In this document: positions 1-64,000 of the stretch, piece after piece
Layout of the letters: the number at the start of each line of letters is the position of its first letter
Numbering within the stretch: the stretch's first letter is position 1
Origin: Nitrospirota bacterium
GTDB taxonomy: Bacteria; Nitrospirota; Nitrospiria; Nitrospirales; Nitrospiraceae
Assembly: GCA_030645475.1 (NCBI GenBank)
Contig: JAUSMA010000060.1
Coordinates: 310,001 to 374,000 of the forward strand
DNA: 64,000 nucleotides
Direction of reading: 5' to 3'
Notes under the pieces: model-generated
Seen by the model: the letters and a program-made list of their open reading frames with translations, nothing else
The model's database searches: none
Told to the model about the DNA's origin: nothing
Translations under genes and position numbers: made by a program

Positions 1-1348
1 TCTTGATGCAGCCGTCGGTTTTGAGATTAAGGTCTGCGCCATCCGGCAAACAGGCGAAGATGTCTCCGTTTGGATTGTCCTCGATGACATAATGATTCCC
101 GGTCTTCGGTTGGAAAGCAAAGTTGTCCGGCTGGTTCATGTCCTGATCGCCTTCAACAAATCGGTTCACGACGACCGTTCGCTGAGTCGCGCTCGCAGTC
201 AGGGGATCGGAATCTACACCGCAAAGGACCTCCCCATAGTTGCCCCCTTCGGCCAGACCGGTATTCGTCCAGCAGAAACGAACACCAGGCCCCTCGAACA
301 TGTCATCCAACTCAAGATCCTCTGGACGATAGTAGCCGGTCGCTCCCATGGTATTGGCGTCTGTCCGTGCGTTCGCCGCGCTCACATTGATCCAGGCGCC
401 ATTCCCGATTTCACAGCCCTGCCCGAATTGCTGCGTGGCGCTCTGGCAGGACACCTGAAGCGCATACACATTGCCGGCAGCAAAAGGAGATTCCGCAAGC
501 GTGGCAATGGGGGCGTTGGTGGTCCTGGGGATCGCCGGAACAAACTTAAACATGGCGCCGCCGTCGGCGTTCGCCGGAGTGCCCGGTCGCAGTTCATCTC
601 CGGCATAGACTACACCCTGGGGCGTCACTCCGATTCCCTCCCACGCCATCTTGGGCAACGCCGTCCGCTTCACAATCGAGGTGGAGGGTAATCCGTTCTC
701 ATCGACGATGGAACCCAGCGCACGATCCGTGATCGTCTGATTCGTCACGGCCAACGGATTCAGGATCTCATAGGCCCCGCCGTCACTGGCCTCTTCTGTC
801 GCCAGGATCGTCTGCCACGGCGTACGGCGAATGCCGTCGCACGCTATCGTCCCGCGCAGGATCGTCTCCACCGAGCCGTCCGACAGCTTGATGCGCTGTA
901 CGGCAGGATTGAATTTTCTGACCAAGCCACCCGGCAGAAAGGTCCCAAGGTCTTGACGCCCTCCCTCAATGCAGAAAATCAGGTGTGTCGGACTCTCGTC
1001 ACTCGGCCAAAACGCGAACATGTCCGCCGCATTGGCGGCTATCCGAGTCACGTACTCGGCCTTGAGACCATCGGCCAACAACACATGCTCCGAAGCCCTT
1101 TGAGTCGGTGTTCGATAATCTCCTGTCGTGGGTGAAGCCGATTCCTTCAGGGGCCTGCCGACTCCGAACCACACGGTGGAAGACCGCTCCAGTCCACGCT
1201 GGACGAGCGCGCCAAAATCTAACCCCTCGAACCCTTCGAATTCACTCGCCTGGGCAGACACAGCCGGAGCCGCAAGAATAGAAGCGGCCAAACCGACTTT
1301 CGCCGCAGCGAACCCCCATTTCACCAATCGCTTCTTGAGTTTTGCCAT
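1..1348 (-). CDS. PhoX-like DUF839 secreted protein, 3' end outside window
   Basis: About 449 N-terminal residues are visible; the frame is open to base 1, so the C-terminus lies outside the window. It starts at a double ATG (1351/1348). The second ATG is preferred because GGAG lies 6 bases upstream of it. Residues 1-35 form a signal peptide with a basic start, a hydrophobic Ala-rich core and an AxA-type end (VSAQA), without a twin-arginine pair. The mature part matches the DUF839/PhoX beta-propeller family: WEGIGVTPQGVVYAGDE, a PEDLELDD segment and NFAFQPKTGNHYVIED. PhoX members are calcium/iron phosphatases of phosphate starvation, but many DUF839 proteins have no proven activity. Phosphatase function is therefore inferred, supported by the phosphate genes at 9.6-13.8 kb. 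Confidence 0.8.
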   Translation of the reverse strand, partial: MAKLKKRLVKWGFAAAKVGLAASILAAPAVSAQASEFEGFEGLDFGALVQRGLERSSTVWFGVGRPLKESASPTTGDYRTPTQRASEHVLLADGLKAEYVTRIAANAADMFAFWPSDESPTHLIFCIEGGRQDLGTFLPGGLVRKFNPAVQRIKLSDGSVETILRGTIACDGIRRTPWQTILATEEASDGGAYEILNPLAVTNQTITDRALGSIVDENGLPSTSIVKRTALPKMAWEGIGVTPQGVVYAGDELRPGTPANADGGAMFKFVPAIPRTTNAPIATLAESPFAAGNVYALQVSCQSATQQFGQGCEIGNGAWINVSAANARTDANTMGATGYYRPEDLELDDMFEGPGVRFCWTNTGLAEGGNYGEVLCGVDSDPLTASATQRTVVVNRFVEGDQDMNQPDNFAFQPKTGNHYVIEDNPNGDIFACLPDGADLNLKTDGCIK

Positions 1349-1351
1349 CAT

Positions 1352-2130
1352 CGACTCCTTTCCACATTTCCTCACCGTGCCGGATGAAACCAGCTGCAGC
1401 GAGCGTGCCATTGTGAATGTCGCCACTCGTGATTGACTGAGCCCTCTCTGCCCGAACGACTGTGCCATCTCCGCCCTCCTCCAGTTGGGTGCGTGAAAGG
1501 CTGGGAACGGTCGCAGACTGAGAGACATGCAGGATCACATGCTGTCCTGATGTCCGATTGAGCCGGGAACCGCACAGCATCAAGAAGCTGCAGTCTCCTT
1601 CTTGCCGCCACGCTCTCGGCACTCCCACAGGAAGCAGTGTCACAGCAAGCCGTTACGTCTCGATCTGACTGGCCTCAAGAACGCGTAACAGCCATGTTAA
1701 GTAATTACCTGTTCACGCGAGGTGAGATCGTGTGGATCGACGGAGGGAGAATAAGACTAGGACCGAGGCGCGCGCGGAGCAAACCAGAGCAGACCAGTTT
1801 TCAGCCACCTTGTCGACATGGGCAGCCGTTCGATCAACACAAGAACCTCCAATTCCCACGGACTGAACCGCATGATCTCCAAGAGACAGGTGCTCTGGAA
1901 GACGGACAGTATCCATGCCACTGATTCGTTACGACATTGTTTCTGTTGTATGAAGATCGTGCAACAGCGTGGTTTCATCGGAGCCGAATTCGCAGCAGGC
2001 ATGCGTTAAGATGATGCGGAGTGATGTAATATGAAAAAGGAGGAACATTGCTGAGTCAGCCCAAGATGAGATTTGTGTCGCCTTGCCAGGAGAGAGTAGA
2101 GTTGACCGAGTGTGAAACGGAGAGCCACTC
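1352..2130. other. Intergenic region between divergent genes
   Basis: No convincing protein gene is seen in about 780 bases between the PhoX-like gene and the lipoprotein gene. The only notable signal is a set of TAAC/TTAC motifs on an 11-bp lattice at 1652-1699, listed separately. Short frames here lack ribosome sites or recognisable composition. Confidence 0.5.
1652..1699 (-). promoter_or_regulatory. Weak Pho-box-like repeat upstream of the PhoX-like gene
   Basis: Read on the minus strand, TAAC occurs at 1699-1696, TTAC at 1688-1685 and TAAC at 1655-1652, separations of 11 and 33 bases. This fits the 11-bp lattice of the stronger boxes in this window. It lies about 300 bp from the start codon, so a long leader would be needed. 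The match may be fortuitous. Confidence 0.3.
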
Positions 2131-2544
2131 ATGAATAATATCTCGCTGCCGGTCACAGATAATTCATTTCTGCTTTCTGTCTCGATCATGCTGCCAGTGC
2201 TCAGTCTTCTCGCGGGATGTGTCTCGCCGCCTGGCCATCCGGATTGGATTCGTGTCGGCGCGACAACGAAGCATGATGTGATCGAACGATACGGGCCACC
2301 CGATATGGTCATCGCGTCTCCTGGTGGGGACACCGCCGTCTATCGCCCGATCTTTTCGGCCCCTCGCCTCGAAATTCCCACCGCTCAGATCGGCCCCTCA
2401 GGAACAGCCGTGACCAGCATGCAACGGATCGATCCTGGGCTAGGCGCCCATGATCTGAATAGGGAGAGGACGGAACGGTTACGGGGAGAAATTCGTATCC
2501 GCTACGACAGTCAGGGCATCGTACAGGAGCTGACTTCCCCCTAA
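2131..2544 (+). CDS. Small outer-membrane lipoprotein, BamE/SmpA-like motif
   Basis: The protein has 137 residues. A hydrophobic N-terminal segment ends in the lipobox LLAGC near residue 29, so it should be a lipidated secreted protein. The sequence that follows (RVGATTKHDVIERYGPPDMV) resembles the short BamE/SmpA/OmlA repeat seen in many small envelope lipoproteins, where a G-x-T-x-x-D/E-V helix precedes a G-x-P turn. GGAG lies about 10 bases before the ATG. It stands alone, with the next gene 43 bases downstream on the same strand. No specific function can be given; a structural role in the outer membrane is only a guess. Confidence 0.6.
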   Translation: MNNISLPVTDNSFLLSVSIMLPVLSLLAGCVSPPGHPDWIRVGATTKHDVIERYGPPDMVIASPGGDTAVYRPIFSAPRLEIPTAQIGPSGTAVTSMQRIDPGLGAHDLNRERTERLRGEIRIRYDSQGIVQELTSP

Positions 2545-2587
2545 TCGACCGATCGGATTCCGGGCTGTTGTTGGGCCCTCCATTCCC

Positions 2588-3727
2588 GTGAAGGACATGA
2601 AAAGGATGTCAATAAACACTACACCGCTTCCGTCACTCACGATCAACAGCGGCACCTGTTATGCGGTATTTGCCTACGATATCGGGTGGTCGATCAATTT
2701 GGAGGAAGTGAACCGCCGGATCACCGCCGACACGCAGCGTGGCCGCCTCCGGCATAAAACGAGATCCCCTCAATATTTCGAATACCGGCCGGCTCCGCTC
2801 CGCCTCATGCAAGAAGGCGGAAGCCTCGCGGTCGGCCAATATCGATCCAGCCCCACAGTCGAAGTCATGGTGTATGACTTCGGCGCGGTCACCATCACGT
2901 ACAGATTTACGCTCAACGGTCCCTTCGAGGGCTTGCTGGAGCTCAGTGAATCGCTCTACGAAAACGAGCCGTTGCTCACAGAATCCCGCAAGCGGGTGGA
3001 ACAACTGGTTCAGGCGCTTCATCCGTCGATCGAACGGCCGAAAATTGCCAAAGAGGTGGAGGATTACATCATCTTCTCGATCGAATCCTATTCGCCGTCG
3101 CAGGGACTTCCGCTTTGGACAAGCCGGGAAGCAGAACTGGCGCAAGTGCTACGCGGTGAACGGACCCCGCTCGCAGATCAGGAAATTCAAGATGCCACGT
3201 CCTGCCGCATTTCGTATGGAGTCGAAGACGCCGCACTCATCGATTGGCACTCGGCCGTCCTCTTTGGAAAAGACATGGACGACGTGCGAGCGGTGCTGGA
3301 ATTTGCCAATGTGGAACTCCTGGAAATGCGGATGCTCGACGAACAGCTCGATGCGGCGTTGGATGAAGGGTATGCCGCGCTCGCACGAAAGCCTCGCCTG
3401 CTCCCCCTTCCCGGTTCGCACGACAAGGACACCACGCATATCGCGCAACTGCAAGTCGATGGCGCACTCCTCTTCGAGCGAGTGACGAACACCCTGAAGC
3501 TCTTAGGCGACCAGTACTTGGCTCGCGTCTACCGCCTCGCCTCCCAACGGTTCCACCTGGAAGCCTGGGATGCGAGCATTCTGCGTAAGCTGGAGACGTT
3601 GGAAAGCATCTACGGCAAGATGTCTGACCGGGCGACCACCCGCCGCATGGAAGTGCTTGAGTGGATCATCATCGTGCTGATCGCCATCTCGATCGGGGTG
3701 TCGTTCTTCCCGATGGGCGGACACTGA
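2588..3727 (+). CDS. RMD1/DUF155-like protein with C-terminal membrane anchor
   Basis: The protein has up to 379 residues. GTG (2588) and ATG (2597, 2606) are all possible starts; AAGGA at 2591-2595 best serves 2606. A long soluble part is followed by helices and one C-terminal transmembrane segment (about residues 358-375, EWIIIVLIAISIGVSFF) with a very short tail. The layout and the stretch around YDFGAVTITYRF, then EWIIIVLI near the end, recall the RMD1/Sif2/RMND1 (DUF155) family, whose members are tail-anchored proteins of poorly known function. I place it there from architecture, with modest certainty. No partner genes are evident. Confidence 0.55.
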   Translation: MKDMKRMSINTTPLPSLTINSGTCYAVFAYDIGWSINLEEVNRRITADTQRGRLRHKTRSPQYFEYRPAPLRLMQEGGSLAVGQYRSSPTVEVMVYDFGAVTITYRFTLNGPFEGLLELSESLYENEPLLTESRKRVEQLVQALHPSIERPKIAKEVEDYIIFSIESYSPSQGLPLWTSREAELAQVLRGERTPLADQEIQDATSCRISYGVEDAALIDWHSAVLFGKDMDDVRAVLEFANVELLEMRMLDEQLDAALDEGYAALARKPRLLPLPGSHDKDTTHIAQLQVDGALLFERVTNTLKLLGDQYLARVYRLASQRFHLEAWDASILRKLETLESIYGKMSDRATTRRMEVLEWIIIVLIAISIGVSFFPMGGH

Positions 3728-3742
3728 CAAAGACAAGACATA

Positions 3743-3758
3743 AACGGTGAAACGTGAG
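3743..3758. repeat. Intergenic repeat with CGTGAAACGTGA-type core
   Basis: Sixteen bases, AACGGTGAAACGTGAG, are identical to 40536-40551. About 50 bases on, TTCACGTCTCACCG (3808-3821) forms a loose inverted partner. The same type of motif recurs at 41206-41335. These are repetitive extragenic palindrome-like sequences and not coding. Confidence 0.5.
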
Positions 3759-3850
3759 GTATAGGACTGCCCAGAAATCGATTCAGCAACCATACACAGG
3801 TAACAATTCACGTCTCACCGACACCGGGCGGCGTATCCATATCTCGCGCA

Positions 3851-4801
3851 TTAGATTCCGGCCTGAGCCACCGCCAGGCTTGGTTCAGCCAACGCCGCTG
3901 CCGTCGCCATCAACTCGGCCGAGTCTCCAAGCCCGAACGATTCTCTGCGCAATTCGCTACCGTTTCTTGCCCGATAGACCAGTTCGTCCGTCTGAAAATC
4001 GTATTCGGGAATCTCCTGATTCTCCCAGCGTTTCGTGAAGTACTGATAAAAGAGCGTATAGAGCCCGTGATGGTCGAGGTTGTGTTGGAAGACATATTCG
4101 GGCATCCAGCGGACGTCGAGGCCCGTGTGGTAATGCTGGAGCCAAAGATAGTCGCCGAGGATCACCATTCGCAAATGTGGCCGATCTGAGTAGAGCTTCA
4201 ACCGGATGACCTTTCCGCTGGCGCGAAACCGCTTGATCAGGGCAATCGTGTCTTGCAGTTCCTGCCGGAATCGGTTCGGAGAAATGTCCGGATGTGAGAG
4301 CGACTGGGCTCGCCTGGCCGCTTCTTCCGAGAAGGGATTCAAGAGAATCAATTTTGCTTCGAGACAGGTTTCCAACAAGACATGCATCTCAGCCTTATCG
4401 CCCACGACCGTGCCATGGCCGGTCACCCCGATAGCGAGGACTGTGCGGCCCAAACTTTGCTGCTGCTTCAGGTCACGGATGGTTTTGCCGGCCCCAGGAT
4501 CGTGCAACGGGAAAAACGAAACCAGTCCCGCGCCCCTTGCCATCACGGCCTGCCGGCGGTCTTGATGCGCGCGCCACAGATAATTGGAAATCACAATGAG
4601 CACCAGCGCCACGCCGACCTCAATGGTCAGCAAGAGGATTTTCTCCTGTTCGACACGCGACCAGAATATCAGGAATTGCCGAGCAATGCTCGGCAGTGAC
4701 CAGGCAATTCCAGCGCTGAGCGCCACGATCACGGCATGAAACGCCAGGGCACTGACCTCGCTCATAAATTCTTGTAACGCCGACAACTTTCCTTTGTACA
4801 T
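3851..4801 (-). CDS. Two-TM membrane protein with cytoplasmic domain, unknown
   Basis: The protein has 316 residues from the ATG at 4801, preceded by AAAGGAAGG; the longer frame to 4834 lacks a ribosome site. Two hydrophobic helices lie near residues 17-38 and 55-77. A soluble C-terminal domain of about 230 residues follows. That domain holds LAIGVTGHGTVVGD, then KLILLNPFSEEAARRA, and a histidine/aromatic-rich segment (DYLWLQHYHTGLDV). I do not recognise a family with confidence. Similar membrane-anchored domains occur in nucleotide- or phospholipid-related sensor proteins, but no catalytic signature is clear. It stands upstream of mgsA on the same strand, separated by about 160 bases. Confidence 0.5.
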   Translation of the reverse strand: MYKGKLSALQEFMSEVSALAFHAVIVALSAGIAWSLPSIARQFLIFWSRVEQEKILLLTIEVGVALVLIVISNYLWRAHQDRRQAVMARGAGLVSFFPLHDPGAGKTIRDLKQQQSLGRTVLAIGVTGHGTVVGDKAEMHVLLETCLEAKLILLNPFSEEAARRAQSLSHPDISPNRFRQELQDTIALIKRFRASGKVIRLKLYSDRPHLRMVILGDYLWLQHYHTGLDVRWMPEYVFQHNLDHHGLYTLFYQYFTKRWENQEIPEYDFQTDELVYRARNGSELRRESFGLGDSAELMATAAALAEPSLAVAQAGI

Positions 4802-4957
4802 GCCTTCCTTTCGATTGAGAAAACCGGCAACCAACCGACTTGTGTCGCCAATGACTCTTCCAGTTCATAGTGTCTGCTATGAGCTTCGCCGACCCACGTT
4901 ACAGGCAGGTAAATTCAAGGCTAGCATGAGGTAAATACTGATCGTTCTGCTGCCAGA

Positions 4958-5428
4958 CTACGCCGCGTCCAGATGGACCGGGCGATTCCGATGGCCATCG
5001 TAGTCCGGCACGAGGCGCTGATACTCCTGCGGCATGAGAGAAGACGAGATCAGAAAGTCCGCCGACGCCCGGTTGCAGGCGATGGGAATATTCCACACCA
5101 CGGCAATCCGCAACAGCGCTTTCACGTCCGGGTCATGCGGGTGCGGTTCCAGCGGGTCCCAGAAGAAGATCAAGACGTCGATCTCGCCTTCACTGATCTT
5201 GGCTCCGATCTGCTGATCCCCTCCCAACGGTCCGCTCTGGAGCCGAATCACCGGGAGACCGAGTTCCGTGTGGAGCAGTTTCCATGTCGTCCCGGTCGCA
5301 ATGAGGTGATGGCCCGCGAGCGCCTCGCGGTTGAATTTGGCCCAGGCGAGAAGATCCTGCTTCTGGTTGTCATGAGCCACGATGGCGATCGTTTTCTGCT
5401 CGGCCATCGGTACGATATTGTCGTGCAT
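4958..5428 (-). CDS. mgsA: Methylglyoxal synthase
   Basis: The protein has about 156 residues and should convert dihydroxyacetone phosphate to methylglyoxal and phosphate, a cytoplasmic bypass of lower glycolysis when phosphate is scarce. Family signatures are clear: [16 protein letters not shown] at the N-terminus, the ATGTTWKLL turn, [14 protein letters not shown] and [20 protein letters not shown] with the catalytic aspartates and histidine, then [17 protein letters not shown]. Length matches the family (about 150). Start 5428 is chosen because GAGGG lies 5 bases upstream. MgsA is inhibited by phosphate in well-studied bacteria, which fits the phosphate theme of the neighbourhood; that link is inference. 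Confidence 0.93.
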
Positions 5429-5625
5429 GATCACCCTCTGATTCGGATATATTCCTCTGCAGTGATTCTATACAGAGTATGCCCGGCCACTGTTACGAGC
5501 GGGTTTCATACCCAGGATGGTCCATGGGATCAATGACTTGCGGGAGGATTTCGATCGCTCTTGCACGGCATCAAGAGGGCTGATGGAGTGCGGGCAAGCG
5601 GTCAGCACTGAGGAAAAGAGGACGT

Positions 5626-5760
5626 TTATCCCGCATGTCTCGGACGTTCACTCCACCGGACTGGTCTCATCACGGCTCCCAACCCAAGCAGGCTGACGAT
5701 CATCAGGAAAAAGACGAGAGAGACGAACAAGAAGAAGGCTCCCCTCATGCCGGTAAACAT
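5626..5760 (-). CDS. Predicted small single-pass membrane protein (44 aa)
   Basis: This is a short frame of 44 codons plus TAA. It starts at ATG 5760 with GGAGGGG ending 6 bases upstream. The product begins MFTGMRGAFF, continues as an uninterrupted hydrophobic helix (FLFVSLVFFLMIVSLLGLGA, residues 10-29) and ends in a basic tail (MRPVRWSERPRHAG). A good ribosome site plus a textbook helix with a positive tail suggest a real small membrane protein. No family is recognised. Confidence 0.5.
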   Translation of the reverse strand: MFTGMRGAFFLFVSLVFFLMIVSLLGLGAVMRPVRWSERPRHAG

Positions 5761-5997
5761 ACGGATTCCCCTCCATCTCTTCCATCGCCCGGTTCAACTT
5801 CCAACTGCGACGCCACGGCGTCGATAACAAAGCCGCTGTAAACAGAACAACATCCGAGTCATGTTCCCAACATGGCTACCAGAAGCATACCCATGTGCTG
5901 TCACCAAACGATTCCGGGGATCTAAAGGTCGTGTAAACGATGCCTATCAAAGATCGTGGCATCGCTGACGACCTGTTGTGCGTTCGTCGAAGAACTA

Positions 5998-6013
5998 TTA
6001 ACAATCCTGTTAC
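5998..6013 (+). promoter_or_regulatory. Possible Pho box before the FN3 lipoprotein
   Basis: TTAAC at 5998-6002 and GTTAC at 6009-6013 place TAAC/TTAC 11 bases apart, facing the gene at 6114. A further TAAC at 6033-6036 is one base off the lattice. Support is moderate. The rest of the 5761-6113 interval has no gene. Confidence 0.4.
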
Positions 6014-6113
6014 ATCAACCATGAAGTTCCCGTAACAGGCCTGCCGCTAAGTACTTACCGAGCACAGTCTGTCCAACGAATGTATCGAGGCGCTCAATTT
6101 ATCGATAGGATCC

Positions 6114-6677
6114 ATGCTCCGGCGCTTATCCATCCAAACAATTCTCTGGCCGTTCCTCTCAGGACTGCTGCTCGTTTCCTGTGGCGACTTTCAAGAGCCT
6201 GCCACGGGCTCACAAGGGACGATTCTTTCACATCCTTCCCTGTCACAGCCCCCTCAACAACCGATCGGTGGAAACGACGGTCCGCTCACGCCTTCGACAT
6301 CCGGGGATGCCGTCGATCCGGCGAATGTGCCAGCGCCAGCAGATAGGGCTCCAGCCTCTTATGAAACAATCGGAGGAGGATCTCAGCGCGATACGCCGGA
6401 GAATGGGACTGCCGCTGAACCGCTCAGATCGGAAAACAGGTCCCCGACAAGGACAGTAACTTTCATGTGGAGCCCTTCCTCATCTGGCAATGCGGCTGGA
6501 TACAGAGCGTACATCACCGCCCTGTCCACCTCGGTCCGACAGACAATCGATGCCGGCTCCGAGCCCCAGCTTACCGTAGACCTGCCGATCGGTGAGCGAT
6601 ACGATCTTACCGTGACGGCCTACAATGCCGCCGGAGAGAGCCCACCAGCCAGTCCCATTCAATTCGACCTATTCTGA
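6114..6677 (+). CDS. Lipoprotein with fibronectin type III-like domain
   Basis: The protein has 187 residues. Residues 1-23 form a lipoprotein signal ending in LLVSC. A low-complexity Pro/Ser/Gly linker (about residues 25-110) leads to a C-terminal FN3-like domain. Its typical features are TFMWSPSSSGNAAGYRAYI at the A-B strands, a central hydrophobic strand, and the closing YDLTVTAYNAAGESPPAS, the usual FN3 end motif. It is probably a cell-envelope protein with a carbohydrate- or protein-contacting domain. It has no operon partner. A TAAC-type repeat lies about 100 bases upstream. Confidence 0.65.
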   Translation: MLRRLSIQTILWPFLSGLLLVSCGDFQEPATGSQGTILSHPSLSQPPQQPIGGNDGPLTPSTSGDAVDPANVPAPADRAPASYETIGGGSQRDTPENGTAAEPLRSENRSPTRTVTFMWSPSSSGNAAGYRAYITALSTSVRQTIDAGSEPQLTVDLPIGERYDLTVTAYNAAGESPPASPIQFDLF

Positions 6678-7233
6678 TTTTCGCCACGCGCTTTCATACA
6701 GATCGAACGGACACGTGCGCGAAGGAAGGCGGTGTTTTTGTGGCATCAATCGCTCTCACCCGCTGTCGCGGTATATCTCACTGTATGTAAATAATTGGGC
6801 GTCTTCACATACTGCCGACCTCTCAGGAAAGAATATGCCTCCTCGTCCTTCCCTCACGGCCCTTCGGCGTAACTCGTTCTTAACCCTTCGTTGATCTCCC
6901 TCAATCGGTGCACCATTCTCTGCTCAGCTAAGAAAGATCGACTATCTGCTTTCTATCAACTTCGGCGAGACTCATTTTAGCAGTGGCCACCCGTCCAGCA
7001 ATGAAACTAGTCAGCTCTTCGGAAGTTTTCTCGTCCGGACGGCTTCTCGCCGATAAACTGTGATCTTGTTCGAATTGATGAATTCTAACTAGAGGGGCTC
7101 GGCCAGTACTACGACATCAAGTGATGAGGCAGGTAATAGTCCCGTACGTTTCCCTGAAAAGCGAATGATGTACGATATCCTGCAGTCTCCCCTGCGTCCT
7201 TCGATCCCGCCTCCAACTGCGGTACAATGACTC
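6678..7233. other. Gene-free interval
   Basis: About 550 bases without a supported gene, repeat or RNA. The frames present are short, lack ribosome sites or run antisense to the next gene. AT content is slightly raised near 6780-6800 and 6940-7000, possibly promoter DNA. Confidence 0.4.
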
Positions 7234-7890
7234 GTGATATGGATCGGACCAGCCTCAAGAACCCAGTATGTCTTTCCACTGCTTATGCTTGCGCTGGCCT
7301 GTCCTCTGAGTTTGGCCAACGCACAGACTCTTGAACTCGACGATGATGTCTCCGTCTGGATCGAAGGGGGGCAGGCCGTAGCAACCAGCCCCTTGAGCGG
7401 CCGTCGGGAGATCCCTCTGGATGTGCAGGAGATCGTCGTCGGTTCTGGAGCCAAGGGGATCAATGCCATCGTCGTCACCTCGCGGCGGCTGCTCGGATTC
7501 TCAAGCCGGACCTTCGCCTGGAGCGACATAGATCGCGATGTGCGCGAGAAAATTGTCGAGCGGAGGATGATGCCCACGTTCAGTCTGGTAAGGACCGATA
7601 CCCATATCTATGGATTTCGCGGGGCGAACGGTATCTGGTTCGAAGAAGCGCTCGGAGTGCATGAAAGAGTCGAACGGATGCACAGCAACGACTACGGCGC
7701 GGTGGCCGTCACCAACGAGCGTCTGATAGGATTCGGCCCGCTACTCGGAGCATTCTCCTCAAAAGCACTTGGCCTGCACGAGCACATCACGAAGGTGACT
7801 AACGAGAATGGTCTCATCCTCGTCACCACGAGCCACAGAACGCTGGTCTTCGGCAGCCGTATGAGCGGATGGGACGAATTCGAACAATGA
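7234..7890 (+). CDS. Secreted protein of unknown function
   Basis: The protein has up to 218 residues from a GTG start. A hydrophobic segment (FPLLMLALACPLSL) and LANAQ form a signal peptide, so the mature protein starts near residue 31. The mature sequence has three repeated beta-rich units, each with a T(S/N)xRLxGF-like core: TSRRLLGFSS, then DTHIYGFRG, TNERLIGFGP and TSHRTLVFGS. This suggests a small beta-propeller or beta-repeat periplasmic protein. I do not recognise a named family. It converges on the VPLPA-CTERM gene at 7995. Confidence 0.6.
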   Translation: MIWIGPASRTQYVFPLLMLALACPLSLANAQTLELDDDVSVWIEGGQAVATSPLSGRREIPLDVQEIVVGSGAKGINAIVVTSRRLLGFSSRTFAWSDIDRDVREKIVERRMMPTFSLVRTDTHIYGFRGANGIWFEEALGVHERVERMHSNDYGAVAVTNERLIGFGPLLGAFSSKALGLHEHITKVTNENGLILVTTSHRTLVFGSRMSGWDEFEQ

Positions 7891-7994
7891 GGCGGATGAT
7901 CTTTACCCAGGCCAATGGGATGAGAATGAGAACATGCTGGACCTAGTACCCTGGATTTCGACGATGTGCTCGACGTGGATGACGGAGTGCGAAG

Positions 7995-8792
7995 TCAAGC
8001 AACGACCCCGCACTTTCGTGAGAGTCTCCGGCGCTTCAAGAACAGAGAGAGTATCCCAAACCCGGTTGCAAATAACGGAAGTGCGGCGGGCAACGGAACA
8101 GGCGCAACGAGGCTCACTCCAGAAGTGCCGATGATCTGACCTGCCGTAGAAACGGCGACTCGGCCCGAGATAGTTCCGCCGGTCAGACTGATCAGACCCG
8201 AGCCCAATTCCACATTGTGTTGGGCGATCCCCATTCCGGTCGTGACCACTAACCCGCTCGAGCCAGAAATCCCCGCCGTTCCACTCACAATGTTGTTCGG
8301 TCTAATTAGCCCTATGGCTTCAGTCTTGTTCGCCACCACAATCGACCGGGCGCCAGCATCCACCATCCCTCCCACGTTCATTTGATTGGCTGTGAGAGAT
8401 ACCGCCTCTCCGTTTCCCTTGGTCTGTAAGTTCGCGAGTATCATCGTGCCGGTGGCGACCAGATCAAGACCACCGCTGCCAAGCAGGTCGATCGTTTCGG
8501 TGAACGCGATATTGCCCTTCGACAGCAACCCCAACGTGCGGGTTCCGAAGATGGAGAGACTGGTGGCGGTGATGTCATCGAACGCGAAGATGCTCGCGCC
8601 GGATACCGGATCGATCACGCCGGTGTAGGAGGCCCCACCAGTAAGTTGAAGTGTGTCCGTGTTGATGGAGATGGCATCAGACGCGTTTAGGGTCCCCAGC
8701 GACGTGAAGGCCCAGGGATCGAGAACCGCGGCATGAGTTGGGATAGCCCACAGACAGATCGCAACGGTCCAGACACGAGTCGTCCAGCTCAT
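7995..8792 (-). CDS. VPLPA-CTERM (PEP-CTERM-type) sorted protein
   Basis: The protein has 265 residues. An N-terminal signal peptide ends at THA (about residue 22). The body is low in Cys and rich in Gly, Ser, Thr and Ala with repeated beta-strand patterns. The C-terminus holds the tripartite sorting signal: VPLPAALPLFATGFG motif, a hydrophobic helix, then the basic cluster LKRRRLSRK. Such tails are recognised by exosortases, here probably the XrtD-type enzyme at 23894. The product should be exported, cut near the motif and linked to the surface or EPS. Its own role is unknown. A strong Pho-like promoter lies just upstream. Confidence 0.85.
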   Translation of the reverse strand: MSWTTRVWTVAICLWAIPTHAAVLDPWAFTSLGTLNASDAISINTDTLQLTGGASYTGVIDPVSGASIFAFDDITATSLSIFGTRTLGLLSKGNIAFTETIDLLGSGGLDLVATGTMILANLQTKGNGEAVSLTANQMNVGGMVDAGARSIVVANKTEAIGLIRPNNIVSGTAGISGSSGLVVTTGMGIAQHNVELGSGLISLTGGTISGRVAVSTAGQIIGTSGVSLVAPVPLPAALPLFATGFGILSLFLKRRRLSRKCGVVA

Positions 8793-8849
8793 AGAGTTCT
8801 ATCTTCCTTCATCCAACCGGTTTATCCCATTCAGAACATCGGCGAAGGG

Positions 8850-8895
8850 ATAATACTGAGGAAGGCGACAGGGCTCCAGTTAAGATTGGGTTAAC
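8850..8895 (-). promoter_or_regulatory. Pho-box promoter of the VPLPA-CTERM gene
   Basis: On the minus strand GTTAAC (8895-8890) and TTAAC (8883-8879) give two TAAC cores exactly 11 bases apart. A -10 element TATTAT lies at 8855-8850, 23 bases past the last repeat. This matches the layout at 10368-10421 and 10468-10522. Confidence 0.6.
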
Positions 8896-9074
8896 GGATG
8901 GAGGCTGCGAGCCTGCTAGCATGAAGCAGCAGCAATGGCACAATCCAGGGTTTCGGCAAGGCTGCTCATACGTGCTGAAATTTACGCACCGGTAATACAC
9001 CTCTAACTGGGGCGCAATGCAGACCAGGTAGGATCATCTTAATAGAAATACAATTACATTGAATGGAGGAACAG

Positions 9075-9458
9075 ATGATTACAGTCGGACAATTGATGAA
9101 GAAAGATCTCGTGACCGTCGATACGGGCACCTCGGTGATCGAGGCGGCCAAGCTGATGAAGGCCTGCAATGTGGGCAGCGTGCTGATCTCTCATGAAGGT
9201 CGTGTGATTGGCATTGTCACCGAATCGGACATCGTCAGGAAGGTCGTCGGCTCGGACCGTGGCCCCTACTTTATTCCTGTCGAAGACATCATGAGCAGCC
9301 CGATTGTCGGAATCGAAGAACGCTGCCCCCTCACCGAAGCGGCAGACTTGATGAACAGGCACCAGACACGGCACCTCGGTGTGACCAAGGGTGGATCGGT
9401 GGTGGGAATCCTCTCCGTTCGCGATTTACTCCGGCCGGTCTCCATCGACGAATTCTAA
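9075..9458 (+). CDS. Tandem CBS-domain protein
   Basis: The protein has 127 residues from ATG 9075, with GGAGGA 4 bases upstream; the ATG at 9063 overlaps that ribosome site and is rejected. It consists of two CBS motifs only: the first about residues 3-58 (QLMKKDLVTVDTGTSVIEAAKLM, GIVTESDIVRKV), the second about 70-125 (DIMSSPIVGIEERCPLTEAADLM, VVGILSVRDLL). Pairs of CBS motifs bind adenine nucleotides such as AMP, ATP or SAM and act as energy or ligand sensors. No partner enzyme is adjacent, so the target is unknown. Confidence 0.85.
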   Translation: MITVGQLMKKDLVTVDTGTSVIEAAKLMKACNVGSVLISHEGRVIGIVTESDIVRKVVGSDRGPYFIPVEDIMSSPIVGIEERCPLTEAADLMNRHQTRHLGVTKGGSVVGILSVRDLLRPVSIDEF

Positions 9459-9483
9459 ACACTCTGTACTTCACGCACTTTCA

Positions 9484-9530
9484 CTCAGGCCCCTTCCTTC
9501 CGCATATCTTGCGGAAGGAAGGGGCCTGAG
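9484..9530. terminator. Long perfect hairpin between convergent genes
   Basis: A 21-bp perfect stem (9484-9504 with 9510-9530) closes a 5-base loop, TATCT. There is no long T tract on either side. Its position between the ends of the CBS gene and the response regulator gene suggests a bidirectional terminator or mRNA-end stabiliser. Confidence 0.65.
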
Positions 9531-9650
9531 CAGTTTGGAACCTATTAGTTTAGTCCGCCTCAGAACGATTGGGTCACCCCTAGCCTCTGGCCACACACCT
9601 CACGCCGAAACAGCAGCGATTGCGCCTGAATGGCAAAAAGGAAAACCTCG

Positions 9651-10358
9651 TTAGGCTCTCAGTTTGTAGCCGATACCACGCACGGTGACGATGATTTTTG
9701 GGGTAGCTGGATCCGCTTCGATCTTTTGCCGGAGGGAATGGATGTGGACGTCGAGGGCATGTTCTTCCAGGGCAAACCCGTCGCCCCAGACCCGATTGAG
9801 CATTTCCTGACGGGAGAAGGCCCGGCTGGGCGATTCGAGAAATTGACGAAGGATCTGAAATTCTTTCGGAGTCAGATCGACCAATCGACCGTTGACGGTC
9901 ACTTCGTGGCGGTCCAGGTCCATGCGAAGCGCGCCGGCACTATAGTACGTCGTCGATTCCAGGCGAGGCTCACGCCGCCGCAAGATAGCGCGCACGCGGG
10001 CGACGAGCTCACGAGTATTTTGACTGCAGATGACCAGGTCTACGCCTTGGTCATAATCTCGGATACAGTCGTCTTCGGTACAAGGGACCGTCCCCTCTTG
10101 CACCGCGACAATAGGTACGGCAACGAGAGTCTGGAGTTGGCGCAAATTGGCAAGAGTCCTCTGTTGCCGATCGATGATGATCAGCGAGGGCACGGATGTT
10201 CTGGCTGCCGCATAAGCAGCAGACTTGGTCGTCACGACCGTGCTCTGATATCCGCTCGCGTCGAAAGCCTTCTTGAGCGACTGAGCGAATGGCTCAGCCT
10301 CCATGAAGATCAGAATCGTATTCCGCGCGACGGTCATCGGTGGTGGTGTAGCCAACAT
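9651..10358 (-). CDS. OmpR/PhoB-family response regulator with atypical receiver
   Basis: About 235 residues from ATG 10358; ATG 10337 is also possible and fits the predicted transcript start better. The N-terminal half is a receiver domain with a candidate phosphoacceptor Asp in LIIIDRQQR. The acidic pair near the start is E-A-E (FMEAEPF), and the conserved Lys before RELVARVRA is absent (VICSQNTRELVARV). The C-terminal half is a normal winged-helix domain: LTPKEFQILRQFLESPSRAFSR, then VDVHIHSLRQKIE-like recognition region and a TVRGIGYKL end. It lies divergent from the pstS-like gene and has a Pho-like box in its own promoter. A PhoB-like regulator that controls itself is a good hypothesis. 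No histidine kinase is adjacent. Confidence 0.8.
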   Translation of the reverse strand: MLATPPPMTVARNTILIFMEAEPFAQSLKKAFDASGYQSTVVTTKSAAYAAARTSVPSLIIIDRQQRTLANLRQLQTLVAVPIVAVQEGTVPCTEDDCIRDYDQGVDLVICSQNTRELVARVRAILRRREPRLESTTYYSAGALRMDLDRHEVTVNGRLVDLTPKEFQILRQFLESPSRAFSRQEMLNRVWGDGFALEEHALDVHIHSLRQKIEADPATPKIIVTVRGIGYKLRA

Positions 10359-10367
10359 TACGAGGTG

Positions 10368-10421
10368 ACTATAGACCGGACATGAAAAAATCATCGTTAG
10401 GGTGGTGTTAACTGTCGGTAA
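10368..10421 (-). promoter_or_regulatory. Triple Pho-box promoter of the response regulator
   Basis: On the minus strand TTAC (10421-10418), TAAC (10410-10407) and TAAC (10399-10396) are spaced exactly 11 bases apart. A -10 element, TATAGT, lies at 10373-10368, 22 bases after the last repeat. The arrangement suggests activation by a PhoB-type protein and possible autoregulation. Confidence 0.6.
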
Positions 10422-10467
10422 ACTCCTACACCTCAAGACAAATTGTGCACCCTCATGACTGCCTGGA

Positions 10468-10522
10468 GTTAACGCCGAGTTAACATATCGTTGACCTGGC
10501 AGAAACCTCTGGTTTTTATAAC
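10468..10522 (+). promoter_or_regulatory. Triple Pho-box promoter of the pstS-like gene
   Basis: GTTAAC (10468), GTTAAC (10479) and GTTGAC (10490) are consecutive 11-bp repeats. TATAAC at 10517-10522 is a good -10 element, 21 bases past the last repeat, and no -35 box is needed or seen. This is the clearest example of the motif in the window. Confidence 0.65.
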
Positions 10523-10569
10523 AATAGGATTAGGTACCGTGAAGCAATACTTGATTGGAGCAATGATTG

Positions 10570-11610
10570 ATGGAATATCGCCGATGGATCCTCTGGTCCC
10601 CTCTCATCGTTCTTGGCTTATCGCTCGGACTTGGGTTCGAGGCGTTGGCTCAAGTTCGACCGGAACTAGACCCTCAGATTCCCGCCTACGCCGCTCAGGA
10701 ACAGATTTCCGGGAAGCTCACGGCCGCCGGCTCCGACACGATGAAACCGTTGATCGACGCATGGGTCGGCGATCTTTCTCGCCGGCATCCCGGGATGAAA
10801 ATTACCGCGACAGGAGCGGGATCAGAAACAGGTCTGGAGGCTCTCCTCGCACATCAGACCGAGATCGCCGCGATGTCCCGGCGCATGACGGCTGCAGAGA
10901 TCTCTGTATTCGTCAAGGAATACGGCTACGAACCGACTGAAGTTCCCGTCGCAAACGATGCATTGGCCATCTTCGTTCACAGGGACAATCCGATTACCGG
11001 TTTGTCCCTGGACGAATTGGATGCCATGTTCTGCCGCGAACGGCGGCGCGGCTTGAGTTACGCCGTTGACTCCTGGGGACTCGTTGGACTGATGGACGAA
11101 TGGTTTGACGCTCCTATTCGACTCCATGGACGGAACGGGAAATCCGGCACGAGTTACCTCTTCAGAGAAGAAGTCTGCAAAGGCGGGACGTTTCGCCCTC
11201 AGTTGATCAACGCCCAAGGATCTGCGTCAGTGGTGCTGGACCTGGTCAAGGACCCGCAAGGCATCGGGTTTAGCGCAATCGGTTACCGGACTTCGATGGT
11301 GAAACCCGTTCCGATTGCTTCAGTGAAGGGTGGCCGCTACATCGAGCCGAACTTCCAAACGGCCATGGATGGGTCGTACCCCTTGAGGCGCAACCTCTAT
11401 CTCTATATCGCCAGGCCGCCTAAGACTGCACCGTCGCAGGCCTTGACGGAACTCGTGCGGTTTGCCCTGAGCCAACAAGGCCAGCAACTCGCACTCGATC
11501 ACGGATATTTTCCGCTGTCCCTGGCTGAACTGACACGACTCACATCCAAATGGTCCGGCTCTGTCAAAGCGGTTCAACTTGAGTCGCCTGGCCGTCCGAT
11601 CAGCGAGTAA
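10570..11610 (+). CDS. PstS-like phosphate-binding protein
   Basis: The protein has about 346 residues; TTG at 10567 is an alternative start. A signal peptide (residues 1-28, ending FEALAQ) directs it to the periplasm. PstS/SphX-family features follow: LTAAGSDTMKPLIDAWVGD at the first phosphate-binding loop, SRRMTAAEI, a second loop with GRNGKSGTSYLFRE, and VLDLVKDPQGIGFSAIGYR before the C-terminal domain. It should bind phosphate and deliver it to a Pst ABC transporter, but pstC, pstA and pstB are not adjacent. It may instead be a free-standing scavenging or sensing protein. The upstream triple repeat supports induction under phosphate limitation. Confidence 0.85.
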   Translation: MEYRRWILWSPLIVLGLSLGLGFEALAQVRPELDPQIPAYAAQEQISGKLTAAGSDTMKPLIDAWVGDLSRRHPGMKITATGAGSETGLEALLAHQTEIAAMSRRMTAAEISVFVKEYGYEPTEVPVANDALAIFVHRDNPITGLSLDELDAMFCRERRRGLSYAVDSWGLVGLMDEWFDAPIRLHGRNGKSGTSYLFREEVCKGGTFRPQLINAQGSASVVLDLVKDPQGIGFSAIGYRTSMVKPVPIASVKGGRYIEPNFQTAMDGSYPLRRNLYLYIARPPKTAPSQALTELVRFALSQQGQQLALDHGYFPLSLAELTRLTSKWSGSVKAVQLESPGRPISE

Positions 11611-11646
11611 TTTTTCATTTCTCGTCGTGAGGAAAAGACTACCTGC

Positions 11647-12348
11647 ATGAAACGATCGCTTGCATTCTTTCGCTTCCATGCATGGCTCGCTCTTGGATTC
11701 ACGGCGTTCGTCGGCTGTTCATCAGGGCAATTTCCGACCCTCACCATCTATGAGACGCCGAACGCGTTCGTTCGACTCCAAGCCGATCCCTCTGTTGGAC
11801 AGAATAGCGGACACAGCCATCCGGCCGACATATCAACCGAGCGTATGGCGGCAGTCCTGCGAGGTATCGTGATCCAAGAGCCGCTGGTGCGATTGCCACT
11901 CTACGACGACTTGAGTATTCCGCGCCGGCACCGAGCGTTCGACGAGGATGCTGTCCTCTTTTGGGCTCCGTTGCTGAGCCTGGCCATCGGCAAGGCTACG
12001 CCCGAGGAAGTGGTCACGTTCTACCAGTCCCGGCATGTGTCAGGCGTCAAACGCGAAGTCACGTCAGGCGGGATGTTTCTGGATGGAGAGGACCTGCATG
12101 TCTTGCTGAGCAACAATCGGTCGGACACCCATACCACTGCCGATACCACCGTAGCCGATACAGAGGATGACAGACTAACTCCCCTTCGCTCTCTGACCCC
12201 CCAGAAAGGGACATTGCGGTTCGAGCCACCGGAGTTTCAGCGATCGACAGATTCCTTCGGAGTCGGGAAGCTGCTCAAATGGGATAGGCGCGAGCTGATC
12301 ATTCAGGTGCACCGCCTGCCCGTGAAGCCAGTCTCTACGGCGCCGTAG
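11647..12348 (+). CDS. Lipoprotein of unknown function
   Basis: The protein has 233 residues. The N-terminus is basic (MKRSLAFFRF), followed by a hydrophobic stretch ending in the lipobox AFVGCSS, cysteine near residue 24. The mature part contains FDEDAVLFWAPLLSLAIGKATPEEVVTFY and a low-complexity Thr/Asp-rich linker (about residues 160-175). No family is recognised. It lies 36 bases after the pstS-like gene on the same strand, so the two are probably co-transcribed and share phosphate control. Confidence 0.65.
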   Translation: MKRSLAFFRFHAWLALGFTAFVGCSSGQFPTLTIYETPNAFVRLQADPSVGQNSGHSHPADISTERMAAVLRGIVIQEPLVRLPLYDDLSIPRRHRAFDEDAVLFWAPLLSLAIGKATPEEVVTFYQSRHVSGVKREVTSGGMFLDGEDLHVLLSNNRSDTHTTADTTVADTEDDRLTPLRSLTPQKGTLRFEPPEFQRSTDSFGVGKLLKWDRRELIIQVHRLPVKPVSTAP

Positions 12349-12385
12349 AACTCCATCCGTTGCAATCTCTCCCTGCCGAAACCGC

Positions 12386-13819
12386 TTAAAAACTCCACTG
12401 AAGCTGAAATCGGACCAAGTTGCCTGACTGAAGCTGATAGGGGGTCTGGATACAAGCCGGCGCCCCTATCCCCAGAGAATTGTCGGCACAGGATGCGGGA
12501 GTCGCGGACGAGTCTGCTGACGTCCGCTGTGTCCAGGTATACTCCAACGTCAGTTCGAGCGCCTGATTGAACCGATACTCCAAGCCAACCTCCACCTCCC
12601 GCACCGTATTCTTCGGAGCATTCGCTTCGTGCTTCTTCGCGCCATAATATTCCTGCGCGCGGACAAACGGCATGACGCTCTCACAGAGACTTTCACAACG
12701 GTAGTTATAGAACAACTGAAGATATCCCCCCCGGAGGGTGCCGCTTGTGACCTCTGTCCTGGCTCGGTTCAATTCAGGGCCCCGCCCGATCGTGTATTCC
12801 CCTTGAAGACCGAAGGGCTGGGGAAAGAGCACGAAGTGCCAGGCGACCCGCTCGTCCAGATAATTTCCACCGTTTCTCAGAATTGGCGAAAACCCTCCCA
12901 ACACCTGCTCGTTGGGAACTCCTGCGAGAGGCACCACCGGCGCCGTCGAAACGTTGAATTGTCCGGTATAGGCATCCATACCGACCTGAAACATTTGTCC
13001 ATTGGGGAACTCCATCGGATACATGGAGTGGAATACGACGTGCTTGTCCTTGTTCGCATCGCGCTTGTTAGCCGTCTGCCCATTATAAACGCCGATGCCG
13101 AGCATGCCGTAATCACCTGAGCCCTTGAGTCCGCTGTCTACGAGACGACGGAATCGTTCTCGCACATGTGTCGGCGCATAGTAGAGAAACAGGCCGAGGT
13201 CCCGTTCATTGTTTTGGGCGCTGTTGATCGCATCGTTCCGGTCTAGGCCCAGGCGGTTCTGACTGGACTGCATGTTCTCGAACCCAAACGGCACCTTCGA
13301 CAGTCCGGCCCTGATTCGCCATTCCTTGTTTTCCGTGAGAAAGAGATCGGCATACCAGTCACGTAACGTGACAGTCTGTTCGGTCCCGGCCAAGAGACTG
13401 GCAAACTCCGGTTGGACATAGATGAACACACGCTCATGCGGTTGTCCGCTGACGATCACACGAGCCCGGCGCAAGAAGAACTCATCGTTCTTTCCGATCG
13501 AGCGGTCTCCCTGCTGATTGATCAACAGATTATTATTGGTGGAGTTGTTATAGCGGAATTGGGTATAGCCACGTATGCTGATTTTTTCGTACCAGCGCTC
13601 TCGAATCGGCACATCGCCGACTCCCCGACTTTCCTCGAACTCCTTGACCTGCCGCTTTTCCTCATCGGCCTTGAGCTGAACCCACTGATCGACCGTGATT
13701 TGCTTGTTTTCCAACAGGAGATCTTCAAGTTTTCCTGCATATCCATCCGATGCCCCGAACAGGATCGATGCGATGAGGCCTCCTGCCAGACAGACTGCAC
13801 GACTCAATCCGATTTTCAT
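12386..13819 (-). CDS. OprO/OprP-type outer-membrane porin
   Basis: The protein has 477 residues. It has a signal peptide (residues 1-28, ending DGYAG), a short helical coiled segment around residues 30-65 (LLLENKQITVDQWVQLKADE), then a long beta-barrel with many aromatic strand ends and a terminal Phe (FQLQWSF), as in outer-membrane porins. Diagnostic stretches are GYTQFRYNN, FFLRRARVIVSGQ, YVQPEF and DWYADLFLT followed by RAGLSKVPFGFENMQSS, matching the phosphate-selective porin O/P family. OprO and OprP carry phosphate or polyphosphate in Pseudomonas; here anion or phosphate uptake is inferred. GGAGGGCGG precedes the ATG. The Pho-like lattice upstream supports the assignment. Confidence 0.85.
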   Translation of the reverse strand: MKIGLSRAVCLAGGLIASILFGASDGYAGKLEDLLLENKQITVDQWVQLKADEEKRQVKEFEESRGVGDVPIRERWYEKISIRGYTQFRYNNSTNNNLLINQQGDRSIGKNDEFFLRRARVIVSGQPHERVFIYVQPEFASLLAGTEQTVTLRDWYADLFLTENKEWRIRAGLSKVPFGFENMQSSQNRLGLDRNDAINSAQNNERDLGLFLYYAPTHVRERFRRLVDSGLKGSGDYGMLGIGVYNGQTANKRDANKDKHVVFHSMYPMEFPNGQMFQVGMDAYTGQFNVSTAPVVPLAGVPNEQVLGGFSPILRNGGNYLDERVAWHFVLFPQPFGLQGEYTIGRGPELNRARTEVTSGTLRGGYLQLFYNYRCESLCESVMPFVRAQEYYGAKKHEANAPKNTVREVEVGLEYRFNQALELTLEYTWTQRTSADSSATPASCADNSLGIGAPACIQTPYQLQSGNLVRFQLQWSF

Positions 13820-13881
13820 CCGCCCTCCGCAGCTCAGAAATGTACCAGGACATATTGCTGGGAGCAGAATAGGAATCGGGG

Positions 13882-13918
13882 ATTACAGACAGGTTACGGC
13901 TAGGTCCGGTAACGGTTA
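13882..13918 (-). promoter_or_regulatory. Pho-box-like lattice before the OprO/P porin
   Basis: On the minus strand TAAC (13918), GGAC (13907), TAAC (13896) and TAAT (13885) lie at exact 11-base steps, three of the four matching the TAAC core. No convincing -10 is seen at the expected distance. Confidence 0.45.
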
Positions 13919-13957
13919 ACTTGCCAGAAGGATGGGGGTGAATGGTTGGTTGGTCGG

Positions 13958-15358
13958 TCAGCTGGTGCTGCGAAGAAGTTGGCTACAGCTCCTGACCAAC
14001 GACTGTAACCACGTTGGTGGGGAGGCCATGGCCTCGGCATCAAGCGGCGTGGAGGGGGCCAGCTGATCGAGCCGCACGGCCACATCGCGATACTGTCGGC
14101 TCTCACGGCTGATCGTTCGATAGTACTCGACGGCCTCTTGGGACCGTCCCATGGATTCCAGCGTCCTTGCGTAGAGATACCGGAGCGAGACCAGGTCCTG
14201 CGGCGATCCAGACGGACGGTCAAGCGCCGTGCGAAAAGCGGCCAGCGCATCCTCGTACCGACCGATCGCCTTCAAGCAGAGTCCTTTCTGCCCGAGTGCT
14301 TTGATGCCCCATACTCCATCGTCCGTCAGCCGGTCCAAGAGTGCGAGGGCCTGAGAAAACTCTCCCGCCTGTTTCAATGAAAGGGCCTTGCGGTAGAAAG
14401 ATGCGGGATCAGGCGAAGATGCCGGGTTTGTGCTCGGCGAGGATCCCTTCGGCTCAGACCGCACTAAAGTCTGTGCGGCCACCTCCTCCGCTTCCGCCTC
14501 GAGTTCGCTCAGGCTCGGCTCGATCGTGTCAGGAATTGCCCGAAACGGCAGAAATCCGTTCTTGTCACGGACACGTGCGGCATCGAGAACGACCTGTGCC
14601 GTGATCATTTCGACCTGTGCGGCATACCCATACACCAACGCATGGTCACAGAGCTGATTGATCAGCCGGGGAACCCCGCCGGTCAACGCAAAGACTTTCA
14701 AACAGGCAAGTCTGGAAAACAACGGCCTCCGTCCACCGGCTATGTGAACTCGATGGGCGATATAGGCAATGACCTCCTCCTTGGCCAGCGGCTCGAGCGC
14801 ATATTCCACTGCGATGCGCTGGGCGAACTGTTCCATCCCAGGCCCTTCTAAGAGATCTCGAAGCGCGGGTTGTCCCGACAGCAGAATCTGCAACGAACGC
14901 CGCCGCCCATCGTTCAGGTTCGAGAGCAGGCGCAGTTCTTCCAGCATCACCGATCCGACGTTCTGGGCCTCGTCGAGAACCAGCAAAACACGCCGTCCGG
15001 CAGCCTGCTCCCCCTCGAGAAACCTCCCGAACTCATGATAGAGCTCCACTTCGCTCTTGCCTTTCGTCTCCAGGCCGAAAGATGCCGTAATCCAAGGCAT
15101 GAGCCCGCCCAACCCCTCATGCGTATTCGCCAACAGGCCGATCGTCCATTGATGGCGCGATTGCTCCAACAAACGGTTCAGAAGCGTGGTTTTCCCTGTG
15201 CCCGGATGACCGGTGATCACGATAAAGGCGGAACCGTTGACCAGTCCATATTCCAGCAGGCTCAGCGCCATCTTGTGCTTGGATCCCAGGAAGAGAAATC
15301 CGGGGTCCGGCAGCAGCGTGAACGGTTTGATCTGCAGCCGATAATAGGTTTCGTACAT
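13958..15358 (-). CDS. Exosortase-system ATPase (ExeA/GspA-like) fused to TPR domain
   Basis: The protein has 466 residues. It begins MYETYYRLQIKPFTLLPDP, typical of ExeA-like AAA ATPases and of the ATPase found in PEP-CTERM/EPS clusters. Walker A is TGHPGTGKTTLLNR (about residues 49-62), Walker B is VLLVLDEAQNV, and a sensor segment LLSGQPALRDLL follows. Residues about 270-320 form a linker. Residues 325-430 add tetratricopeptide-like repeats (FYRKALSLKQAGEFSQALALL, GRYEDALAAFRTALD, GRSQEAVEYYR). GAGG lies upstream of the ATG, 7 bases after the kinase gene. It is last in the EPS export operon and probably drives assembly or regulation of EPS export. Confidence 0.85.
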   Translation of the reverse strand: MYETYYRLQIKPFTLLPDPGFLFLGSKHKMALSLLEYGLVNGSAFIVITGHPGTGKTTLLNRLLEQSRHQWTIGLLANTHEGLGGLMPWITASFGLETKGKSEVELYHEFGRFLEGEQAAGRRVLLVLDEAQNVGSVMLEELRLLSNLNDGRRRSLQILLSGQPALRDLLEGPGMEQFAQRIAVEYALEPLAKEEVIAYIAHRVHIAGGRRPLFSRLACLKVFALTGGVPRLINQLCDHALVYGYAAQVEMITAQVVLDAARVRDKNGFLPFRAIPDTIEPSLSELEAEAEEVAAQTLVRSEPKGSSPSTNPASSPDPASFYRKALSLKQAGEFSQALALLDRLTDDGVWGIKALGQKGLCLKAIGRYEDALAAFRTALDRPSGSPQDLVSLRYLYARTLESMGRSQEAVEYYRTISRESRQYRDVAVRLDQLAPSTPLDAEAMASPPTWLQSLVRSCSQLLRSTS

Positions 15359-15365
15359 CTATCCG

Positions 15366-16202
15366 TTACCTCGAACTTGTCATGAGAAGGTCGTTCGCCC
15401 GACGCTTCGTGAGTGCCCCTCGGCCGGATTTATTCAAGATGCCGCCAAGGACCGGCACGCTTCCCTTGAGCAGCCCCATGGCCCGCTTCACATCCGTCGA
15501 GGCCGTCCGGCCTTCTTCGACGACCAGGAGCAGCGCATCGATGTGTGGAACGAACCCCAGGACATCGGCGCGCGATAACAGCGGCGGCAAGTCGAATACC
15601 AGAAGCCTTGCGGGATACCGGTGCTTCAGTTCCTCCACCAACACCGCCATCTTGGGCGAGGCGAGAGCCTCTGCGGAATTCGCGATCACGCGTCCGCCTG
15701 GAAGAAACACGAACCGGCCGATCCCGGGGTGAATCAACAGCTGTTCGAGCGGCACCTCGTCAAAGAGATGCTCGGTCAAGCCGGGACAGCTATCCATACC
15801 GAAGGCCTCGTGAACGGCCGGCCGATGCATGTCGGCATCGACGAGCAGAACCGTGTGAGCCAAATCCATCGCCAGCGCCAGTGACAAATTCACCGCCGTG
15901 AGCGTTTTTCCTTCGTGTGGAGTCGGACTCGTCACGCCCAATACATTCCACCCGTTCTGACGGCATTGTTTCACGACCTGTGTTCGCAGCATTTTAAAGG
16001 CGTCGACAAAGGCGCCTCCTTCGAACCCGGAAATCAGCCGTTGGGTCCGCATCGTCTCATCGGTGAGTTCAACGGTTTTCGTCGAGGTATAGACGATGGG
16101 CGGGGGCACCGGTCGGGACGCGCCGGCTTGCCGCCTCTGAGGCGGTACCTCCGATCCATGCTCTTGCTTGAACCGTTCTAGCCCCTGTTGCAAATAGTCC
16201 AT
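15366..16202 (-). CDS. CpsD/CapB-like tyrosine-kinase-family ATPase
   Basis: The protein has about 278 residues from ATG 16202, preceded by AAGGGGAAC; the longer frame overlaps the previous gene. After a short linker the P-loop region reads VTSPTPHEGKTLTAVNLSLALA, followed by Walker A' VLLVDADMHRPAVHEAFG and DLPPLLSRADVLGF. These are features of BY-kinase and ParA-like partners of Wzz proteins. It has no obvious C-terminal tyrosine cluster, so it may regulate by ATP binding more than by autophosphorylation. It follows the Wzz-like gene, its usual partner. The pair should control EPS chain length and export at the inner membrane. Confidence 0.87.
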   Translation of the reverse strand: MDYLQQGLERFKQEHGSEVPPQRRQAGASRPVPPPIVYTSTKTVELTDETMRTQRLISGFEGGAFVDAFKMLRTQVVKQCRQNGWNVLGVTSPTPHEGKTLTAVNLSLALAMDLAHTVLLVDADMHRPAVHEAFGMDSCPGLTEHLFDEVPLEQLLIHPGIGRFVFLPGGRVIANSAEALASPKMAVLVEELKHRYPARLLVFDLPPLLSRADVLGFVPHIDALLLVVEEGRTASTDVKRAMGLLKGSVPVLGGILNKSGRGALTKRRANDLLMTSSR

Positions 16203-16225
16203 CAGCCGTTCCCCTTCTCTCCCGC

Positions 16226-18001
16226 TCAGCCAAGTTTTCTCATGATCGTGTACCACAACACATCCAGAGGCATCCATGTCAGGTGGAGGACGACTGCGCC
16301 AACCACCAGCACGCCGAGTCCGGCAAGACCGACAACCGCTCGGCGGCGTCCAAGCTGCGCCACTTCGTCTTCAGACGGCAGATAGGGAATCACACCTAAC
16401 GGGAGCATCCCCATGGCGCGACCAAGCTGGTCGGACGTATGGATCGTGCGATCCACATTGTCCGCAACGACGCCGGTTCCTACTCCTCCGGCGACGGCGA
16501 GAAACGCACCCAGCAGCAGAATCGCCATCCGGTTGGGGCGGTCGGGCTTCTCCGGCAACTCCGGCGGATTGATCAGCGAGAACCGCTCCCCTTTTCGTTG
16601 CACTTCCAATTCACCGGAGACCTGAGCTTCCATTAAGCGAGAGGTAATCTCCTGGTATTTGCGCACAGAATTTTCACGATCCCGCAGTAGGTCAAGATAC
16701 TCGGGCTCGATCGTCGGTGTCGTCTCCACTCGCTTGGCGTATTCGGCCATTCGCTGTTTCAGATCTACCCGTGCCTTTTCCAGAGATTGCAGTGACGCCG
16801 TCGTCGATGCCAACTGCGACTGAATGTTGATATAGGCAGGATTCTCTGGCTTCACGGTGAGCGGTTTTGGCGGCCTGGCTACTGCGGCCTGCAGTTCTCG
16901 TTCGAGCGAGGCGACGACATTCTGAGCTTTCACCACATCGGGATGCGAGGCCTCCATCCGTTCACGCAATGCCGCGAGCGACGCCTGCTCCGCTGTCAGA
17001 CGCTTCGATAGTTCCTCACGCCCATCCGTCGCGCCTGGTTCCTTCTCAAGCGACGACAGCTCCTGTTTCATCTTGATGAGATCGGGATGCTCTGGTTCGA
17101 GGTAGGCCGATGCGCTGGCATATTGGGCGCGCAGCGCCTTCAAGCGCTCGCTCGTATCCAGCATCCGGTCGCCGCTCGCATTGATGAGAGGGGTATGCGG
17201 CTTCAGCGTGGCCAGCTCTCCTTCCAGGTAGGTCTTTCGTTCTTTCAAGCTTCTGATCTCGCGGTCGCTATCGATGACTTCCCGTTGAGTCGAACTCATG
17301 AGCTGCATATTCAGTTGCACCAGTTCGGGAAGCGCACCGGCGGCTCGCTGTTTCACCCCCGCCAGCTTGCCTTCCAGATCCTGGATATGATGCGAAAGAC
17401 TCTCGGCCTCGCGCTTCAAGAACGCGGTGGTTTCCTGCGCATGCCGTTCGCGGGTCTTGAGATTTTCACCCAGGAATAAGCTGGTCAGCTCATTCGCTAC
17501 CTTCTGTGCCAGTTCAGGGCTCTCGCCATCGTACGACAGTGTAAAGGCAATCGTCGCCTGGGTGGGATTCTGTGTGCGCTTATCGATGACCTTCACGTTC
17601 ATCACGTCGATCTGGATGTCCTTGACGAAACGAGCGAGAACTTCTTCCGTCGGGTTCCGCTTCCGAAGATCCTTGTAGAGGCCATATTGCTCGACGATGT
17701 GCCACAAGGTCGAACGGCTCAAGACTTGCTGCTTGATCGTCTCGATACGCTGATCGGCGTAGGTTGCAATGGCCGATCGGACGAGATCGGGTGGAATTTC
17801 CTGCTCTTCGATGAGAATCGTCGCAGTCGACCGATATACCGCCGGCAGCAGAAACGCCAGCGCGGCGCTGGCCGCCAAGAGCGACGCGGCGACCATGAGA
17901 ATCAAGGTCTTGCGCCGGCGCAGCAATGCCAGATAGTCATAGAGATCTTTTGCCGGAGCGTCCATCGTTCTTGTCGCCTGAGGCGCACGGCCGCTGCTCA
18001 T
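16226..18001 (-). CDS. Wzz/GNVR-type chain-length co-polymerase
   Basis: The protein has about 591 residues. Start 18001 overlaps the preceding stop as ATGA. Transmembrane segments lie near residues 32-54 (ILMVAASLLAASAALAFLLP), 495-517 (MAILLLGAFLAVAGGVG) and near the C-terminus (AVVGLAGLGVLVVGAVV). The periplasmic part starts with STATILIEEQEIP and is largely coiled coil (about residues 160-460). The EPEYLDLLRDRENSVRKYQEITSRLMEA segment matches GNVR-type polysaccharide co-polymerases of exosortase-linked EPS clusters. It works with the kinase-like protein encoded next to it. The third C-terminal helix is an extra compared with simple Wzz proteins. Confidence 0.88.
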   Translation of the reverse strand: MSSGRAPQATRTMDAPAKDLYDYLALLRRRKTLILMVAASLLAASAALAFLLPAVYRSTATILIEEQEIPPDLVRSAIATYADQRIETIKQQVLSRSTLWHIVEQYGLYKDLRKRNPTEEVLARFVKDIQIDVMNVKVIDKRTQNPTQATIAFTLSYDGESPELAQKVANELTSLFLGENLKTRERHAQETTAFLKREAESLSHHIQDLEGKLAGVKQRAAGALPELVQLNMQLMSSTQREVIDSDREIRSLKERKTYLEGELATLKPHTPLINASGDRMLDTSERLKALRAQYASASAYLEPEHPDLIKMKQELSSLEKEPGATDGREELSKRLTAEQASLAALRERMEASHPDVVKAQNVVASLERELQAAVARPPKPLTVKPENPAYINIQSQLASTTASLQSLEKARVDLKQRMAEYAKRVETTPTIEPEYLDLLRDRENSVRKYQEITSRLMEAQVSGELEVQRKGERFSLINPPELPEKPDRPNRMAILLLGAFLAVAGGVGTGVVADNVDRTIHTSDQLGRAMGMLPLGVIPYLPSEDEVAQLGRRRAVVGLAGLGVLVVGAVVLHLTWMPLDVLWYTIMRKLG

Positions 18002-19233
18002 CGGGACACCGACCATTTCTGTCCTCCGTACGTCACCATGACAAACGTCGAATGTGAGAAATTCCATTGATTCAGGCTATTCACGGCACGTTCCGCATAG
18101 GCGTACGAAACATCCAGCGTCCACCATGGACTGAACTTCCATGACAGGCTCGGGCTCAACGAGGTGAAGCTCGACTGCGGCACGGAGCCGCTCGTGGCAT
18201 TGGTCACGACCCCCGACACAAAGTAGAGGCCTCCATTCAACGAAGCGCTCAGGGTTTCAGTCAGGTTGTGCGACAGTGATCCGCCCAGGCGATCGCTTTG
18301 CAGCAACAGGCCGAACCCGCTGGGATTGATCTCTCGACTGACGTCCATCTGAATCGTCGTGCGCTCAAAGTTCTTCCGGAGAGTCCCTTTGTAGACCCAG
18401 ACAGTCTCACGATCGGTCAGCGCCCCTCCTGGAATCTCTTGCGTCGAGGTCACGAACCGAACTCCTCCGGAGAATGAACCGGTCATCTCATGGCCGAAGT
18501 CGTGAGTCCACCCGCCCTGCAGGCCGTAATAGGTGGAGTCTTGCCGGATGGCGGGCGTGAGGACCACCGTGTATTCGCCGGTCAGTTGGACTTGATCCAA
18601 CAGACCGAGGTTATAGGTCGGTCCCGTCGTCCCCCCGTGCACTTGATAATCCACGAGACCCAATCGAAGCCCGTTTTCATACTGCGCATCCATGAACTGG
18701 TAGTTGCTTTGCCAGGAGAGCCGTTCCGTGATGCCAACCGTCCAACTGGGCATGGCCGTCCACAGGCTTCGTTGGGTGAAACCCAACACGAATCCGGTCT
18801 GTTTCAATTCCCCCATCAACGTATTGTCCCTGGTGAAGCCGCCCTCGAATCCGAACGTATGCCGATCCGACTGGTACGAGGCCCGCAACGGGAAATACAG
18901 ATTCGTCAGGCTTCTGTCCTGGTTGCCGTAGTATTGAACGAAGTCGCTCTTGACGTTTCCCTCTACTGCCAACGATTCTGTAGATCCCTTGAATTTCACA
19001 GCCGGGCTGACCCAATGGCCCCAGACTTCATTGTTCCCATTGAACAATAATAAATTGCTGTTGTACTCGCCTTTCACGCTCAACGACGGCTCTGCCGACC
19101 ATTCGGCCGCACCAACCTCTCCTCGAATACCGGCAGACGTCATCAGCATCAGGCCACACAAGCCGGCCAAGATGCGCATTCGCAGCCGGATTCCCACGGA
19201 CACAGGCTTGAAATCGGCATTCGATGGTCCCAT
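17998..19233 (-). CDS. EPS-associated outer-membrane beta-barrel
   Basis: The protein has up to 411 residues; the N-terminus contains an internal Met at residue 19 that is an alternative start. A signal peptide ends near VGAAEW (about residue 44). The rest is a run of amphipathic beta-strands: WSAEPSLSVKGEYNSNLLL opens it, LSWKFSPWWTLDVSYAYAER lies near the end. The opening resembles outer-membrane proteins of PEP-CTERM/EPS clusters. It probably assists export or anchoring of the polymer across the outer membrane. It starts 4 bases after the stop of the exporter gene and overlaps the Wzz-like gene by 4 bases, showing translational coupling. Confidence 0.75.
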   Translation of the reverse strand: MGPSNADFKPVSVGIRLRMRILAGLCGLMLMTSAGIRGEVGAAEWSAEPSLSVKGEYNSNLLLFNGNNEVWGHWVSPAVKFKGSTESLAVEGNVKSDFVQYYGNQDRSLTNLYFPLRASYQSDRHTFGFEGGFTRDNTLMGELKQTGFVLGFTQRSLWTAMPSWTVGITERLSWQSNYQFMDAQYENGLRLGLVDYQVHGGTTGPTYNLGLLDQVQLTGEYTVVLTPAIRQDSTYYGLQGGWTHDFGHEMTGSFSGGVRFVTSTQEIPGGALTDRETVWVYKGTLRKNFERTTIQMDVSREINPSGFGLLLQSDRLGGSLSHNLTETLSASLNGGLYFVSGVVTNATSGSVPQSSFTSLSPSLSWKFSPWWTLDVSYAYAERAVNSLNQWNFSHSTFVMVTYGGQKWSVSR

Positions 19234-19237
19234 TCGG

Positions 19238-19840
19238 TCACGGCACCATCACCACGTCGCCACGCTCCAACAAAATGTTCTGTTTCAGGTCCTTTTCCTT
19301 CTGCATATCTCCATACCGGAAATGGAAGACCTGCTGATTGGCTCCGCCACGGCGCATGATCTTGATGTCGTTCTCCGCCGCATAGGGCGTCAATCCCCCC
19401 GCCATGCTCAAGGCTTGCAGCACATCGGTGTAGTGGCCGACGAGATACTCACCCGGCTTATTCACGCGGCCGAGCACATAGATGCGGTTGCTCAGAACTT
19501 TCAGCACGGTAACCGTCACATTGGGATTCGGGAGAAACTTGCTCAGCCGTTTCGCTATTTCGACGCGAACGTCCTCTGCCGTACGACCCGTCGCGGACAC
19601 ATCTCCAATCAGCGGGAATGTGATCATCCCGTCGGGGCGCACCACCGTTTCCTGCGTGAGATGCTCATCTTTCCACACCGCCACCTTCAGCACATCTTCA
19701 GGGCCGAGCAGGTAGCTGGGTTCGGCGACCGCCGCCTCTGCCGCCTGACTCAGGTTGATCCCGAACAGACAGAGTCCCCCTGCAACCGTTGCCGCACACA
19801 CGAAGCGGCGAACCAATCCTCCCTGCAGAAATTTCCTCAT
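19238..19840 (-). CDS. Wza-like polysaccharide export protein
   Basis: The protein has 200 residues. The signal peptide ends at about residue 33. The mature part contains the polysaccharide export (poly_export) domain: YLLGPEDVLKVAVWKDEHL and VRPDGMITFPLIGDVSATGRTAEDV, then a SLBB-type domain with VLGRVNKPGEYLVGHYTDVLQALSMAGGLTPYA. It is shorter than Wza (about 380) because it has fewer SLBB repeats, as is normal for exosortase-linked exporters. It should form the outer-membrane or periplasmic export channel for EPS. It overlaps the upstream TPR gene by 4 bases. Confidence 0.9.
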   Translation of the reverse strand: MRKFLQGGLVRRFVCAATVAGGLCLFGINLSQAAEAAVAEPSYLLGPEDVLKVAVWKDEHLTQETVVRPDGMITFPLIGDVSATGRTAEDVRVEIAKRLSKFLPNPNVTVTVLKVLSNRIYVLGRVNKPGEYLVGHYTDVLQALSMAGGLTPYAAENDIKIMRRGGANQQVFHFRYGDMQKEKDLKQNILLERGDVVMVP

Positions 19841-22224
19841 CCCGCCACCTCCGCCAGCAGCGCCTTCGCAGCATCCAATCCCTCAAACGGCGTGCCTGCC
19901 GCTACGGCCTTCCTTAAATACACCAGCGCGTCGCCAGGCTGTCCGGACTTCGACAGCGCCGCACCAAGATGATAGTTCAGCACCGGATGGTCCGGCGCCA
20001 AGGCCGTGGCTTGCTTCAGTAAACGCACGGCATCCCCCCCGTGGTTCAACTTATAGTGGGCCCACCCCAAGGTATCGAGCAGATAGGGATTCGGCGTCTG
20101 CGACTCAAAGGCCCGACTCAGCGTCAGAGCCCGCTCAAGACTCTTTGGATCGCTTTTGTGATCGACCAATGTCGCCGCGAGATTGTTTGCGGCCAGCATC
20201 GACTTCGGATTCGTTTTTAGCACCGTTTCGTAATGGACAATGGCCTCGTCGAACCGTCGCTGCGCATCGAGACTCACCGCCAGCAGCAAGCGCATCTGTT
20301 CATTGTCCGGACTCCCTTGAAGCCCTTTGCGCAGGGCCTCGTCCCCCTCCGTCAGATGTTTTCCCGCGTAGTGATGGCGGGCCAGGTGGACCCAGGGAGT
20401 GCTCCACTTTGGATTCAGACGCGCCGCGGATTCAAAATGCGCGATGGCCGCCGCGGTATCGCCTTTCGTCAGCAACAGCTCGCCCAGAAATCCATCCGCA
20501 AAAGGATGATCGGGATGGGCCGCTAACAATGTTTCAAGCCGAGATTGCACTTGAGCAACCTGCCCACGCTTGATCCCAAGCTGCACCAGGGCCAGGAGCG
20601 GTTCCGGCGCCAGTGGCCGTTGTTCGGCGGCTCGGGAATAGGCGGCGTCCGCTTTGTCCCATTGCTGTTGGGCCATGGCGACATGCCCTTCCGCCAAATC
20701 CGCGACCGTCTGGTCCGCGCCGGCAGTCCGCAGCTTCGTCAACGTCTCTTGGCTCTGTCCCCAATCCTTCTCCTGTGTCTGCAACTGAAACATCATGCCC
20801 AACAGGGTCACGTTACCGGGATCGCGAGCGATGAGCGGTTCCAAGCGTTCTCGTGCTTCTTTGGTATGGCCAACGGACGCATCCAGTCCCGCCAGCATCA
20901 GCTGGGCTTCCATCAACGTCGGCTTCACGCTGAGCGCGACAGCCAAACTCTCGCGGGCGAGCGTCGTCTCACCCGTCATCAAATAGGCTCGTGCGAGCAA
21001 CAGATGTCCGTCAGCCGATTCAGGCTGGTCCTTGAGCACGGACCGGAAATCCTGCGTGGCGTCTTTTCCGTTCCCACGCTGCAAGGCGATCTTTCCCCGC
21101 AACAACAACGCGTCGACCGATCGAGCGTTTTCCTTCAGCACGTCTTGAAGCTGGCGTTCCGCGTCATCGGTTTTGCCTGCCGCCCAATCGAGACCTGCGA
21201 GCTTCACTTTGGCTTCCCACCCCTCAGGCTTCCCATGAAATTCATCCTGGATGGCACGATAGGTCTCGCGAGCCTTGTCTACCCGCTGCGTCGATTCGTA
21301 CAAACCCCCAAGCGCGAACCATAGCTTGCCCGAACGCGGCAGGTCTTTGCGCGCATCCAGCAGGGCTGATTCGGCCTGCTCCAGTCCGCGCCGCTTCGCC
21401 ACATACTCGACCAATGTCAGCCGTTGCGTCTCGTTGTCGGGATCGAGCCGGATCGCCTCCTTGAGCACCGCTTCAGCCTTATCGTATTGCTGCTGCTGAT
21501 CGTAGAAGGCCACATGACGCAGCCGGTGATTCATAATCGTCGGCTCCAGCGCAATGATCCGTTGCAGCGTCGATCCTGCTTCTTCCATCTGTCCCTGCTT
21601 GATCAAGATCGTGGCCAGAGTGTCGAGGAATTCAAGGTTCTGCGGCTGGGCTTCCAGCGCTTGCCGGAGCAGCGGGAGCGCTGCCTCTCCGCGCTGATTG
21701 GCCGCGTACAACGACGCCATGAGCAAGACCGCATCGGTCTCAGCAGGGGCAGTGGCGATCAAGCGTTCAGCTTGGCTGAGAGCCTCGCTCAACTTCCCGG
21801 ACACGGCCGTCACGGCAATCTGTAATGCCTGCGCAGGGACATGTCCCGGGGTCTTCGACAGAATCCGATCCGTGATCTTCGTCACCTGCTCCAGCGCGCG
21901 CGCTTCCAGATAGTACTTGGCCAGCTTCATCTGCGCGCGGTCGTGATCAGGGCTCAATTCCACCACCTGCTGATACCCCGCAACGGCATTGCGCCAGTTC
22001 CGCTCTTTCTCCTCGACTTGCGCATACAGGAAATAGGCTTCGACGTCTTTGGGATCGATCTTCAGGACATTCCGGATCGCCACGCGGGCCTTGGGGAAAT
22101 TGCCCTGCTGAAAGTATTCCTGCGCGTGGAGGCGATACTTGGCCTTGCGCTCCTCGGGGCCTCCGCAGCCGAGAGACCCGCTCATCATCAGAACTGCCAG
22201 CACGAGAGCGATACCCTGTTTCAT
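19837..22224 (-). CDS. PEP-CTERM-system TPR-repeat lipoprotein (PrsT-like)
   Basis: The protein has 795 residues from ATG 22224, with GGGAGG upstream; the earlier in-frame start overlaps the previous gene and has no signal. The signal ends in the lipobox SLGCGG (cysteine near residue 20). The remainder is about twenty tetratricopeptide repeats, for example YFQQGNFPKARVAIRNVLKI and AHYKLNHGGDAVRLLKQATALAPD. This size and layout match PrsT of PEP-CTERM/EPS clusters. Such proteins form periplasmic scaffolds that connect EPS export to the outer membrane. The 4-base overlap with the exporter gene indicates coupled translation. Confidence 0.88.
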   Translation of the reverse strand: MKQGIALVLAVLMMSGSLGCGGPEERKAKYRLHAQEYFQQGNFPKARVAIRNVLKIDPKDVEAYFLYAQVEEKERNWRNAVAGYQQVVELSPDHDRAQMKLAKYYLEARALEQVTKITDRILSKTPGHVPAQALQIAVTAVSGKLSEALSQAERLIATAPAETDAVLLMASLYAANQRGEAALPLLRQALEAQPQNLEFLDTLATILIKQGQMEEAGSTLQRIIALEPTIMNHRLRHVAFYDQQQQYDKAEAVLKEAIRLDPDNETQRLTLVEYVAKRRGLEQAESALLDARKDLPRSGKLWFALGGLYESTQRVDKARETYRAIQDEFHGKPEGWEAKVKLAGLDWAAGKTDDAERQLQDVLKENARSVDALLLRGKIALQRGNGKDATQDFRSVLKDQPESADGHLLLARAYLMTGETTLARESLAVALSVKPTLMEAQLMLAGLDASVGHTKEARERLEPLIARDPGNVTLLGMMFQLQTQEKDWGQSQETLTKLRTAGADQTVADLAEGHVAMAQQQWDKADAAYSRAAEQRPLAPEPLLALVQLGIKRGQVAQVQSRLETLLAAHPDHPFADGFLGELLLTKGDTAAAIAHFESAARLNPKWSTPWVHLARHHYAGKHLTEGDEALRKGLQGSPDNEQMRLLLAVSLDAQRRFDEAIVHYETVLKTNPKSMLAANNLAATLVDHKSDPKSLERALTLSRAFESQTPNPYLLDTLGWAHYKLNHGGDAVRLLKQATALAPDHPVLNYHLGAALSKSGQPGDALVYLRKAVAAGTPFEGLDAAKALLAEVAG

Positions 22225-22252
22225 GACACCTGCCTCCCCTTCCACAATCCGA

Positions 22253-23890
22253 TCACCACCACCAGGCCCGTAACACCAACCCGCCCAACATCCAAGCAGA
22301 AACCCAGCCCAAGCGGGTGGCCGCAGAAGCATAGATATGGAGCAGCAGCTCGAATGAAAAGAACAACACAATCAGTTTTGCCGCGAGAAGACTGACCGGC
22401 ACGTCGCCCGCGGTCATGTCCGGCAAGAACGGCATGACGACCGCCAATAAGACAATCAAGTAGTCCAACGGTGTCGTTTGAAACCGGTCCTCCCCGGCAA
22501 ACCGGATGGTCAACACGACGAGTCCCGCTAAGATCACGAACCCGATATTGACGGGCGTCATCATTTCTGGTCCGGAAAGGCGCGGGGAGATTTCGCTGTA
22601 GTACATCAGGCAGGTACTCCCGACATACAGACCCATCCGTACGGCCCATGGCGTTCCGCGACCTGCCGCCAGTGAACCCAACAGGGCTATCAGCAATCCC
22701 GCAGCGATCATCCCGGCATCCCAAGGAATTTCCCTCGGCATCGCCACCGATGCGATGAGATAGAGAGGCACCGCCACTTGAAGCGCCGCAAGTGCCCATT
22801 CTCCGATTCGTACCTGCAATCGATGGTCCGTCGCTTGGACGGAGCCGTTCGTTGCTGTGGACAGGATCGCTAACGCCGTCTGCTGGGGCGATCGAACGAA
22901 CATGGAGAGAATCGCCGCGGCCCATAAGAGGTAGATACCCAATAGGACGGCATCCGACTGCCACCGTAACAAATAGGCGCAACTCACCATCGCGCCATGA
23001 GCAAGGTAGATCACCGTAACGGCTTGTCCATGGGTCAGCCCTCTGGCCAACAACTTGTGGTGGATGTGGTTGCGATCGCCGACAAACGGGGACCGGCCTT
23101 CCAATAGGCGCTGCCCCATCACTCCAATCGTATCCAGCAGGGGCACCCCCCAAATAAACAGCGCCAGCAAGGGGCTGTAGAGCGTTCTGCCGGAATCGGT
23201 CAACAAAATAGCGGCCACGGCCAGATAGTGGCCCAGAAACTGGCTCCCGGCATCGCCCATGAAGATCTTGGCCGGGTAGGTATTGAAGCGGAGAAATCCC
23301 AACAGCCCTCCCAGGACCGATACCATCAACAGCACCAGCAGCGGCTCGTTCGCCTGGTACGCGAGATAAGCAATGCCCGCAAAGCTGAGCAGAGACAACC
23401 CGCCGGCCAAACCATCGAGTCCGTCCGCCAGGTTGACGGCATTCGTCACCCCCACGATCACCAGAACGGTGAGTGGAACGGCCAACCAGAGGGGAAGCAG
23501 GGTCTCATCCATGAAGGGTACGGTCGTCAGACGAACACCGGCAAACCAGACAACAATAGCGGCAGCCAGTATTTGCCCGCTAAACTTCATGCGATGGTTG
23601 AGGCCGTTCCGATCATCCCACATGCCGAAGAGAAGGATGACCGCACCGCCAAGCAGACTGATCAAAATCAACTGTTCCTTGGGCGACCAGAGTAGTACAG
23701 CCGCAAAAGTCGCGATCGCAAACGCGATTCCCCCGACTTTGGCAATCGGCGCATCATGGGCATGGCGTTCGCGTGGAACGTCGACAAACTGGAACCGCCA
23801 GGCAGATGACGTCAACGCCGGGATCAATGCCATACAGATGATCAACGATCCCATGAAGCTGAAAAATATCGCCGTGCCCATATCCGTCAT
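22253..23890 (-). CDS. WecA/MraY-like initiating sugar-1-phosphate transferase
   Basis: The protein has 545 residues with many transmembrane helices. The family motifs are clear: MWDDRNGLNHRMKFSGQ, TNAVNLADGLDGLAGGL, FMGDAGSQFLG and the HIHHKL loop near residue 270. These are the metal- and polyprenyl-phosphate-binding sites of the PNPT family. The first 320 residues cover this domain. The extra C-terminal 220 residues hold additional helices, which is longer than WecA (about 367). The enzyme should start EPS repeat synthesis by moving a HexNAc-1-phosphate to undecaprenyl phosphate. It starts 3 bases after the exosortase stop codon. Confidence 0.88.
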   Translation of the reverse strand: MTDMGTAIFFSFMGSLIICMALIPALTSSAWRFQFVDVPRERHAHDAPIAKVGGIAFAIATFAAVLLWSPKEQLILISLLGGAVILLFGMWDDRNGLNHRMKFSGQILAAAIVVWFAGVRLTTVPFMDETLLPLWLAVPLTVLVIVGVTNAVNLADGLDGLAGGLSLLSFAGIAYLAYQANEPLLVLLMVSVLGGLLGFLRFNTYPAKIFMGDAGSQFLGHYLAVAAILLTDSGRTLYSPLLALFIWGVPLLDTIGVMGQRLLEGRSPFVGDRNHIHHKLLARGLTHGQAVTVIYLAHGAMVSCAYLLRWQSDAVLLGIYLLWAAAILSMFVRSPQQTALAILSTATNGSVQATDHRLQVRIGEWALAALQVAVPLYLIASVAMPREIPWDAGMIAAGLLIALLGSLAAGRGTPWAVRMGLYVGSTCLMYYSEISPRLSGPEMMTPVNIGFVILAGLVVLTIRFAGEDRFQTTPLDYLIVLLAVVMPFLPDMTAGDVPVSLLAAKLIVLFFSFELLLHIYASAATRLGWVSAWMLGGLVLRAWWW

Positions 23891-23893
23891 TCC

Positions 23894-25540
23894 TTAATCC
23901 GGAACATAACGGTCTAACAGCGGTGTCACGAGACCGGCCATGGTCTGCAGACGCGCATCGACGATGGCCTCGGTCTCGCCGGCATTGACGCCCGACACGA
24001 GACGCACGAGCGCGCCGTCTGCCCTGTGGCGCGTCAAGGAATCCCAAAAGAGATAGAACTTCACGCCATATTCGCTGGTGATCCAGCGATCACGTTGCTT
24101 GAACCAGTAGTACACAATCTGTTTCTGTCCGCCCTTCTGAATCACCAGACGATTGACCTCCAACGCCTTAGTCATATCCTGCCGTTGATCAAACATCAGC
24201 GGCTCGAAAGAGGAAATCTCCCAGCCCCCGCCGGGAATACACTGCCGGGGGGAATGCGACGAGCGGCCTTTTTTCGGTGAGAGATAATAGGCCACGTACA
24301 GATTGACCGGAACCTTCTCGACCGCGCTGTAGTCCGCGAGCACGTAATCGTCCAATTGCAAGGCGTCGAGGTACTGTCGCTCCATGACAGAAGAGACACC
24401 TGACCATTCGCCGAGCTGCAAGGGAAAGTCGAGCAACGGCTGCCGCGCAGGAGGAGGAAACTCGTGCGGGGCAACTGATGGAGCAACCAAGGCCGCCAGA
24501 ATAAGCAGTGCCCCTCCCGCCAGGATGGGAACCGGAGACACAGGACCAGCCGGGGGGGACACGGCAAGTGTCGACGCCGTTCTGCGTATGTCATCTGACG
24601 GAGGACCGATCAATTCGATAAATGGACGACGCGATGTGGCCGCACCCACACGAGCCAACAGCCACATCTCAGCACAAAGGAGACCCAAACTCGCCACGAA
24701 GAAGATCCAGCCCTCGAAGAAATGGCTGAAGCCGTCGGCCGCACTCTTGCCATAGGTCTCGACTAACAGGCCGATGGTACCGATCCGAAAGCCGTTGAGG
24801 AGGATCGAGATGGGAATACTGGACAGCACGAGCAGCACACGTTTCCAGAGCGATTCACGATAGAGATAGGCCACGAGCAACGTGAGCGCCGTGAGGGGAA
24901 ACAGATACCGGAGCCCGCTGCAGGCCTCGACGACTTGCAGTTGGATCGGCCCCAGATCGATCACATTGCCTTCCCGGTAGGCCATGACCCCGATGAATTG
25001 GAGACATCCGATCCCCAAGGCCGAGGACCATAACTGGAGACGATTGGATAATTCCCCCTGCAGAAATTCCGGCATTGGAATGGCGGCGAGAAGGTACAGC
25101 AAGGGAAAGGCCAGCAGGCGGATACCGGACAGCCCGATGACACATGTCAGCAATCCCACGCTCACAACCCATAACGAGAGCTGGACCACCGCATGCATGG
25201 CGGCAAACTCGCCGACGACATAGACAACGAGTCCAACGGCTGCGATCGGGAGTCCCCACCATGCGCCCTGTCGCACGACCGCGCGCAACTGATTCCATCG
25301 AAGCCAAATCAGGTACAGGGAGATGAGTGGAATGAACGGCCCATGACTATAATTGTCATCTTCCAGCCAGGACTGCGCCAGGACTCGCAGGCTGTCTGCG
25401 TAGAGATAGCCCAGCACTGCCAGCACAACGGCCAGTACGCCCCAGAACACCCAAGCACTCATGCCCACCAGCAGTCGTGTCTGAGACATCACGGAAACAG
25501 AAGGCAGCGGGGTTTCGAACACTGTGGGGTGACTATTCAT
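23894..25540 (-). CDS. Exosortase, XrtD-type, fused to EpsI domain
   Basis: The protein has 548 residues from ATG 25540, with GAGAGG upstream. About eight to ten transmembrane helices fill residues 20-300. The catalytic triad of exosortases is visible: Cys207 in VVEACSGLRYLFP, Arg252 in LLNGFRIGTIG, His273 in GFSHFFEGW. Residues about 340-548 are an EpsI-like periplasmic domain (FPLQLGEWSG, VNLYVAYYLSPKKGRSSHSPRQ and QCIPGGGWEISS). The fused form and the VPLPA-like tails of the local substrates point to exosortase D. It cleaves sorting signals in the inner membrane and links EPS and protein export. It opens the export operon directly behind a Pho-like box. Confidence 0.88.
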   Translation of the reverse strand: MNSHPTVFETPLPSVSVMSQTRLLVGMSAWVFWGVLAVVLAVLGYLYADSLRVLAQSWLEDDNYSHGPFIPLISLYLIWLRWNQLRAVVRQGAWWGLPIAAVGLVVYVVGEFAAMHAVVQLSLWVVSVGLLTCVIGLSGIRLLAFPLLYLLAAIPMPEFLQGELSNRLQLWSSALGIGCLQFIGVMAYREGNVIDLGPIQLQVVEACSGLRYLFPLTALTLLVAYLYRESLWKRVLLVLSSIPISILLNGFRIGTIGLLVETYGKSAADGFSHFFEGWIFFVASLGLLCAEMWLLARVGAATSRRPFIELIGPPSDDIRRTASTLAVSPPAGPVSPVPILAGGALLILAALVAPSVAPHEFPPPARQPLLDFPLQLGEWSGVSSVMERQYLDALQLDDYVLADYSAVEKVPVNLYVAYYLSPKKGRSSHSPRQCIPGGGWEISSFEPLMFDQRQDMTKALEVNRLVIQKGGQKQIVYYWFKQRDRWITSEYGVKFYLFWDSLTRHRADGALVRLVSGVNAGETEAIVDARLQTMAGLVTPLLDRYVPD

Positions 25541-25651
25541 CCGGGTCCTCTCAACAGGTCTCATCCACCAGACGAGCCCTCACATAGGAGCTAGGCGATT
25601 AGTAGGAGGCTCAGTCTATCGTTCACCGGCAAAACGATGGCATCGCCAATA

Positions 25652-25679
25652 TCAAGTTTGTGTTAACAAAATGTTAAAA
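25652..25679 (-). promoter_or_regulatory. Pho-box promoter element of EPS operon 2
   Basis: On the minus strand TAAC cores lie at 25676-25673 and 25665-25662, exactly 11 bases apart. The block 25652-25679 differs from 34778-34805 at only two positions. Both copies lie 110-150 bases before an EPS operon, which strongly suggests a shared control element. Confidence 0.6.
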
Positions 25680-25789
25680 CAAGTTGGGGGGATACAGGGG
25701 TGAGTCGGAGGGCTCTCGATTGCATGCAGCGAGGGAAATTGATCGAGGCCAGGCCGAGATAGCGCTATGAAATGAACCGCTTCACGACA

Positions 25790-26701
25790 TTATTGGGCCC
25801 TGGCGGCGGTGGGAGCACTGAGAGAAGAGGGACCAAGTTGCTGCATGAACCGTTTCGTCACCTGCCACCAGGGAGCCTCTTCATTCCAGGGTTCCGGTCC
25901 ATGATCTCCCCACCCTCCCCAGATCACAACGCCATCGGCATGTTGCGCCATCGTGGCCAATTGCAGGTCCCAATAGTCCGGTTCGATCGGCCGCTGGCCG
26001 AGCAACTCATTGCCTTGGTTATGATACAGCGGCCAAAGAAAGCCGTAGACAGGCTTGCCTTTTGCGAGACGGCGGGCTTCCGCGATGTGTGCCTTAGCAT
26101 AGGCGACCCAGGCCTGGCGGTCTGGATAGAACGTGTAGATCGAGGGATACAGCGCATCGACGTGATCGACGATCTGAGCCAGCCGATCGTTGTCCCTGCG
26201 CCACGCCAGGAATTGCGGACTCATCGGATCACTGGCTGCGCGCCAATAATCGGGAATCGGCACGGTACCATAGAGTCCGAATGGAACGTCTGGCGCCTCG
26301 CCCTTGACCCACGAGAGCAAGGAGAGATATTTGGCCACAGTCGATGCCACCGCCACGCCATCTCCAGTGAGCGGCCATCGCTCGATGTCGAGGACCACCG
26401 GATCCGTCGATGCACGCAGCTCATACGCGAGAGACCGCACGATGACCTCTGAAGGCATCGAGGGCGATAACTGGTTGGCCACAAAGAGGCGCGACTCGTA
26501 CAGCATCGTGAAGGGATGGACATGGTAGTCCGCGAGCGAGGGCTTGTTCGTATAGAGCGTAGCGTCAAACACGACGAACGGACGCGGGACCGCGGCCACA
26601 GCCGTCTGTTCAATCGTGGAAAGCGCGCGAGACAGCACGATTATCGCAGTGGCGACAGTGAGCAAGATCAGCACGAGCAGCGCAATCGTGTGCCGGCGCA
26701 T
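25790..26701 (-). CDS. Membrane-anchored hydrolase-like protein (possible glycosidase)
   Basis: The protein has 303 residues. One N-terminal transmembrane helix (about residues 7-25) anchors a periplasmic domain. That domain carries VVLDIERWPLTGDG, VPFGLYGTVPIPDYW, VDALYPSIYTFYPDRQAW, KPVYGFLWPLYHNQG and DGVVIWGGWGD. This pattern of beta-strands ending in acidic and aromatic residues suggests a TIM-barrel glycosidase with hyaluronidase-like (GH56-like) layout. The family is inferred from pattern and is not certain. It is the last gene of the first EPS operon; its ATG overlaps the stop of the glycosyltransferase by one base. EPS trimming or release is a plausible role. Confidence 0.6.
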   Translation of the reverse strand: MRRHTIALLVLILLTVATAIIVLSRALSTIEQTAVAAVPRPFVVFDATLYTNKPSLADYHVHPFTMLYESRLFVANQLSPSMPSEVIVRSLAYELRASTDPVVLDIERWPLTGDGVAVASTVAKYLSLLSWVKGEAPDVPFGLYGTVPIPDYWRAASDPMSPQFLAWRRDNDRLAQIVDHVDALYPSIYTFYPDRQAWVAYAKAHIAEARRLAKGKPVYGFLWPLYHNQGNELLGQRPIEPDYWDLQLATMAQHADGVVIWGGWGDHGPEPWNEEAPWWQVTKRFMQQLGPSSLSAPTAARAQ

Positions 26702-27975
26702 TATTCTTTTCCAGCCGCAACCAGCAATGCCGGTTCGGCTTGCGCCTGGAGACGGGAAACGGGAGCGGACACAGATTCAAGCAGCGTCCGCCAGGTCTGC
26801 AGGGCATGCACACGGGCATACTGCCGATCGAATGCCTGTCGCGCCCGCTGCCCGGCTTCGGTCGCCTTGTGACGGTTATCAGACAACTCTCGAATGCATT
26901 CCACCATGGGACCGACCTCACCGATACAGAAACTCCACCCGCATTGTTCGCGCTCCAGGATACGGGCAATCTCTCCATCAGGATCGCCGACATGAATGAC
27001 CGGCCGTCCCGCAGCGGCAATGCCATAAAACTTGCTCGGCACAATCATCCCTTCCAGCGTCGGCCTCAACGAAATGACATGCACGTCCGGCACGCTCAGG
27101 CTCCAACGCAAACGATCGGCCGGCTGGTAGGGGCGGAACTGCACGTTCGTCAAGCCCCGCGCCGCGACTTCCGCTTCGAGCCATGGCCGCGCAATGCCGG
27201 CGCCGATAAATACGAAGGCGATGCCGCGCTCCTCTTTCAATCGCTCCGCCGCATCGATCATGGTCTTGAACTCGTGGACATGCCCCATATTGCCTGAATA
27301 GCCCAGAACGAACTTGCCGTCCAGTTGCCACTCGCGCACAAGCGGATTGTCTTCCTTGGAGACCGGTTGAATGACGTCTCCGTCGGCCCAGTTCTCGATC
27401 ACCGTAATCCGATCGGACGGAACCCCCTCGTCACGGAGGCGCTGGGCCATGCGTCCGCCGAGCACGACGTTCGATCGAGCCTGCAATAGCGACCCGTTGC
27501 GCAACCGTTTCAGCATCGGTGCGACAAAACGCACACCAGAGACATCCAGAGAAGTGGCCACTTCAGGAAACAGGTCCTGAACCCAATTGACCAGCACACC
27601 TTGTCTGATCTTGGCCGCCCAGGCGGCGCAGACCGACATCATCGGAGGATCGGTTTTGGCCACCACCACATCGCCCCGTCTGATCGAGCGAAGCAATCGC
27701 CACGTCGCGCCGGCATAAAACGTCAGATAGTCGAGCATCCGCCCCCACATTCGCGCGCGGCCGAACCGTGAGGTGCGCACACGATGCACATGTACACCGC
27801 AAATCACTTCCTCGGAGAGAAGCGACGCCCGGGGATCGGTATAGAGTTGACCACCGGTAATCACATGAATGTCCTGGCCGCGAGAGGCGAGGTCAAAGGC
27901 GAGATCGCTGAGGAGCTGACTGGTCGCGGAGTGGTCGGGATAAAAGTACCGGTTGATGAAGATTGTTTTAGCCAT
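26701..27975 (-). CDS. Glycosyltransferase family 4
   Basis: The protein has 424 residues and begins MAKTIFINRYFYPDHSATSQLL, typical of WbuB-like GT4 enzymes. The N-terminal domain holds DVVVAKTDPPMMSVCAAWAAK. The C-terminal domain has FVLGYSGNMGHVHEF, then VFIGAGIARPWLE and the donor-binding region VISLRPTLEGMIVPSKFYG with IAAAGRPVIHVG. It should add a sugar from a nucleotide donor to the lipid-linked EPS unit at the cytoplasmic face of the membrane. It lies 38 bases after the GT2 gene and overlaps the hydrolase-like gene by one base. Confidence 0.88.
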   Translation of the reverse strand: MAKTIFINRYFYPDHSATSQLLSDLAFDLASRGQDIHVITGGQLYTDPRASLLSEEVICGVHVHRVRTSRFGRARMWGRMLDYLTFYAGATWRLLRSIRRGDVVVAKTDPPMMSVCAAWAAKIRQGVLVNWVQDLFPEVATSLDVSGVRFVAPMLKRLRNGSLLQARSNVVLGGRMAQRLRDEGVPSDRITVIENWADGDVIQPVSKEDNPLVREWQLDGKFVLGYSGNMGHVHEFKTMIDAAERLKEERGIAFVFIGAGIARPWLEAEVAARGLTNVQFRPYQPADRLRWSLSVPDVHVISLRPTLEGMIVPSKFYGIAAAGRPVIHVGDPDGEIARILEREQCGWSFCIGEVGPMVECIRELSDNRHKATEAGQRARQAFDRQYARVHALQTWRTLLESVSAPVSRLQAQAEPALLVAAGKE

Positions 27976-28013
27976 ATAGGCAGAGACGCCTGGCAGGGTC
28001 GTCTCGATTCCTT

Positions 28014-28844
28014 TCAGGTTGGTAAGCCCCGTTCCCGCCGTTCGAGTTCTCGCATCTTCAGCACGATCAGGTACTCATAGAAGGATTGCAGTACGCAGTA
28101 GGTAAATCCTGCCCGTCCGTCCATGCACCCCCGTTGCCAGATATACAAATATAGAAACTTCAAAAACGGCCGCCAGGGCAATCGAAAGGAAAGATTTTTG
28201 AGGGCGCGACGGCGCAGTGCGCGATCGGTGCTGAACAGTTCCGGCTGTGTCTCCGAGGGCTGGAGGAGCAGCTTCATCCCCTCCTGCGCCTCCAACTGCG
28301 AGTAGCGGTTATGTTTTTCGATCCACTCCGAGATCCCCTTGCTGAAGTTGTAGTGGACCAGCATGCCGCGGAGGTAGCCATGAGAGCCGTCGATCACGGG
28401 AACCGGGTTAACCAAGCGCTCAAATCGCACGTGGCGAGGACGGAATAGACGCATGATCATGCCAGGCGGCATGGCATGCCCGATCCAGCGGCCCATGAAC
28501 ATATTCCGGCGGCCACAGTAGTAGGCCACGTCGCCCCGAGTCGAATCAGCCGCAATGGAAACCAGCTCATCCTTCAGCTCTTCTGTCATCCGTTCGTCGG
28601 CGTCGAGATAAAAGACCCAGGGATGTTTGAACGGAATCTGCTCGAGCGCCCAATTCTGATGGGCGGACCAATTGTCGAAGCGGCGTTGCACGACTCGCGC
28701 ACCCATTTCCTCGGCAATCTTCACGGTGCGGTCGCTGCTAAATGAGTCCAGCACCACAATGTCGTCGGACCATTTTACCGACTGAAGGCACTCCGGCAGG
28801 TTGGCTTCTTCGTTCAACGTCAGAATGAGAATCGACACACTCAT
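28014..28844 (-). CDS. Glycosyltransferase family 2 (WaaE/KdtX-like)
   Basis: The protein has 276 residues. It has a GT-A fold: ILILTLNEEANLPECL at the start, VVLDSFSSDRTVKIAEEMG, then the metal-binding FYLDADERMTEEL. The MPPGMIMRLFRPRHVRF and FSKGISEWIEKHNRYSQLEA segments match the LPS beta-1,4-glucosyltransferase (KdtX/WaaE) group. A hydrophobic C-terminal part (FLKFLYLYIWQRG) may associate with the membrane. It adds one sugar in EPS repeat synthesis. It starts 3 bases after the methyltransferase gene. Confidence 0.88.
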   Translation of the reverse strand: MSVSILILTLNEEANLPECLQSVKWSDDIVVLDSFSSDRTVKIAEEMGARVVQRRFDNWSAHQNWALEQIPFKHPWVFYLDADERMTEELKDELVSIAADSTRGDVAYYCGRRNMFMGRWIGHAMPPGMIMRLFRPRHVRFERLVNPVPVIDGSHGYLRGMLVHYNFSKGISEWIEKHNRYSQLEAQEGMKLLLQPSETQPELFSTDRALRRRALKNLSFRLPWRPFLKFLYLYIWQRGCMDGRAGFTYCVLQSFYEYLIVLKMRELERRERGLPT

Positions 28845-28847
28845 GGC

Positions 28848-29486
28848 TTATGACCTTGTGGCGATCGCGATCATGGATTTGGCCAGCGCGGGCACGCGCC
28901 CTACCCGACGAAACCTGATGGAATGAAATCCGGCTTCCTGGAGCAACAGCCTCAGCGTCCCTATCGACCAGAACTTGATGTGCCCATGATCCCACAATGC
29001 GGTGAAGTGATGGTCTAGCCGTCCCGTCAAGGCCATAGCGAGATTCTTCCAGTAACCATGATACGGCGTCGAGACGATTACGGTTCCCGACGGTTCCACG
29101 AGATCAAACAGCGCGCGCGCAAACACCCGCGGAGCGTAGAGATGTTCGACGACCTCCAAACTCACCACCACCGGGAACTTTCCATAGGTTTCGGCGAGAG
29201 GGTCGTAGGCCGATCCAAGTTGCAGATTCGATTGAGGATAGCGCCGCTTGGCCTGCTCGATGCCCTGAGCGGATGCATCGACACCGGTCACCAGATAGCC
29301 TTGCCGCGTCAACACATCAGCCACCGCTCCATTCCCACACCCCACCTCGAACACACGCTTGTGAACCGTGGGAAGCCGCAGTGCCGCAAGCTCTGCCAAG
29401 AGCGCCGGCACGAGATAATCATGCGACGCGTTCAGTTCCGGGTCTTCGTAGACATACCCGGAGATATCGACCGCTGTTTCCATCAT
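28848..29486 (-). CDS. SAM-dependent methyltransferase
   Basis: The protein has 212 residues and is a class I methyltransferase. Motif I is VFEVGCGNGAVADVL (about residues 44-58). The second acidic position lies in VTGVDASAQGIEQAKR. Motif IV is VVVSLEVVEHL and post-motif GTVIVSTPYHG. The histidine-rich segment LDHHFTALWDHGHIKFW resembles Coq3/UbiG-like and sugar methyltransferases. In this place it probably methylates a sugar of the EPS. It starts with a double ATG that overlaps the acetyltransferase stop. Confidence 0.85.
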   Translation of the reverse strand: MMETAVDISGYVYEDPELNASHDYLVPALLAELAALRLPTVHKRVFEVGCGNGAVADVLTRQGYLVTGVDASAQGIEQAKRRYPQSNLQLGSAYDPLAETYGKFPVVVSLEVVEHLYAPRVFARALFDLVEPSGTVIVSTPYHGYWKNLAMALTGRLDHHFTALWDHGHIKFWSIGTLRLLLQEAGFHSIRFRRVGRVPALAKSMIAIATRS

Positions 29487-30046
29487 GACTCTTCCTGTTG
29501 CAGTTCATATTTTTTGATGATGCGGGCAGGATTCCCGCCTACCACGGTCCAAGGATCAACGTTGCGAAAGACGCTCGCGCGAGCGCCGACCACGGCCCCC
29601 TCGCCGATGGTCACGCCAGGCCCGACGAATACATCCGCAGCCACCCATGCCCGACGCCCGATCCTGATCGGGGCCGAGATGACCGGCATGTCACTAAACC
29701 TATAGTCATGACTAGCCGTACAGAGGAATGCGTATTGACTGACCGTTGCGTGAGGTTCAAGGATGACCTGATCGACGGCATAACAATCCACATGATCGCC
29801 GAGACAGCTGCCCTCCCCCATCGTCAAGTTCCAGGGGGCCCAGATTCTGGCTGAGGGATAGGGATGCGCCCCTTGCTCCACCTTCGCGCCGAACAATCGC
29901 AGTAGCCACCGCCTCCAGGCGTGGAACGGCCGTGGGCTGGAACGAAACAACAGGAGCCACACCATGCCCCATAACATTCGACCCGCTCGATTCCGATACG
30001 AGTGCGGACTGGGAAAGGATTGATGGTTCGACCGTATTCGCATCAC
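29483..30046 (-). CDS. WcaF-like hexapeptide acetyltransferase
   Basis: The protein has 187 residues. The opening [22 protein letters not shown] and [24 protein letters not shown] are signatures of WcaF-type colanic acid acetyltransferases. Left-handed beta-helix hexads run to [31 protein letters not shown], closing with [11 protein letters not shown]. It should O-acetylate a sugar of the EPS unit using acetyl-CoA. It overlaps both neighbours by 4 bases, so translation is coupled. Confidence 0.88.
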
Positions 30047-30678
30047 ATCAGTGGCCCCGGTTGCTGACCGCGCTTCGTCGGCTGCGCCAGCATCGCTTCA
30101 TGAATCGCCTGTTCCTGCTCATCGAACCGATAGCGCAAGACCTTGGCTGGAACCCCGACGACGACGGCATAGGGAGGCACGTCCTTCGTGACAATCGCGC
30201 CTGCACCGACGACCGCCCCGTTCCCGATCGAAATCCCCCGCAACAGAATCGCTCCATGGCCGATCAATACGTCCTGCCCGATCGTCGTGATAACAGACGG
30301 AGGCCGCCCTGAAAAGACCACCGGCACACCTGGCTTGTCGTAATGATGGTCGGACCCGACAATCGCGACGTACGCCGACAGGGATGAGTAATGTCCGATA
30401 TGCACGTGAGGCGGTAGCTGACTATGAGGCCCGATGTACACAAAGTCGCCGGCGACGAATCCCGGGCCGATACTCACAGCCTTGCCCACATGAAAATCCC
30501 TCCCGACGCGGGCGCCCCTGTATCGAAAGCGAACGAGGAGCCAGGCCCGAATCTGCTTGAGAAGGTCTTTACCTTTTCCGACAAGAACACGGCAGCAGTC
30601 CCTGACGCGAGATTGACTCGCGCTGAGCACGGTGCTGTCTCGCGTTTCATAGGTCATCTCGGATGTGCGATCAGCCAT
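30043..30678 (-). CDS. Hexapeptide-repeat acyltransferase
   Basis: The protein has 211 residues. A helical N-terminus (about residues 1-55) is followed by hexapeptide repeats: [41 protein letters not shown] and [20 protein letters not shown], ending in [13 protein letters not shown]. These define a CatB/xenobiotic-type or serine-type O-acetyltransferase fold. The SDHHYD stretch provides the usual active-site histidines. It is probably a second EPS O-acetyltransferase, distinct from the WcaF-like enzyme next to it. Confidence 0.85.
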
Positions 30679-31960
30679 GTCCGTAGACTCCCTCCCCCGG
30701 TGGCTCGATAGTCAGCTCGTCCGCAGGCTCGAATAGCTGTTCATCCGGCTCAGTCACAGGGCCCTCCATCACCCCCGGCCTCATGATGCTGACGAGAAAC
30801 AAGAGTGACGTTGGATTGCCGACATTAATGAGATATCGCTCGAAGACCGCAAGCAGGAGATACCCGACACAGAGTCCGAACAGAATGCTTTGGCTGAACC
30901 CTGCTCCAATTTCTCGAGAGCCGGCCCAGAGGAGGGACATCCCACGAGTGATTAAGTACGCGACAGCCAGAAAACCGAGCAGCCCGACTTCCGCCAATGT
31001 CGCGAGATAGCCGTTGTGCGCCGATGAGTCGGCCTTCAGGAGGTATTCATGAGCACGGAACCCCACTCCTAGGACCGGATTGTGGACAAATAACTCCCAC
31101 GTCCACTTCCAGGCTGTCACACGACCCGACGCGCCCGAACTCATGCCACGATCGGCGGAGCTCAGCGCATAGAACCGGTCCAACATTCGATACATGACGT
31201 CGCCGTAGGCGAGCGTCACACCGACGATCAGCAGGAGACCCGTTACAGCCAGCAGCAGCACAGGTCGACGGTGGGCCCGCAGGCGAAGCCATACCACCAT
31301 CCCCAGCCCCACCACTGCGGCGACCGCCGCTGCCCGCGAGCTCGTGAGCACGATGATCCCGGCAATCGGGCCTATCACCGCGAGTCGAAGCACCCAGGTC
31401 CTGATCGACATCGCTGCGAGGATGACCGACACCGACACCAGCCCGATCGTATTGGGGTTCAATATTCCTTTGCCGTTCCCTAGACGCGTCCCCGGCACGT
31501 AGTCGTACCAGGCGAGCCCAATGAGCACGCCGGTGGTCAACACGGCAAATATCTTCAATCCCCGCTCATACTGTTCTGCATCGAGGTTGGTGTTGAATTG
31601 CAAAGCCAAAAAGATGCCCGCCAGCGTCAGCACGAGATAACCGCTCGAGAGTAACGCGACCGGGCTCATGAAGCTGGATAGGGCCGAAACCACACCGAAG
31701 AGAATGAGCCCACCGGTTGCCGCAAGCGGCATGGCTTGTGGAACAAAACTGCAGCGTCCCATCGCAAAATACAGCAGAGGCCACACGACCGCAGCGCCGA
31801 GGAGCAGCATGGACGTCGTCCCCTCATGGCCTGCCTCTATCCGTCCTCCAAGGGACGCGGCAAAGACCCCGGTGAGCCAGAGTCCCAGAACCAGGCCGAC
31901 CTGGGTTCCGCGCAGAGGGGTGGCGGTTTCGTCGAAATCCTCTTCACGCTGAAGGCTCAT
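30671..31960 (-). CDS. Wzy/O-antigen ligase-like polymerase
   Basis: The protein has 429 residues with about eleven transmembrane helices. The O-antigen ligase/polymerase domain shows [37 protein letters not shown] and the periplasmic loop with [24 protein letters not shown], followed by [18 protein letters not shown]. These Arg and His positions are usual in Wzy and WaaL enzymes. The 30 C-terminal residues are acidic and Pro-rich. It should polymerise lipid-linked repeats in the periplasm. It overlaps the flippase stop by 4 bases. Confidence 0.88.
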
Positions 31961-33354
31961 GCAGACCTCAATGCCATCGCGAGTCGACTTCCCATCGTTA
32001 CGCTCGTCGCCGCCTCACCAACCACGATGGCAATCGCCAGCCCCGGCACCCCGACGCGTGGCACCAGCAACGCCCCCAGCCCGGCCAGCAACAGCCACTG
32101 CAAAGCGAGCCCCACCATGGGTGTGCGATAGTCCGATAGCGCATAACAGGAGTTCCGGAAGACCCGACCCAGGCTCATGAAGGGAAGCGCCCACACCGTG
32201 ATCGAGAGGATCGAGGCGGTGAAGCGGGCATGCTCAAGTGAGAACTTGCCGCGCACAAATATCAACTCCACGATCGGCTCTGCAAAAATGGATACGCAGG
32301 CCACGACCGTGACGCTGACCGCGAGGAGCAAGAGCCCTTGTTTCCACAGCATGGCGAACCCGATCGATTTATCTTGCCCAAAGGCTTCCACCAGGCGAGG
32401 AAACGCCATCGTCGTGAGCGGCATGACGAGCAGGGAGAGCGGCACGGACACAATCGTGCTGGCATAGAAAAACCCGGCGATGGATCCACCCGGAAGCGAG
32501 GACGCGAGACTTCGCTCTGTCACCGAGACAGCGGCATAGATGAGCTCACCGACCAGAATGGTCCCTGCGGCTCCCCAGAGCAGGAACCATCCTTCACGAA
32601 CAGGGGGTCTGGATTCCGAGGGGACGGACCAAGTCATCAGGACGAGCCGAATCGCAAACAGAAGCATCACGAGAAAATTTCCCGCAGCCACGCCCAGCGT
32701 CAGCGCGTCGACCCCGAGCTTTTCGGACCAGAGCGTGAGGGAGACAATGGAGCAAAGCGAGATAATCGATCCGGCCGCAAATCCTGGCGCGAAGGTCCCC
32801 AGCACTGAAAGGGCTCCGCGCAAGAGACCTGCCGTGCTCGCAAACACGATCGGCGCCGTGAGGAAATGGAGTGTCCGGACGCCGAGTGCCTCTTGCGTCC
32901 CATCGAAGCGTGGGAAAAAAACGCTCAGTAAGAGCCCGGCGCTTCCTAATAGAAACAGCACGACGCCGAGATTCACGAGCAGAAGGCCACAGAGTGCTGG
33001 TTGCACGGCCCGGCTGACGGCGGCCGCCCCGCCCCCTCTCGCCACACGGGAGATGAACGCTGTCTCCAGCGCGTTCCCGATCTGCGCCCCAAAGAACAAC
33101 TGAAGGCTCATGACCGCGACAAAGACATCCAGTTGTGGACTCAAACCAAACGTGGATGCCACGGTGAGCTCCCGCACAAAACCGAGCGCAAGACCGATGC
33201 CCGTCAGCAGGGAATATCCTGATGCCTCACGAAGAGGGCCCAGCACATCGGCAAGCACCCGCTGCACCTTCCCAAAAGGCAGCTCATCCAAAGTCCGATC
33301 AATTCGGCCCTGCGAGACGAACGCTTTTTGCGATATCGACATGGACACCACCAC
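31957..33354 (-). CDS. MurJ/Wzx-like lipid-linked oligosaccharide flippase
   Basis: The protein has up to 465 residues and about 14 transmembrane helices. It begins with a cytoplasmic segment, then SGYSLLTGIGLALGFVRELTVASTFGLSPQLDVFVAV, which matches the start of MurJ/MVF-type MOP flippases. LLVMPLTTMAFPRLVEAFGQD and LIFVRGKFSLEHA are further family stretches. In an EPS operon it most likely moves the undecaprenyl-linked repeat across the inner membrane for Wzy. Some members are true lipid II flippases, so sequence alone does not separate the roles. Confidence 0.85.
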   Translation of the reverse strand: MVVSMSISQKAFVSQGRIDRTLDELPFGKVQRVLADVLGPLREASGYSLLTGIGLALGFVRELTVASTFGLSPQLDVFVAVMSLQLFFGAQIGNALETAFISRVARGGGAAAVSRAVQPALCGLLLVNLGVVLFLLGSAGLLLSVFFPRFDGTQEALGVRTLHFLTAPIVFASTAGLLRGALSVLGTFAPGFAAGSIISLCSIVSLTLWSEKLGVDALTLGVAAGNFLVMLLFAIRLVLMTWSVPSESRPPVREGWFLLWGAAGTILVGELIYAAVSVTERSLASSLPGGSIAGFFYASTIVSVPLSLLVMPLTTMAFPRLVEAFGQDKSIGFAMLWKQGLLLLAVSVTVVACVSIFAEPIVELIFVRGKFSLEHARFTASILSITVWALPFMSLGRVFRNSCYALSDYRTPMVGLALQWLLLAGLGALLVPRVGVPGLAIAIVVGEAATSVTMGSRLAMALRSA

Positions 33355-33403
33355 CGTTTGCGAACAAACGCCTGGCCTCCCACAGAGGTCCTGGCATCGA
33401 GCA

Positions 33404-34630
33404 TCAGTTCCGGATTTGCGGTTCGGCTGCCTGCTTCTGGAGCCAGGATCCTGGACTCAACCACCCGTATGCCGGCGCCTTCACCTGTTCTTGCTTCCAG
33501 GCCAACGTCCGCTCGATGCAGTCCGCGAGGCTCAATGCCCATGTCTCAGGGGTATAGAGCGCGACGATCTGCCTGGATGCTTCGCCCATCTTGCCTGCAT
33601 CGACGGTATCCGACGACACCACTCCCAAGAGTCGCGCCATACCGTCGATATCGAACGGATCGCAGACGTATCCGTTCACCCCAGCCCGCACCAGTTCCGG
33701 CACACATCCGCAGCGATGCGACACAAGCACCGGCAGTCCCGCCGCCATCGCTTCGTTGACCACCAGCCCCCATGTTTCACTCACGCTCGGAAGGACCAGA
33801 CAGGACGCAAGCCCGTAGTAGGCTGAGACCGCATCTGCCTGTTGGAAGCCGGCGAACACGACATCGCGCAGTTCTTGAGCCCTCTCTCGCAACACCGGCT
33901 CCTGAGGTCCACCGCCGACCAGCACTAGACCCCAAGCCCGCGGCCCAGCCGTCTGCCGATACGTGGCATACGCTTCAAGCAAGCGGAGCACGTTCTTTTC
34001 CGGCGCAAACCGTCCGACAAATAGGAAATAGCGTTCCGGGAGGCCAAGGCGGTCACGGAGCGCATCTCCCTGCGAGCGCGCAGCCGCTGCCCCATCCGCA
34101 AATGCCTGGTTGTCCACCACGTCATAGCCCGTCCAGATCCATTCGCGGGGAACACCCAACCGCACCAAGTAGGCGGCGGTCTGCTCTCCGGCCGCAAACG
34201 CCGCATCGAAATGCCGGCGAACCCACCAGCCTTTTACGGATTCTTTGATTGCCGTTCGAGGCCGATCTTCCCAGTGAGAATCCCCCAAGAAGATACTGAC
34301 GCGTTTATGACGTTTGGCCCATCGGGCGGCAGCCCGCATGGCGGCATAGTAATAACCGGTGATCACGACCGCCTGGGGATCCGAGTCATCCAGCCAACGA
34401 GTCACACGTGCGGCCAGAGCCTTCGAGTCGATCTGATCAACAGTTTTTCCCGGAAAGGCTTCGACATAGTCGAATCCCAGATCTGCTGTTCGCACCTGCC
34501 ACTCGTGAATCCTTTCGGTGGCGCCCAGCGCCATGAGCTCTACGGTATCGTCTCTTCGCAAAGACTGAAGCGCCCTGAATCGAGGGATGCTATAGGGAGC
34601 AAGCACCGGTTCCAGGCAACTGATCTTCAT
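33404..34630 (-). CDS. Glycosyltransferase family 4, first gene of EPS operon 1
   Basis: The protein has about 408 residues from MKISCLEPVLAPYSIPRF; the frame extends upstream to 34666. A GT-B fold is clear: the acceptor domain has AVVITGYYYAAMRAAARWAKR and VSIFLGDSHWEDRP, and the donor domain has YFLFVGRFAPEKNVLRLLEAY, LVLVGGGPQEPVLRE and LVLPSVSETWGLVVNEAMAAGLPVLVS. The last contains the usual E-x7-E site. It transfers a sugar in EPS assembly. It is the promoter-proximal gene, with a Pho-like box 150 bases upstream. Confidence 0.87.
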   Translation of the reverse strand: MKISCLEPVLAPYSIPRFRALQSLRRDDTVELMALGATERIHEWQVRTADLGFDYVEAFPGKTVDQIDSKALAARVTRWLDDSDPQAVVITGYYYAAMRAAARWAKRHKRVSIFLGDSHWEDRPRTAIKESVKGWWVRRHFDAAFAAGEQTAAYLVRLGVPREWIWTGYDVVDNQAFADGAAAARSQGDALRDRLGLPERYFLFVGRFAPEKNVLRLLEAYATYRQTAGPRAWGLVLVGGGPQEPVLRERAQELRDVVFAGFQQADAVSAYYGLASCLVLPSVSETWGLVVNEAMAAGLPVLVSHRCGCVPELVRAGVNGYVCDPFDIDGMARLLGVVSSDTVDAGKMGEASRQIVALYTPETWALSLADCIERTLAWKQEQVKAPAYGWLSPGSWLQKQAAEPQIRN

Positions 34631-34777
34631 GCTAGTACGGCAGCCTCTCCTCGACGCGGGTGTCACCGCTACGCAAGAAATACAGGAGTCATTGAGGGCC
34701 TGACACAGTCGTCATGCCGCTCTATTTCGAGAGATGCAGTCTACTGCTGGAGGTGCGAGGGAACGGCCACGCAGATC

Positions 34778-34805
34778 TCAAGTTTGTGTTAACAAATCGT
34801 TAAAA
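34778..34805 (-). promoter_or_regulatory. Pho-box promoter element of EPS operon 1
   Basis: TAAC cores on the minus strand lie at 34802-34799 and 34791-34788, 11 bases apart. The first 19 bases (34778-34796) are identical to 25652-25670 and the next nine differ at two positions. The remainder of 34631-34938 holds no gene. Confidence 0.6.
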
Positions 34806-34938
34806 GGCGGATCAGGAAAGATGGGAGGTCTTGTCCCCTGAAGGCTCCTGGCCGAATCCGTTCAGGCAGGGAGAAGAAGCTGCGACCAGAATGGGTGCTG
34901 CGAGGACGGATGCCCGACCCCGCAGAGGGGTGTCCCAT

Positions 34939-35589
34939 TTATGCCATCGCGCCGGTCGCTAGAGCACGTCGTTTCAAAAAGGCCAAACCACCGAGGCCCA
35001 TGAAGCCGCTGGCAAAGAGCAGGAGACTGGCGGGAAGCGGCACTGGTGTCGGAGCGAGCCCGACAGCCTTCCCCTGCAGGAATAATTTGGCGGTTCGATC
35101 GTCGTGCGACCATCCATGCTTTCCCCTGCCCCTCTCAGGGTCAAAGACATGAGTCCATGAAAGGCTGAACTCGGACGTCTCCGGGTTGAAGACTCCCTGG
35201 GCGATCCCACCGATATTCCAGGCCCGGAACGAATCGCCGCGGCTCACGCCGAAAAATAGCGACGTGAGATCCATCGTGATTGAAGAACCGCTGATGGTGG
35301 CAGAAGGCGCAACCGCGCCGTTCACACCGGAAGTAAAGAGCGAGAAGGTGCGATGTCCCTTCGTGATCGGCGAGACGATATCCGGCATGGACTGATACTG
35401 GCCCACTGTGATCGTCCCTTCTTGAGCCAACAAGCGATCGGCGACCCGATGGAATTGGCCTCCGTCCCAAGCCTTCTCGCCCATGAAATCTGTGGGAGTG
35501 ACCCCCATCGCGGCTGCGAATGGGACAGATCCGAATATCGCCACGACTGCTGTCATGCCGAATGTGAGAAGAAGGGCGCGAGGTGCCAT
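34939..35589 (-). CDS. VPLPA-CTERM sorted protein
   Basis: The protein has 216 residues from ATG 35589, with AAAGGAG 7 bases upstream. The longer frame to 35892 has no ribosome site and lacks a signal at its start. A signal peptide (residues 1-25, ALLLTFGMTAVVAIFGSVPFA) is followed by a beta-rich body sharing GHRTFSLFTSG, SLFFGVS and FSLSWTHVF with the next gene, so the two are paralogues. The tail is VPLPASLLLFASGFMGLGG, a hydrophobic helix and LKRR. It should be sorted by the XrtD-type exosortase. Function is unknown. Confidence 0.82.
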   Translation of the reverse strand: MAPRALLLTFGMTAVVAIFGSVPFAAAMGVTPTDFMGEKAWDGGQFHRVADRLLAQEGTITVGQYQSMPDIVSPITKGHRTFSLFTSGVNGAVAPSATISGSSITMDLTSLFFGVSRGDSFRAWNIGGIAQGVFNPETSEFSLSWTHVFDPERGRGKHGWSHDDRTAKLFLQGKAVGLAPTPVPLPASLLLFASGFMGLGGLAFLKRRALATGAMA

Positions 35590-35904
35590 AAGACGCTCCT
35601 TTGTAGTCATAGGCTGTAACCAAATAGAAATATGATCGATGCCCGCAAACTGATGGTACAAGCCAGCGACAACAACGGCGTAACGTCTTTGTTTGGATTC
35701 GATTAATTTTTCATCAAGAAGCTCTGACGAGTGGCAACAATCGCCACAGGCAACAGCCCACGTCAGCCTACAGAACGGCTGCAGTGGGGTCCACGCACAT
35801 CGAGCCCGCTTTTTACCTGGGATAACACGGCACGGGGATTGAGGCGGAATACCGAGAGATTGTCGGTCTAGATGGTCTCGAATGACGCGCACATGGTTCG
35901 AGCA

Positions 35905-35952
35905 TCAAAATGATACGCCGTGCCGGGCGTCACAGCACCCGGCACGGCGTAT
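35905..35952 (-). terminator. Terminator after a VPLPA-CTERM gene
   Basis: A perfect 15-bp inverted repeat (35913-35927 with 35938-35952) has a 10-base loop and is followed on the minus strand by CATTTTGAT. It lies 31 bases after the stop at 35984. This is a likely intrinsic terminator with a short T tract. Confidence 0.7.
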
Positions 35953-35983
35953 GGCAGAAACAGACGCTTCTTACGGCTCTTCT

Positions 35984-36628
35984 CTAGACAGCTGGGACCG
36001 CGTTGCGTCTGGCAAGTCCGACCAACGCAGCCAGCCCACTGCCGAACAGGAGCAGTGCTCCGGGCAGCGGAACGGCCGCTACCTGCGCCGTTCCCTGCAA
36101 GGTGAAGGTCCCGGAGGTCAGGAACGGCACGCCCGAGAACGAGCGGGTCCAGGAAATGTCGAAGGCATTCGTCAGTTCGTTGAACGAGCCTGCCGCATTC
36201 CCGCCGATGTTCAGCGACGCCATCAATGGGTTCGTGTTGACCCATCCCCAGCCAGTGCTGGTGACCCCTGCGAAAAGCGATTGGAGGTTCGCCGTCAGGG
36301 CGGCCCCGGAGGTCTCTCCGGTTGGAGCAGGGAGGTTGAGGGCTCCTCCGTTGCTCGTAAAGATCGAAAACGTGAGGTGGGAAATCGTAATCGGATTGAA
36401 GATGTTCGGCAGCGGCTGAAACTGGTTCATGATGAGCTGCCCATTGGCATTGAAGTTGCCGATGATGCTCCCCAATGATCCAAAATTCAGATTCATCGAT
36501 CCACCGGTGATGTCCAGCTGCGTGACGGACGCAGCCTGGGTTGGTGCCGGTAATACCCAGAGTACCGACGCCATCAGGAGAGCCATCACGCTCCCCTTGA
36601 CTGTTTTGCCCGTTGTTGCCGTTGTCAT
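35984..36628 (-). CDS. VPLPA-CTERM sorted protein, paralogue of the previous
   Basis: The protein has 214 residues. A signal peptide ends at TQA (about residue 32). The body repeats the pattern of the 34939 gene: ITISHLTFSIFTSNGGA, LQSLFAGVTSTGWGW and FDISWTRSF, indicating a shared domain of about 150 residues. The C-terminus is VPLPGALLLFGSGLAALVG, then GLARRNAVPAV. It is an exported target of the exosortase. Neighbouring genes are a PstS-like protein and another VPLPA-CTERM gene, all on the same strand. Confidence 0.83.
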   Translation of the reverse strand: MTTATTGKTVKGSVMALLMASVLWVLPAPTQAASVTQLDITGGSMNLNFGSLGSIIGNFNANGQLIMNQFQPLPNIFNPITISHLTFSIFTSNGGALNLPAPTGETSGAALTANLQSLFAGVTSTGWGWVNTNPLMASLNIGGNAAGSFNELTNAFDISWTRSFSGVPFLTSGTFTLQGTAQVAAVPLPGALLLFGSGLAALVGLARRNAVPAV

Positions 36629-36698
36629 GAAATACTCCCGTGCTGCTCACACGAATGAGTCGTTATGGCTCGCGTCATCGCAACAGAATCCAGGTTCC

Positions 36699-36739
36699 CA
36701 GGGGCGGGGCCTGGAGAGAACCTCCAGGCCCCGCCCCTG
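36699..36739. terminator. Strong GC-rich hairpin after the large PstS-like gene
   Basis: A perfect 18-bp stem (36699-36716 with 36722-36739) closes a 5-base loop AGAAC. It begins 8 bases after the stop at 36747. No T tract follows, so termination may be inefficient or the hairpin may protect the mRNA end. Confidence 0.6.
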
Positions 36740-36746
36740 TCTGCCC

Positions 36747-38345
36747 TTATGGCCTATCGTTCACGGCTGTCAAACATGCCGGCACGCCAGTCACGTTGGA
36801 CTTCCAGTTAACCGGGCCCTTGTCTTGGGACTTCGTCACGTGCATTTCCTGTGGCGAAACCCAATACCGCCCGACGTTAGGCAGATTGTTGATGATGGTT
36901 GCGCTTTCCGCCTGGTTCAAGAATGCACTGATGAGAATCTGTTCGTTCGCGCCGGCTGGAGGCACATTCCGGGTGTTGAACGCTTCGAACACCCAGTACT
37001 GCTGTTTGCCGCAGCGAACATTTTCCTTCTCGTTGCCAAAATAGGCCGCTTCTTCGACCGGGGGCACATGGCCGTTGGCGCTATCGTTGCGCAACGCCTT
37101 GCCACCGTCCACCGCCACCACATAGCCGGCAGCCGGACTCACAGTTGCAGCCTGTTCCGCTTCCATATAGGCGGCCGCGGACGGATGGGCCGGGCGCGCG
37201 CCCGGGAATGGGAACGGATCGTTCGAGGGAATGGTCGGGCTGGCGTTGCCCTGGATGCAGTCCCGCACATCGCTGTTCGAGATACCGGACAGCGTCGTCG
37301 GCCCTGCTGTTGGAGTCGCCGGCGTACCCAGCGTCAAATTGAAGCTGCCGCTGCCGGTTGGCGTTTGGCCGGTATGCTCGTTCGCATCCTTCATCAAGGT
37401 CTGATCGAAGGCCGCCTTCGTGCCGGATCCGGCACGACGCTGGCACAAGACGATCGTCTGATTGTCCGAGCCATTCACGACCCCGTCACCGTTGGTATCG
37501 GCCCCGATTCCACTGAACTGGGTCCAACGTGTCACGTTACGGGAAAAGAGCGCCTCGATCTGCAACTGCGTCAAGTTGCGAACCGGGCCGATCACGGAAC
37601 CGCCGGCCGGATTGATCAATTTCACCGCGCTGCCCAGCACGATGGAGAAGGGCACCACGACTGGACGGCTCGAAGTGATATTGCCGTCGGCGCGAGGACC
37701 GACGACGATCGATCCCTGTAACGTCGACCCGATATATCCGACCGAGGTCTGGCCGAATGAGGTGGCCGCCACGTCAGACACGCCCAGATTCACCACCAGA
37801 GCTCCTGCCGCATTGGTGGTCGGGTTTGCACTGAATTGCGTACAGCTGGGATAGAACTGTCTCGTCCGACCCAGCGCATCGAGTTCCGTCGTCGGTGCGC
37901 CGCAAGACGCGGGATTCTCAAGGACGTACACCTCCCGGGCCGCCGGGTTCGGGGTCACGCCGTCATTGTTGACCGTCGGGAACGCGTTCGGTTTATCGAT
38001 CCCGCCTGATGAGCTAGTGGATTGATACCGCACCACGATGCTGGGCAAGCCAACGACGTTGGTGGCTTCGCAGACCCAGGTAATGAACTTAGAATTGGCC
38101 AGACGATTCCCCGCCGGGCCGAGCGAGCCGTCCATGAAAATACGCGGCGCAGTTGCGCCAGGCACTAGGGTCGCGCCCGTCCCCGTTGGATTGTTACAAA
38201 GGGTGACCGGCACTTCTTCGACGAATGGTTTGGCCGCCGAGGCGCCGGCGATGTTCAAGACCGTCTGGGCCTGGGCCGACACAGCCACTCCTGCAATCGA
38301 CGCCAGCGCAGCGAGGATTGCCATGGATGTCTTCATTGATCTCAT
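36747..38345 (-). CDS. Large PstS-like periplasmic binding protein with dockerin-like loop
   Basis: The protein has 532 residues, with AGGAG 8 bases before the ATG. The signal peptide ends at AQAQT (about residue 27). The start of the mature domain, LNIAGASAAKPFVEEV, and RRAGSGTKAAFDQ near residue 300 match the two anion-binding loops of PstS-type proteins. At 532 residues it is much longer than PstS (about 340). Between them, GADTNGDGVVNGSDN is a perfect dockerin/EF-hand calcium loop. It may bind phosphate or another anion and could be surface-attached. It lies among VPLPA-CTERM genes, but it has no sorting tail of its own. Confidence 0.72.
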   Translation of the reverse strand: MRSMKTSMAILAALASIAGVAVSAQAQTVLNIAGASAAKPFVEEVPVTLCNNPTGTGATLVPGATAPRIFMDGSLGPAGNRLANSKFITWVCEATNVVGLPSIVVRYQSTSSSGGIDKPNAFPTVNNDGVTPNPAAREVYVLENPASCGAPTTELDALGRTRQFYPSCTQFSANPTTNAAGALVVNLGVSDVAATSFGQTSVGYIGSTLQGSIVVGPRADGNITSSRPVVVPFSIVLGSAVKLINPAGGSVIGPVRNLTQLQIEALFSRNVTRWTQFSGIGADTNGDGVVNGSDNQTIVLCQRRAGSGTKAAFDQTLMKDANEHTGQTPTGSGSFNLTLGTPATPTAGPTTLSGISNSDVRDCIQGNASPTIPSNDPFPFPGARPAHPSAAAYMEAEQAATVSPAAGYVVAVDGGKALRNDSANGHVPPVEEAAYFGNEKENVRCGKQQYWVFEAFNTRNVPPAGANEQILISAFLNQAESATIINNLPNVGRYWVSPQEMHVTKSQDKGPVNWKSNVTGVPACLTAVNDRP

Positions 38346-38417
38346 ATGATCCGCTCCTGTGATTATGGTGTTTTACTCTCTGAACGTTGCTTGTCGAGAC
38401 TCCCGCTTCAGATCGAC

Positions 38418-39179
38418 CTATGCCGCCATTCTATTCATCGAGCGGCGGGCGATGCCCACGAGTCCGACCAAACCGGTTCCGAACAGAATAACCGCAGCCG
38501 GCACCGGCACTGCCGCCGGCGTGATGGTCAATTGCCCGGCCGTTGACAAGAAGGCTGTTGCGACTCTCACATAGGTCTCTGCTTCCCCGTTGATGTTGAC
38601 GGCGAAGATATTGAGGAGCTGCCCGAGCGTGCCATGGGTTGTAAAGCCCAATTGGCCGTTGACGACACCGGCCGTCCCGAGAAAATTCGTGAACGAATGA
38701 GGAGCCGCGGTCGAGGTGAGCGAGGGATTATTGAGGTAAGCATTCGATGCAGATGCACCACCAGTTGCGGCGGCATGTTGCCCTGCCCAATTCAGAAATT
38801 CGCCCGCCGCGTTGACGGCAAAGCTGTTATTGGCCTGGGACGCGGTAATCGTAGAGCTGGTCGACGATACATAAAACGTCTGGCCATCGGTCGAGGTGCC
38901 CATGACTGAATAGCGCAGCCCCGTTGCAGCTCCAACGTTCAGAGTCGAGAGGTTGCCACTGATGTCGCGAGTTATCGGCGAAGTCCCTTCGAAAGTCGGA
39001 AGGGCTGAGTTCGGCCCGAAATTCTCATAGCGCTGGTCATTTCCCCCGTACACGAAGAACCCTGCGTCCCCGAAATTGAACCCCAGGGCCAAGGCGTTCG
39101 ATGGTACCCCAGCGACGGCGACGGCCGACACAGCGACGAGTGCCGCCAGCAGCCGCTTTACATGACTCTGTCTCTTCAT
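38418..39179 (-). CDS. VPLPA-CTERM-type sorted protein
   Basis: The protein has 253 residues. A basic start and a hydrophobic signal peptide end near ALA (residue 32). The mature part is Ser/Thr/Asn-rich: FGDAGFFVYGGNDQRYENFG, FYVSSTSSTITASQANN, and a region INGEAETYVRVATAFLS. The tail is VPVPAAVILFGTGLVGLVG followed by IARRSMNRMAA, the usual motif, helix and arginines. The Leu of VPLPA is replaced by Val. It should be exported and processed by the exosortase. No function is recognised. Confidence 0.82.
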   Translation of the reverse strand: MKRQSHVKRLLAALVAVSAVAVAGVPSNALALGFNFGDAGFFVYGGNDQRYENFGPNSALPTFEGTSPITRDISGNLSTLNVGAATGLRYSVMGTSTDGQTFYVSSTSSTITASQANNSFAVNAAGEFLNWAGQHAAATGGASASNAYLNNPSLTSTAAPHSFTNFLGTAGVVNGQLGFTTHGTLGQLLNIFAVNINGEAETYVRVATAFLSTAGQLTITPAAVPVPAAVILFGTGLVGLVGIARRSMNRMAA

Positions 39180-39598
39180 GGTCTTCCTCCTCAGTGATTG
39201 ATGATGTCTGACCGATCTGCCTCTGCCTGCACAGGATGCGACTCTCTTGATCCACCCCTTCTGCCCGCGATGACCAGGCTCCGTTTCCTAGAGCCTCCGT
39301 TCACCTCCTCCCCCTGTACGTTCCTTCATCGGTACGTCACGGGGTCATATGTCTCATGTCGGTGTTACCTCGCGATCAGTTCCTCCTTGCCTGACGGTTA
39401 ACCCTGTATGAAGATCTCGTGCACATCGGACAGGTAACCCCTATACCGCATACCTGTTCTACGCGAGTACGATTACAAACCCGTGGACGTTGTCTTTAGG
39501 TGCTGTAAACTCTGAGTACCGACTCAGGTATTCAGGCTGAAGGCTGGAAATGATCTCGCGAAGCAGAAATTCTTCAATCGCAGACTAAACGCTGAGCT
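39180..39598. other. Gene-free interval upstream of a VPLPA-CTERM gene
   Basis: No gene is supported. TAAC cores on the minus strand at 39400-39397 and 39367-39364 are 33 bases apart (three turns of the 11-bp lattice), which is too little to call a box. The interval runs into a cluster of repeats at 39599. Confidence 0.35.
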
Positions 39599-39670
39599 CT
39601 GAACGATGAACGCTGAAGTGAGTATCGTTTTCGCTCCGAGTTCATCGCTCCACGTTCATCGTTTCAAGAC
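39599..39670. repeat. Palindromic intergenic repeat
   Basis: TGAACGATGAACGCTGAA (39601-39618) faces CACGTTCATCGTTTCAAG (39652-39669), an imperfect inverted repeat. It belongs to the same broad class of GAACG/CGTTC intergenic repeats as the CGTGAA repeats at 3743 and 40536. Its origin is unknown. Confidence 0.45.
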
Positions 39671-39694
39671 TGGCGGACTTTTTCAGCATCCTGC

Positions 39695-39881
39695 TAGGAG
39701 CCTGTCCGACATTGCCTTCGTGACGAGGCGAAAGAGGCGCAGCCAGATGCAAGGCCGCAAGCCGGAAAAAACCGGAGGTGTATTCGCTGGAATACATTGA
39801 GGATTTTTTCTGGCCGAGAACGACGCAGGTGGGTGCGGATCGTTCGCCCTAGTAGAACGGCCAATGTCGGACAGGCTCCTA
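39695..39881. repeat. MITE-like element with 20-bp terminal inverted repeats
   Basis: A 187-bp unit has perfect ends, TAGGAGCCTGTCCGACATTG at 39695 and its complement at 39862-39881. CTAG lies at both outer edges. Internal segments GCAAGGCCGC, GGAGGTGTATTC and GAATACATTGAGG form a smaller hairpin and resemble those of the 40650 element. The right end supplies the TAG stop codon of tonB. It is non-coding and probably mobilised by a transposase encoded elsewhere. Confidence 0.65.
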
Positions 39882-40514
39882 GGTCGGGGGAAAGAACTTG
39901 ACGACAATGGTGCGGTCCATGCCGGGAGGGGGAGGCCGGACTTCGGCCACTTTCGCGAGGGCGTCGAGCGCGGATTGATCGAACAAGAGGCTGCCGGATG
40001 AGTTGATGAGTCGATATTGCAGCACACGGCCCTGCTCATCGATGATGAGTTCGCACAGCACCGCATATTCCAGATCGTCTTGAAGCGACGGCGGTTGCTG
40101 ATACTTCGATTGAATTGAGGCCGTCAGAATATCCGTGTAGCCGGCGAACCGTCCCCGGCCCTTGCCGACGGCAAAGGGGTCCGAGCTGACCGGTGGTGGA
40201 CCGGGCGCATCCGACGCCTTGGGAGGCGGCGGCGCTTCCGCCGTCGGTGGCGGTGGCGGCGGGGCCTCTTGCGGCTTGGGTTCCGGCTTGGCTGGCTCCG
40301 GTTCAGGCTCCGGCTCCGGTTCTTTTTCCGGTGGCGGGGGCGGCTCCTCTTTTTTGAACGCGTTCAGCTTATAGACCTTGATCAAGTCCTGGCCCCATTG
40401 GGTTTGGGACACCCAATACAAACCACCCCCGATGCCAAGATGCACCACGCCCACGATCAGGAGCGTCGTACCGAGCTTGCTCTTCTTTTTTTCAAAACCC
40501 TTGTAGCCGGCCAT
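39879..40514 (-). CDS. tonB: TonB-family energy transducer
   Basis: The protein has 211 residues. An N-terminal transmembrane helix (about residues 15-33, LGTTLLIVGVVHLGIGGGLY) is followed by a Pro/Glu/Lys spacer (residues 55-110, EPPPPPEKEPEPEPEPEPAK), which spans the periplasm. The C-terminal domain covers about residues 120-210 (YTDILTASIQSKYQQPPSL, ELIIDEQGRVLQYRLINSSG and SALDALAKVAEVRPPP). It carries proton-motive energy from ExbB-ExbD to an outer-membrane partner. It is last in the order exbB, exbD, tonB, separated from exbD by repeat elements. No TonB-dependent receptor lies nearby. Confidence 0.9.
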   Translation of the reverse strand: MAGYKGFEKKKSKLGTTLLIVGVVHLGIGGGLYWVSQTQWGQDLIKVYKLNAFKKEEPPPPPEKEPEPEPEPEPAKPEPKPQEAPPPPPPTAEAPPPPKASDAPGPPPVSSDPFAVGKGRGRFAGYTDILTASIQSKYQQPPSLQDDLEYAVLCELIIDEQGRVLQYRLINSSGSLLFDQSALDALAKVAEVRPPPPGMDRTIVVKFFPPT

Positions 40515-40520
40515 CTCTTC

Positions 40521-40556
40521 AATTCGTGAAACGTGAACGGTGAAACGTGAGACGTT
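40521..40556. repeat. CGTGAAACGTGA-type intergenic repeat
   Basis: Between exbD and tonB the sequence holds CGTGAAACGTGAACGGTGAA and a following AACGTGAGACG, tandem copies of a CGTGAA unit. AACGGTGAAACGTGAG (40536-40551) is shared exactly with 3743-3758. Confidence 0.5.
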
Positions 40557-40649
40557 GCCCCGCGCGGGAAACGTGCAGCATACGCGAAAAGCGAGACTAG
40601 ACTAATGTGATAGGTATCATGTCTGTTCACTGCGCTTCACGAACAACTT

Positions 40650-40773
40650 GCGGGATGCTCAAAAAGTTCGTCAGCAAGGCCGCAGCGAGTGAAGACCTGA
40701 GGCGTACCCTTGCGGTACGTTGAGGGTCCGAACGATGCGAGAACGCCGCTGGCAGGCTTTTTCAGCATCCCGC
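40650..40773. repeat. MITE-like element abutting the exbD stop codon
   Basis: The ends GCGGGATGCTCAAAAAG (40650) and CTTTTTCAGCATCCCGC (40757-40773) are inverted repeats with one mismatch. Inside, GAGGCGTACC and GGTACGTTGAGG form a hairpin, and GCAAGGCCGC matches the 39695 element. A fragment of this end (CTTTTTCAGCATCCTGCTAG) also flanks that element at about 39678-39697. Confidence 0.6.
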
Positions 40774-41189
40774 TACGGTTCATTGGTCGGTTTCGTCGCA
40801 ATCGCCAAATCCTCGACCGGAATCCGTTGCAGAATATCCAGTACTGCGACGACATGTTTGTATTCGACGCCGGAGTCTCCGCGAAGGACGAGCGGCAACT
40901 TGCCGCCCTTGGCCGCTTTTAAATCGCGAATGAGTTTCTCCAGTTCGCTGAGCTTGACGCGCTCCTCGTCCATATACACGTCGCCGTTCTTCTTCACGGA
41001 AATCGTCGGCGTGGTGGTTTCCATTTCCGTTTCATGCGGCGTGGATTCAGGCAGTTTCAGCTCGATCCCCTGCACCGCCGCCGTCGTCGTGATGATGAAA
41101 ATCACGAGCAGCACCCAGGCCAGGTCCAGCAGGGGCGTCATGTTGATATCGGCGACCGCGCCGTGACTCTTTCTCGAAAATCGTCTCAT
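40773..41189 (-). CDS. exbD: ExbD/TolR-type biopolymer transport protein
   Basis: The protein has 138 residues. It has one N-terminal helix (about residues 19-40) with the conserved Asp in INMTPLLDLAWVLLVIFIIT (residues about 17-36). The periplasmic domain continues to ILQRIPVEDLAIATKPTNEP. ExbD forms the proton channel with ExbB and powers TonB. The length is normal for the family (about 140). GGAGG lies 6 bases before the ATG. It lies between exbB and tonB on the same strand. The last base of its TAG stop overlaps the end of the repeat at 40650. Confidence 0.9.
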   Translation of the reverse strand: MRRFSRKSHGAVADINMTPLLDLAWVLLVIFIITTTAAVQGIELKLPESTPHETEMETTTPTISVKKNGDVYMDEERVKLSELEKLIRDLKAAKGGKLPLVLRGDSGVEYKHVVAVLDILQRIPVEDLAIATKPTNEP

Positions 41190-41205
41190 GTCTTCCCTCC
41201 GTATC

Positions 41206-41335
41206 TCGTCTCACGTGAAGCGTGAAGCGCCCGAATCCGAAACGAGATACGCTTCACATCTTTGTCCTTCCCCGCGCGTTTCGCGCTTCACGACCAACGC
41301 TTCACGTACCTTCTTCTGGCGCTTCACGTTTCACG
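41206..41335. repeat. Dispersed CTTCACG/CGTGAAG repeats between exbB and exbD
   Basis: Within 130 bases the motif CTTCACG or its complement occurs at least six times. The interval lacks a gene. It is another member of the CGTGAA repeat family of this genome and lies inside an operon, so it may affect mRNA stability. Confidence 0.5.
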
Positions 41336-41338
41336 CAC

Positions 41339-42121
41339 TCAATGCCCTGTCGCCGCGGCGGACGGTTCGGCTTCTTGACGGTGCCCGCCAGGCCGGTAGT
41401 CTTCGATATCGTCGGTCGCAGCAGCCGCGCCCTTCTTTTCTTGGAGATAGTCCGTCATGAACACGGTTTCAAGATGGGCTGCGAAGTTATCCAGTTCCAT
41501 CGTGAGCGTTTTGGTCTTCGTCACGAGAAAGTTGTAGCAAAAGAGGGAGGGGATCGCGACCATGAGCCCCGCGACCGTCGCGATGAGCGCTGAGGCCACG
41601 CCAGGGGCCATCGTCGCGAGGGTCGCCGACTGGGCCTTGCCGATGCCGGCGAAGGTATCCATGACTCCCCAGACCGTTCCGAGTAATCCGATGAAGGGGC
41701 CGCCGCTGATGGCCGTCGCCAGCACGATCATGCCGGACTCAAGGCTGACGGCCGCTTCCCCCAACACCCGTTCGAGGGCAATTCGCACCGCGCTCATGCC
41801 ATGATGCGGAATCTGTTCCACCCCATACTTTTCCTGCTGCACCTTCAGTTCTTCGCACCCCCCGAAATAGACCTCGTACATCGGCGAGCCTTGCAACAGT
41901 TTGATCGGGCCTTTCCCGAAGATCACCAGCGGGCCTTTCGCCTTGGAGTAATAACCAAGAAACAGGCCATTCCGCTTCTTGGCCTTGGCCAACTGGCGGA
42001 ACTTGTTGATAATCACCGTCCAGCTGACGAGCGAAAACAACAACAACACCCCGATGGTAATCTTGCCTTCGAGCGTCGCGTGGTTGAGCGCAAACGCCAC
42101 GCCTCCTGAACTCATTTCCAT
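41339..42121 (-). CDS. exbB: ExbB/TolQ-type proton-channel protein
   Basis: The protein has 260 residues with three transmembrane regions: about residues 18-40 (ITIGVLLLFSLVSWTVIIN), 135-157 and 172-195. Family signatures are GGPFIGLLGTVWGVMDTF and ATMAPGVASALIATVAGLMVAIPSLFCYN. Together with ExbD it uses the proton gradient. AAGGGAG precedes the ATG. Only 19 bases separate it from the end of the TpsA gene, so the Ton motor is probably transcribed with the two-partner secretion genes. The C-terminal tail is charged and not conserved. Confidence 0.9.
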   Translation of the reverse strand: MEMSSGGVAFALNHATLEGKITIGVLLLFSLVSWTVIINKFRQLAKAKKRNGLFLGYYSKAKGPLVIFGKGPIKLLQGSPMYEVYFGGCEELKVQQEKYGVEQIPHHGMSAVRIALERVLGEAAVSLESGMIVLATAISGGPFIGLLGTVWGVMDTFAGIGKAQSATLATMAPGVASALIATVAGLMVAIPSLFCYNFLVTKTKTLTMELDNFAAHLETVFMTDYLQEKKGAAAATDDIEDYRPGGHRQEAEPSAAATGH

Positions 42122-42140
42122 ACTGCATCTCCCTTGTTCG

Positions 42141-45100
42141 TTAGCCGCCCGGCTGGGCCTGCGGCTTCACATCCACTTGAATGATGACACCGCGTTTCAT
42201 TTGGACCGATCTGGCCATTTGAGACTTTTTATCCTTCTCGCCGTCTTTCGACGCCACCTGTTTCCCGCTGTTCGAGGCCGGCGACCCGGTCGATTCCGCG
42301 GTCGTTTGCTGGACCTGCTCGACCGCCTTGGCTGCCGTCGAGGAGGTGGTGCTCGTCGAGGCTGAGGTGGCAGACACGGTCGAGGTGGCTCCGCTCAAGC
42401 CTCCGACCGAACCGCCGCCGGCGCCGCCGGCTGCCGACACGGATGCGCCACCCACCGAGCCTGCCGCGGCGCCGGCGAAGGCGCCGAGGGAGCCGGAGAC
42501 CGATGAGGCACTGAACGTCGCCTTCCCGATGATCGATCCACCGAGGAGGTTGAGCGCGTCTCCCGCCTCGAGGTTGATGCGCCTCCCTCTGATGCCGGCC
42601 TGCGGCACATCGATGTTTCTTGCCGCTATCAGTGAAATATCTCCCAGTTGCAGCGGACGGCTGCCGGGACCGAAGGGCGCTTGAATGAACTCCTCAAATA
42701 TTCTGTCGTACTCGACTTTGCGGATTTCCGTGAGCCGATCGAACTCTGCAACCAGATCGGTCGCGTCCCGGCCCAAAAACCTGCGCTTAGTAATGCGGGC
42801 GAAAAGCGCGTTCATCTGAGGGGTATTGAATGCCGGAAAGGGCAAGGTCGAAAAATCAGGGTCGTCCCGCTCCCAGGTGAAAATTCCGCTCCCGGGCACA
42901 GTCGCTGTGGTGGAGGTGCCGTCGCCGTTGTTGATCACGAAGTGCGCGCGCTCATCCTTACTCCCGCTGCCGGCGTTGATCGTCCCTGCCGTGGACTTGA
43001 TCAGAATGTTGCCGGAATCGAACGTCCCGATGCGGGACCTATTCACGTCCACATCTCCCGTCGAGAGAATTCTAATGCTGCCTCCACGCAGCGTGACGAT
43101 GCCGGTCTGTTCGGCATTGCCGCCCGCCACAGTGCCGCCGACATTGACTTTGCCCCCGACCGGCGTAATCACGGTAACGTCTTGCCCGCCAATGCTCAGC
43201 ATGAGCCTCCCATCGACCAGCGCGGGCCTGCCATCCACCAACAGCACTGCTCCGTTCGCGTCGCGAACCGGATTGCGATCGACGAGCACGACCTTTTGTT
43301 GAAAGACGATCTGCTCTCCTTGATGGACGCGCTGCCCGCCGATCAAGAACAGTTGGCCGGTTTGTTCGACAAAGAGCGGTTTCCAGACCAACTCCACCTG
43401 GCCGTTGATGACGTCCTGCGCGGTGAACAGGCTGGCCTGATCCGGGACCAGAGTCGTCTTATAGGCTTGAATCGGCACGGCGGTTCCGTTCTGATCCGGC
43501 AGGGCAAGTATCAGTCTCCCCGATTGGTCGATCAGCAGGGCCCTGGTCTCCACTGCGCCTGGGATGGGCCTGCCGGTCGCATCGACGATCCGCACCCCAT
43601 CCGCCCCATGGATGAAGATGTTTCCGCCGTTCAACGTGGCCATCTGCGATTGAGTCATCTCGACATTTCCGCCGGCCCCGATATCGAGCAATCCGCCTTG
43701 CTGCCGTTGATTAATGGTCGCCGGTGTCAGTCCGATCCTATGAACGATCCCGATGCTATCGCCAAGATCGATGTTGCGATTGGCCCGAACTTCGGCATTG
43801 CCATTACCCACGAAGGTAATTCCCGATGTGGTAAACCCCGGCGTTCTCCTCAGTTCGATCGAGCCAGCGGCATGAATACGCGCCGCAGCTTCCCCGTTGG
43901 CCAATTGCGGCAGAGAGATACCCGTGGCTAATATTCCTCTGATATCCCCCCCGGAGCTGATCGTCGTCTGTCTCAAGTAGGGACTCAAAAACGTCAGCAG
44001 CAACCCTGAGATATCCCCTAGCTGAGTAGACAAATTGATCGTGGCGGCAGGAGGAGCGGTGGAAGTGAAGGCGGTCCTCAGAGCCTGATCAATCTGGAAC
44101 TGTTGAACGTCCTGCCCCAAGAGGGACTCCACTGTTCCCTCGTTAAGTTTCAGCACTGCCGGAATCCCGGCTCGCCCTAGGACCGTCGGCTTCACCCGTA
44201 AATCCATTGGAGGAAACCCTGCCAGGATGAAGGAAAATCCTGGCACGTTTGGAACATTCTCTGAGCTCCCCTGAAAACTAAGATCTCCCCACCGTTGCAG
44301 CCATGGTCTCAAATTCGGATCCGCCAAGGCCACGGCCTCATTCACCCTCACCCATCGGGCAGCAGGATCGCCAGGGGTGCCGGTATAGATCAACACAGAG
44401 TCTTGAACGATCAGTTGTTGTAACGGCCCCTGCCCCTTAATCTCCTGCCTTGCGGAGAGCCTGATCGATCCGGTCGGCGACGGCCAGAACGACAACTCCC
44501 TAGTGTCCGTGACGAGAATAATGCTGCCTTCGTCGGCTGTCGCAGAAAAGTTGGCCGGAAAGAGCCGTCTCGCAGCGGCAAATTCTCCGGTTGGTCTGCC
44601 CGGCTCAATCAGGATGTTGCCGGTCCGCGCTGTCAGATTCAGGCTGCTGTTGGCCGAGAGAAATCCGGACTCCCGCAAGCCGAAATCCTCCGCCAAACTG
44701 AAAAAGATCGATCGGCCTGCATTCAGGTTAGCCGTATTGCGAGGAACAGTGAAGGTCCCGTCGCCGTTGTCGATCCGTCCGCCAAGGATCAGATTGACCG
44801 GCGCCAGTTCCGTTCCGATATCCCGCCCGGCGGCTACGTCCGCAATGCCACCCTGAAGAGTAAAGCCAGGCCCTCTCTGGTTTCTCGTCGAGACTGGGCC
44901 ACGCACATCGTTGCCGGCCCGAATCGTGAGGTTTCCCGGCAGCCCCACATGAACACCGGGAAGACCGGAAAGGGAACTACGGCTGTTGCTATAACGCTCA
45001 AACGGGCTGGGAATCACCACGTCGTTCACCGCGGAGAGACTGACGTCTCCCCCCACCGATGCCGTATTCACGCTCGCAAAACCATTGGGCCCATCGACCA

Positions 45101-46493
45101 GTGCCAAATCGTTTCCCGCATGCAGATGGATGGTTCCTCCCCCTGCCGTACTGACTTGGCCGGCCGTAATCGTGAGATCTCTCCCGGCGCGGCCGAGGAT
45201 GTTCCATCGCGCCCCCATTGACTGAAACTCACTATTGGTGAATGTCAGGTTTCGTCCCGCATTCAGATGAAACGTCCCCGCCTGGCCGAAGGGAAGTCCC
45301 AGTGAGTCGAGGGACGTGGTGGTCGTGACGTTGATGTCGTCCATTGCCAGCACGTTGATTTCGCCGCGGGCGGCGCCAGGCGTGAGCGACAAGAGCTCGG
45401 CATCCGAAAGATCGAATCGATCAGGAATACGCCCGTGGGTCGTCCCCAAGACCGTCCCGTTCGAGCTCACAGTGGTTCCGCCCAGCCAGACTTCACCGGC
45501 CACGCCTCCGGCGCCGGGCGTGACATCGATCGTCGCGCCGGACTCTACCTGCACGCTTCCCCCAGTGCGGATGCCGGACGCATCGCGCGTGGCCGCCGTC
45601 GCGATGACGGTGCCTCCGTGGGCCCCGGCTTCACCACCGGTGCTGAGCGTTCGGCTGCCGGCCCTCATGGTCACCTGCTCGCTGGCCACCAGCTCGATCC
45701 GGCCATTCCGCTGAACGACGCTGTTGGCCTGGATCAGATTCCCCTGATTCACGACCCGTCCCGCCATGGTCACCTGCCCGCCGTCCGCGAACAACTGCCC
45801 GAGATTCAACGCTTCCCCGACCGGCGCCGTCACCTGTGAGAGAAAGCCTCTCCCATCCGGGCGATTGGAGAGAAAGGCCGTGCTTCCGGCTCCCAGGGAC
45901 ACGTGCCCGTTCGTGCTGGTGATGATGCCGGTCGCCGCGTTCTCGACGTTCGGTGCAAAGAGATAGACGCCTTCGACTCCGGCATTGATGGCGCCCGCAT
46001 TCCTGATGGCTCCGTTCGTCCCGCTGTTCTGGAAGAGATACAGGCCGTTCAAGAAATTACTATCGCTGAGGTTGAGGGTCGATGCGGCAAACATGCCTCC
46101 GACACTCACCTGGCCGGTCGGACCGATAAAGACACCGTTGGGATTGAGTAAGATCAACGACCCGGTGGCAGTCAACATCCCGTCAATTTGCGTGGCAGGC
46201 CCGAACACCCTGACGAGCATCCATGCCGCCGCGTTAGGCTGGATCACGTTGACGATGTGATTCGACGCAATACTGAAGTCAGTCGCGTGGACGACGGCCC
46301 TGGCAGCTGATGTCACGATGTCGGTTCTAATTCTCCCATCGAGCTGGATTTGAGGGGTAAGGACTTCGACCGGACCATTCGTGATCGTGACGGCTGCCTG
46401 CACCGGCAGCGCAAGAGTCGCAGAGAGCACCCAGACCAATCCTACCGTCGTCCCTTGGCGGATGGCATTCAATCGGCGCCCGGTCCTATTCAT
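42141..46493 (-). CDS. TpsA filamentous haemagglutinin-type exoprotein
   Basis: The protein has 1450 residues. Start 46493 has GGAG 7 bases upstream. A signal peptide (residues 1-34) precedes the TPS domain (about residues 35-270), with LNPNGVFIGPTGQVSVGGMFAASTL near residue 116, the conserved secretion motif. The rest is a right-handed beta-helix-like series (many GGxxxxxAxNDIx and AGGNVEMT units). The last 130 residues are a Ser/Ala/Gly-rich stretch and a lysine-rich tail (DGEKDKKSQMARSVQMKRG). It is secreted by the TpsB next to it and should be a large surface adhesin or biofilm protein. No toxin domain is seen. Confidence 0.87.
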   Translation of the reverse strand: MNRTGRRLNAIRQGTTVGLVWVLSATLALPVQAAVTITNGPVEVLTPQIQLDGRIRTDIVTSAARAVVHATDFSIASNHIVNVIQPNAAAWMLVRVFGPATQIDGMLTATGSLILLNPNGVFIGPTGQVSVGGMFAASTLNLSDSNFLNGLYLFQNSGTNGAIRNAGAINAGVEGVYLFAPNVENAATGIITSTNGHVSLGAGSTAFLSNRPDGRGFLSQVTAPVGEALNLGQLFADGGQVTMAGRVVNQGNLIQANSVVQRNGRIELVASEQVTMRAGSRTLSTGGEAGAHGGTVIATAATRDASGIRTGGSVQVESGATIDVTPGAGGVAGEVWLGGTTVSSNGTVLGTTHGRIPDRFDLSDAELLSLTPGAARGEINVLAMDDINVTTTTSLDSLGLPFGQAGTFHLNAGRNLTFTNSEFQSMGARWNILGRAGRDLTITAGQVSTAGGGTIHLHAGNDLALVDGPNGFASVNTASVGGDVSLSAVNDVVIPSPFERYSNSRSSLSGLPGVHVGLPGNLTIRAGNDVRGPVSTRNQRGPGFTLQGGIADVAAGRDIGTELAPVNLILGGRIDNGDGTFTVPRNTANLNAGRSIFFSLAEDFGLRESGFLSANSSLNLTARTGNILIEPGRPTGEFAAARRLFPANFSATADEGSIILVTDTRELSFWPSPTGSIRLSARQEIKGQGPLQQLIVQDSVLIYTGTPGDPAARWVRVNEAVALADPNLRPWLQRWGDLSFQGSSENVPNVPGFSFILAGFPPMDLRVKPTVLGRAGIPAVLKLNEGTVESLLGQDVQQFQIDQALRTAFTSTAPPAATINLSTQLGDISGLLLTFLSPYLRQTTISSGGDIRGILATGISLPQLANGEAAARIHAAGSIELRRTPGFTTSGITFVGNGNAEVRANRNIDLGDSIGIVHRIGLTPATINQRQQGGLLDIGAGGNVEMTQSQMATLNGGNIFIHGADGVRIVDATGRPIPGAVETRALLIDQSGRLILALPDQNGTAVPIQAYKTTLVPDQASLFTAQDVINGQVELVWKPLFVEQTGQLFLIGGQRVHQGEQIVFQQKVVLVDRNPVRDANGAVLLVDGRPALVDGRLMLSIGGQDVTVITPVGGKVNVGGTVAGGNAEQTGIVTLRGGSIRILSTGDVDVNRSRIGTFDSGNILIKSTAGTINAGSGSKDERAHFVINNGDGTSTTATVPGSGIFTWERDDPDFSTLPFPAFNTPQMNALFARITKRRFLGRDATDLVAEFDRLTEIRKVEYDRIFEEFIQAPFGPGSRPLQLGDISLIAARNIDVPQAGIRGRRINLEAGDALNLLGGSIIGKATFSASSVSGSLGAFAGAAAGSVGGASVSAAGGAGGGSVGGLSGATSTVSATSASTSTTSSTAAKAVEQVQQTTAESTGSPASNSGKQVASKDGEKDKKSQMARSVQMKRGVIIQVDVKPQAQPGG

Positions 46494-46513
46494 CGCGATT
46501 CTCCTCACTCATC

Positions 46514-48343
46514 TTAAAATCCAACACTGACCATAAAATGCGTAAACGTATCGCCACGCTTGGTCGTGCCGGTCGTCTGCAGCGCCATCGCGTGATCGAG
46601 CTGCAGATTCAGGTTGATCGGCTCGATCCTCATCCGCAGGCCTCCGCCGGCGCCTTCAAGCCGGGAGATGTCTTGTTGCCCGGCCGGTGCCCGCTTGGTC
46701 CAGAGCCTGGCGTAGTCGTAGAAGGCGACCAACTTCATCGTCGCCTTCACCTCCGAACTCCGCCGCCGTTGCCAGAAATAATCGATCGGAATGGATGGCA
46801 AGTCCGGCGTGTACAGTTCCGCGCGCCAGAGCAAGGCGTTGTCCCCCAACGCTTGGTTTTGAATGTAGCCGCGCACCGTATCCATTCCACCGGCAAAAAA
46901 CTGCTCGGCAGGAATCAGCGGCTCAGAGGCCCATTGCCCATCGACTCGAGCGGACAACAGAAACTCGTTCGGCAAGGGCTGCATACGGCTGATGCCGCTC
47001 TTCACCACTCCGAATGTGCCGGTCGAACCGGCACGGTTCCCGGGGAATTCGTCGGGATTGTTCGGGTCTCCTTGAAAGTCTTTCTTGCCTCCGCCAGGAA
47101 TGAGTCCGGCGACGTAGCCGGTCAGGGTCGTGGTGAAGGTCGTCATCCCGTACGAGTCGGGATAGGTTCCCGTGTAACCGGCCGAAACCGGCAGATATTG
47201 GATGGGGCTCAACACGATCGCGGTGCCTAGATCTCCGGGAAAGGTGGCTTCCGTTTTCTCCAGCCGTTTGAAGTCGGCGCCGATCGAGAGCTGATGCCCG
47301 GCCTTGCCGCCTTTGAAAATCGGAAAGAGATAGCGAAAGCCGCCCACCGTCGCATTTCCTGCCACGGCGATGTCGCCTCCCCCGCTGATGGGCAACGAGG
47401 TTCCGGCCAGAGTCGAGTTGCTACTCACCTTCGAGGCATACACCGCCAGCAAATGGTCGGGCCAGGTGAGCGGCGCGACATAGCTGAAGCCGTAGGCCTG
47501 CACCGCTCCCCAATTTGTCGGCGTCTGCGTCGTCTGCAGCGTCAGGATATGGTCCTGTCCCCAGAGATTGCCGTATTGCGCTTCCCAGGTCATACGGGCA
47601 GCCGGCGTGGTGAACGGGCCTTTGTTATCGCCCGTCATCTTCGCATGGAGCGGCAGCCGGTCTTTCGCCTTCAATTCCAAGTCCACTGTGCCCTGCTCAC
47701 TACCGGGCTTCAGCACCGGCGCGATCTTGAGGTCGGGATTGGCGTTGACGGCATCCAGTTGTTTCACGAAATCCGGCTCATAGAGCAGCGCGCCGATCTG
47801 TACCGAGGGCAGTTTCCCGAGAATGTTGTACCGGGAGAAATAGCGGTTGCCGGTCACCGTCACGCCCAAGAGATGGCCTTCGACGACATCGAGCCGCACG
47901 GAGCCCTGTTCGACCGATTGTTCCGGCACGACGACGAGGATCGTCGGATATCCCAACTGCTGATAGGATTTTTCCAGTTCGACCCTCGCCCGGTCGATAT
48001 CCTTGATCGTCTTCCCCGGTCCCTTATACTTGTTCAGGACCTCATCGATCTTCTCGCGGGAGAGGAGCGTGCTGCCGTCTACCACAAATTCAAGAATGGA
48101 AAACCCGACCGGTTCGACTTGATTCGATGTGGGAAGAGACGGCTCAGCCGAAGTTGCCCCGTTGGAGCCAGTGCTCTTTGCAGCCGACTCAGCACGCGAT
48201 GTCGGCCGGACCGGGCCTGGAAGGGTCGGCCGATCCGGCAGGACCGGTCGAACGGAGACATCGGCAACAGCCCACGCGTCTGCCATTCCGCCGCCCATCA
48301 TGAGTCCCAATGCCACAATGACACCTCCGAACCGTCTCGCCAT
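46514..48343 (-). CDS. TpsB/ShlB-type two-partner secretion transporter
   Basis: The protein has 609 residues. After a signal peptide (residues 1-25) and a Pro/Ser-rich linker, POTRA domains cover about residues 80-225. They include LEFVVDGSTLLSREKIDEVL, YQQLGYPTILVVVPEQSVEQG and VRLDVVEGHLLGVTVTGN. A 16-strand barrel of the ShlB/FhaC type covers the C-terminus, with EQFFAGGMDTVRGYIQNQALGD near residue 480 and a terminal Phe. It moves the TpsA protein encoded 20 bases downstream across the outer membrane. A Pho-like lattice lies 100-170 bases upstream. Confidence 0.9.
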   Translation of the reverse strand: MARRFGGVIVALGLMMGGGMADAWAVADVSVRPVLPDRPTLPGPVRPTSRAESAAKSTGSNGATSAEPSLPTSNQVEPVGFSILEFVVDGSTLLSREKIDEVLNKYKGPGKTIKDIDRARVELEKSYQQLGYPTILVVVPEQSVEQGSVRLDVVEGHLLGVTVTGNRYFSRYNILGKLPSVQIGALLYEPDFVKQLDAVNANPDLKIAPVLKPGSEQGTVDLELKAKDRLPLHAKMTGDNKGPFTTPAARMTWEAQYGNLWGQDHILTLQTTQTPTNWGAVQAYGFSYVAPLTWPDHLLAVYASKVSSNSTLAGTSLPISGGGDIAVAGNATVGGFRYLFPIFKGGKAGHQLSIGADFKRLEKTEATFPGDLGTAIVLSPIQYLPVSAGYTGTYPDSYGMTTFTTTLTGYVAGLIPGGGKKDFQGDPNNPDEFPGNRAGSTGTFGVVKSGISRMQPLPNEFLLSARVDGQWASEPLIPAEQFFAGGMDTVRGYIQNQALGDNALLWRAELYTPDLPSIPIDYFWQRRRSSEVKATMKLVAFYDYARLWTKRAPAGQQDISRLEGAGGGLRMRIEPINLNLQLDHAMALQTTGTTKRGDTFTHFMVSVGF

Positions 48344-48444
48344 GCCTCATCATTTCCTCTGGTAACCGAGCCCCTGTTGTCGGCCTGTCTGCTCTTCGTC
48401 TGGGCTCCTGCAGGACAGGGACAGCCCGGCAGTCCATTTGCTGC

Positions 48445-48513
48445 ATGCTACGCGTAAAGAAGTATCGTTCAATTGTTACGGCGGGGTTACTGACAACTTG
48501 TGGCGCTGTTAAC
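48445..48513 (-). promoter_or_regulatory. Pho-box-like lattice between tpsB and the gspC-like gene
   Basis: On the minus strand TAAC cores lie at 48511-48508, 48489-48486 and 48478-48475, steps of 22 and 11 bases. TAGCAT at 48450-48445 is a possible -10, 24 bases past the last. On the plus strand the same lattice reads GTTAC, GTTAC, CTTGT, GTTAA at 48475, 48486, 48497 and 48508. It may serve both divergent genes; the minus reading is cleaner. Confidence 0.5.
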
Positions 48514-48604
48514 TTCTGGCAAACAGGCCTTTCCCCCATTGCCATTGGCCGTCGCTCGGCATAGGCTCTCTTCGACTTCAGAAAGACCAAGGACACATCG
48601 CCTC

Positions 48605-49480
48605 ATGAAATCGACTCACATCCGGCGTCTCGTCATCGTGCTGTATCTCCTCGCAGCCACACTGCTCCTTGCGCACTCGATCAACGCGTTTGTCGAGCAT
48701 GAGCTCACCGCGATGCCCGGGTCCGGCTCGGACAAGACTGTGACGACCGAGCCGGGTTCCCCACGCACTGAATCCTCGATTCAGCTTGTCGAGCAGATCA
48801 GGGCCAGCAGCTTGTTTCCGCTTCCGACACAACCGTCCGTCCTCTCAGCTAACGGCGCACCGGCCGCACTCCCGAAGCCTCCGCTCGACATTGCCAAGAA
48901 GCTCCGCTTGCTTGGCACCATTGTGAGCGACCGGGAGGGCGGAGCTGCCGTGATCGAGGATATCGCCTCGAAGCGGCAGGGTTTATTCCATCTCCACGAC
49001 ACCATCCCCGATCTCGGTGAGATCCATGCGATCCGACGCGACGGTGTTGTGATTCGCCTCGATGACCAGGAAGAACTACTCGAACCGGCCGTGCTGCAAC
49101 AGGATCAGGCCCGGCCGGTGCCCGTTGCCATGACCTCATCACAACAGGCCTTCGTTCCGCTGCTGAAACGCACATTGGATCGCCGGGAAGTGCTGGAGGC
49201 CGTCAGCGACCCCACCAAGCTGATGATGCAGGCCCACGCAGTGCCGCACATTACGAACGGGACTCTGAACGGGTTTCGCCTCGACTTCGTTGCCCCGGCC
49301 AGCTTCTTCGAGAAAGCGGGTTTTCTATACGGCGATGTAATTCAACGCATCAACGGAGTCGAGATTCGCGATCCTGGATGGTTGCTGAGTTCGTTTCAGC
49401 AGGTCGTGAACGAACGCACCGTGAAAGTCGACTTGATCCGTTCCGCGCAAAACGCGACGCTCACCTACGATCTCCGCTAG
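48605..49480 (+). CDS. GspC-like inner-membrane protein, isolated
   Basis: The protein has 291 residues from MKSTHIRRLV (48605); the longer frame has no matching start. One transmembrane helix (about residues 9-27, LVIVLYLLAATLLLAHSI) leads to a periplasmic linker. A GspC homology region (LDIAKKLRLLGTIVSDREGGAAVIEDIASKRQGLFHLHDTI) follows, then a C-terminal PDZ-like domain (about residues 195-291, GFRLDFVAPASFFEKAGFLYGDVIQRINGVEIRDP). GspC recruits substrates and the outer-membrane secretin in type II secretion. No other gsp gene is in the window, so it either serves a system elsewhere or acts alone. Confidence 0.82.
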   Translation: MKSTHIRRLVIVLYLLAATLLLAHSINAFVEHELTAMPGSGSDKTVTTEPGSPRTESSIQLVEQIRASSLFPLPTQPSVLSANGAPAALPKPPLDIAKKLRLLGTIVSDREGGAAVIEDIASKRQGLFHLHDTIPDLGEIHAIRRDGVVIRLDDQEELLEPAVLQQDQARPVPVAMTSSQQAFVPLLKRTLDRREVLEAVSDPTKLMMQAHAVPHITNGTLNGFRLDFVAPASFFEKAGFLYGDVIQRINGVEIRDPGWLLSSFQQVVNERTVKVDLIRSAQNATLTYDLR

Positions 49481-49542
49481 GCCAGTCCGTCTCGCTCACC
49501 ATCCATGTCTGGACCATACCGGCAACGGTTGTCTCGCCCGAA

Positions 49543-49581
49543 TGTAACCGGAAGTTAATCGAGGCGTAACTGGGTCGTTAT
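49543..49581 (+). promoter_or_regulatory. Quadruple Pho-box-like repeat before the outer-membrane protein
   Basis: TGTAAC, GTTAAT, CGTAAC and CGTTAT begin at 49543, 49554, 49565 and 49576, each exactly 11 bases apart. They face the gene at 49645. No -10 is clear at the expected distance. Confidence 0.55.
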
Positions 49582-49644
49582 CGTCTCTCTCCATCCTGGC
49601 TTCGTCACAGGATCCATACGAAACAGGACGAGAGGAGGCTGGCT

Positions 49645-50472
49645 TTGAGATCGGTGCAATGGCGAGCAATGATCAGGGTACTGCTGTTAGGTGTCGCAAT
49701 CACGGGCACCCACTCCATTGCGCAGGCGGAATGGTATGCCGGAGGATATGGAGGGCTCAGCACGTCGGGCTCGATCACCGACGCCACCATGCCGCTCAGG
49801 GGACAACGGCTCGCAGAGCAACAATTTCCGCAAGCCAATGAACCGCTCAATAGTAATGGTCGCGGCACGCTGACCCAAACGTTCAAGACATCGGATATCT
49901 CGCTCAAAAATTCTGTCATCTTTGGAGGAAAGGTCGGATACTTTTTTACCGAGGAGAAACTCTCCTGGCTCGGCGTCGAACTGGAGGCCTTCACCACAAA
50001 CCCGAAGATCAAGTCCCAAACACTCACGACCACCCAAGATATTCAGTATCAACCCAACACTCCCGCAGCCGCGAACCAATGCCCGCCTCAAAATATCATC
50101 AATCCCCAGCCGAACTGCCCGGCATCTGTGCTCAATAGATCGAGCCTGACCTTACAGGAGTCGTCCCTGCGCGTCACAACGGTGGCCTTCAACCTCATTG
50201 CCCGTTATCCGGGACAATTCTTCCAGCCCTACGCCGGCGTCGGAGCCGGAGCCTTCTATTTTTCCTCCTCAAATGGGAGTATCCAAGGCCGTCAGTTCCG
50301 TCCCGGCCTTAATCTGCTCGCGGGAACCAAAGTTCGCGTTACAGACGAGTGGGGGCTGTTCGCGGAAGGAAAGTACAATATTGCCAATGTCGGCAACTTC
50401 GATCCGACCCTCGGCCTGAGCGGCATGTACAGCATCTTTCACCTCGTCGCGGGGGTCGCGTACCACTTTTAA
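49645..50472 (+). CDS. Outer-membrane beta-barrel protein (OmpA-like barrel)
   Basis: The protein has 275 residues from a TTG start, with GAGGAGG 6 bases upstream; GTG 49654 is an alternative. The signal peptide ends near AQAEW (about residue 30). The mature protein shows alternating strands: WYAGGYGGLSTSGSI at the start, NSVIFGGKVGYFFTEEKLSWLGVELEAF, then FQPYAGVGAGAFYF and a last strand FHLVAGVAYHF with terminal Phe. This is the 8-stranded OmpA/Opa-like porin fold. It is probably a surface-stability or adhesion protein. An 11-bp repeat box lies upstream, so phosphate control is likely. Confidence 0.82.
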   Translation: MRSVQWRAMIRVLLLGVAITGTHSIAQAEWYAGGYGGLSTSGSITDATMPLRGQRLAEQQFPQANEPLNSNGRGTLTQTFKTSDISLKNSVIFGGKVGYFFTEEKLSWLGVELEAFTTNPKIKSQTLTTTQDIQYQPNTPAAANQCPPQNIINPQPNCPASVLNRSSLTLQESSLRVTTVAFNLIARYPGQFFQPYAGVGAGAFYFSSSNGSIQGRQFRPGLNLLAGTKVRVTDEWGLFAEGKYNIANVGNFDPTLGLSGMYSIFHLVAGVAYHF

Positions 50473-50622
50473 CGAACCATGAACGCGGGTACATTACGTC
50501 CCCACCCGGCTCCACTTTCACGGCACGAGTTCCACCACAGGCCCAGCACGTTTTAGCGATTGCGTTCCCATCCTTCGGGCGAGGATACTCGGCGCTGTAG
50601 CGCCTGCGGTGAGGAAACCAGC

Positions 50623-52107
50623 ATGACTCGATCCGACAGCCGTCCCCCGGTTCGCCGTCCTTCCGGTGCCCTGTCCTCGAAAGTCGAGCGTGAGATCAAG
50701 CTGGCCATCGATCCTGGTTTCCGCCTGCCCACTCTTCCCGGTATCCCGCTGCCGCGACACCTACTGACCTCGACCTACTACGACACCTCCCAGTACGACC
50801 TGGCCCATGCGGGGATCACCCTCCGCCATCGCATCGTGCGAGGAAAACAGGCCTGGCAATTGAAACTCCCTCTGATGAAAGACCGGCAAGAAATCGAGCT
50901 GGTCGATCGCCAATCCATTCCACCGGCCACCTTCCGCGATCTGCTCTTTCTCCATTTGAGACAACGAGAGCTGCTGCCGGTCGCAACACTACGGGTCTGG
51001 CGCGCCGGCGTCCGCGTGCGCATAGACAAGATCGATATCGCAGCGGTCACGATCGACCAGGTGTCGGTCGTGAAGGATGGAGTCGTGCTTGATCGTTTTC
51101 GAGAACTCGAAATCGAACAAGTAAATGGGACAGACGCGATGCTACTCGACCTCGAACGGCAGCTTCGTCGAGCGGGAGCCCACGATCATGACGGGCGCCC
51201 CAAGCTCTTTCGCGCACTCTCCCTGCCTGCGCCAAAACCTGAACCGCCTCCGGCGCCTGATGCGCCGGTGATCGATCATGTGAAGTGGATCCTTGCACGT
51301 CATCTCCGATGGCTGCTGGCGCATGACCCAGGCGCCAGACTCGGAAGGGAAGCCGAAAGCCTGCACCAAATGCGCGTGGCCACGAGACAGTTGCGCGTTG
51401 TCCTGCGCACCGCCAGGCCCCTACTCCTTCCTGTATGGGCCGACTCGTTGCACGATGAGCTGCGCTGGCTCGGCCAACTATTGGGACCGGCTCGCGATCT
51501 CGATGTCCAACTCGCCTATTTCCGGGAAGAAAGTACGGCACTCGATGCGGGAGACCGCCGACCGCTGGCACCCTTCATCGCCCACCTGAAAGTCCAGAGA
51601 AACCATGCCCACGACGTCCTGCTGCGGGAGTTACAGGGCGCACGATATCTCGACCTCATCAGGCGGCTCCAGGACGCAACGGTGAATCCCACCGCTGTCG
51701 AATCTGCCGTGACCTTGCACGACCTCGCCACAGGCACGTTCAAGAAACTGCGGAAGGTGCTTCGCCTGGTCGGTGCGTCACCCACCAGTGCCATGATCCA
51801 CGAAATCAGGATCAAAACTAAACGGGCTCGCTATGCAGCGGAACTGGCGGAGCCGGTCGTCGGTAAACCAGCTACTCGTTTTATCAAAAAAGCGCGAGTC
51901 GTCCAGGATGTCTTAGGGATGTATCAGGATGCCATTCAAGCCGAAGCCTTTGTCAGGGCCTTCCTCAAGCAATCGGCCAGCGTGAGGGCGGCATTCGTTG
52001 CCGGGCGCATGGTCGAACGTCAGCGAGAGCGTCGCGCGAAAGCGAGCAAAGAGATGCGGGCGCTCTGGGAAGGGCTGTTGAAGCGAGGGGAAAACGCTTG
52101 GGGATAA
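50623..52107 (+). CDS. CYTH-CHAD domain protein (triphosphatase/polyphosphate-binding)
   Basis: The protein has 494 residues from ATG 50623. Residues about 20-195 form a CYTH domain with the metal-binding E-x-E-x-K motif in KVEREIKLAID, and RHRIVRGKQAWQLKLPLM. Residues 225-480 are a CHAD domain: LHQMRVATRQLRVVLRTARPLL and IHEIRIKTKRARYAAELAEPV contain its conserved histidines and basic residues. CYTH enzymes cleave triphosphates and CHAD binds polyphosphate granules. Location in a phosphate-responsive neighbourhood fits storage-phosphate metabolism. It is the last host gene before tRNA-Thr and the integrative element. Confidence 0.9.
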   Translation: MTRSDSRPPVRRPSGALSSKVEREIKLAIDPGFRLPTLPGIPLPRHLLTSTYYDTSQYDLAHAGITLRHRIVRGKQAWQLKLPLMKDRQEIELVDRQSIPPATFRDLLFLHLRQRELLPVATLRVWRAGVRVRIDKIDIAAVTIDQVSVVKDGVVLDRFRELEIEQVNGTDAMLLDLERQLRRAGAHDHDGRPKLFRALSLPAPKPEPPPAPDAPVIDHVKWILARHLRWLLAHDPGARLGREAESLHQMRVATRQLRVVLRTARPLLLPVWADSLHDELRWLGQLLGPARDLDVQLAYFREESTALDAGDRRPLAPFIAHLKVQRNHAHDVLLRELQGARYLDLIRRLQDATVNPTAVESAVTLHDLATGTFKKLRKVLRLVGASPTSAMIHEIRIKTKRARYAAELAEPVVGKPATRFIKKARVVQDVLGMYQDAIQAEAFVRAFLKQSASVRAAFVAGRMVERQRERRAKASKEMRALWEGLLKRGENAWG

Positions 52108-52157
52108 GAAGGGAATGAGAAGAAGTCTCCACAGCCATGAGTCGCTAGCGATCGAGA

Positions 52158-53576
52158 CTAGGCCCATGCCTCCTGGTCACGAGAAAAGTCTGTCAAGAAT
52201 TCGAAAACATTCGATCGCGTCGAGTACGCGTTCTCTTGACAGTGGCTCACGCAGTTGTTAGGTTTTCGCTCACGAATGTCGGGATAGGTTGGCAGACCGA
52301 TATTTTCAGGCTGGCGTAGCTCAATGGCAGAGCAGCGGTTTTGTAAACCGCAGGTTGGGGGTTCAATTCCTCTCGCCAGCTCCACAAATTCCGCTGACAA
52401 ATCAACCCCTTTGCAGCTTACAGCACTTCTGCTCTCCCCCTTCAACTCAGCCAGTGTAACCGCGATTGTAACCGTCTGTTTCTCGAAATAGGCAGACAGC
52501 GACCGCGCAGCCTGTTCGAGGTCCTTCTCGTTGACGATGTTGTACCGATCAAAGACACTCCTGGTCTTATGACCGGATATTGCCATCGCCACCTTTTCAG
52601 GCACTCCGGCGCGTACCATGTTCCGTACGGCAGTGCGTCTGAAATCATGAGGGATCTTGCCCTTCCAGACCTTCCGCCCTTTCGTGGCATCCTTCTCCAT
52701 CTGTCCAAGTCCCACTGCCTCACAAGCCTTTCTCCACGAGTGCAGGAGGGTATGGAGTCGAATCCCGCCTCGATGACAGATCCAGGGACAATCCGGCCAC
52801 TTCAGGTCGCAGCGACTTTTCCATGTCTGAAGAACCCGATACAGATCACCGGTCAGATAGAGAACGCGGGGCGTATTGGTCTTGGTATCCTGCGCTTGAA
52901 GGAAGAGTTTGCCTTCCGTCCAGTTAATCTGACGCCACTGAAGAGAGGAGACTTCGCCCATCCTCATGCCGCTGTAGTAAGCAAGACTGACGGCGACTTG
53001 TGCGTAATCGGGTAACACGCCCCTGAGAGCAAGGAAATCTTCATGTTCGAAGAACCCTGATCGGATGTTATGCTCTTTCAACTGTGGAATATGGGGAATC
53101 CGAGCCACAAGCTGCGGTGTTTGCTCAAACCCCAACCTAAACATTCTCTTGAGGTTTCCAAGCTCGCGATTAATCGTACCGTCGGCCGCTCCAGAACTCT
53201 GACGCTTGACGATGTAAGCTTTCACTCGCTCGGTCGTGATTCTGACCGCACGCATCTTCCCGAAAAACGGCTTGAGATGAAGCAGATATTCGCCGATGCG
53301 GCGCAGCGTCTTTCGTTTATTCAGCTGGTAGTCCTGCTTCACTAGGTCCGCGAGGTCTTCGAACTTGGTTCGCTCAACCTTTGGTCCACGATACAGGCCT
53401 TTCGCAACGTCCCCTTCCCTCTCCTTGAGGAGCCTCTTGGCTTCTTCTCTCTCGAATGTCTTTGTACTTTCCTGAATCGGCCGGCCTTCAATGTAGTACT
53501 TGATCCAGTACGGGCCGACCTCGGTCAACTTACGCGATGCAGGTTCTCTCTGCTTCCTGCGGTAGATCATGCCCAT
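52158..53576 (-). CDS. int: Tyrosine recombinase (integrase) of the element
   Basis: The protein has 472 residues from ATG 53576, with GGAGG 6 bases upstream; it overlaps the excisionase gene by 47 bases. The SAM-like N-terminal domain covers about residues 55-165. The catalytic domain shows Arg in YYSGMRMGEVSSLQW, Lys in DTKTNTPRVLYL, H-x-x-R in PHDFRRTAVRNMVRAGV, His in ISGHKTRSVF and Tyr in DRYNI. The end, FVELARGIEPPTCGLQNRCS, is the antisense reading of the tRNA-Thr, so the last 60 residues are coded by host DNA in the integrated state. Phage-type integrases of this kind use tRNA 3' ends as attB. Confidence 0.93.
   Translation of the reverse strand: MGMIYRRKQREPASRKLTEVGPYWIKYYIEGRPIQESTKTFEREEAKRLLKEREGDVAKGLYRGPKVERTKFEDLADLVKQDYQLNKRKTLRRIGEYLLHLKPFFGKMRAVRITTERVKAYIVKRQSSGAADGTINRELGNLKRMFRLGFEQTPQLVARIPHIPQLKEHNIRSGFFEHEDFLALRGVLPDYAQVAVSLAYYSGMRMGEVSSLQWRQINWTEGKLFLQAQDTKTNTPRVLYLTGDLYRVLQTWKSRCDLKWPDCPWICHRGGIRLHTLLHSWRKACEAVGLGQMEKDATKGRKVWKGKIPHDFRRTAVRNMVRAGVPEKVAMAISGHKTRSVFDRYNIVNEKDLEQAARSLSAYFEKQTVTIAVTLAELKGESRSAVSCKGVDLSAEFVELARGIEPPTCGLQNRCSAIELRQPENIGLPTYPDIRERKPNNCVSHCQENAYSTRSNVFEFLTDFSRDQEAWA
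52310..52384 (+). tRNA. tRNA-Thr (anticodon TGT)
   Basis: Seventy-five bases fold as a full cloverleaf: acceptor GCTGGCG with CGCCAGC, D arm around 52319-52331, anticodon stem GCGGT/ACCGC enclosing the loop TTTGTAA with anticodon TGT, T arm with GGTTCAATTCC. The discriminator is T and CCA is encoded (52382-52384). It is the integration site of the element that begins inside its 3' half; the element carries a 3' end that restores an intact gene. Confidence 0.93.
52339..52387. repeat. attL core direct repeat
   Basis: Forty-nine bases from the TTTT of the anticodon loop through CCACAA are identical to 63343-63391. After one mismatch, TTCCGCTGAC is also shared. The match then fades but continues (18 of 25) to 52423. 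Confidence 0.9.
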
Positions 53577-53766
53577 CCCCAACCTCCATTTTGTGTTTCT
53601 CGATGAACCGATCCATGTCCACCACATCGACCATGACGCGTCGCCCCTGCCGGACTTGCGGAAGATGCCCTTCCCAAATCAAGTGACGTATCGCCCAGGG
53701 GCTTCTGCCGAGATATTTCCCGGCCTCCTTCACGCTGTACAACCGCTTACTAACTTGTTCGCTCAT
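53530..53766 (-). CDS. Excisionase-like HTH protein
   Basis: The protein has 78 residues and contains a MerR/excisionase-type winged helix-turn-helix: LYSVKEAGKYLGRSPWAIRHLIWEGHLPQVRQGRRVMVDVVDMDRFIEKH has the order of DNA-binding helix, turn and beta-wing seen in helix-turn-helix family 17 proteins. It precedes and overlaps int, the usual layout for directionality factors that promote excision. It probably bends DNA at the att arms and could also regulate int. GGGAGG lies upstream of the ATG. Confidence 0.82.
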   Translation of the reverse strand: MSEQVSKRLYSVKEAGKYLGRSPWAIRHLIWEGHLPQVRQGRRVMVDVVDMDRFIEKHKMEVGDGHDLPQEAERTCIA

Positions 53767-53784
53767 CTAAATCACCTCCCTCCC

Positions 53785-54045
53785 TTATTGTGAATCTGTA
53801 GCTTCTGCTCCCAAATCAGCCAATCGATCTGCACGTTTCCTGAGCAGCTGGACTGCTTTGCGCCCAATGGTGTCGACGGCAATCTTCATGGCTCCCACGT
53901 TACCCTCCAGAATCATGTCCATGATGACGGCAGCCCGTACATACTCGGAGACTGAAAGGCTTTGCTTCTTGGCGCATTGCTCAATCAACTTTCGCTCCTC
54001 GGGCGTGACCTTGAACTGCATGAGCTCTGTGCGTGATGGTCCCAT
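53785..54045 (-). CDS. Ribbon-helix-helix/MobC-like DNA-binding protein
   Basis: The protein has 86 residues from ATG 54045; the ATG at 54057 overlaps the GGAGG ribosome site. The N-terminal part, ELMQFKVTPEERKLIEQCAKKQ then LSVSEYVRAAV, has the beta-strand and two helices of a ribbon-helix-helix fold. This is seen in MobC-like mobilisation proteins and in antitoxin-like regulators. The C-terminus is helical and basic. It may bind the operator repeats 23-95 bases upstream and so regulate itself with xis and int. A role in transfer of the element is possible but not shown. Confidence 0.65.
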   Translation of the reverse strand: MGPSRTELMQFKVTPEERKLIEQCAKKQSLSVSEYVRAAVIMDMILEGNVGAMKIAVDTIGRKAVQLLRKRADRLADLGAEATDSQ

Positions 54046-54067
54046 TATCTCCTCCATTGGAATACGT

Positions 54068-54140
54068 GTGGTATTAGCGCGAATATAGTATTACTCGCGG
54101 TATTATCTGTCAAGAGGGAGCTTTGCGTGTGCGGGTGGTA
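54068..54140 (-). promoter_or_regulatory. Sigma-70 promoter with GGTATT operator repeats
   Basis: On the minus strand TTGACA (54113-54108) and TACTAT (54090-54085) are 17 bases apart, a near-ideal promoter for the 54045 gene. GGTATT occurs in direct orientation near 54070, 54098 and 54135, flanking and overlapping the promoter. This suggests repression, perhaps by the ribbon-helix-helix protein. Confidence 0.65.
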
Positions 54141-54370
54141 TTGGAACTATCGGGCCAGGGGTGGTGAGTAACGCTGCAAATCTATAACGTGTGAAATAAC
54201 CGGACGACAAAAAGCGCAGCTTTGTTGACGGCCCAGTTGTTTGACTGGTTAGTGTTTTCCAAACACTTCATCCATCACAGAGTAGAACGTAGGTTCTGTG
54301 GCTGAGGGCATAACGTTTGCCTAAACAACAGGCCCCAGCCCGCAAGGTGGCTATCCCCTTCATGAAAGGG

Positions 54371-54748
54371 TTAGGTGCCATTTGGAACGTAGATGAACAT
54401 GAAATATGCACAGATAGGCCACCCAACAAATGCACTCATGCTAAGGGCCATTGAACCAACGATCTGTTCGACGAAAAATCCGAGCATAGACGCCAAGATG
54501 CCAATGATAAAAATGACGATAGGTGCCCACCAGACAACATGCCAACCGTAGGAGACCAAATACGCGAGACCTGTGAGCATGCCAAGAAACGCCGAGATGT
54601 TAAGCGCCAAAGCGAAGCCCTGACTCGAACCGCGGAAGTTCTTGGCGTGCAGCTGCTGGCAGAACACGAAGATACCAAAGAGACAGAAGAATCCGATGGA
54701 TGGCCAGGACAGTGCTTGTATTGGCGGTTGGTCTCCTCGTGATCGCAC
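54371..54748 (-). CDS. Small membrane protein of the element, unknown
   Basis: The protein has up to 125 residues from a GTG start; the exact start is uncertain. It has four predicted transmembrane helices: about residues 17-34 (IGFFCLFGIFVFCQQL), 45-65, 72-93 (VVWWAPIVIFIIGILASMLGF) and 103-120. No family is recognised. It lies downstream of the large unknown cargo genes and upstream of the xis-int control region, all in the same direction. A superinfection or envelope role is possible, but nothing in the sequence proves it. Confidence 0.5.
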   Translation of the reverse strand: MRSRGDQPPIQALSWPSIGFFCLFGIFVFCQQLHAKNFRGSSQGFALALNISAFLGMLTGLAYLVSYGWHVVWWAPIVIFIIGILASMLGFFVEQIVGSMALSMSAFVGWPICAYFMFIYVPNGT

Positions 54749-54893
54749 CTACCATCGCGGTGAACTTGCTCGACGGTCTGGGCTCACCCATTTCTAACGT
54801 AATCGTAGGCATGGGAGCGAGATAAAGTAAAGCAAGCCCGTTCATCTTAGATCAGCTCGTGCAGTTTCGCCCGTCGCCGAACAAACATTATGA

Positions 54894-55751
54894 TCAACAT
54901 CCAGAAATGGAGCCGGCCACGCCTTGCCTGCTAAAGTGCACAATGCTTTTCCCATATGCCCAAGTGTCCAAGTAGTCTGTAAATGGATCCTTCTGACGAC
55001 CATCCGGGCTCCCCAGGAGTCTTGTCACCTCCGTTGGTGTCATCCCAGGCGTGATATGCCGACAAGCCTTCTGAGAGCTAGACTGTACTCGCTCCTGAAT
55101 CTGCCGGGCGAGCCGACTCAATTCTTGTTCGCTCGCGTCGAGCTTGGCATCTGTCTCTTTGAATTGGTCCACCAAAGACCTGCTTGGCGCTGACCGACTG
55201 GTGGGCGTGCTAATCGACTGGATTTTCGCATTAATCTGCTGCAACATCTGCTCGACCTGCCGTTGCTGCTGATCCAATTTTGTGGCTTTCTCGCCAAGTG
55301 CTTGTTGGATGACTGCCAGTTCCTTCCGTGACTGCTCTATGGCCTGCTCCTGGGCTTGACTCTGCGCTTTAAGACGGCCTTGAATACCCACCAGCTTGGA
55401 TGCGGGGACTCGCAAGAGCCGATACACCGTCACGGTGCCATCCGCGTTCGGCTCCTCAAAGGTCATTTGCGTCTCAATCACGAGCCCCTGAGCTTCGAGG
55501 CTGGTGATCTGTGCAAAATTCATCAGCTCAACCTTGCCCTGTTCAAACGCCTGCCGTCGGCCTTCTTCAACCGTCCGTGCCCTTGACGCCACCCCCACTA
55601 CGAACAGCTCTTCTCCTTCGATGAAGGATGATTTCTCAGTCCAAAATGGACGAGCATCTTTGGCTGCCAACGCAAGAGAAGTGGACAGGAGAATCCCTAT
55701 TAGTACGAATCCTACAACGGAAATGACTTGGCACGTCTTCTGCTGACTCAT
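54894..55751 (-). CDS. Secreted coiled-coil protein with BamE/SmpA-like C-terminus
   Basis: The protein has 285 residues. A signal peptide (residues 1-29, ending ALAAKD) is followed by an LPP20/SIMPL-like region with ELFVVGVASRARTVEEGRRQAFEQGKVEL. Residues about 115-225 are a long coiled coil. Residues 235-285 match a BamE/SmpA-type unit: ITPGMTPTEVTRLLGSPDGRQ and a WAYGKS end. It should sit in the periplasm or on the outer membrane. It may be cargo for envelope interaction. Neighbours are unknown proteins on the same strand. Confidence 0.55.
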   Translation of the reverse strand: MSQQKTCQVISVVGFVLIGILLSTSLALAAKDARPFWTEKSSFIEGEELFVVGVASRARTVEEGRRQAFEQGKVELMNFAQITSLEAQGLVIETQMTFEEPNADGTVTVYRLLRVPASKLVGIQGRLKAQSQAQEQAIEQSRKELAVIQQALGEKATKLDQQQRQVEQMLQQINAKIQSISTPTSRSAPSRSLVDQFKETDAKLDASEQELSRLARQIQERVQSSSQKACRHITPGMTPTEVTRLLGSPDGRQKDPFTDYLDTWAYGKSIVHFSRQGVAGSISGC

Positions 55752-55886
55752 AGAGTGGATTCTCCGAATTGTTGAGATGCCAGTTTCCTGCCCTGGCTTG
55801 ATGACGCCGCGCGGCCACTAAGATTATCTCTCCCATGGCAGGTATGGGCAAGTTAGCGATATGTGGGGCCTCAGGGGGAAGATGGC

Positions 55887-56981
55887 TCAGTATGTTTTCC
55901 AAACTAAAGTACCTTCCGTCTGTGGTTGGGCGACAGCATCCGGTGCCCGATCGATTCGAAACCTACCCCCCTCGAAAAAGGTGAGTAGAGTCTCGACCTG
56001 ATGGAACACCGGTAGCATTCTCTTGTCGGTGGAAATGCTACACGCCGCCCTGAGTATCCTGCCTAAATCGCGGGCTTCGTGATCAGATATCTCACAGGGC
56101 CTGAGGTTTAATCCGATCATCCCGGAGCCATTTTCGGTGGGCTGCAGGCCCTTCGCGACCCATCCATTTTGCATCGACGACAAAAACAGGGATGTCATCA
56201 TGGCGCCGACAACGACCAGCTTGTCGCTGCCCCTGGAAAGTAGCCAGCGAATTCCGCCCGTTCCCGCGTTGATGTAGACCGTATTGTCGTTTGGCTCAGA
56301 TGTGTCTGGAATCTCGATCCGCCAACCGAATAGCCGGCGCAGATCGTTCTCGACCAGCCTGCATATGGTTAGCGACTCTCCCGACGACAACTTCATAGGC
56401 GGTGAATTTTGGAGCATGTCGCAGACATTCTTCTCCCACGCTTCCCGGCTCCAACCGGACGTAATCGCGGACACCAGTTTTGCGATCGTCCCGAGACACG
56501 CTTTTGTCGCCAAGTCCGGGAGCAGCGAGGGGACGTACCGTTGCATCCTTTCCACGACCCTGGCCTGGAACTGCTTGTCATTCCACGCCCTGGTCAGGTG
56601 CTCCTTCATTTCGAAGTTACGGTCAGTCGGGATTTGCTTTTCAGTCGATTTTAAAATCCGCCTAACAGCGAAGAAACAAGCATTTTTCAAGTCACGCATT
56701 TCGCTCTCGTTTTGTGGGTGGCGTAACTCCGCTATGAGAGCGTTGAGTGTTTTATGCGAACGAGATCTGGCTTCCAGATTGATATCATCAACGAGAGCAG
56801 GCACCACCGTGTCAGCTATCACCCGCGCCCATGCCCTTCTTTCTTCCACTTCCGAAGCCGACAAGCCATCGATCAGCATTTTTAGATATTTGTCCTGTGC
56901 TTGGTCGAATTGCACCGCAAGCTTTTCAAGATCGACCTGCTTACCTTTTTCATTCCGAAAAAAACTACTCAGAAAGCTCAT
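55887..56981 (-). CDS. Cargo protein of unknown function (364 aa)
   Basis: The protein has 364 residues. It is largely helical with a charged start (FRNEKGKQVDLEKLAVQFDQAQDKYLK). It lacks a signal peptide and strong transmembrane segments, so it is probably cytoplasmic. Notable stretches are EVEERRAWARVIADTVVPALVDDI, then TGGIRWLLSRGSDKLVVVGAMMTSLFLSSM and RDLGRILRAACSISTDKRMLPVFHQVETLLTF. No named domain is recognised. It lies in the element upstream of the secreted coiled-coil protein. Its composition looks poorer in GC than the host. Confidence 0.5.
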   Translation of the reverse strand: MSFLSSFFRNEKGKQVDLEKLAVQFDQAQDKYLKMLIDGLSASEVEERRAWARVIADTVVPALVDDINLEARSRSHKTLNALIAELRHPQNESEMRDLKNACFFAVRRILKSTEKQIPTDRNFEMKEHLTRAWNDKQFQARVVERMQRYVPSLLPDLATKACLGTIAKLVSAITSGWSREAWEKNVCDMLQNSPPMKLSSGESLTICRLVENDLRRLFGWRIEIPDTSEPNDNTVYINAGTGGIRWLLSRGSDKLVVVGAMMTSLFLSSMQNGWVAKGLQPTENGSGMIGLNLRPCEISDHEARDLGRILRAACSISTDKRMLPVFHQVETLLTFFEGGRFRIDRAPDAVAQPQTEGTLVWKTY

Positions 56982-57029
56982 ACTATTCCTCCTCCATATT
57001 CGTGAGAAACGGTCTACGGGAACAACAAG

Positions 57030-57263
57030 TTAGGCTCTTGGATTCCGAATTTTCGATTGGATGTCTTCATCGCTCTGAAGCCACCCGTGAACCCTTTGCC
57101 ATTTGTCACCGCTGCATCGGAACGAAAGCAGATACGACTTGTCCTGCTGCAGCCAGCCAAAAAAGATCTGCATAGCATAGACAGAGTAAGTGCTGCGTTG
57201 GTTGGACCAAGCGCGCCATTCGGCGATGATCAATTGTTCTGCTTCCGCGACGGTGTGCAGCAT
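57030..57263 (-). CDS. Small cargo protein, unknown (77 aa)
   Basis: The protein has 77 residues. It is rich in aromatic residues: EWRAWSNQRSTYSVYAMQIFFGWLQ, then SYLLSFRCSGDKWQRVHGWLQ. The ribosome site is weak and no signal peptide is present. The pattern, with a repeated W-x-x-Q and an acidic tail, suggests a small folded domain and not a chance frame. No family is recognised. It lies 48 bases upstream of the 364-aa gene, on the same strand, so the two may be co-transcribed. Confidence 0.45.
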   Translation of the reverse strand: MLHTVAEAEQLIIAEWRAWSNQRSTYSVYAMQIFFGWLQQDKSYLLSFRCSGDKWQRVHGWLQSDEDIQSKIRNPRA

Positions 57264-57295
57264 GGTTTAAGTCCCATCAAATGATTAGTTAAAGG

Positions 57296-57694
57296 TCATG
57301 AAAACCAATCCTTCTTTATACCCAAGCTTTTGCGAAAATCTGGATTAGAGTTGGCGAAATACGACACTCTCATAACAATGAGATTGAACACGTCGAATAC
57401 TTGTTCGTCATTCAGTGAAACGCCAGCTTGAGTAGCCATATCCTTTATGGCTTGGATAGCGTCACTGAAGATATCGCCTAGGTCCGTTTTAGCGATGTGG
57501 GGGCCAGCCCAGTTGATACCGGGATAGGCCAGCGTAAAAGCATCAACCTGTAGGCGAAATTCTGTTGGAAAATGCTCGTAGGTGCCGCGTATAGCGTGCA
57601 CCAATGCGTCTTCGTTTAGTGATTTGATTTGGCTCTCAACCAACTTGGGCAGTGTTGTCCCACGATACTGCTGAGCGAGGCCTTGAAGGTTCAT
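57296..57694 (-). CDS. Cargo protein of unknown function (132 aa)
   Basis: The protein has 132 residues, probably cytoplasmic and helical. It has no transmembrane segment. Sequence landmarks are LAQQYRGTTLPKLVESQIKSLN, RGTYEHFPTEFRLQVDAFTLAYPGINW and SLNDEQVFDVFNLIVMRVSYF. The AT content is high for the window, a sign of foreign origin. No domain is recognised. It lies between two other unknown genes in one direction. Confidence 0.5.
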   Translation of the reverse strand: MNLQGLAQQYRGTTLPKLVESQIKSLNEDALVHAIRGTYEHFPTEFRLQVDAFTLAYPGINWAGPHIAKTDLGDIFSDAIQAIKDMATQAGVSLNDEQVFDVFNLIVMRVSYFANSNPDFRKSLGIKKDWFS

Positions 57695-57751
57695 GCTTTT
57701 CTCCCTATGTGCATTAAGTCCTATCGTTCAAGCTGGTAAAGCATGGCAGCG

Positions 57752-58378
57752 TCACGTCCTTTCCAACGGCCAACTCTCTATAGCTTGCTTGGCCCGCTTG
57801 ATTCTGTTGTGCAACCTCAAGGCCGTGGAGAAGTAGTATAGGTACGGATTGAGAATCACTTTGCCAAACTCGTATTCGGAGATTTCTAATATGGTGTCAT
57901 TGACCAGATAGTAGAACTTGTCGCCATCCTCGATGGCCTCAGCCCAGTAATGGCAATCGTCGTCGGGCGGAGTCGAATCCGCCTCATCGCGTCCCAACCG
58001 GTGATCAAGGCGGTTCTGCAACCTCAATGCGTCCGGTTGGAGAAGCCCGATCCTAATGCGAATCACTTTCATGGTCACCCCTTCCTTACACAAGGCCCGA
58101 TGCAACAAGTCGAAGCTATCTCCATGTCCGGCTTGGAGAGCAAGGAGATGACCTTCCTGACGGGATGAGGGTTCAGGCATGATCAGGACGGCCACGCAAT
58201 GTCCGTGTGCCGCGTGTTGAAAAAATGCCTCCTCATCGTGAGCAAGATACACATCCCGATTGCACTCCCTGCAGTGGCGACGATCTGGGGCGTTGGTAGC
58301 CGCAAGCCGGCTCCAGAGTTGCGGACATGTGTAGCTCAGCAGGCAACGGATATTGGCTTCCTGGTTCCAACTCATCAT
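57752..58378 (-). CDS. Zinc-ribbon-like cargo protein (about 208 aa)
   Basis: The protein has about 208 residues starting MMSWNQEANIRCLLSYTCPQLW. The four cysteines in CPQLW, RHCRECNRDV and GHCVAVLI form a compact cysteine-rich motif that could hold zinc, as in a family of small uncharacterised bacterial proteins. The C-terminal half (KFYYLVNDTILEISEYEFGKVILN) is not recognised. A 15-codon frame (58422-58375) overlaps both the preceding stop (ATGA) and this start, suggesting coupled translation. The function is unknown. Confidence 0.5.
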   Translation of the reverse strand: MMSWNQEANIRCLLSYTCPQLWSRLAATNAPDRRHCRECNRDVYLAHDEEAFFQHAAHGHCVAVLIMPEPSSRQEGHLLALQAGHGDSFDLLHRALCKEGVTMKVIRIRIGLLQPDALRLQNRLDHRLGRDEADSTPPDDDCHYWAEAIEDGDKFYYLVNDTILEISEYEFGKVILNPYLYYFSTALRLHNRIKRAKQAIESWPLERT

Positions 58379-58418
58379 GGCAACTCGCGGCAGCATAGAG
58401 ATCCGTATTCAATGAAAC

Positions 58419-58721
58419 TCATAGCGACTCCTCTTTCTTTGCAATTGCTGCCTGACTCTCACAATCAGCAGTCGGCATCCCCAGCAGTTGGAACACTCTA
58501 TCCATGGTCTGCGTCAACTTTCCGAAATTCTCTGCATACCACTGGTCCAGGTTCGACTCAGGCGCCTGCTCCAACTGTTCAACCAGCGCCTCTATTTGTG
58601 TGGCCACTTGTTGCTGTGTTTGCGCGGCGATTCTCCCCTGCGCTGGAGCCTTAGCATCCGTTCTTCGATGCCGTTCGGGAGATCCCTTTGAGTTTTGTAC
58701 AGTCTGCTTTGATGTGGCCAT
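58419..58721 (-). CDS. Small helical cargo protein (100 aa)
   Basis: The protein has 100 residues. The first 35 residues are basic, Ser- and Gln-rich and probably disordered. The next 40 (VATQIEALVEQLEQAPESNL) are helical. It lacks membrane segments. It follows metK by 83 bases and its stop overlaps the mini-ORF at 58422, so it likely belongs to the metK transcript. No family is recognised; it could be a small regulatory or scaffold protein. Confidence 0.45.
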   Translation of the reverse strand: MATSKQTVQNSKGSPERHRRTDAKAPAQGRIAAQTQQQVATQIEALVEQLEQAPESNLDQWYAENFGKLTQTMDRVFQLLGMPTADCESQAAIAKKEESL

Positions 58722-58803
58722 TTGTTACCTCCGTATGAATATTCTTTCCAACTATTCTCACGTGTGCGTGTCTTCTGTTCTGTATCAGCGATGTCTCATC
58801 GAA

Positions 58804-59949
58804 CTAGACGTATCTTTGCTCCCACGGCAATTCAGATTTCCCAAAATGCCCGTAGTTCGTCGTCTGCCGATAAATCGGTCGGTTGAGGTCAAACCGTTCA
58901 ATGATGGCGCCAGGCCGGAAATCGAATCCTTTCACGAAGTCTGCCGCGACATTGTCATCCCCGGTTCCGAAGGTGTCCACCTTGACTGAGACTGGTTGTG
59001 CAACGCCGATGGCATACGCCACTTGCACTTCGGCTTTTCGCGCCAAGCCCTCTTGGACCACCTGACGGGCCACATAACGGCAGAAGTAGGCTCCGCTGCG
59101 GTCGACCTTCGAGGGATCTTTCCCACTGAAGGCTCCTCCCCCGTGCCGGCCAGCTCCCCCATAGGTGTCCACAATGATCTTTCGCCCCGTCACTCCACAG
59201 TCGATCGATGGGCCGCCATGTACAAAGCTCCCTGTGGGATTGACCATGACGTGAATGCTCTGGTGATGCCAGGTGCCCAGTATGCGAGGGATTAACTGGT
59301 GTGCGACATAGGCGTGAATGGTGTCTTGTCCGACCTCCGCTCGGTGCTGGGTCGAGACGAGGATGTCCGTCACGCGTGTGGGCGTGTTGCCTTCATAGAG
59401 GACCGAGACTTGGGTCTTGGCATCGGGGCAAAGCCAGGGCACAGTCCCTCCGTGGCGATCATCAGCCAATCCTTGCGCCAAGCGGTGGGCGAGCAAAATA
59501 GGCAACGGCATCAACTCCGGTGTCTCGTCGGTGGCGAAGCCAAACATGATGCCTTGATCGCCCGCGCCTTGCTCACCCTTGTCTTTCGTAACTCCCTGCG
59601 CGATCTCTGGTGACTGTTTGGAGATAATTTGCAGAACACGAATATGATCAGCGTTGAACGATTCAGTGGTATCTGTATAGCCGATCGCTCGAATGGCTTG
59701 GCGGGCGATTTTCTCGTGATCCACGGTGGCCAGTGAGGTAATCTCGCCCGCCAGCACGACGAGATCGCTCTTGCAGAGAACCTCGCAGGCCACTCGGCTG
59801 GAAGGGTCCTCGGTGAGATAGGCATCCAAGATCGAGTCTGCGATAAAATCACAAACCTTATCGGGATGGCCTTCGGCAACAGATTCTGAGGTGAAGATCG
59901 CCGTCGTGTCGCGGCTGATTCTCAGATGAGCCAAGTTCTTGATGGGCAC
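58804..59949 (-). CDS. metK: Divergent S-adenosylmethionine synthetase
   Basis: The protein has 381 residues from a GTG start, with AAGGAGG 5 bases upstream. It makes SAM from methionine and ATP. Signatures are TSESVAEGHPDKVCDFIADSI, GAGDQGIMFGFATDETPELMP and GGAGRHGGGAFSGKDPSKVDRS, the phosphate- and metal-binding loops. Some positions are unusual: NPTGSFVHGG replaces NPTGRFVIGG and GGPSIDCGVTGRK replaces the common GGPxGDxGLTGRK. It is borne on the mobile element behind a SAM riboswitch and terminator, so it is shut off by its product. The host probably has its own metK; this one may supply SAM for cargo or replace the host enzyme. Confidence 0.93.
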   Translation of the reverse strand: MPIKNLAHLRISRDTTAIFTSESVAEGHPDKVCDFIADSILDAYLTEDPSSRVACEVLCKSDLVVLAGEITSLATVDHEKIARQAIRAIGYTDTTESFNADHIRVLQIISKQSPEIAQGVTKDKGEQGAGDQGIMFGFATDETPELMPLPILLAHRLAQGLADDRHGGTVPWLCPDAKTQVSVLYEGNTPTRVTDILVSTQHRAEVGQDTIHAYVAHQLIPRILGTWHHQSIHVMVNPTGSFVHGGPSIDCGVTGRKIIVDTYGGAGRHGGGAFSGKDPSKVDRSGAYFCRYVARQVVQEGLARKAEVQVAYAIGVAQPVSVKVDTFGTGDDNVAADFVKGFDFRPGAIIERFDLNRPIYRQTTNYGHFGKSELPWEQRYV

Positions 59950-60014
59950 TACAACCTCCTTGTGTGAATGAGAAGGAGGGTTCTGGCACCCAGCGGAGGA
60001 CGATATGAGGGTAG

Positions 60015-60042
60015 AAATAAAAAACCCCTCGAATTGAGGGGT
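60015..60042 (-). terminator. Intrinsic terminator of the SAM riboswitch
   Basis: On the minus strand ACCCCTC (60042-60036) and GAGGGGT (60030-60024) pair around AATTC, followed by a run of T. It lies between the aptamer and the metK start (59949), so it can stop transcription when SAM is bound. Confidence 0.8.
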
Positions 60043-60165
60043 CTCACGCCGTTGGTTGCTCGTGAGCCCTATCGTTCCCTATCCGGGCTGGCATTGGCAC
60101 CTTGGCGGCTATCACCAGGTTGCCGAGCGGTCGCTGGGCCAGAACCCTCGCGCTCTCTTAATATT
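60043..60165 (-). promoter_or_regulatory. SAM riboswitch (SAM-I clan aptamer)
   Basis: The minus strand shows the conserved core of SAM-I class aptamers: the CTGGCCCAGCGACC run, CTCGGCAACC (60127-60118) and AAGGTGCCAATGCC (60104-60090, with GCC continuing), followed by a distal stem and the terminator. It precedes metK, a usual target. Exact helix limits need a covariance model. A TTGACA-like -35 lies at 60203-60198, so transcription probably begins just upstream. Confidence 0.8.
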
Positions 60166-60215
60166 TATAATCTATTAATGAACTTCTATTGTACTGATGT
60201 CAAGCCTATAAACGG

Positions 60216-60540
60216 GGTGCTTTCCCGCTGGGAAATGAGTATGCGGCAGTGCTAATCGCCGTAGAGCTCTCTCTGGAGAACTCCTGCATGTTTTAACAAG
60301 CCTTCAAACACATCGACAACGGGCTCTGGAAAGCCCTCCGTATCAATATGGGTGAGACACTCAGGTTCATAGAGTTTACCGAGCAGGGCGAGAAAGGATT
60401 CTCAGGATGACTGCGAGCGGGGAGAGGCTTCGACACCTCCGTTCCCCTTTGATGGGGCGCCCGTGTGTCCGCTGACAGGGGCAGAGAGCTAGACCACTTG
60501 ATAGGTTCTGCTCCTCTTCAAAAGCCCCACTGCCGTGTGA
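60216..60540. other. Gene-free interval between metK leader and vapC
   Basis: No gene, RNA or clear terminator is seen in about 325 bases. Short frames lack ribosome sites. It may contain the promoter of the metK leader at its left edge. Confidence 0.35.
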
Positions 60541-60951
60541 TCACAAATCCCCAATCTGGACCCACGGAATGCGGGCGAAGTGCTTCCGATCATAGGTGAG
60601 AATCTCTGTGAGTCCCTGCGCTTTCATGTGGAAGGCGTTGTATGCGTCTATGAAGTCAATGTTTGCATGAACATAGAGATCGAGAGCCATAAAGAGAAGC
60701 GAGGCTTCTGGACACTCCAGGTTGGGCGTATTCAGAATCTTCTCAACTTTCGCGGCAATATCCGGTTTCTCTAATTTGTAAAAGGATTCCAGTGTCCAAA
60801 CAATCTCGGCGATGACCAGCAGACTCGTCGCTAATTTGATCTTGCCACGTAGCGCATCGCGAAACAGTGTCTCGGCGCGCTTGGCTTTGGCCGGGTCGTC
60901 GTTGGTCAGAAAACGGAGAAACACATTGGTGTCCACGAAGAGACTAGCCAT
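60541..60951 (-). CDS. vapC: PIN-domain toxin (VapC family)
   Basis: The protein has 136 residues from ATG 60951. The PIN fold is shown by SLFVDTNVFLRFL (first Asp), TSLLVIAEIVWTL (Glu), and near the C-terminus IDFIDAYNAFHM and ILTYDRKHFARIP (further acidic residues). VapC toxins are metal-dependent RNases that cut tRNA or rRNA. Length is normal for the family (about 135). Its ATG overlaps the antitoxin frame by 8 bases, a standard toxin-antitoxin layout. It probably helps to keep the element. Confidence 0.9.
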   Translation of the reverse strand: MASLFVDTNVFLRFLTNDDPAKAKRAETLFRDALRGKIKLATSLLVIAEIVWTLESFYKLEKPDIAAKVEKILNTPNLECPEASLLFMALDLYVHANIDFIDAYNAFHMKAQGLTEILTYDRKHFARIPWVQIGDL

Positions 60952-61195
60952 GCCCGACCACCCTCTTGGCAACAGCCTGCTTCACAGACTGACGAATCTT
61001 TTCAAAATCTTCCGGGTGCGCTGACGGCTGAACTGAGCCCCTGAGATCAAGAATCGTCCCCTTGATAACTTTCAAGACCACTTCCTCACCTCGCATCACA
61101 AAGAGAACCTTCTCCCCTTCTTTTACTCCCAAGCGGTCACGAATCGCCTTGGGAATCGTCACCTGCCCCTTCCGGGTTATCGTAGATTCCAACAT
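60944..61195 (-). CDS. AbrB/MazE-like antitoxin (VapB type)
   Basis: The protein has 83 residues from MLESTITRKGQVTIPKAIR. The swapped-hairpin AbrB DNA-binding domain occupies residues 1-45 (GQVTIPKAIRDRLGVKEGEKV, then VLFVMRGEEVVLKV). The C-terminal tail (EDFEKIRQSVKQAVAKRV) should bind and neutralise the toxin. It precedes vapC and overlaps it. It would repress its own promoter, probably alone or with the toxin. Confidence 0.88.
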   Translation of the reverse strand: MLESTITRKGQVTIPKAIRDRLGVKEGEKVLFVMRGEEVVLKVIKGTILDLRGSVQPSAHPEDFEKIRQSVKQAVAKRVVGHG

Positions 61196-61430
61196 GTGAA
61201 CCTCCATCGCTATTGTAGTACTTTTATATTTTAGTACTACATCACGATCGAGTCAATCTCTACCCTGAAAAGAGGTGAACCACGGGGGGAGTCTCACGAC
61301 ACCCCCTTACCCCCCCCAACAATGGTGCGCCCGCGTTGCCGCCGGCGATTTGCAATCATCTAACCCAGTTAGGGAACTCTACGGGTTGATAATCGGGACA
61401 GGAGAAATCACAGGTGTTCGTTGACGAGAG

Positions 61431-61467
61431 TAAAAATGAAAAACGCCGATCCACGGATGGACCGGCG
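61431..61467 (-). terminator. Terminator of the higBA pair
   Basis: On the minus strand CGCCG-TCCA and TGGA-CGGCG (61467-61444) pair with single mismatched bases around a short loop, followed by TTTTTCATTTTTA. It lies 28 bases after the higA stop. The stretch between here and 61195 has no gene. Confidence 0.75.
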
Positions 61468-61494
61468 CTATTGAGCGAAACTTAGCGAATGATC

Positions 61495-61782
61495 CTATGC
61501 GGCGACATAACGCTTGATGCTGAGTTTCTTGGCATGGCTGCGGGTCTGTGCCACATCGTACGCAAGCTGCATCCGAAGAAGGTGGTCCATGTCAGGGCCG
61601 AACGCTTTCTCAATGCGGAGGGCCATTTCAGGGGAGAGAGACGCCTTGCCGGCGAGAAGATCCGACAGGGTCGCGCGGCGAACTTTGAGAATGTCTGCGG
61701 CTTTGGATACGCTCAAGCCCAGAGCGTCGATGATCTCGGTTCTGATAAGGTCGCCCGGATGGGGCGGGTTCTTCATGGTCAT
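61495..61782 (-). CDS. higA: HigA-type antitoxin
   Basis: The protein has 95 residues. It contains the HigA helix-turn-helix: PPHPGDLIRTEIIDALGLSVSKAADILKV, then RATLSDLLAGKASLSPEMALRIEKAFG. The first part matches the usual HigA start (HPGxxLRxxxxxxLGLS). AGGAG lies 8 bases upstream of the ATG. It binds its operator and blocks HigB. It lies downstream of the toxin, the order typical of higBA. Confidence 0.9.
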   Translation of the reverse strand: MTMKNPPHPGDLIRTEIIDALGLSVSKAADILKVRRATLSDLLAGKASLSPEMALRIEKAFGPDMDHLLRMQLAYDVAQTRSHAKKLSIKRYVAA

Positions 61783-61796
61783 TGTACAGTCTCCTT

Positions 61797-62087
61797 TCAG
61801 TGGTAGTCGATTAAATCAATGTCGCTGACGGTGTTTGTTGGTTCGTGATAGCGGAACACAATGCGCCAGTTTCCAGTCACGGTTAAACTCCAATAGCCCT
61901 TCATGTCACCTTTCAGCGGGTGAAGCTTCCAGCCCGGAAAGCGTCCCACCTGTTCAAGGGTGAGGGCGGTTTCAAGGGCTAACAGAAGCTTTCCCACCTT
62001 ATCCAGATGGGAAGCAGAGACGCCTTTCGGGTTGTCCTCTGCGTAGAGCTGCAGGAGCCCTTTATGGCGAAATTTGGTAAGGCGCAT
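61797..62087 (-). CDS. higB: HigB/RelE-family toxin
   Basis: The protein has 96 residues and has the RelE/HigB fold: FRHKGLLQLYAEDNPKGVSASHLDKVGK, then FPGWKLHPLKGDMKGYWSLTV and GNWRIVFRYHE. The last segments are the family-conserved active-site strands. Such toxins cut mRNA at the ribosome. Antitoxin gene higA starts 14 bases downstream. Together they probably stabilise the element. The sequence GAAGGGAATTAC precedes the ATG. Confidence 0.9.
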   Translation of the reverse strand: MRLTKFRHKGLLQLYAEDNPKGVSASHLDKVGKLLLALETALTLEQVGRFPGWKLHPLKGDMKGYWSLTVTGNWRIVFRYHEPTNTVSDIDLIDYH

Positions 62088-62178
62088 GTAATTCCCTTCA
62101 TCATTCCATTGTGTACGGTATAGCCGTACATGTCAAGGGATGGTTTGTAAAGTAGGGGATGGTTGGCACCCACTTCCT

Positions 62179-63231
62179 TCACATCGACGAATGTAACTCC
62201 TGCCCCGGATCTTGCGGAGGGCTTGCTGTGTTTCTGATCCAGTGACACGTCGGGTCTTCGAAGCCTGAGATCCATCCAAACGTCCCCGCCCCTCCAATCC
62301 AATGCCTGACCATGCAGTAGTCTCCAACTCGACGTAACGTGTCGTTGAACATGAGGAAGAAGAGTTTCGATTCCGCTTCTCTCGCGTTGCGAGTCAGAAC
62401 AATCTGAAACTGTTCTGTTGGCACTCTGATCCCTAGCGAGCAGAAGTACCGGTGCTCCTCAAACTCTCGCGGCTGGCTGTCGATGTCTTTGCTGATGTAC
62501 TTGGAGAGATAGCGGGCCAGTTTGACCGGGGAGGTTCCAGGCCGTGGCCCCTTCACATTTACTTGGCCCTGAGCTTTTCCAACGATCTTGTACCAACAGC
62601 GGCGCAGAAGACGAATATCTTGAAATCCACGAACAGCCAAATGCGGGTGGATCGCTCCGCGCTTCTGGCATTCCAACACCGCCACATAGGGCATTGAGTA
62701 GCCACCGCGCGCGAGCATGCGCCGTAAGCGTTCTAGGTCGGTCAAGACTCGCTCTCGGTTCTCTACATTATCGCGATAGGTCAGCGTGACCAGATGGTCT
62801 GCTCCGATTGAAAGGCATTTCCTTCTGATCTCGCCGGTCGCCCGCGCGCGTGCACGCTTTTCGTTCTGTTCTTTGTTCAGTGACTTGCCCTTGAAGCCTC
62901 GCTTGCCCGGTTGCAGATTAACCTTTCCCCATGAACTCTCAATCCACTGCTTCCCAAAGTCGTGAATCTTGACTGACCACGTCGTACCGCCTACTGACTG
63001 TGTGTCTGAGTTGGATTCCGTGTGATCGACGAGAAATGTCTTTCTGACAAGTTTAGGAGCCGCCGGCGGACCGGCGACCGTGCGCCGCTGGCGATTGCCA
63101 GCTGGCGCATCGGCCGCTATTCCTCTCTCGACATTCCTCCCTTTCAGCGCTTGATCGTTCTCTGTTTTCATCGTAAATTCACTTTCGCAAGTGTAACCAT
63201 AAATGTAACCGTAAACGCCTTTTTCACTCAT
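62179..63231 (-). CDS. rep: HUH-type replication initiation protein
   Basis: The protein has up to 350 residues; M1 has a weak ribosome site and Met21 is an alternative. The order of motifs is that of rolling-circle initiators: HLVTLTYRDN (motif 1, about residue 153), HPHLAV (the His-hydrophobic-His metal site, in QKRGAIHPHLAVRGF) and ARYLSKYISKD with paired tyrosines (motif 3). It would nick at an origin and start replication of an excised circle. Length fits Rep of small plasmids and mobile elements. A 9-bp inverted repeat lies at its start. Confidence 0.8.
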   Translation of the reverse strand: MSEKGVYGYIYGYTCESEFTMKTENDQALKGRNVERGIAADAPAGNRQRRTVAGPPAAPKLVRKTFLVDHTESNSDTQSVGGTTWSVKIHDFGKQWIESSWGKVNLQPGKRGFKGKSLNKEQNEKRARARATGEIRRKCLSIGADHLVTLTYRDNVENRERVLTDLERLRRMLARGGYSMPYVAVLECQKRGAIHPHLAVRGFQDIRLLRRCWYKIVGKAQGQVNVKGPRPGTSPVKLARYLSKYISKDIDSQPREFEEHRYFCSLGIRVPTEQFQIVLTRNAREAESKLFFLMFNDTLRRVGDYCMVRHWIGGAGTFGWISGFEDPTCHWIRNTASPPQDPGQELHSSM

Positions 63232-63261
63232 TCACCACGCAACAGTGCGCAACGTGGTGAA
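63231..63261. repeat. Hairpin at the rep start (possible origin or operator)
   Basis: TTCACCACG (63231-63239) and CGTGGTGAA (63253-63261) are perfect inverted repeats of 9 bp with a 13-base loop. The loop has GCAAC and GCGCAAC repeats. It lies at the start codon of rep; the remaining 63262-63342 holds no gene. Confidence 0.55.
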
Positions 63262-63342
63262 CTCATCTAACCAGGCCAATCTATTAGTGATTCTGTTGCT
63301 TCTGATGAGGGTACGGAAGGGTCTGAAAATGGCTCTGTAGCT

Positions 63343-63391
63343 TTTTGTAAACCGCAGGTTGGGGGTTCAATTCCTCTCGCCAGCTCCACAA
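63343..63391. repeat. attR core direct repeat (displaced tRNA 3' end)
   Basis: This is the second 49-bp copy. It holds only the 3' half of the tRNA and lacks the 5' half, so it is not a second gene. It marks the element-chromosome junction; host DNA resumes at about 63392. Confidence 0.9.
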
Positions 63392-63537
63392 CTTCCGCTG
63401 ACGATTCGCCCCCTTTCCACCTGACAGATCCCCTACATTCCACTCACAATTGAGCTGCGGTCATCGGGGCTGTCGATGGCTGGGTGACTCATGGATGGTT
63501 CTATTCCGTCGAATCGTTCAGCTCGTGGGATACCGGC

Positions 63538-64000
63538 CTAACGTTCGGCTTCCGTGAGATCGCCTGCCTCTTCCAGATCTTCAAGGTCGGCTTCCGCCTT
63601 CGCCTTCGTGGTTGAGGGATGCAGGCCATATTTCTTCAGCATTTTGTAGAAATCTGCCCGATAGCGACCGGCAAATTGGGCGGCGCGGGAGATATTGCCG
63701 CCGGTCAATTGCAGGACGTTCTTGAGATAGGTCTTCTCGAACTCTTCCTTGGCTTCGGTCAACGGCTTCAGCGGCGCGTCCGGTGAAGTGCCCATCGAAG
63801 GCAGGAGGTCCGGAGTAATCATGTCCTGGCGCGTCATCACGGAAGCCTTTTCAATGACATTCTCCAGCTCACGGACATTGCCTGGCCAGGGATGCGTGAG
63901 CAGCCGATTGAGCGCGGCCGGTGTAAAGCCGCGCAAATCTTTATTGGCTCGTTTGGCGCTCGCGGTCAGAAAATGTTGGGCCAACAAGGGAATATCGTCC
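63538..64000 (-). CDS. Sigma-54-dependent response regulator, N-terminus outside window
   Basis: The frame runs beyond base 64000, so only about 153 C-terminal residues are seen. The end of the AAA+ domain reads DDIPLLAQHFLTASAKRA and LLTHPWPGNVRELENVIEKA, the usual sensor II region of NtrC-type activators. The last part (TGGNISRAAQFAGRYRADFYKMLKKYGL) is the Fis-type helix-turn-helix. Linker residues between them and an acidic tail (LEDLEEAGDL) follow. It should activate sigma-54 promoters, target unknown. It is host DNA to the right of attR. Confidence 0.9.
   Translation of the reverse strand, partial: DDIPLLAQHFLTASAKRANKDLRGFTPAALNRLLTHPWPGNVRELENVIEKASVMTRQDMITPDLLPSMGTSPDAPLKPLTEAKEEFEKTYLKNVLQLTGGNISRAAQFAGRYRADFYKMLKKYGLHPSTTKAKAEADLEDLEEAGDLTEAER

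Follow-up and report, generated by a model that had tools for sequence, protein, structure and literature searches.

The window, by which we mean the whole stretch of DNA analysed here, comprises 64,000 nucleotides (positions 310001-374000 of contig C60) of a 3.75-Mb Nitrospirota genome that is 99.92% complete. It carries the gene of a 235-amino acid regulator, P0001, which starts with an ATG at position 10358 and is transcribed divergently from a gene coding for a pstS-like periplasmic binding protein. The features of this locus, in window coordinates, are the following:

9063-9458, plus strand: gene for a CBS-domain protein (Pfam match), a recurrent neighbour of the regulator
9651-10358, minus strand: gene for P0001, a pseudo-receiver regulator of the OmpR/PhoB family
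9654-9938, minus strand: winged-helix DNA-binding domain, P0001 residues 141-235 (Trans_reg_C match)
9972-10319, minus strand: receiver-like (βα)5 domain, P0001 residues 14-129, with a degenerate active site (M19, E20, D63, R64, Q87, S112)
10396-10423, minus strand: Pho-like direct repeat GTTTAC-N5-GTTAAC-N5-CCTAAC, within the promoter of P0001 itself
10468-10506, plus strand: GTTAAC-N5-GTTAAC-N5-GTTGAC-N5-AGAAAC, the variant Pho box that precedes the pstS-like gene
10567-11610, plus strand: divergent gene for the pstS-like periplasmic binding protein (PBP_like_2, TIGR02136)
11647-12348, plus strand: lipoprotein-like gene (an assignment by eye, Pfam giving no match) that recurrently accompanies the pstS-like gene
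12386-13819, minus strand: convergent gene for a phosphate-selective porin O/P family protein (Pfam match)

The winged helix of P0001, which an initial annotation of the sequence had judged to be normal, matched Trans_reg_C with 90.8 bits against a cut-off of 26.2, and was the sole domain among the accepted Pfam matches. The Pfam receiver model PF00072 gave no match with P0001, and neither did PF21695 (GlnR_1st) at a threshold of 0.01; in alignment A1, where five of the 45 proteins are canonical regulators, PF00072 matched eight proteins and PF21695 a single one, weakly (E 0.0083). The best NCBIfam match of P0001 was PhoB (TIGR02154), at 130 bits far below the curated cut-off of 296.2 bits for the PhoB equivalog, and the nearest solved relative by sequence was RegX3. 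An AlphaFold2 model, built from 45 aligned proteins that included five canonical regulators, had a mean pLDDT of 82.8, and in it a linker of low confidence joins a (βα)5 receiver to a winged helix; with a pTM of 0.51, the arrangement of the domains relative to each other is unsure. P0001 thus has both the winged helix and the N-terminal receiver fold that define the OmpR/PhoB family. Among whole OmpR/PhoB regulators the model matched GlnR, CosR (8uvx/8uvk), RitR and the atypical orphan 2hqr, which we take to be HP1043, and it also matched isolated receivers, among them PhoB 1zes, for which the Z score was 16.8 and the rmsd 1.8 over 114 aligned residues.

The active-site positions of P0001 were located by alignment with the two canonical PhoB proteins of the same genome, which was gap-free for the acidic pair; the Thr place (position 87) was assigned from the motif and from strand 4 of the model. 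The phosphoacceptor Asp is present (Asp63), as had been stated, and the conserved Lys is indeed missing, its place (position 112) being occupied by Ser. The acidic pair had been read as E-A-E, and that reading was shifted by one: the pair is Met19-Glu20, followed by A21 and E22, so that one acidic residue of two is lost and the degeneracy stands. Alignment with PhoB restored neither the Lys nor the two acidic residues. Three further features had gone unmentioned in the initial annotation, namely Gln87 at the Thr place, Val109 at the Tyr place, and an Arg directly after the Asp.

To define the conservation of these positions we counted residues in 52 aligned proteins, P0001 and 51 relatives, some of which are near copies (L049, with a broken frame, was left out). 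The active-site Lys was found in none of the 52 members, and the full set (two acidic residues, Asp, Thr/Ser and Lys) was intact in none. The Asp63 position holds Asp in 44, Glu in seven and Gly in one, and it is followed by Arg (R64 in P0001) in 50 members and by His in the other two. At the second acidic place (Glu20 in P0001), Arg or Lys is found in 26 members and Glu in three, with no letter there in three rows. Positions D107, R116, R127 and R128 are invariant, and E117 is kept in 47 of 52; we expect all five to lie on the dimer face. The E198-E199 pair of the transactivation loop is present in all 52. P0001 therefore has a receiver-type domain without the key phosphotransfer residues, which is how a pseudo-receiver, or atypical response regulator, is defined in the available part of PMC12632262. 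We conclude that: i) the degenerate receiver is a trait of the whole Nitrospira family of P0001, and ii) P0001 belongs among the atypical OmpR/PhoB regulators.

Relatives of P0001 with 41-91% identity were found at loci L003-L050. Nearly all of these records are titled Nitrospira or Nitrospirae/Nitrospirota (one is titled Nitrosospira), and the named ones include N. moscoviensis and Ca. N. defluvii. An ortholog (E 1e-49 or better) is present in 68 of 175 genomes of the family. The identity of the divergent gene, proposed earlier to be pstS-like, was borne out by a PBP_like_2 match of 103.6 bits in Pfam, with TIGR02136 at 185.6 bits, under its cut-off of 206.6. The neighbourhood is conserved: at the 29 nearer loci (L003-L031, some of them on short contigs) the regulator adjoins the pstS-like gene in 26, the CBS gene in 26, the porin gene in 24 and the lipoprotein-like gene in 19, and regulator and pstS-like gene are divergent in 26. 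A related porin gene adjoins the regulator at 11 of the 13 loci L033-L045. The pstS-like gene (E 1e-80 or better) is carried by 38 of the 175 genomes, 36 of which also carry the regulator; of the 43 places where the gene occurs, 32 have the regulator at a distance of no more than 1.3 kb. The suggestion that P0001 senses phosphate in an unusual way is thus upheld as far as its link to phosphate genes is concerned; the repeats between the two genes do not serve as proof of sensing by P0001. N. moscoviensis NSP M-1 (NZ_CP011801.1) has two P0001 relatives, L015 and L042, which their contig ranges place ∼23 kb from each other; the latter adjoins pstSCAB-phoU. Elsewhere in the window, a large protein of the exopolysaccharide region (36747-38345, minus strand) shows a weak match to the PstS family (TIGR02136, 27.9 bits against the cut-off of 206.6).

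The genome codes for six winged-helix regulators of the OmpR/PhoB type. Three of them adjoin a kinase; the others are P0001, a canonical PhoB near pstSCAB-phoU, and, on contig C69, a fusion protein that is described below. As had been noted before, P0001 has no partner kinase nearby, the nearest kinase-like match on the same contig being ∼55 kb away. On contig C14 a PhoB is adjoined by a PhoR-like kinase (310.6 bits against a cut-off of 334.2), and kinase-like matches in the genome number in the dozens, 43 of them to TIGR02966. The second canonical PhoB is encoded close to pstSCAB-phoU, and this group of genes lies upstream of the window at a distance of ∼3-14 kb (pstC, pstA and pstB named by eye). 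This protein (C60:305832-306584, equivalent to L105:11832-12584) has intact active-site residues and no adjoining kinase, and may share the PhoR-like kinase of contig C14.

Repeats had been reported at 10396-10495, and the stretch between the regulator and the pstS-like gene indeed contains two arrays of Pho-box-like direct repeats with an 11-bp period. In the 3.75-Mb genome, the pattern GTTAACN5GTTAAC with at most one mismatch had seven matches, against two for the reversed control pattern, and three of the seven are inside this intergenic stretch. When 49 upstream regions were subjected to a dyad test, the strongest signal came from TTA/TAA-type pairs at the spacing of the 11-bp repeat. On the basis of this test and of the reversed-pattern control, we rejected the idea that the repeats are due to chance. 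The exact GTTAAC-N5-GTTAAC pair was present in 54 of the 175 family genomes, and its reversed control in seven. When the surroundings of 32 fetched regions were analysed, the pair was also found in front of canonical pst genes in genomes that lack the regulator, and the idea that it is a private site of P0001 was therefore rejected. The GTTAAC half-site pair is a general Pho box of the Nitrospira family and alone does not implicate P0001; since it is present without the regulator, canonical PhoB may suffice at the site. In the regulator's own promoter, an array of two half-sites between -140 and -15 was observed in 23 of 34 clade members (L075 being counted by its other box only), with a shuffled mean of 0.005. 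This Pho-like array suggests that P0001 is probably made under phosphate limitation.

The whole box was then compared in 87 promoters with one motif model, whose seed was a half-site pattern with position 2 open. Four classes were distinguished: pstS-like genes linked to the regulator (class A), pstS-like genes not within 1.3 kb of a regulator (class B), and canonical pstS genes of genomes with (class C) or without (class D) the regulator. Loci L012, L019 and L022, which have no adjacent pstS-like match, are outside the 27 linked promoters, and four promoters (three of class C and one of class D) scored below the threshold of at least 10 and were left out. Position 2 of the third half-site was G in 1/27 boxes of class A (T in 22), 11/11 of class B, 18/19 of class C and 24/26 of class D; without the score threshold, the counts were 1/27, 11/11, 18/22 and 25/27. 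The difference between the regulator-linked boxes (1/27) and all others (53/56) has a Fisher p of 3.9e-17, a value that ignores kinship, as do the counts themselves, in which some boxes are near copies. The class B boxes agree less closely with the motif (scores 12-20), which makes their register less sure.

According to the accessible part of PMC3973317, Arg201 of PhoB hydrogen-bonds a guanine of the half-site, and Thr194 and Val197 touch thymines. The recognition helix of P0001 reads ALDVHIHSLRQ, with S208 in the place of Arg201. When aligned to the PhoB proteins of the same genome, the 52 family members have Ser (45) or Ala (7) at this place, and all 52 have Ala at the place of Thr194. This correspondence between a missing Arg and a missing G is the best evidence for recognition of the variant box by P0001. 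It is partly contradicted by a distant branch (L033, L034, L040, L041 and L045), which has the same recognition helix and yet a G-type third half-site; in these loci the regulator-side box faces the porin gene.

These observations bear on the strongest competing explanation, that canonical PhoB, in either copy, binds both arrays and exerts all phosphate control, the target of P0001 lying elsewhere. The PhoR-like/PhoB pair on contig C14 and the second PhoB near pst-phoU would provide for this, as foreseen in the initial annotation, and they could account for the general box, a type that precedes pstS in genomes without P0001 orthologs. They leave aside the third half-site, which differs near the regulator while the unlinked pstS-like copies have G in all cases, and the fact that regulator and pstS-like gene stay together. 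We consider this explanation unlikely, if still worth serious attention, and the variant third half-site near the regulator favours a separate binder.

The reading that we prefer, with a probability of about 0.5, is that P0001 would be a phosphorylation-independent, second-tier Pho regulator that resembles GlnR, is controlled by its amount and activates the pstS-like operon. The sequence, the lost active-site residues, their conservation, the gene neighbourhood and the box classes are observed; we infer that P0001 is not phosphorylated, that it dimerises, that it is the protein bound at the variant box, and that it activates rather than represses. P0001 would most likely act without Asp phosphorylation, Asp63 and Arg64 probably forming a charge pair of structural role, which would keep the receiver competent for dimerisation, through an α4-β5-α5 face as in GlnR. 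Its output would then be set by the quantity made. Canonical PhoR-PhoB, and perhaps P0001 itself, would probably drive its synthesis under phosphate limitation, and P0001 would in turn probably activate the divergent pstS-like/lipoprotein operon through the variant Pho box. It is more likely that P0001 acts downstream of PhoB, or by its own amount, than that it senses phosphate directly.

Two other ways of switching P0001 were weighed. A thiol or metal switch, in which Cys93, Cys98 and Cys111 set dimerisation by redox state or metal, is suggested by the position of the three residues at or next to α4 and β5 of the model, and by their conservation: all three are present in 34 of 52 members (singly in 44, 39 and 40), and no other Cys position is filled in more than six. 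RitR and Hp1021 are named as Cys-switched atypical regulators in the part of PMC12632262 available to us, but the Cys of RitR sits in the linker, and five of the 52 members lack all three residues, with the neighbourhood kept in L025, L029, L040 and L045, which makes such a switch improbable. That P0001 still works as a slow phospho-switch, served by a kinase encoded far away, is very improbable, for although D63 and E20 are retained, kinase-like matches in the genome run to dozens and, as worded in the accessible text of PMC12632262, changes of the acidic pair, Thr or Lys need not abolish phosphorylation, here Lys, Thr and the switch aromatic are jointly lost, the Asp is Glu or Gly in 8/52, the second acidic place is basic in half of the members and acidic in three, and no kinase is adjacent.

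The preferred, GlnR-like reading of P0001 draws on what is described in the consulted part of PMC10704036 for actinomycete GlnR. There, Asp-50 is unphosphorylated, is paired with Arg-52 and Thr-9, and is required for homodimerisation. Like P0001, GlnR is a nutrient regulator that has kept the Asp and lost the pocket, has an Arg near the Asp in the β3-α3 loop and is associated with 11-nt repeats, and in P0001, too, the Asp and the Arg may stand in for the pocket; unlike P0001, it responds to nitrogen rather than phosphate, and its Arg is at D+2 and not at D+1 (PMC10704036). The GlnR chains compared also keep Arg-Arg in the recognition helix, where P0001 has His-Ser. E. coli-type PhoB and mycobacterial RegX3 share with P0001 sequence relatedness, a phosphate neighbourhood and direct repeats of the Pho type, but in P0001 the phosphorylation site is not intact and the base-contact residues are changed. 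HP1043 (2hqr) and CosR resemble P0001 in full-length fold and in their degenerate receivers; ChxR was likened to it from literature descriptions, as far as these are given in the available text of PMC12632262 and PMC3960148. All three come from other lineages and have other targets. Among the titles and abstract beginnings searched, no paper was found on the Nitrospira P0001 regulator or on a fusion of PEP-CTERM and winged helix.

The search for the variant box also led to other promoters of the window. The pattern KTTAACN5GTTAACN6TTGA is matched perfectly at three places of the genome. All three are inside the window, ahead of the pstS-like gene, of the gene for an exosortase and of that for a glycosyltransferase; when up to two mismatches are allowed there are five matches, against one for the reversed control. 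Two letters of the pattern were widened after the exosortase and glycosyltransferase sites had been seen, both of which had been found earlier with the two-half-site pattern. These two sites share the box TTTAAC-N5-GTTAAC-ACAAA-CTTGA (25652-25678 and 34778-34804, both on the minus strand), and the third half-site of the exosortase promoter is CTTGAT. The exosortase is of the XrtD (VPLPA) type, with 519.4 bits for a cut-off of 400. Next to the P0001 locus, a VPLPA/PEP-CTERM-like gene (by eye; 7995-8792, minus strand) is divergent from the CBS gene, and GTTAAG-N5-GTTAAC is found between them at 8879-8895.

The exosortase site was kept in 20/20 genomes (19 fetched and our own) with a close copy of the exosortase (67-100% identity), 11 with and nine without a P0001 ortholog, and was absent from 20/20 fetched promoters of more distant copies, ten with and ten without the ortholog. 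Scored as whole boxes, the exosortase sites agree with the canonical matrix at least as well as with that of P0001. Control of the exosortase/exopolysaccharide operons of the window by P0001 was accordingly rejected or weakened, as the site does not track P0001; its independence of P0001 makes it more likely a site of the fusion protein or of PhoB.

The fusion proteins consist of a signal-like N-terminal segment, a hydrophobic PEP-CTERM-like stretch (by eye), a pseudo-receiver and a winged helix. Model PF07589 was detected in two of six scanned fusions, both below the cut-off, the best being L154 (residues 190-214, E 0.0011, 19.4 against 20.7 bits). In a tree of 51 regulators, the P0001 family and the fusion proteins fall on one branch (100/99) apart from the canonical regulators, and the ten fusions form one clade (100/99), while the order among the P0001-type branches was left unresolved; in this tree one row (can_L038_83) contained a stop, and long branches meet at the join to the canonical subgroup. 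The fusion regulators are encoded at L107:2091-3575 (our genome, contig C69), L150-L157 and L139. The one of our genome adjoins PEP-CTERM-like genes (by eye), and in four genomes (G057, G062, G069 and G129) the fusion is, by coordinates, ∼12 kb from an XrtD-type exosortase. It is conceivable that the fusion is a membrane-tethered transcription factor gated by exosortase. A wider proposal, which is possible but tentative, is that a single PhoB-derived pseudo-receiver lineage of the Nitrospira family, in which the phospho-switch and the guanine-reading Arg were lost together, has split into two forms that have the same altered DNA specificity: the soluble P0001, acting in a second tier of Pho regulation on a box variant of its own, and the fusion behind an exported PEP-CTERM-like segment, as an exopolysaccharide transcription factor that could be gated by exosortase processing at the membrane.

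How pseudo-receivers are switched is presented as an open question in the available part of PMC12632262. The P0001 family would be a natural test set for it, with orthologs in 68 of the 175 family genomes, a canonical PhoB in the same cell (in our own genome), a pair of promoters that differ from those of pstS at one readable half-site, and a sister clade fused to an exported segment. The genus Nitrospira includes nitrite-oxidising and comammox species. If our reading of P0001 is true, PhoR-PhoB would not be alone in regulating phosphate uptake in Nitrospira.
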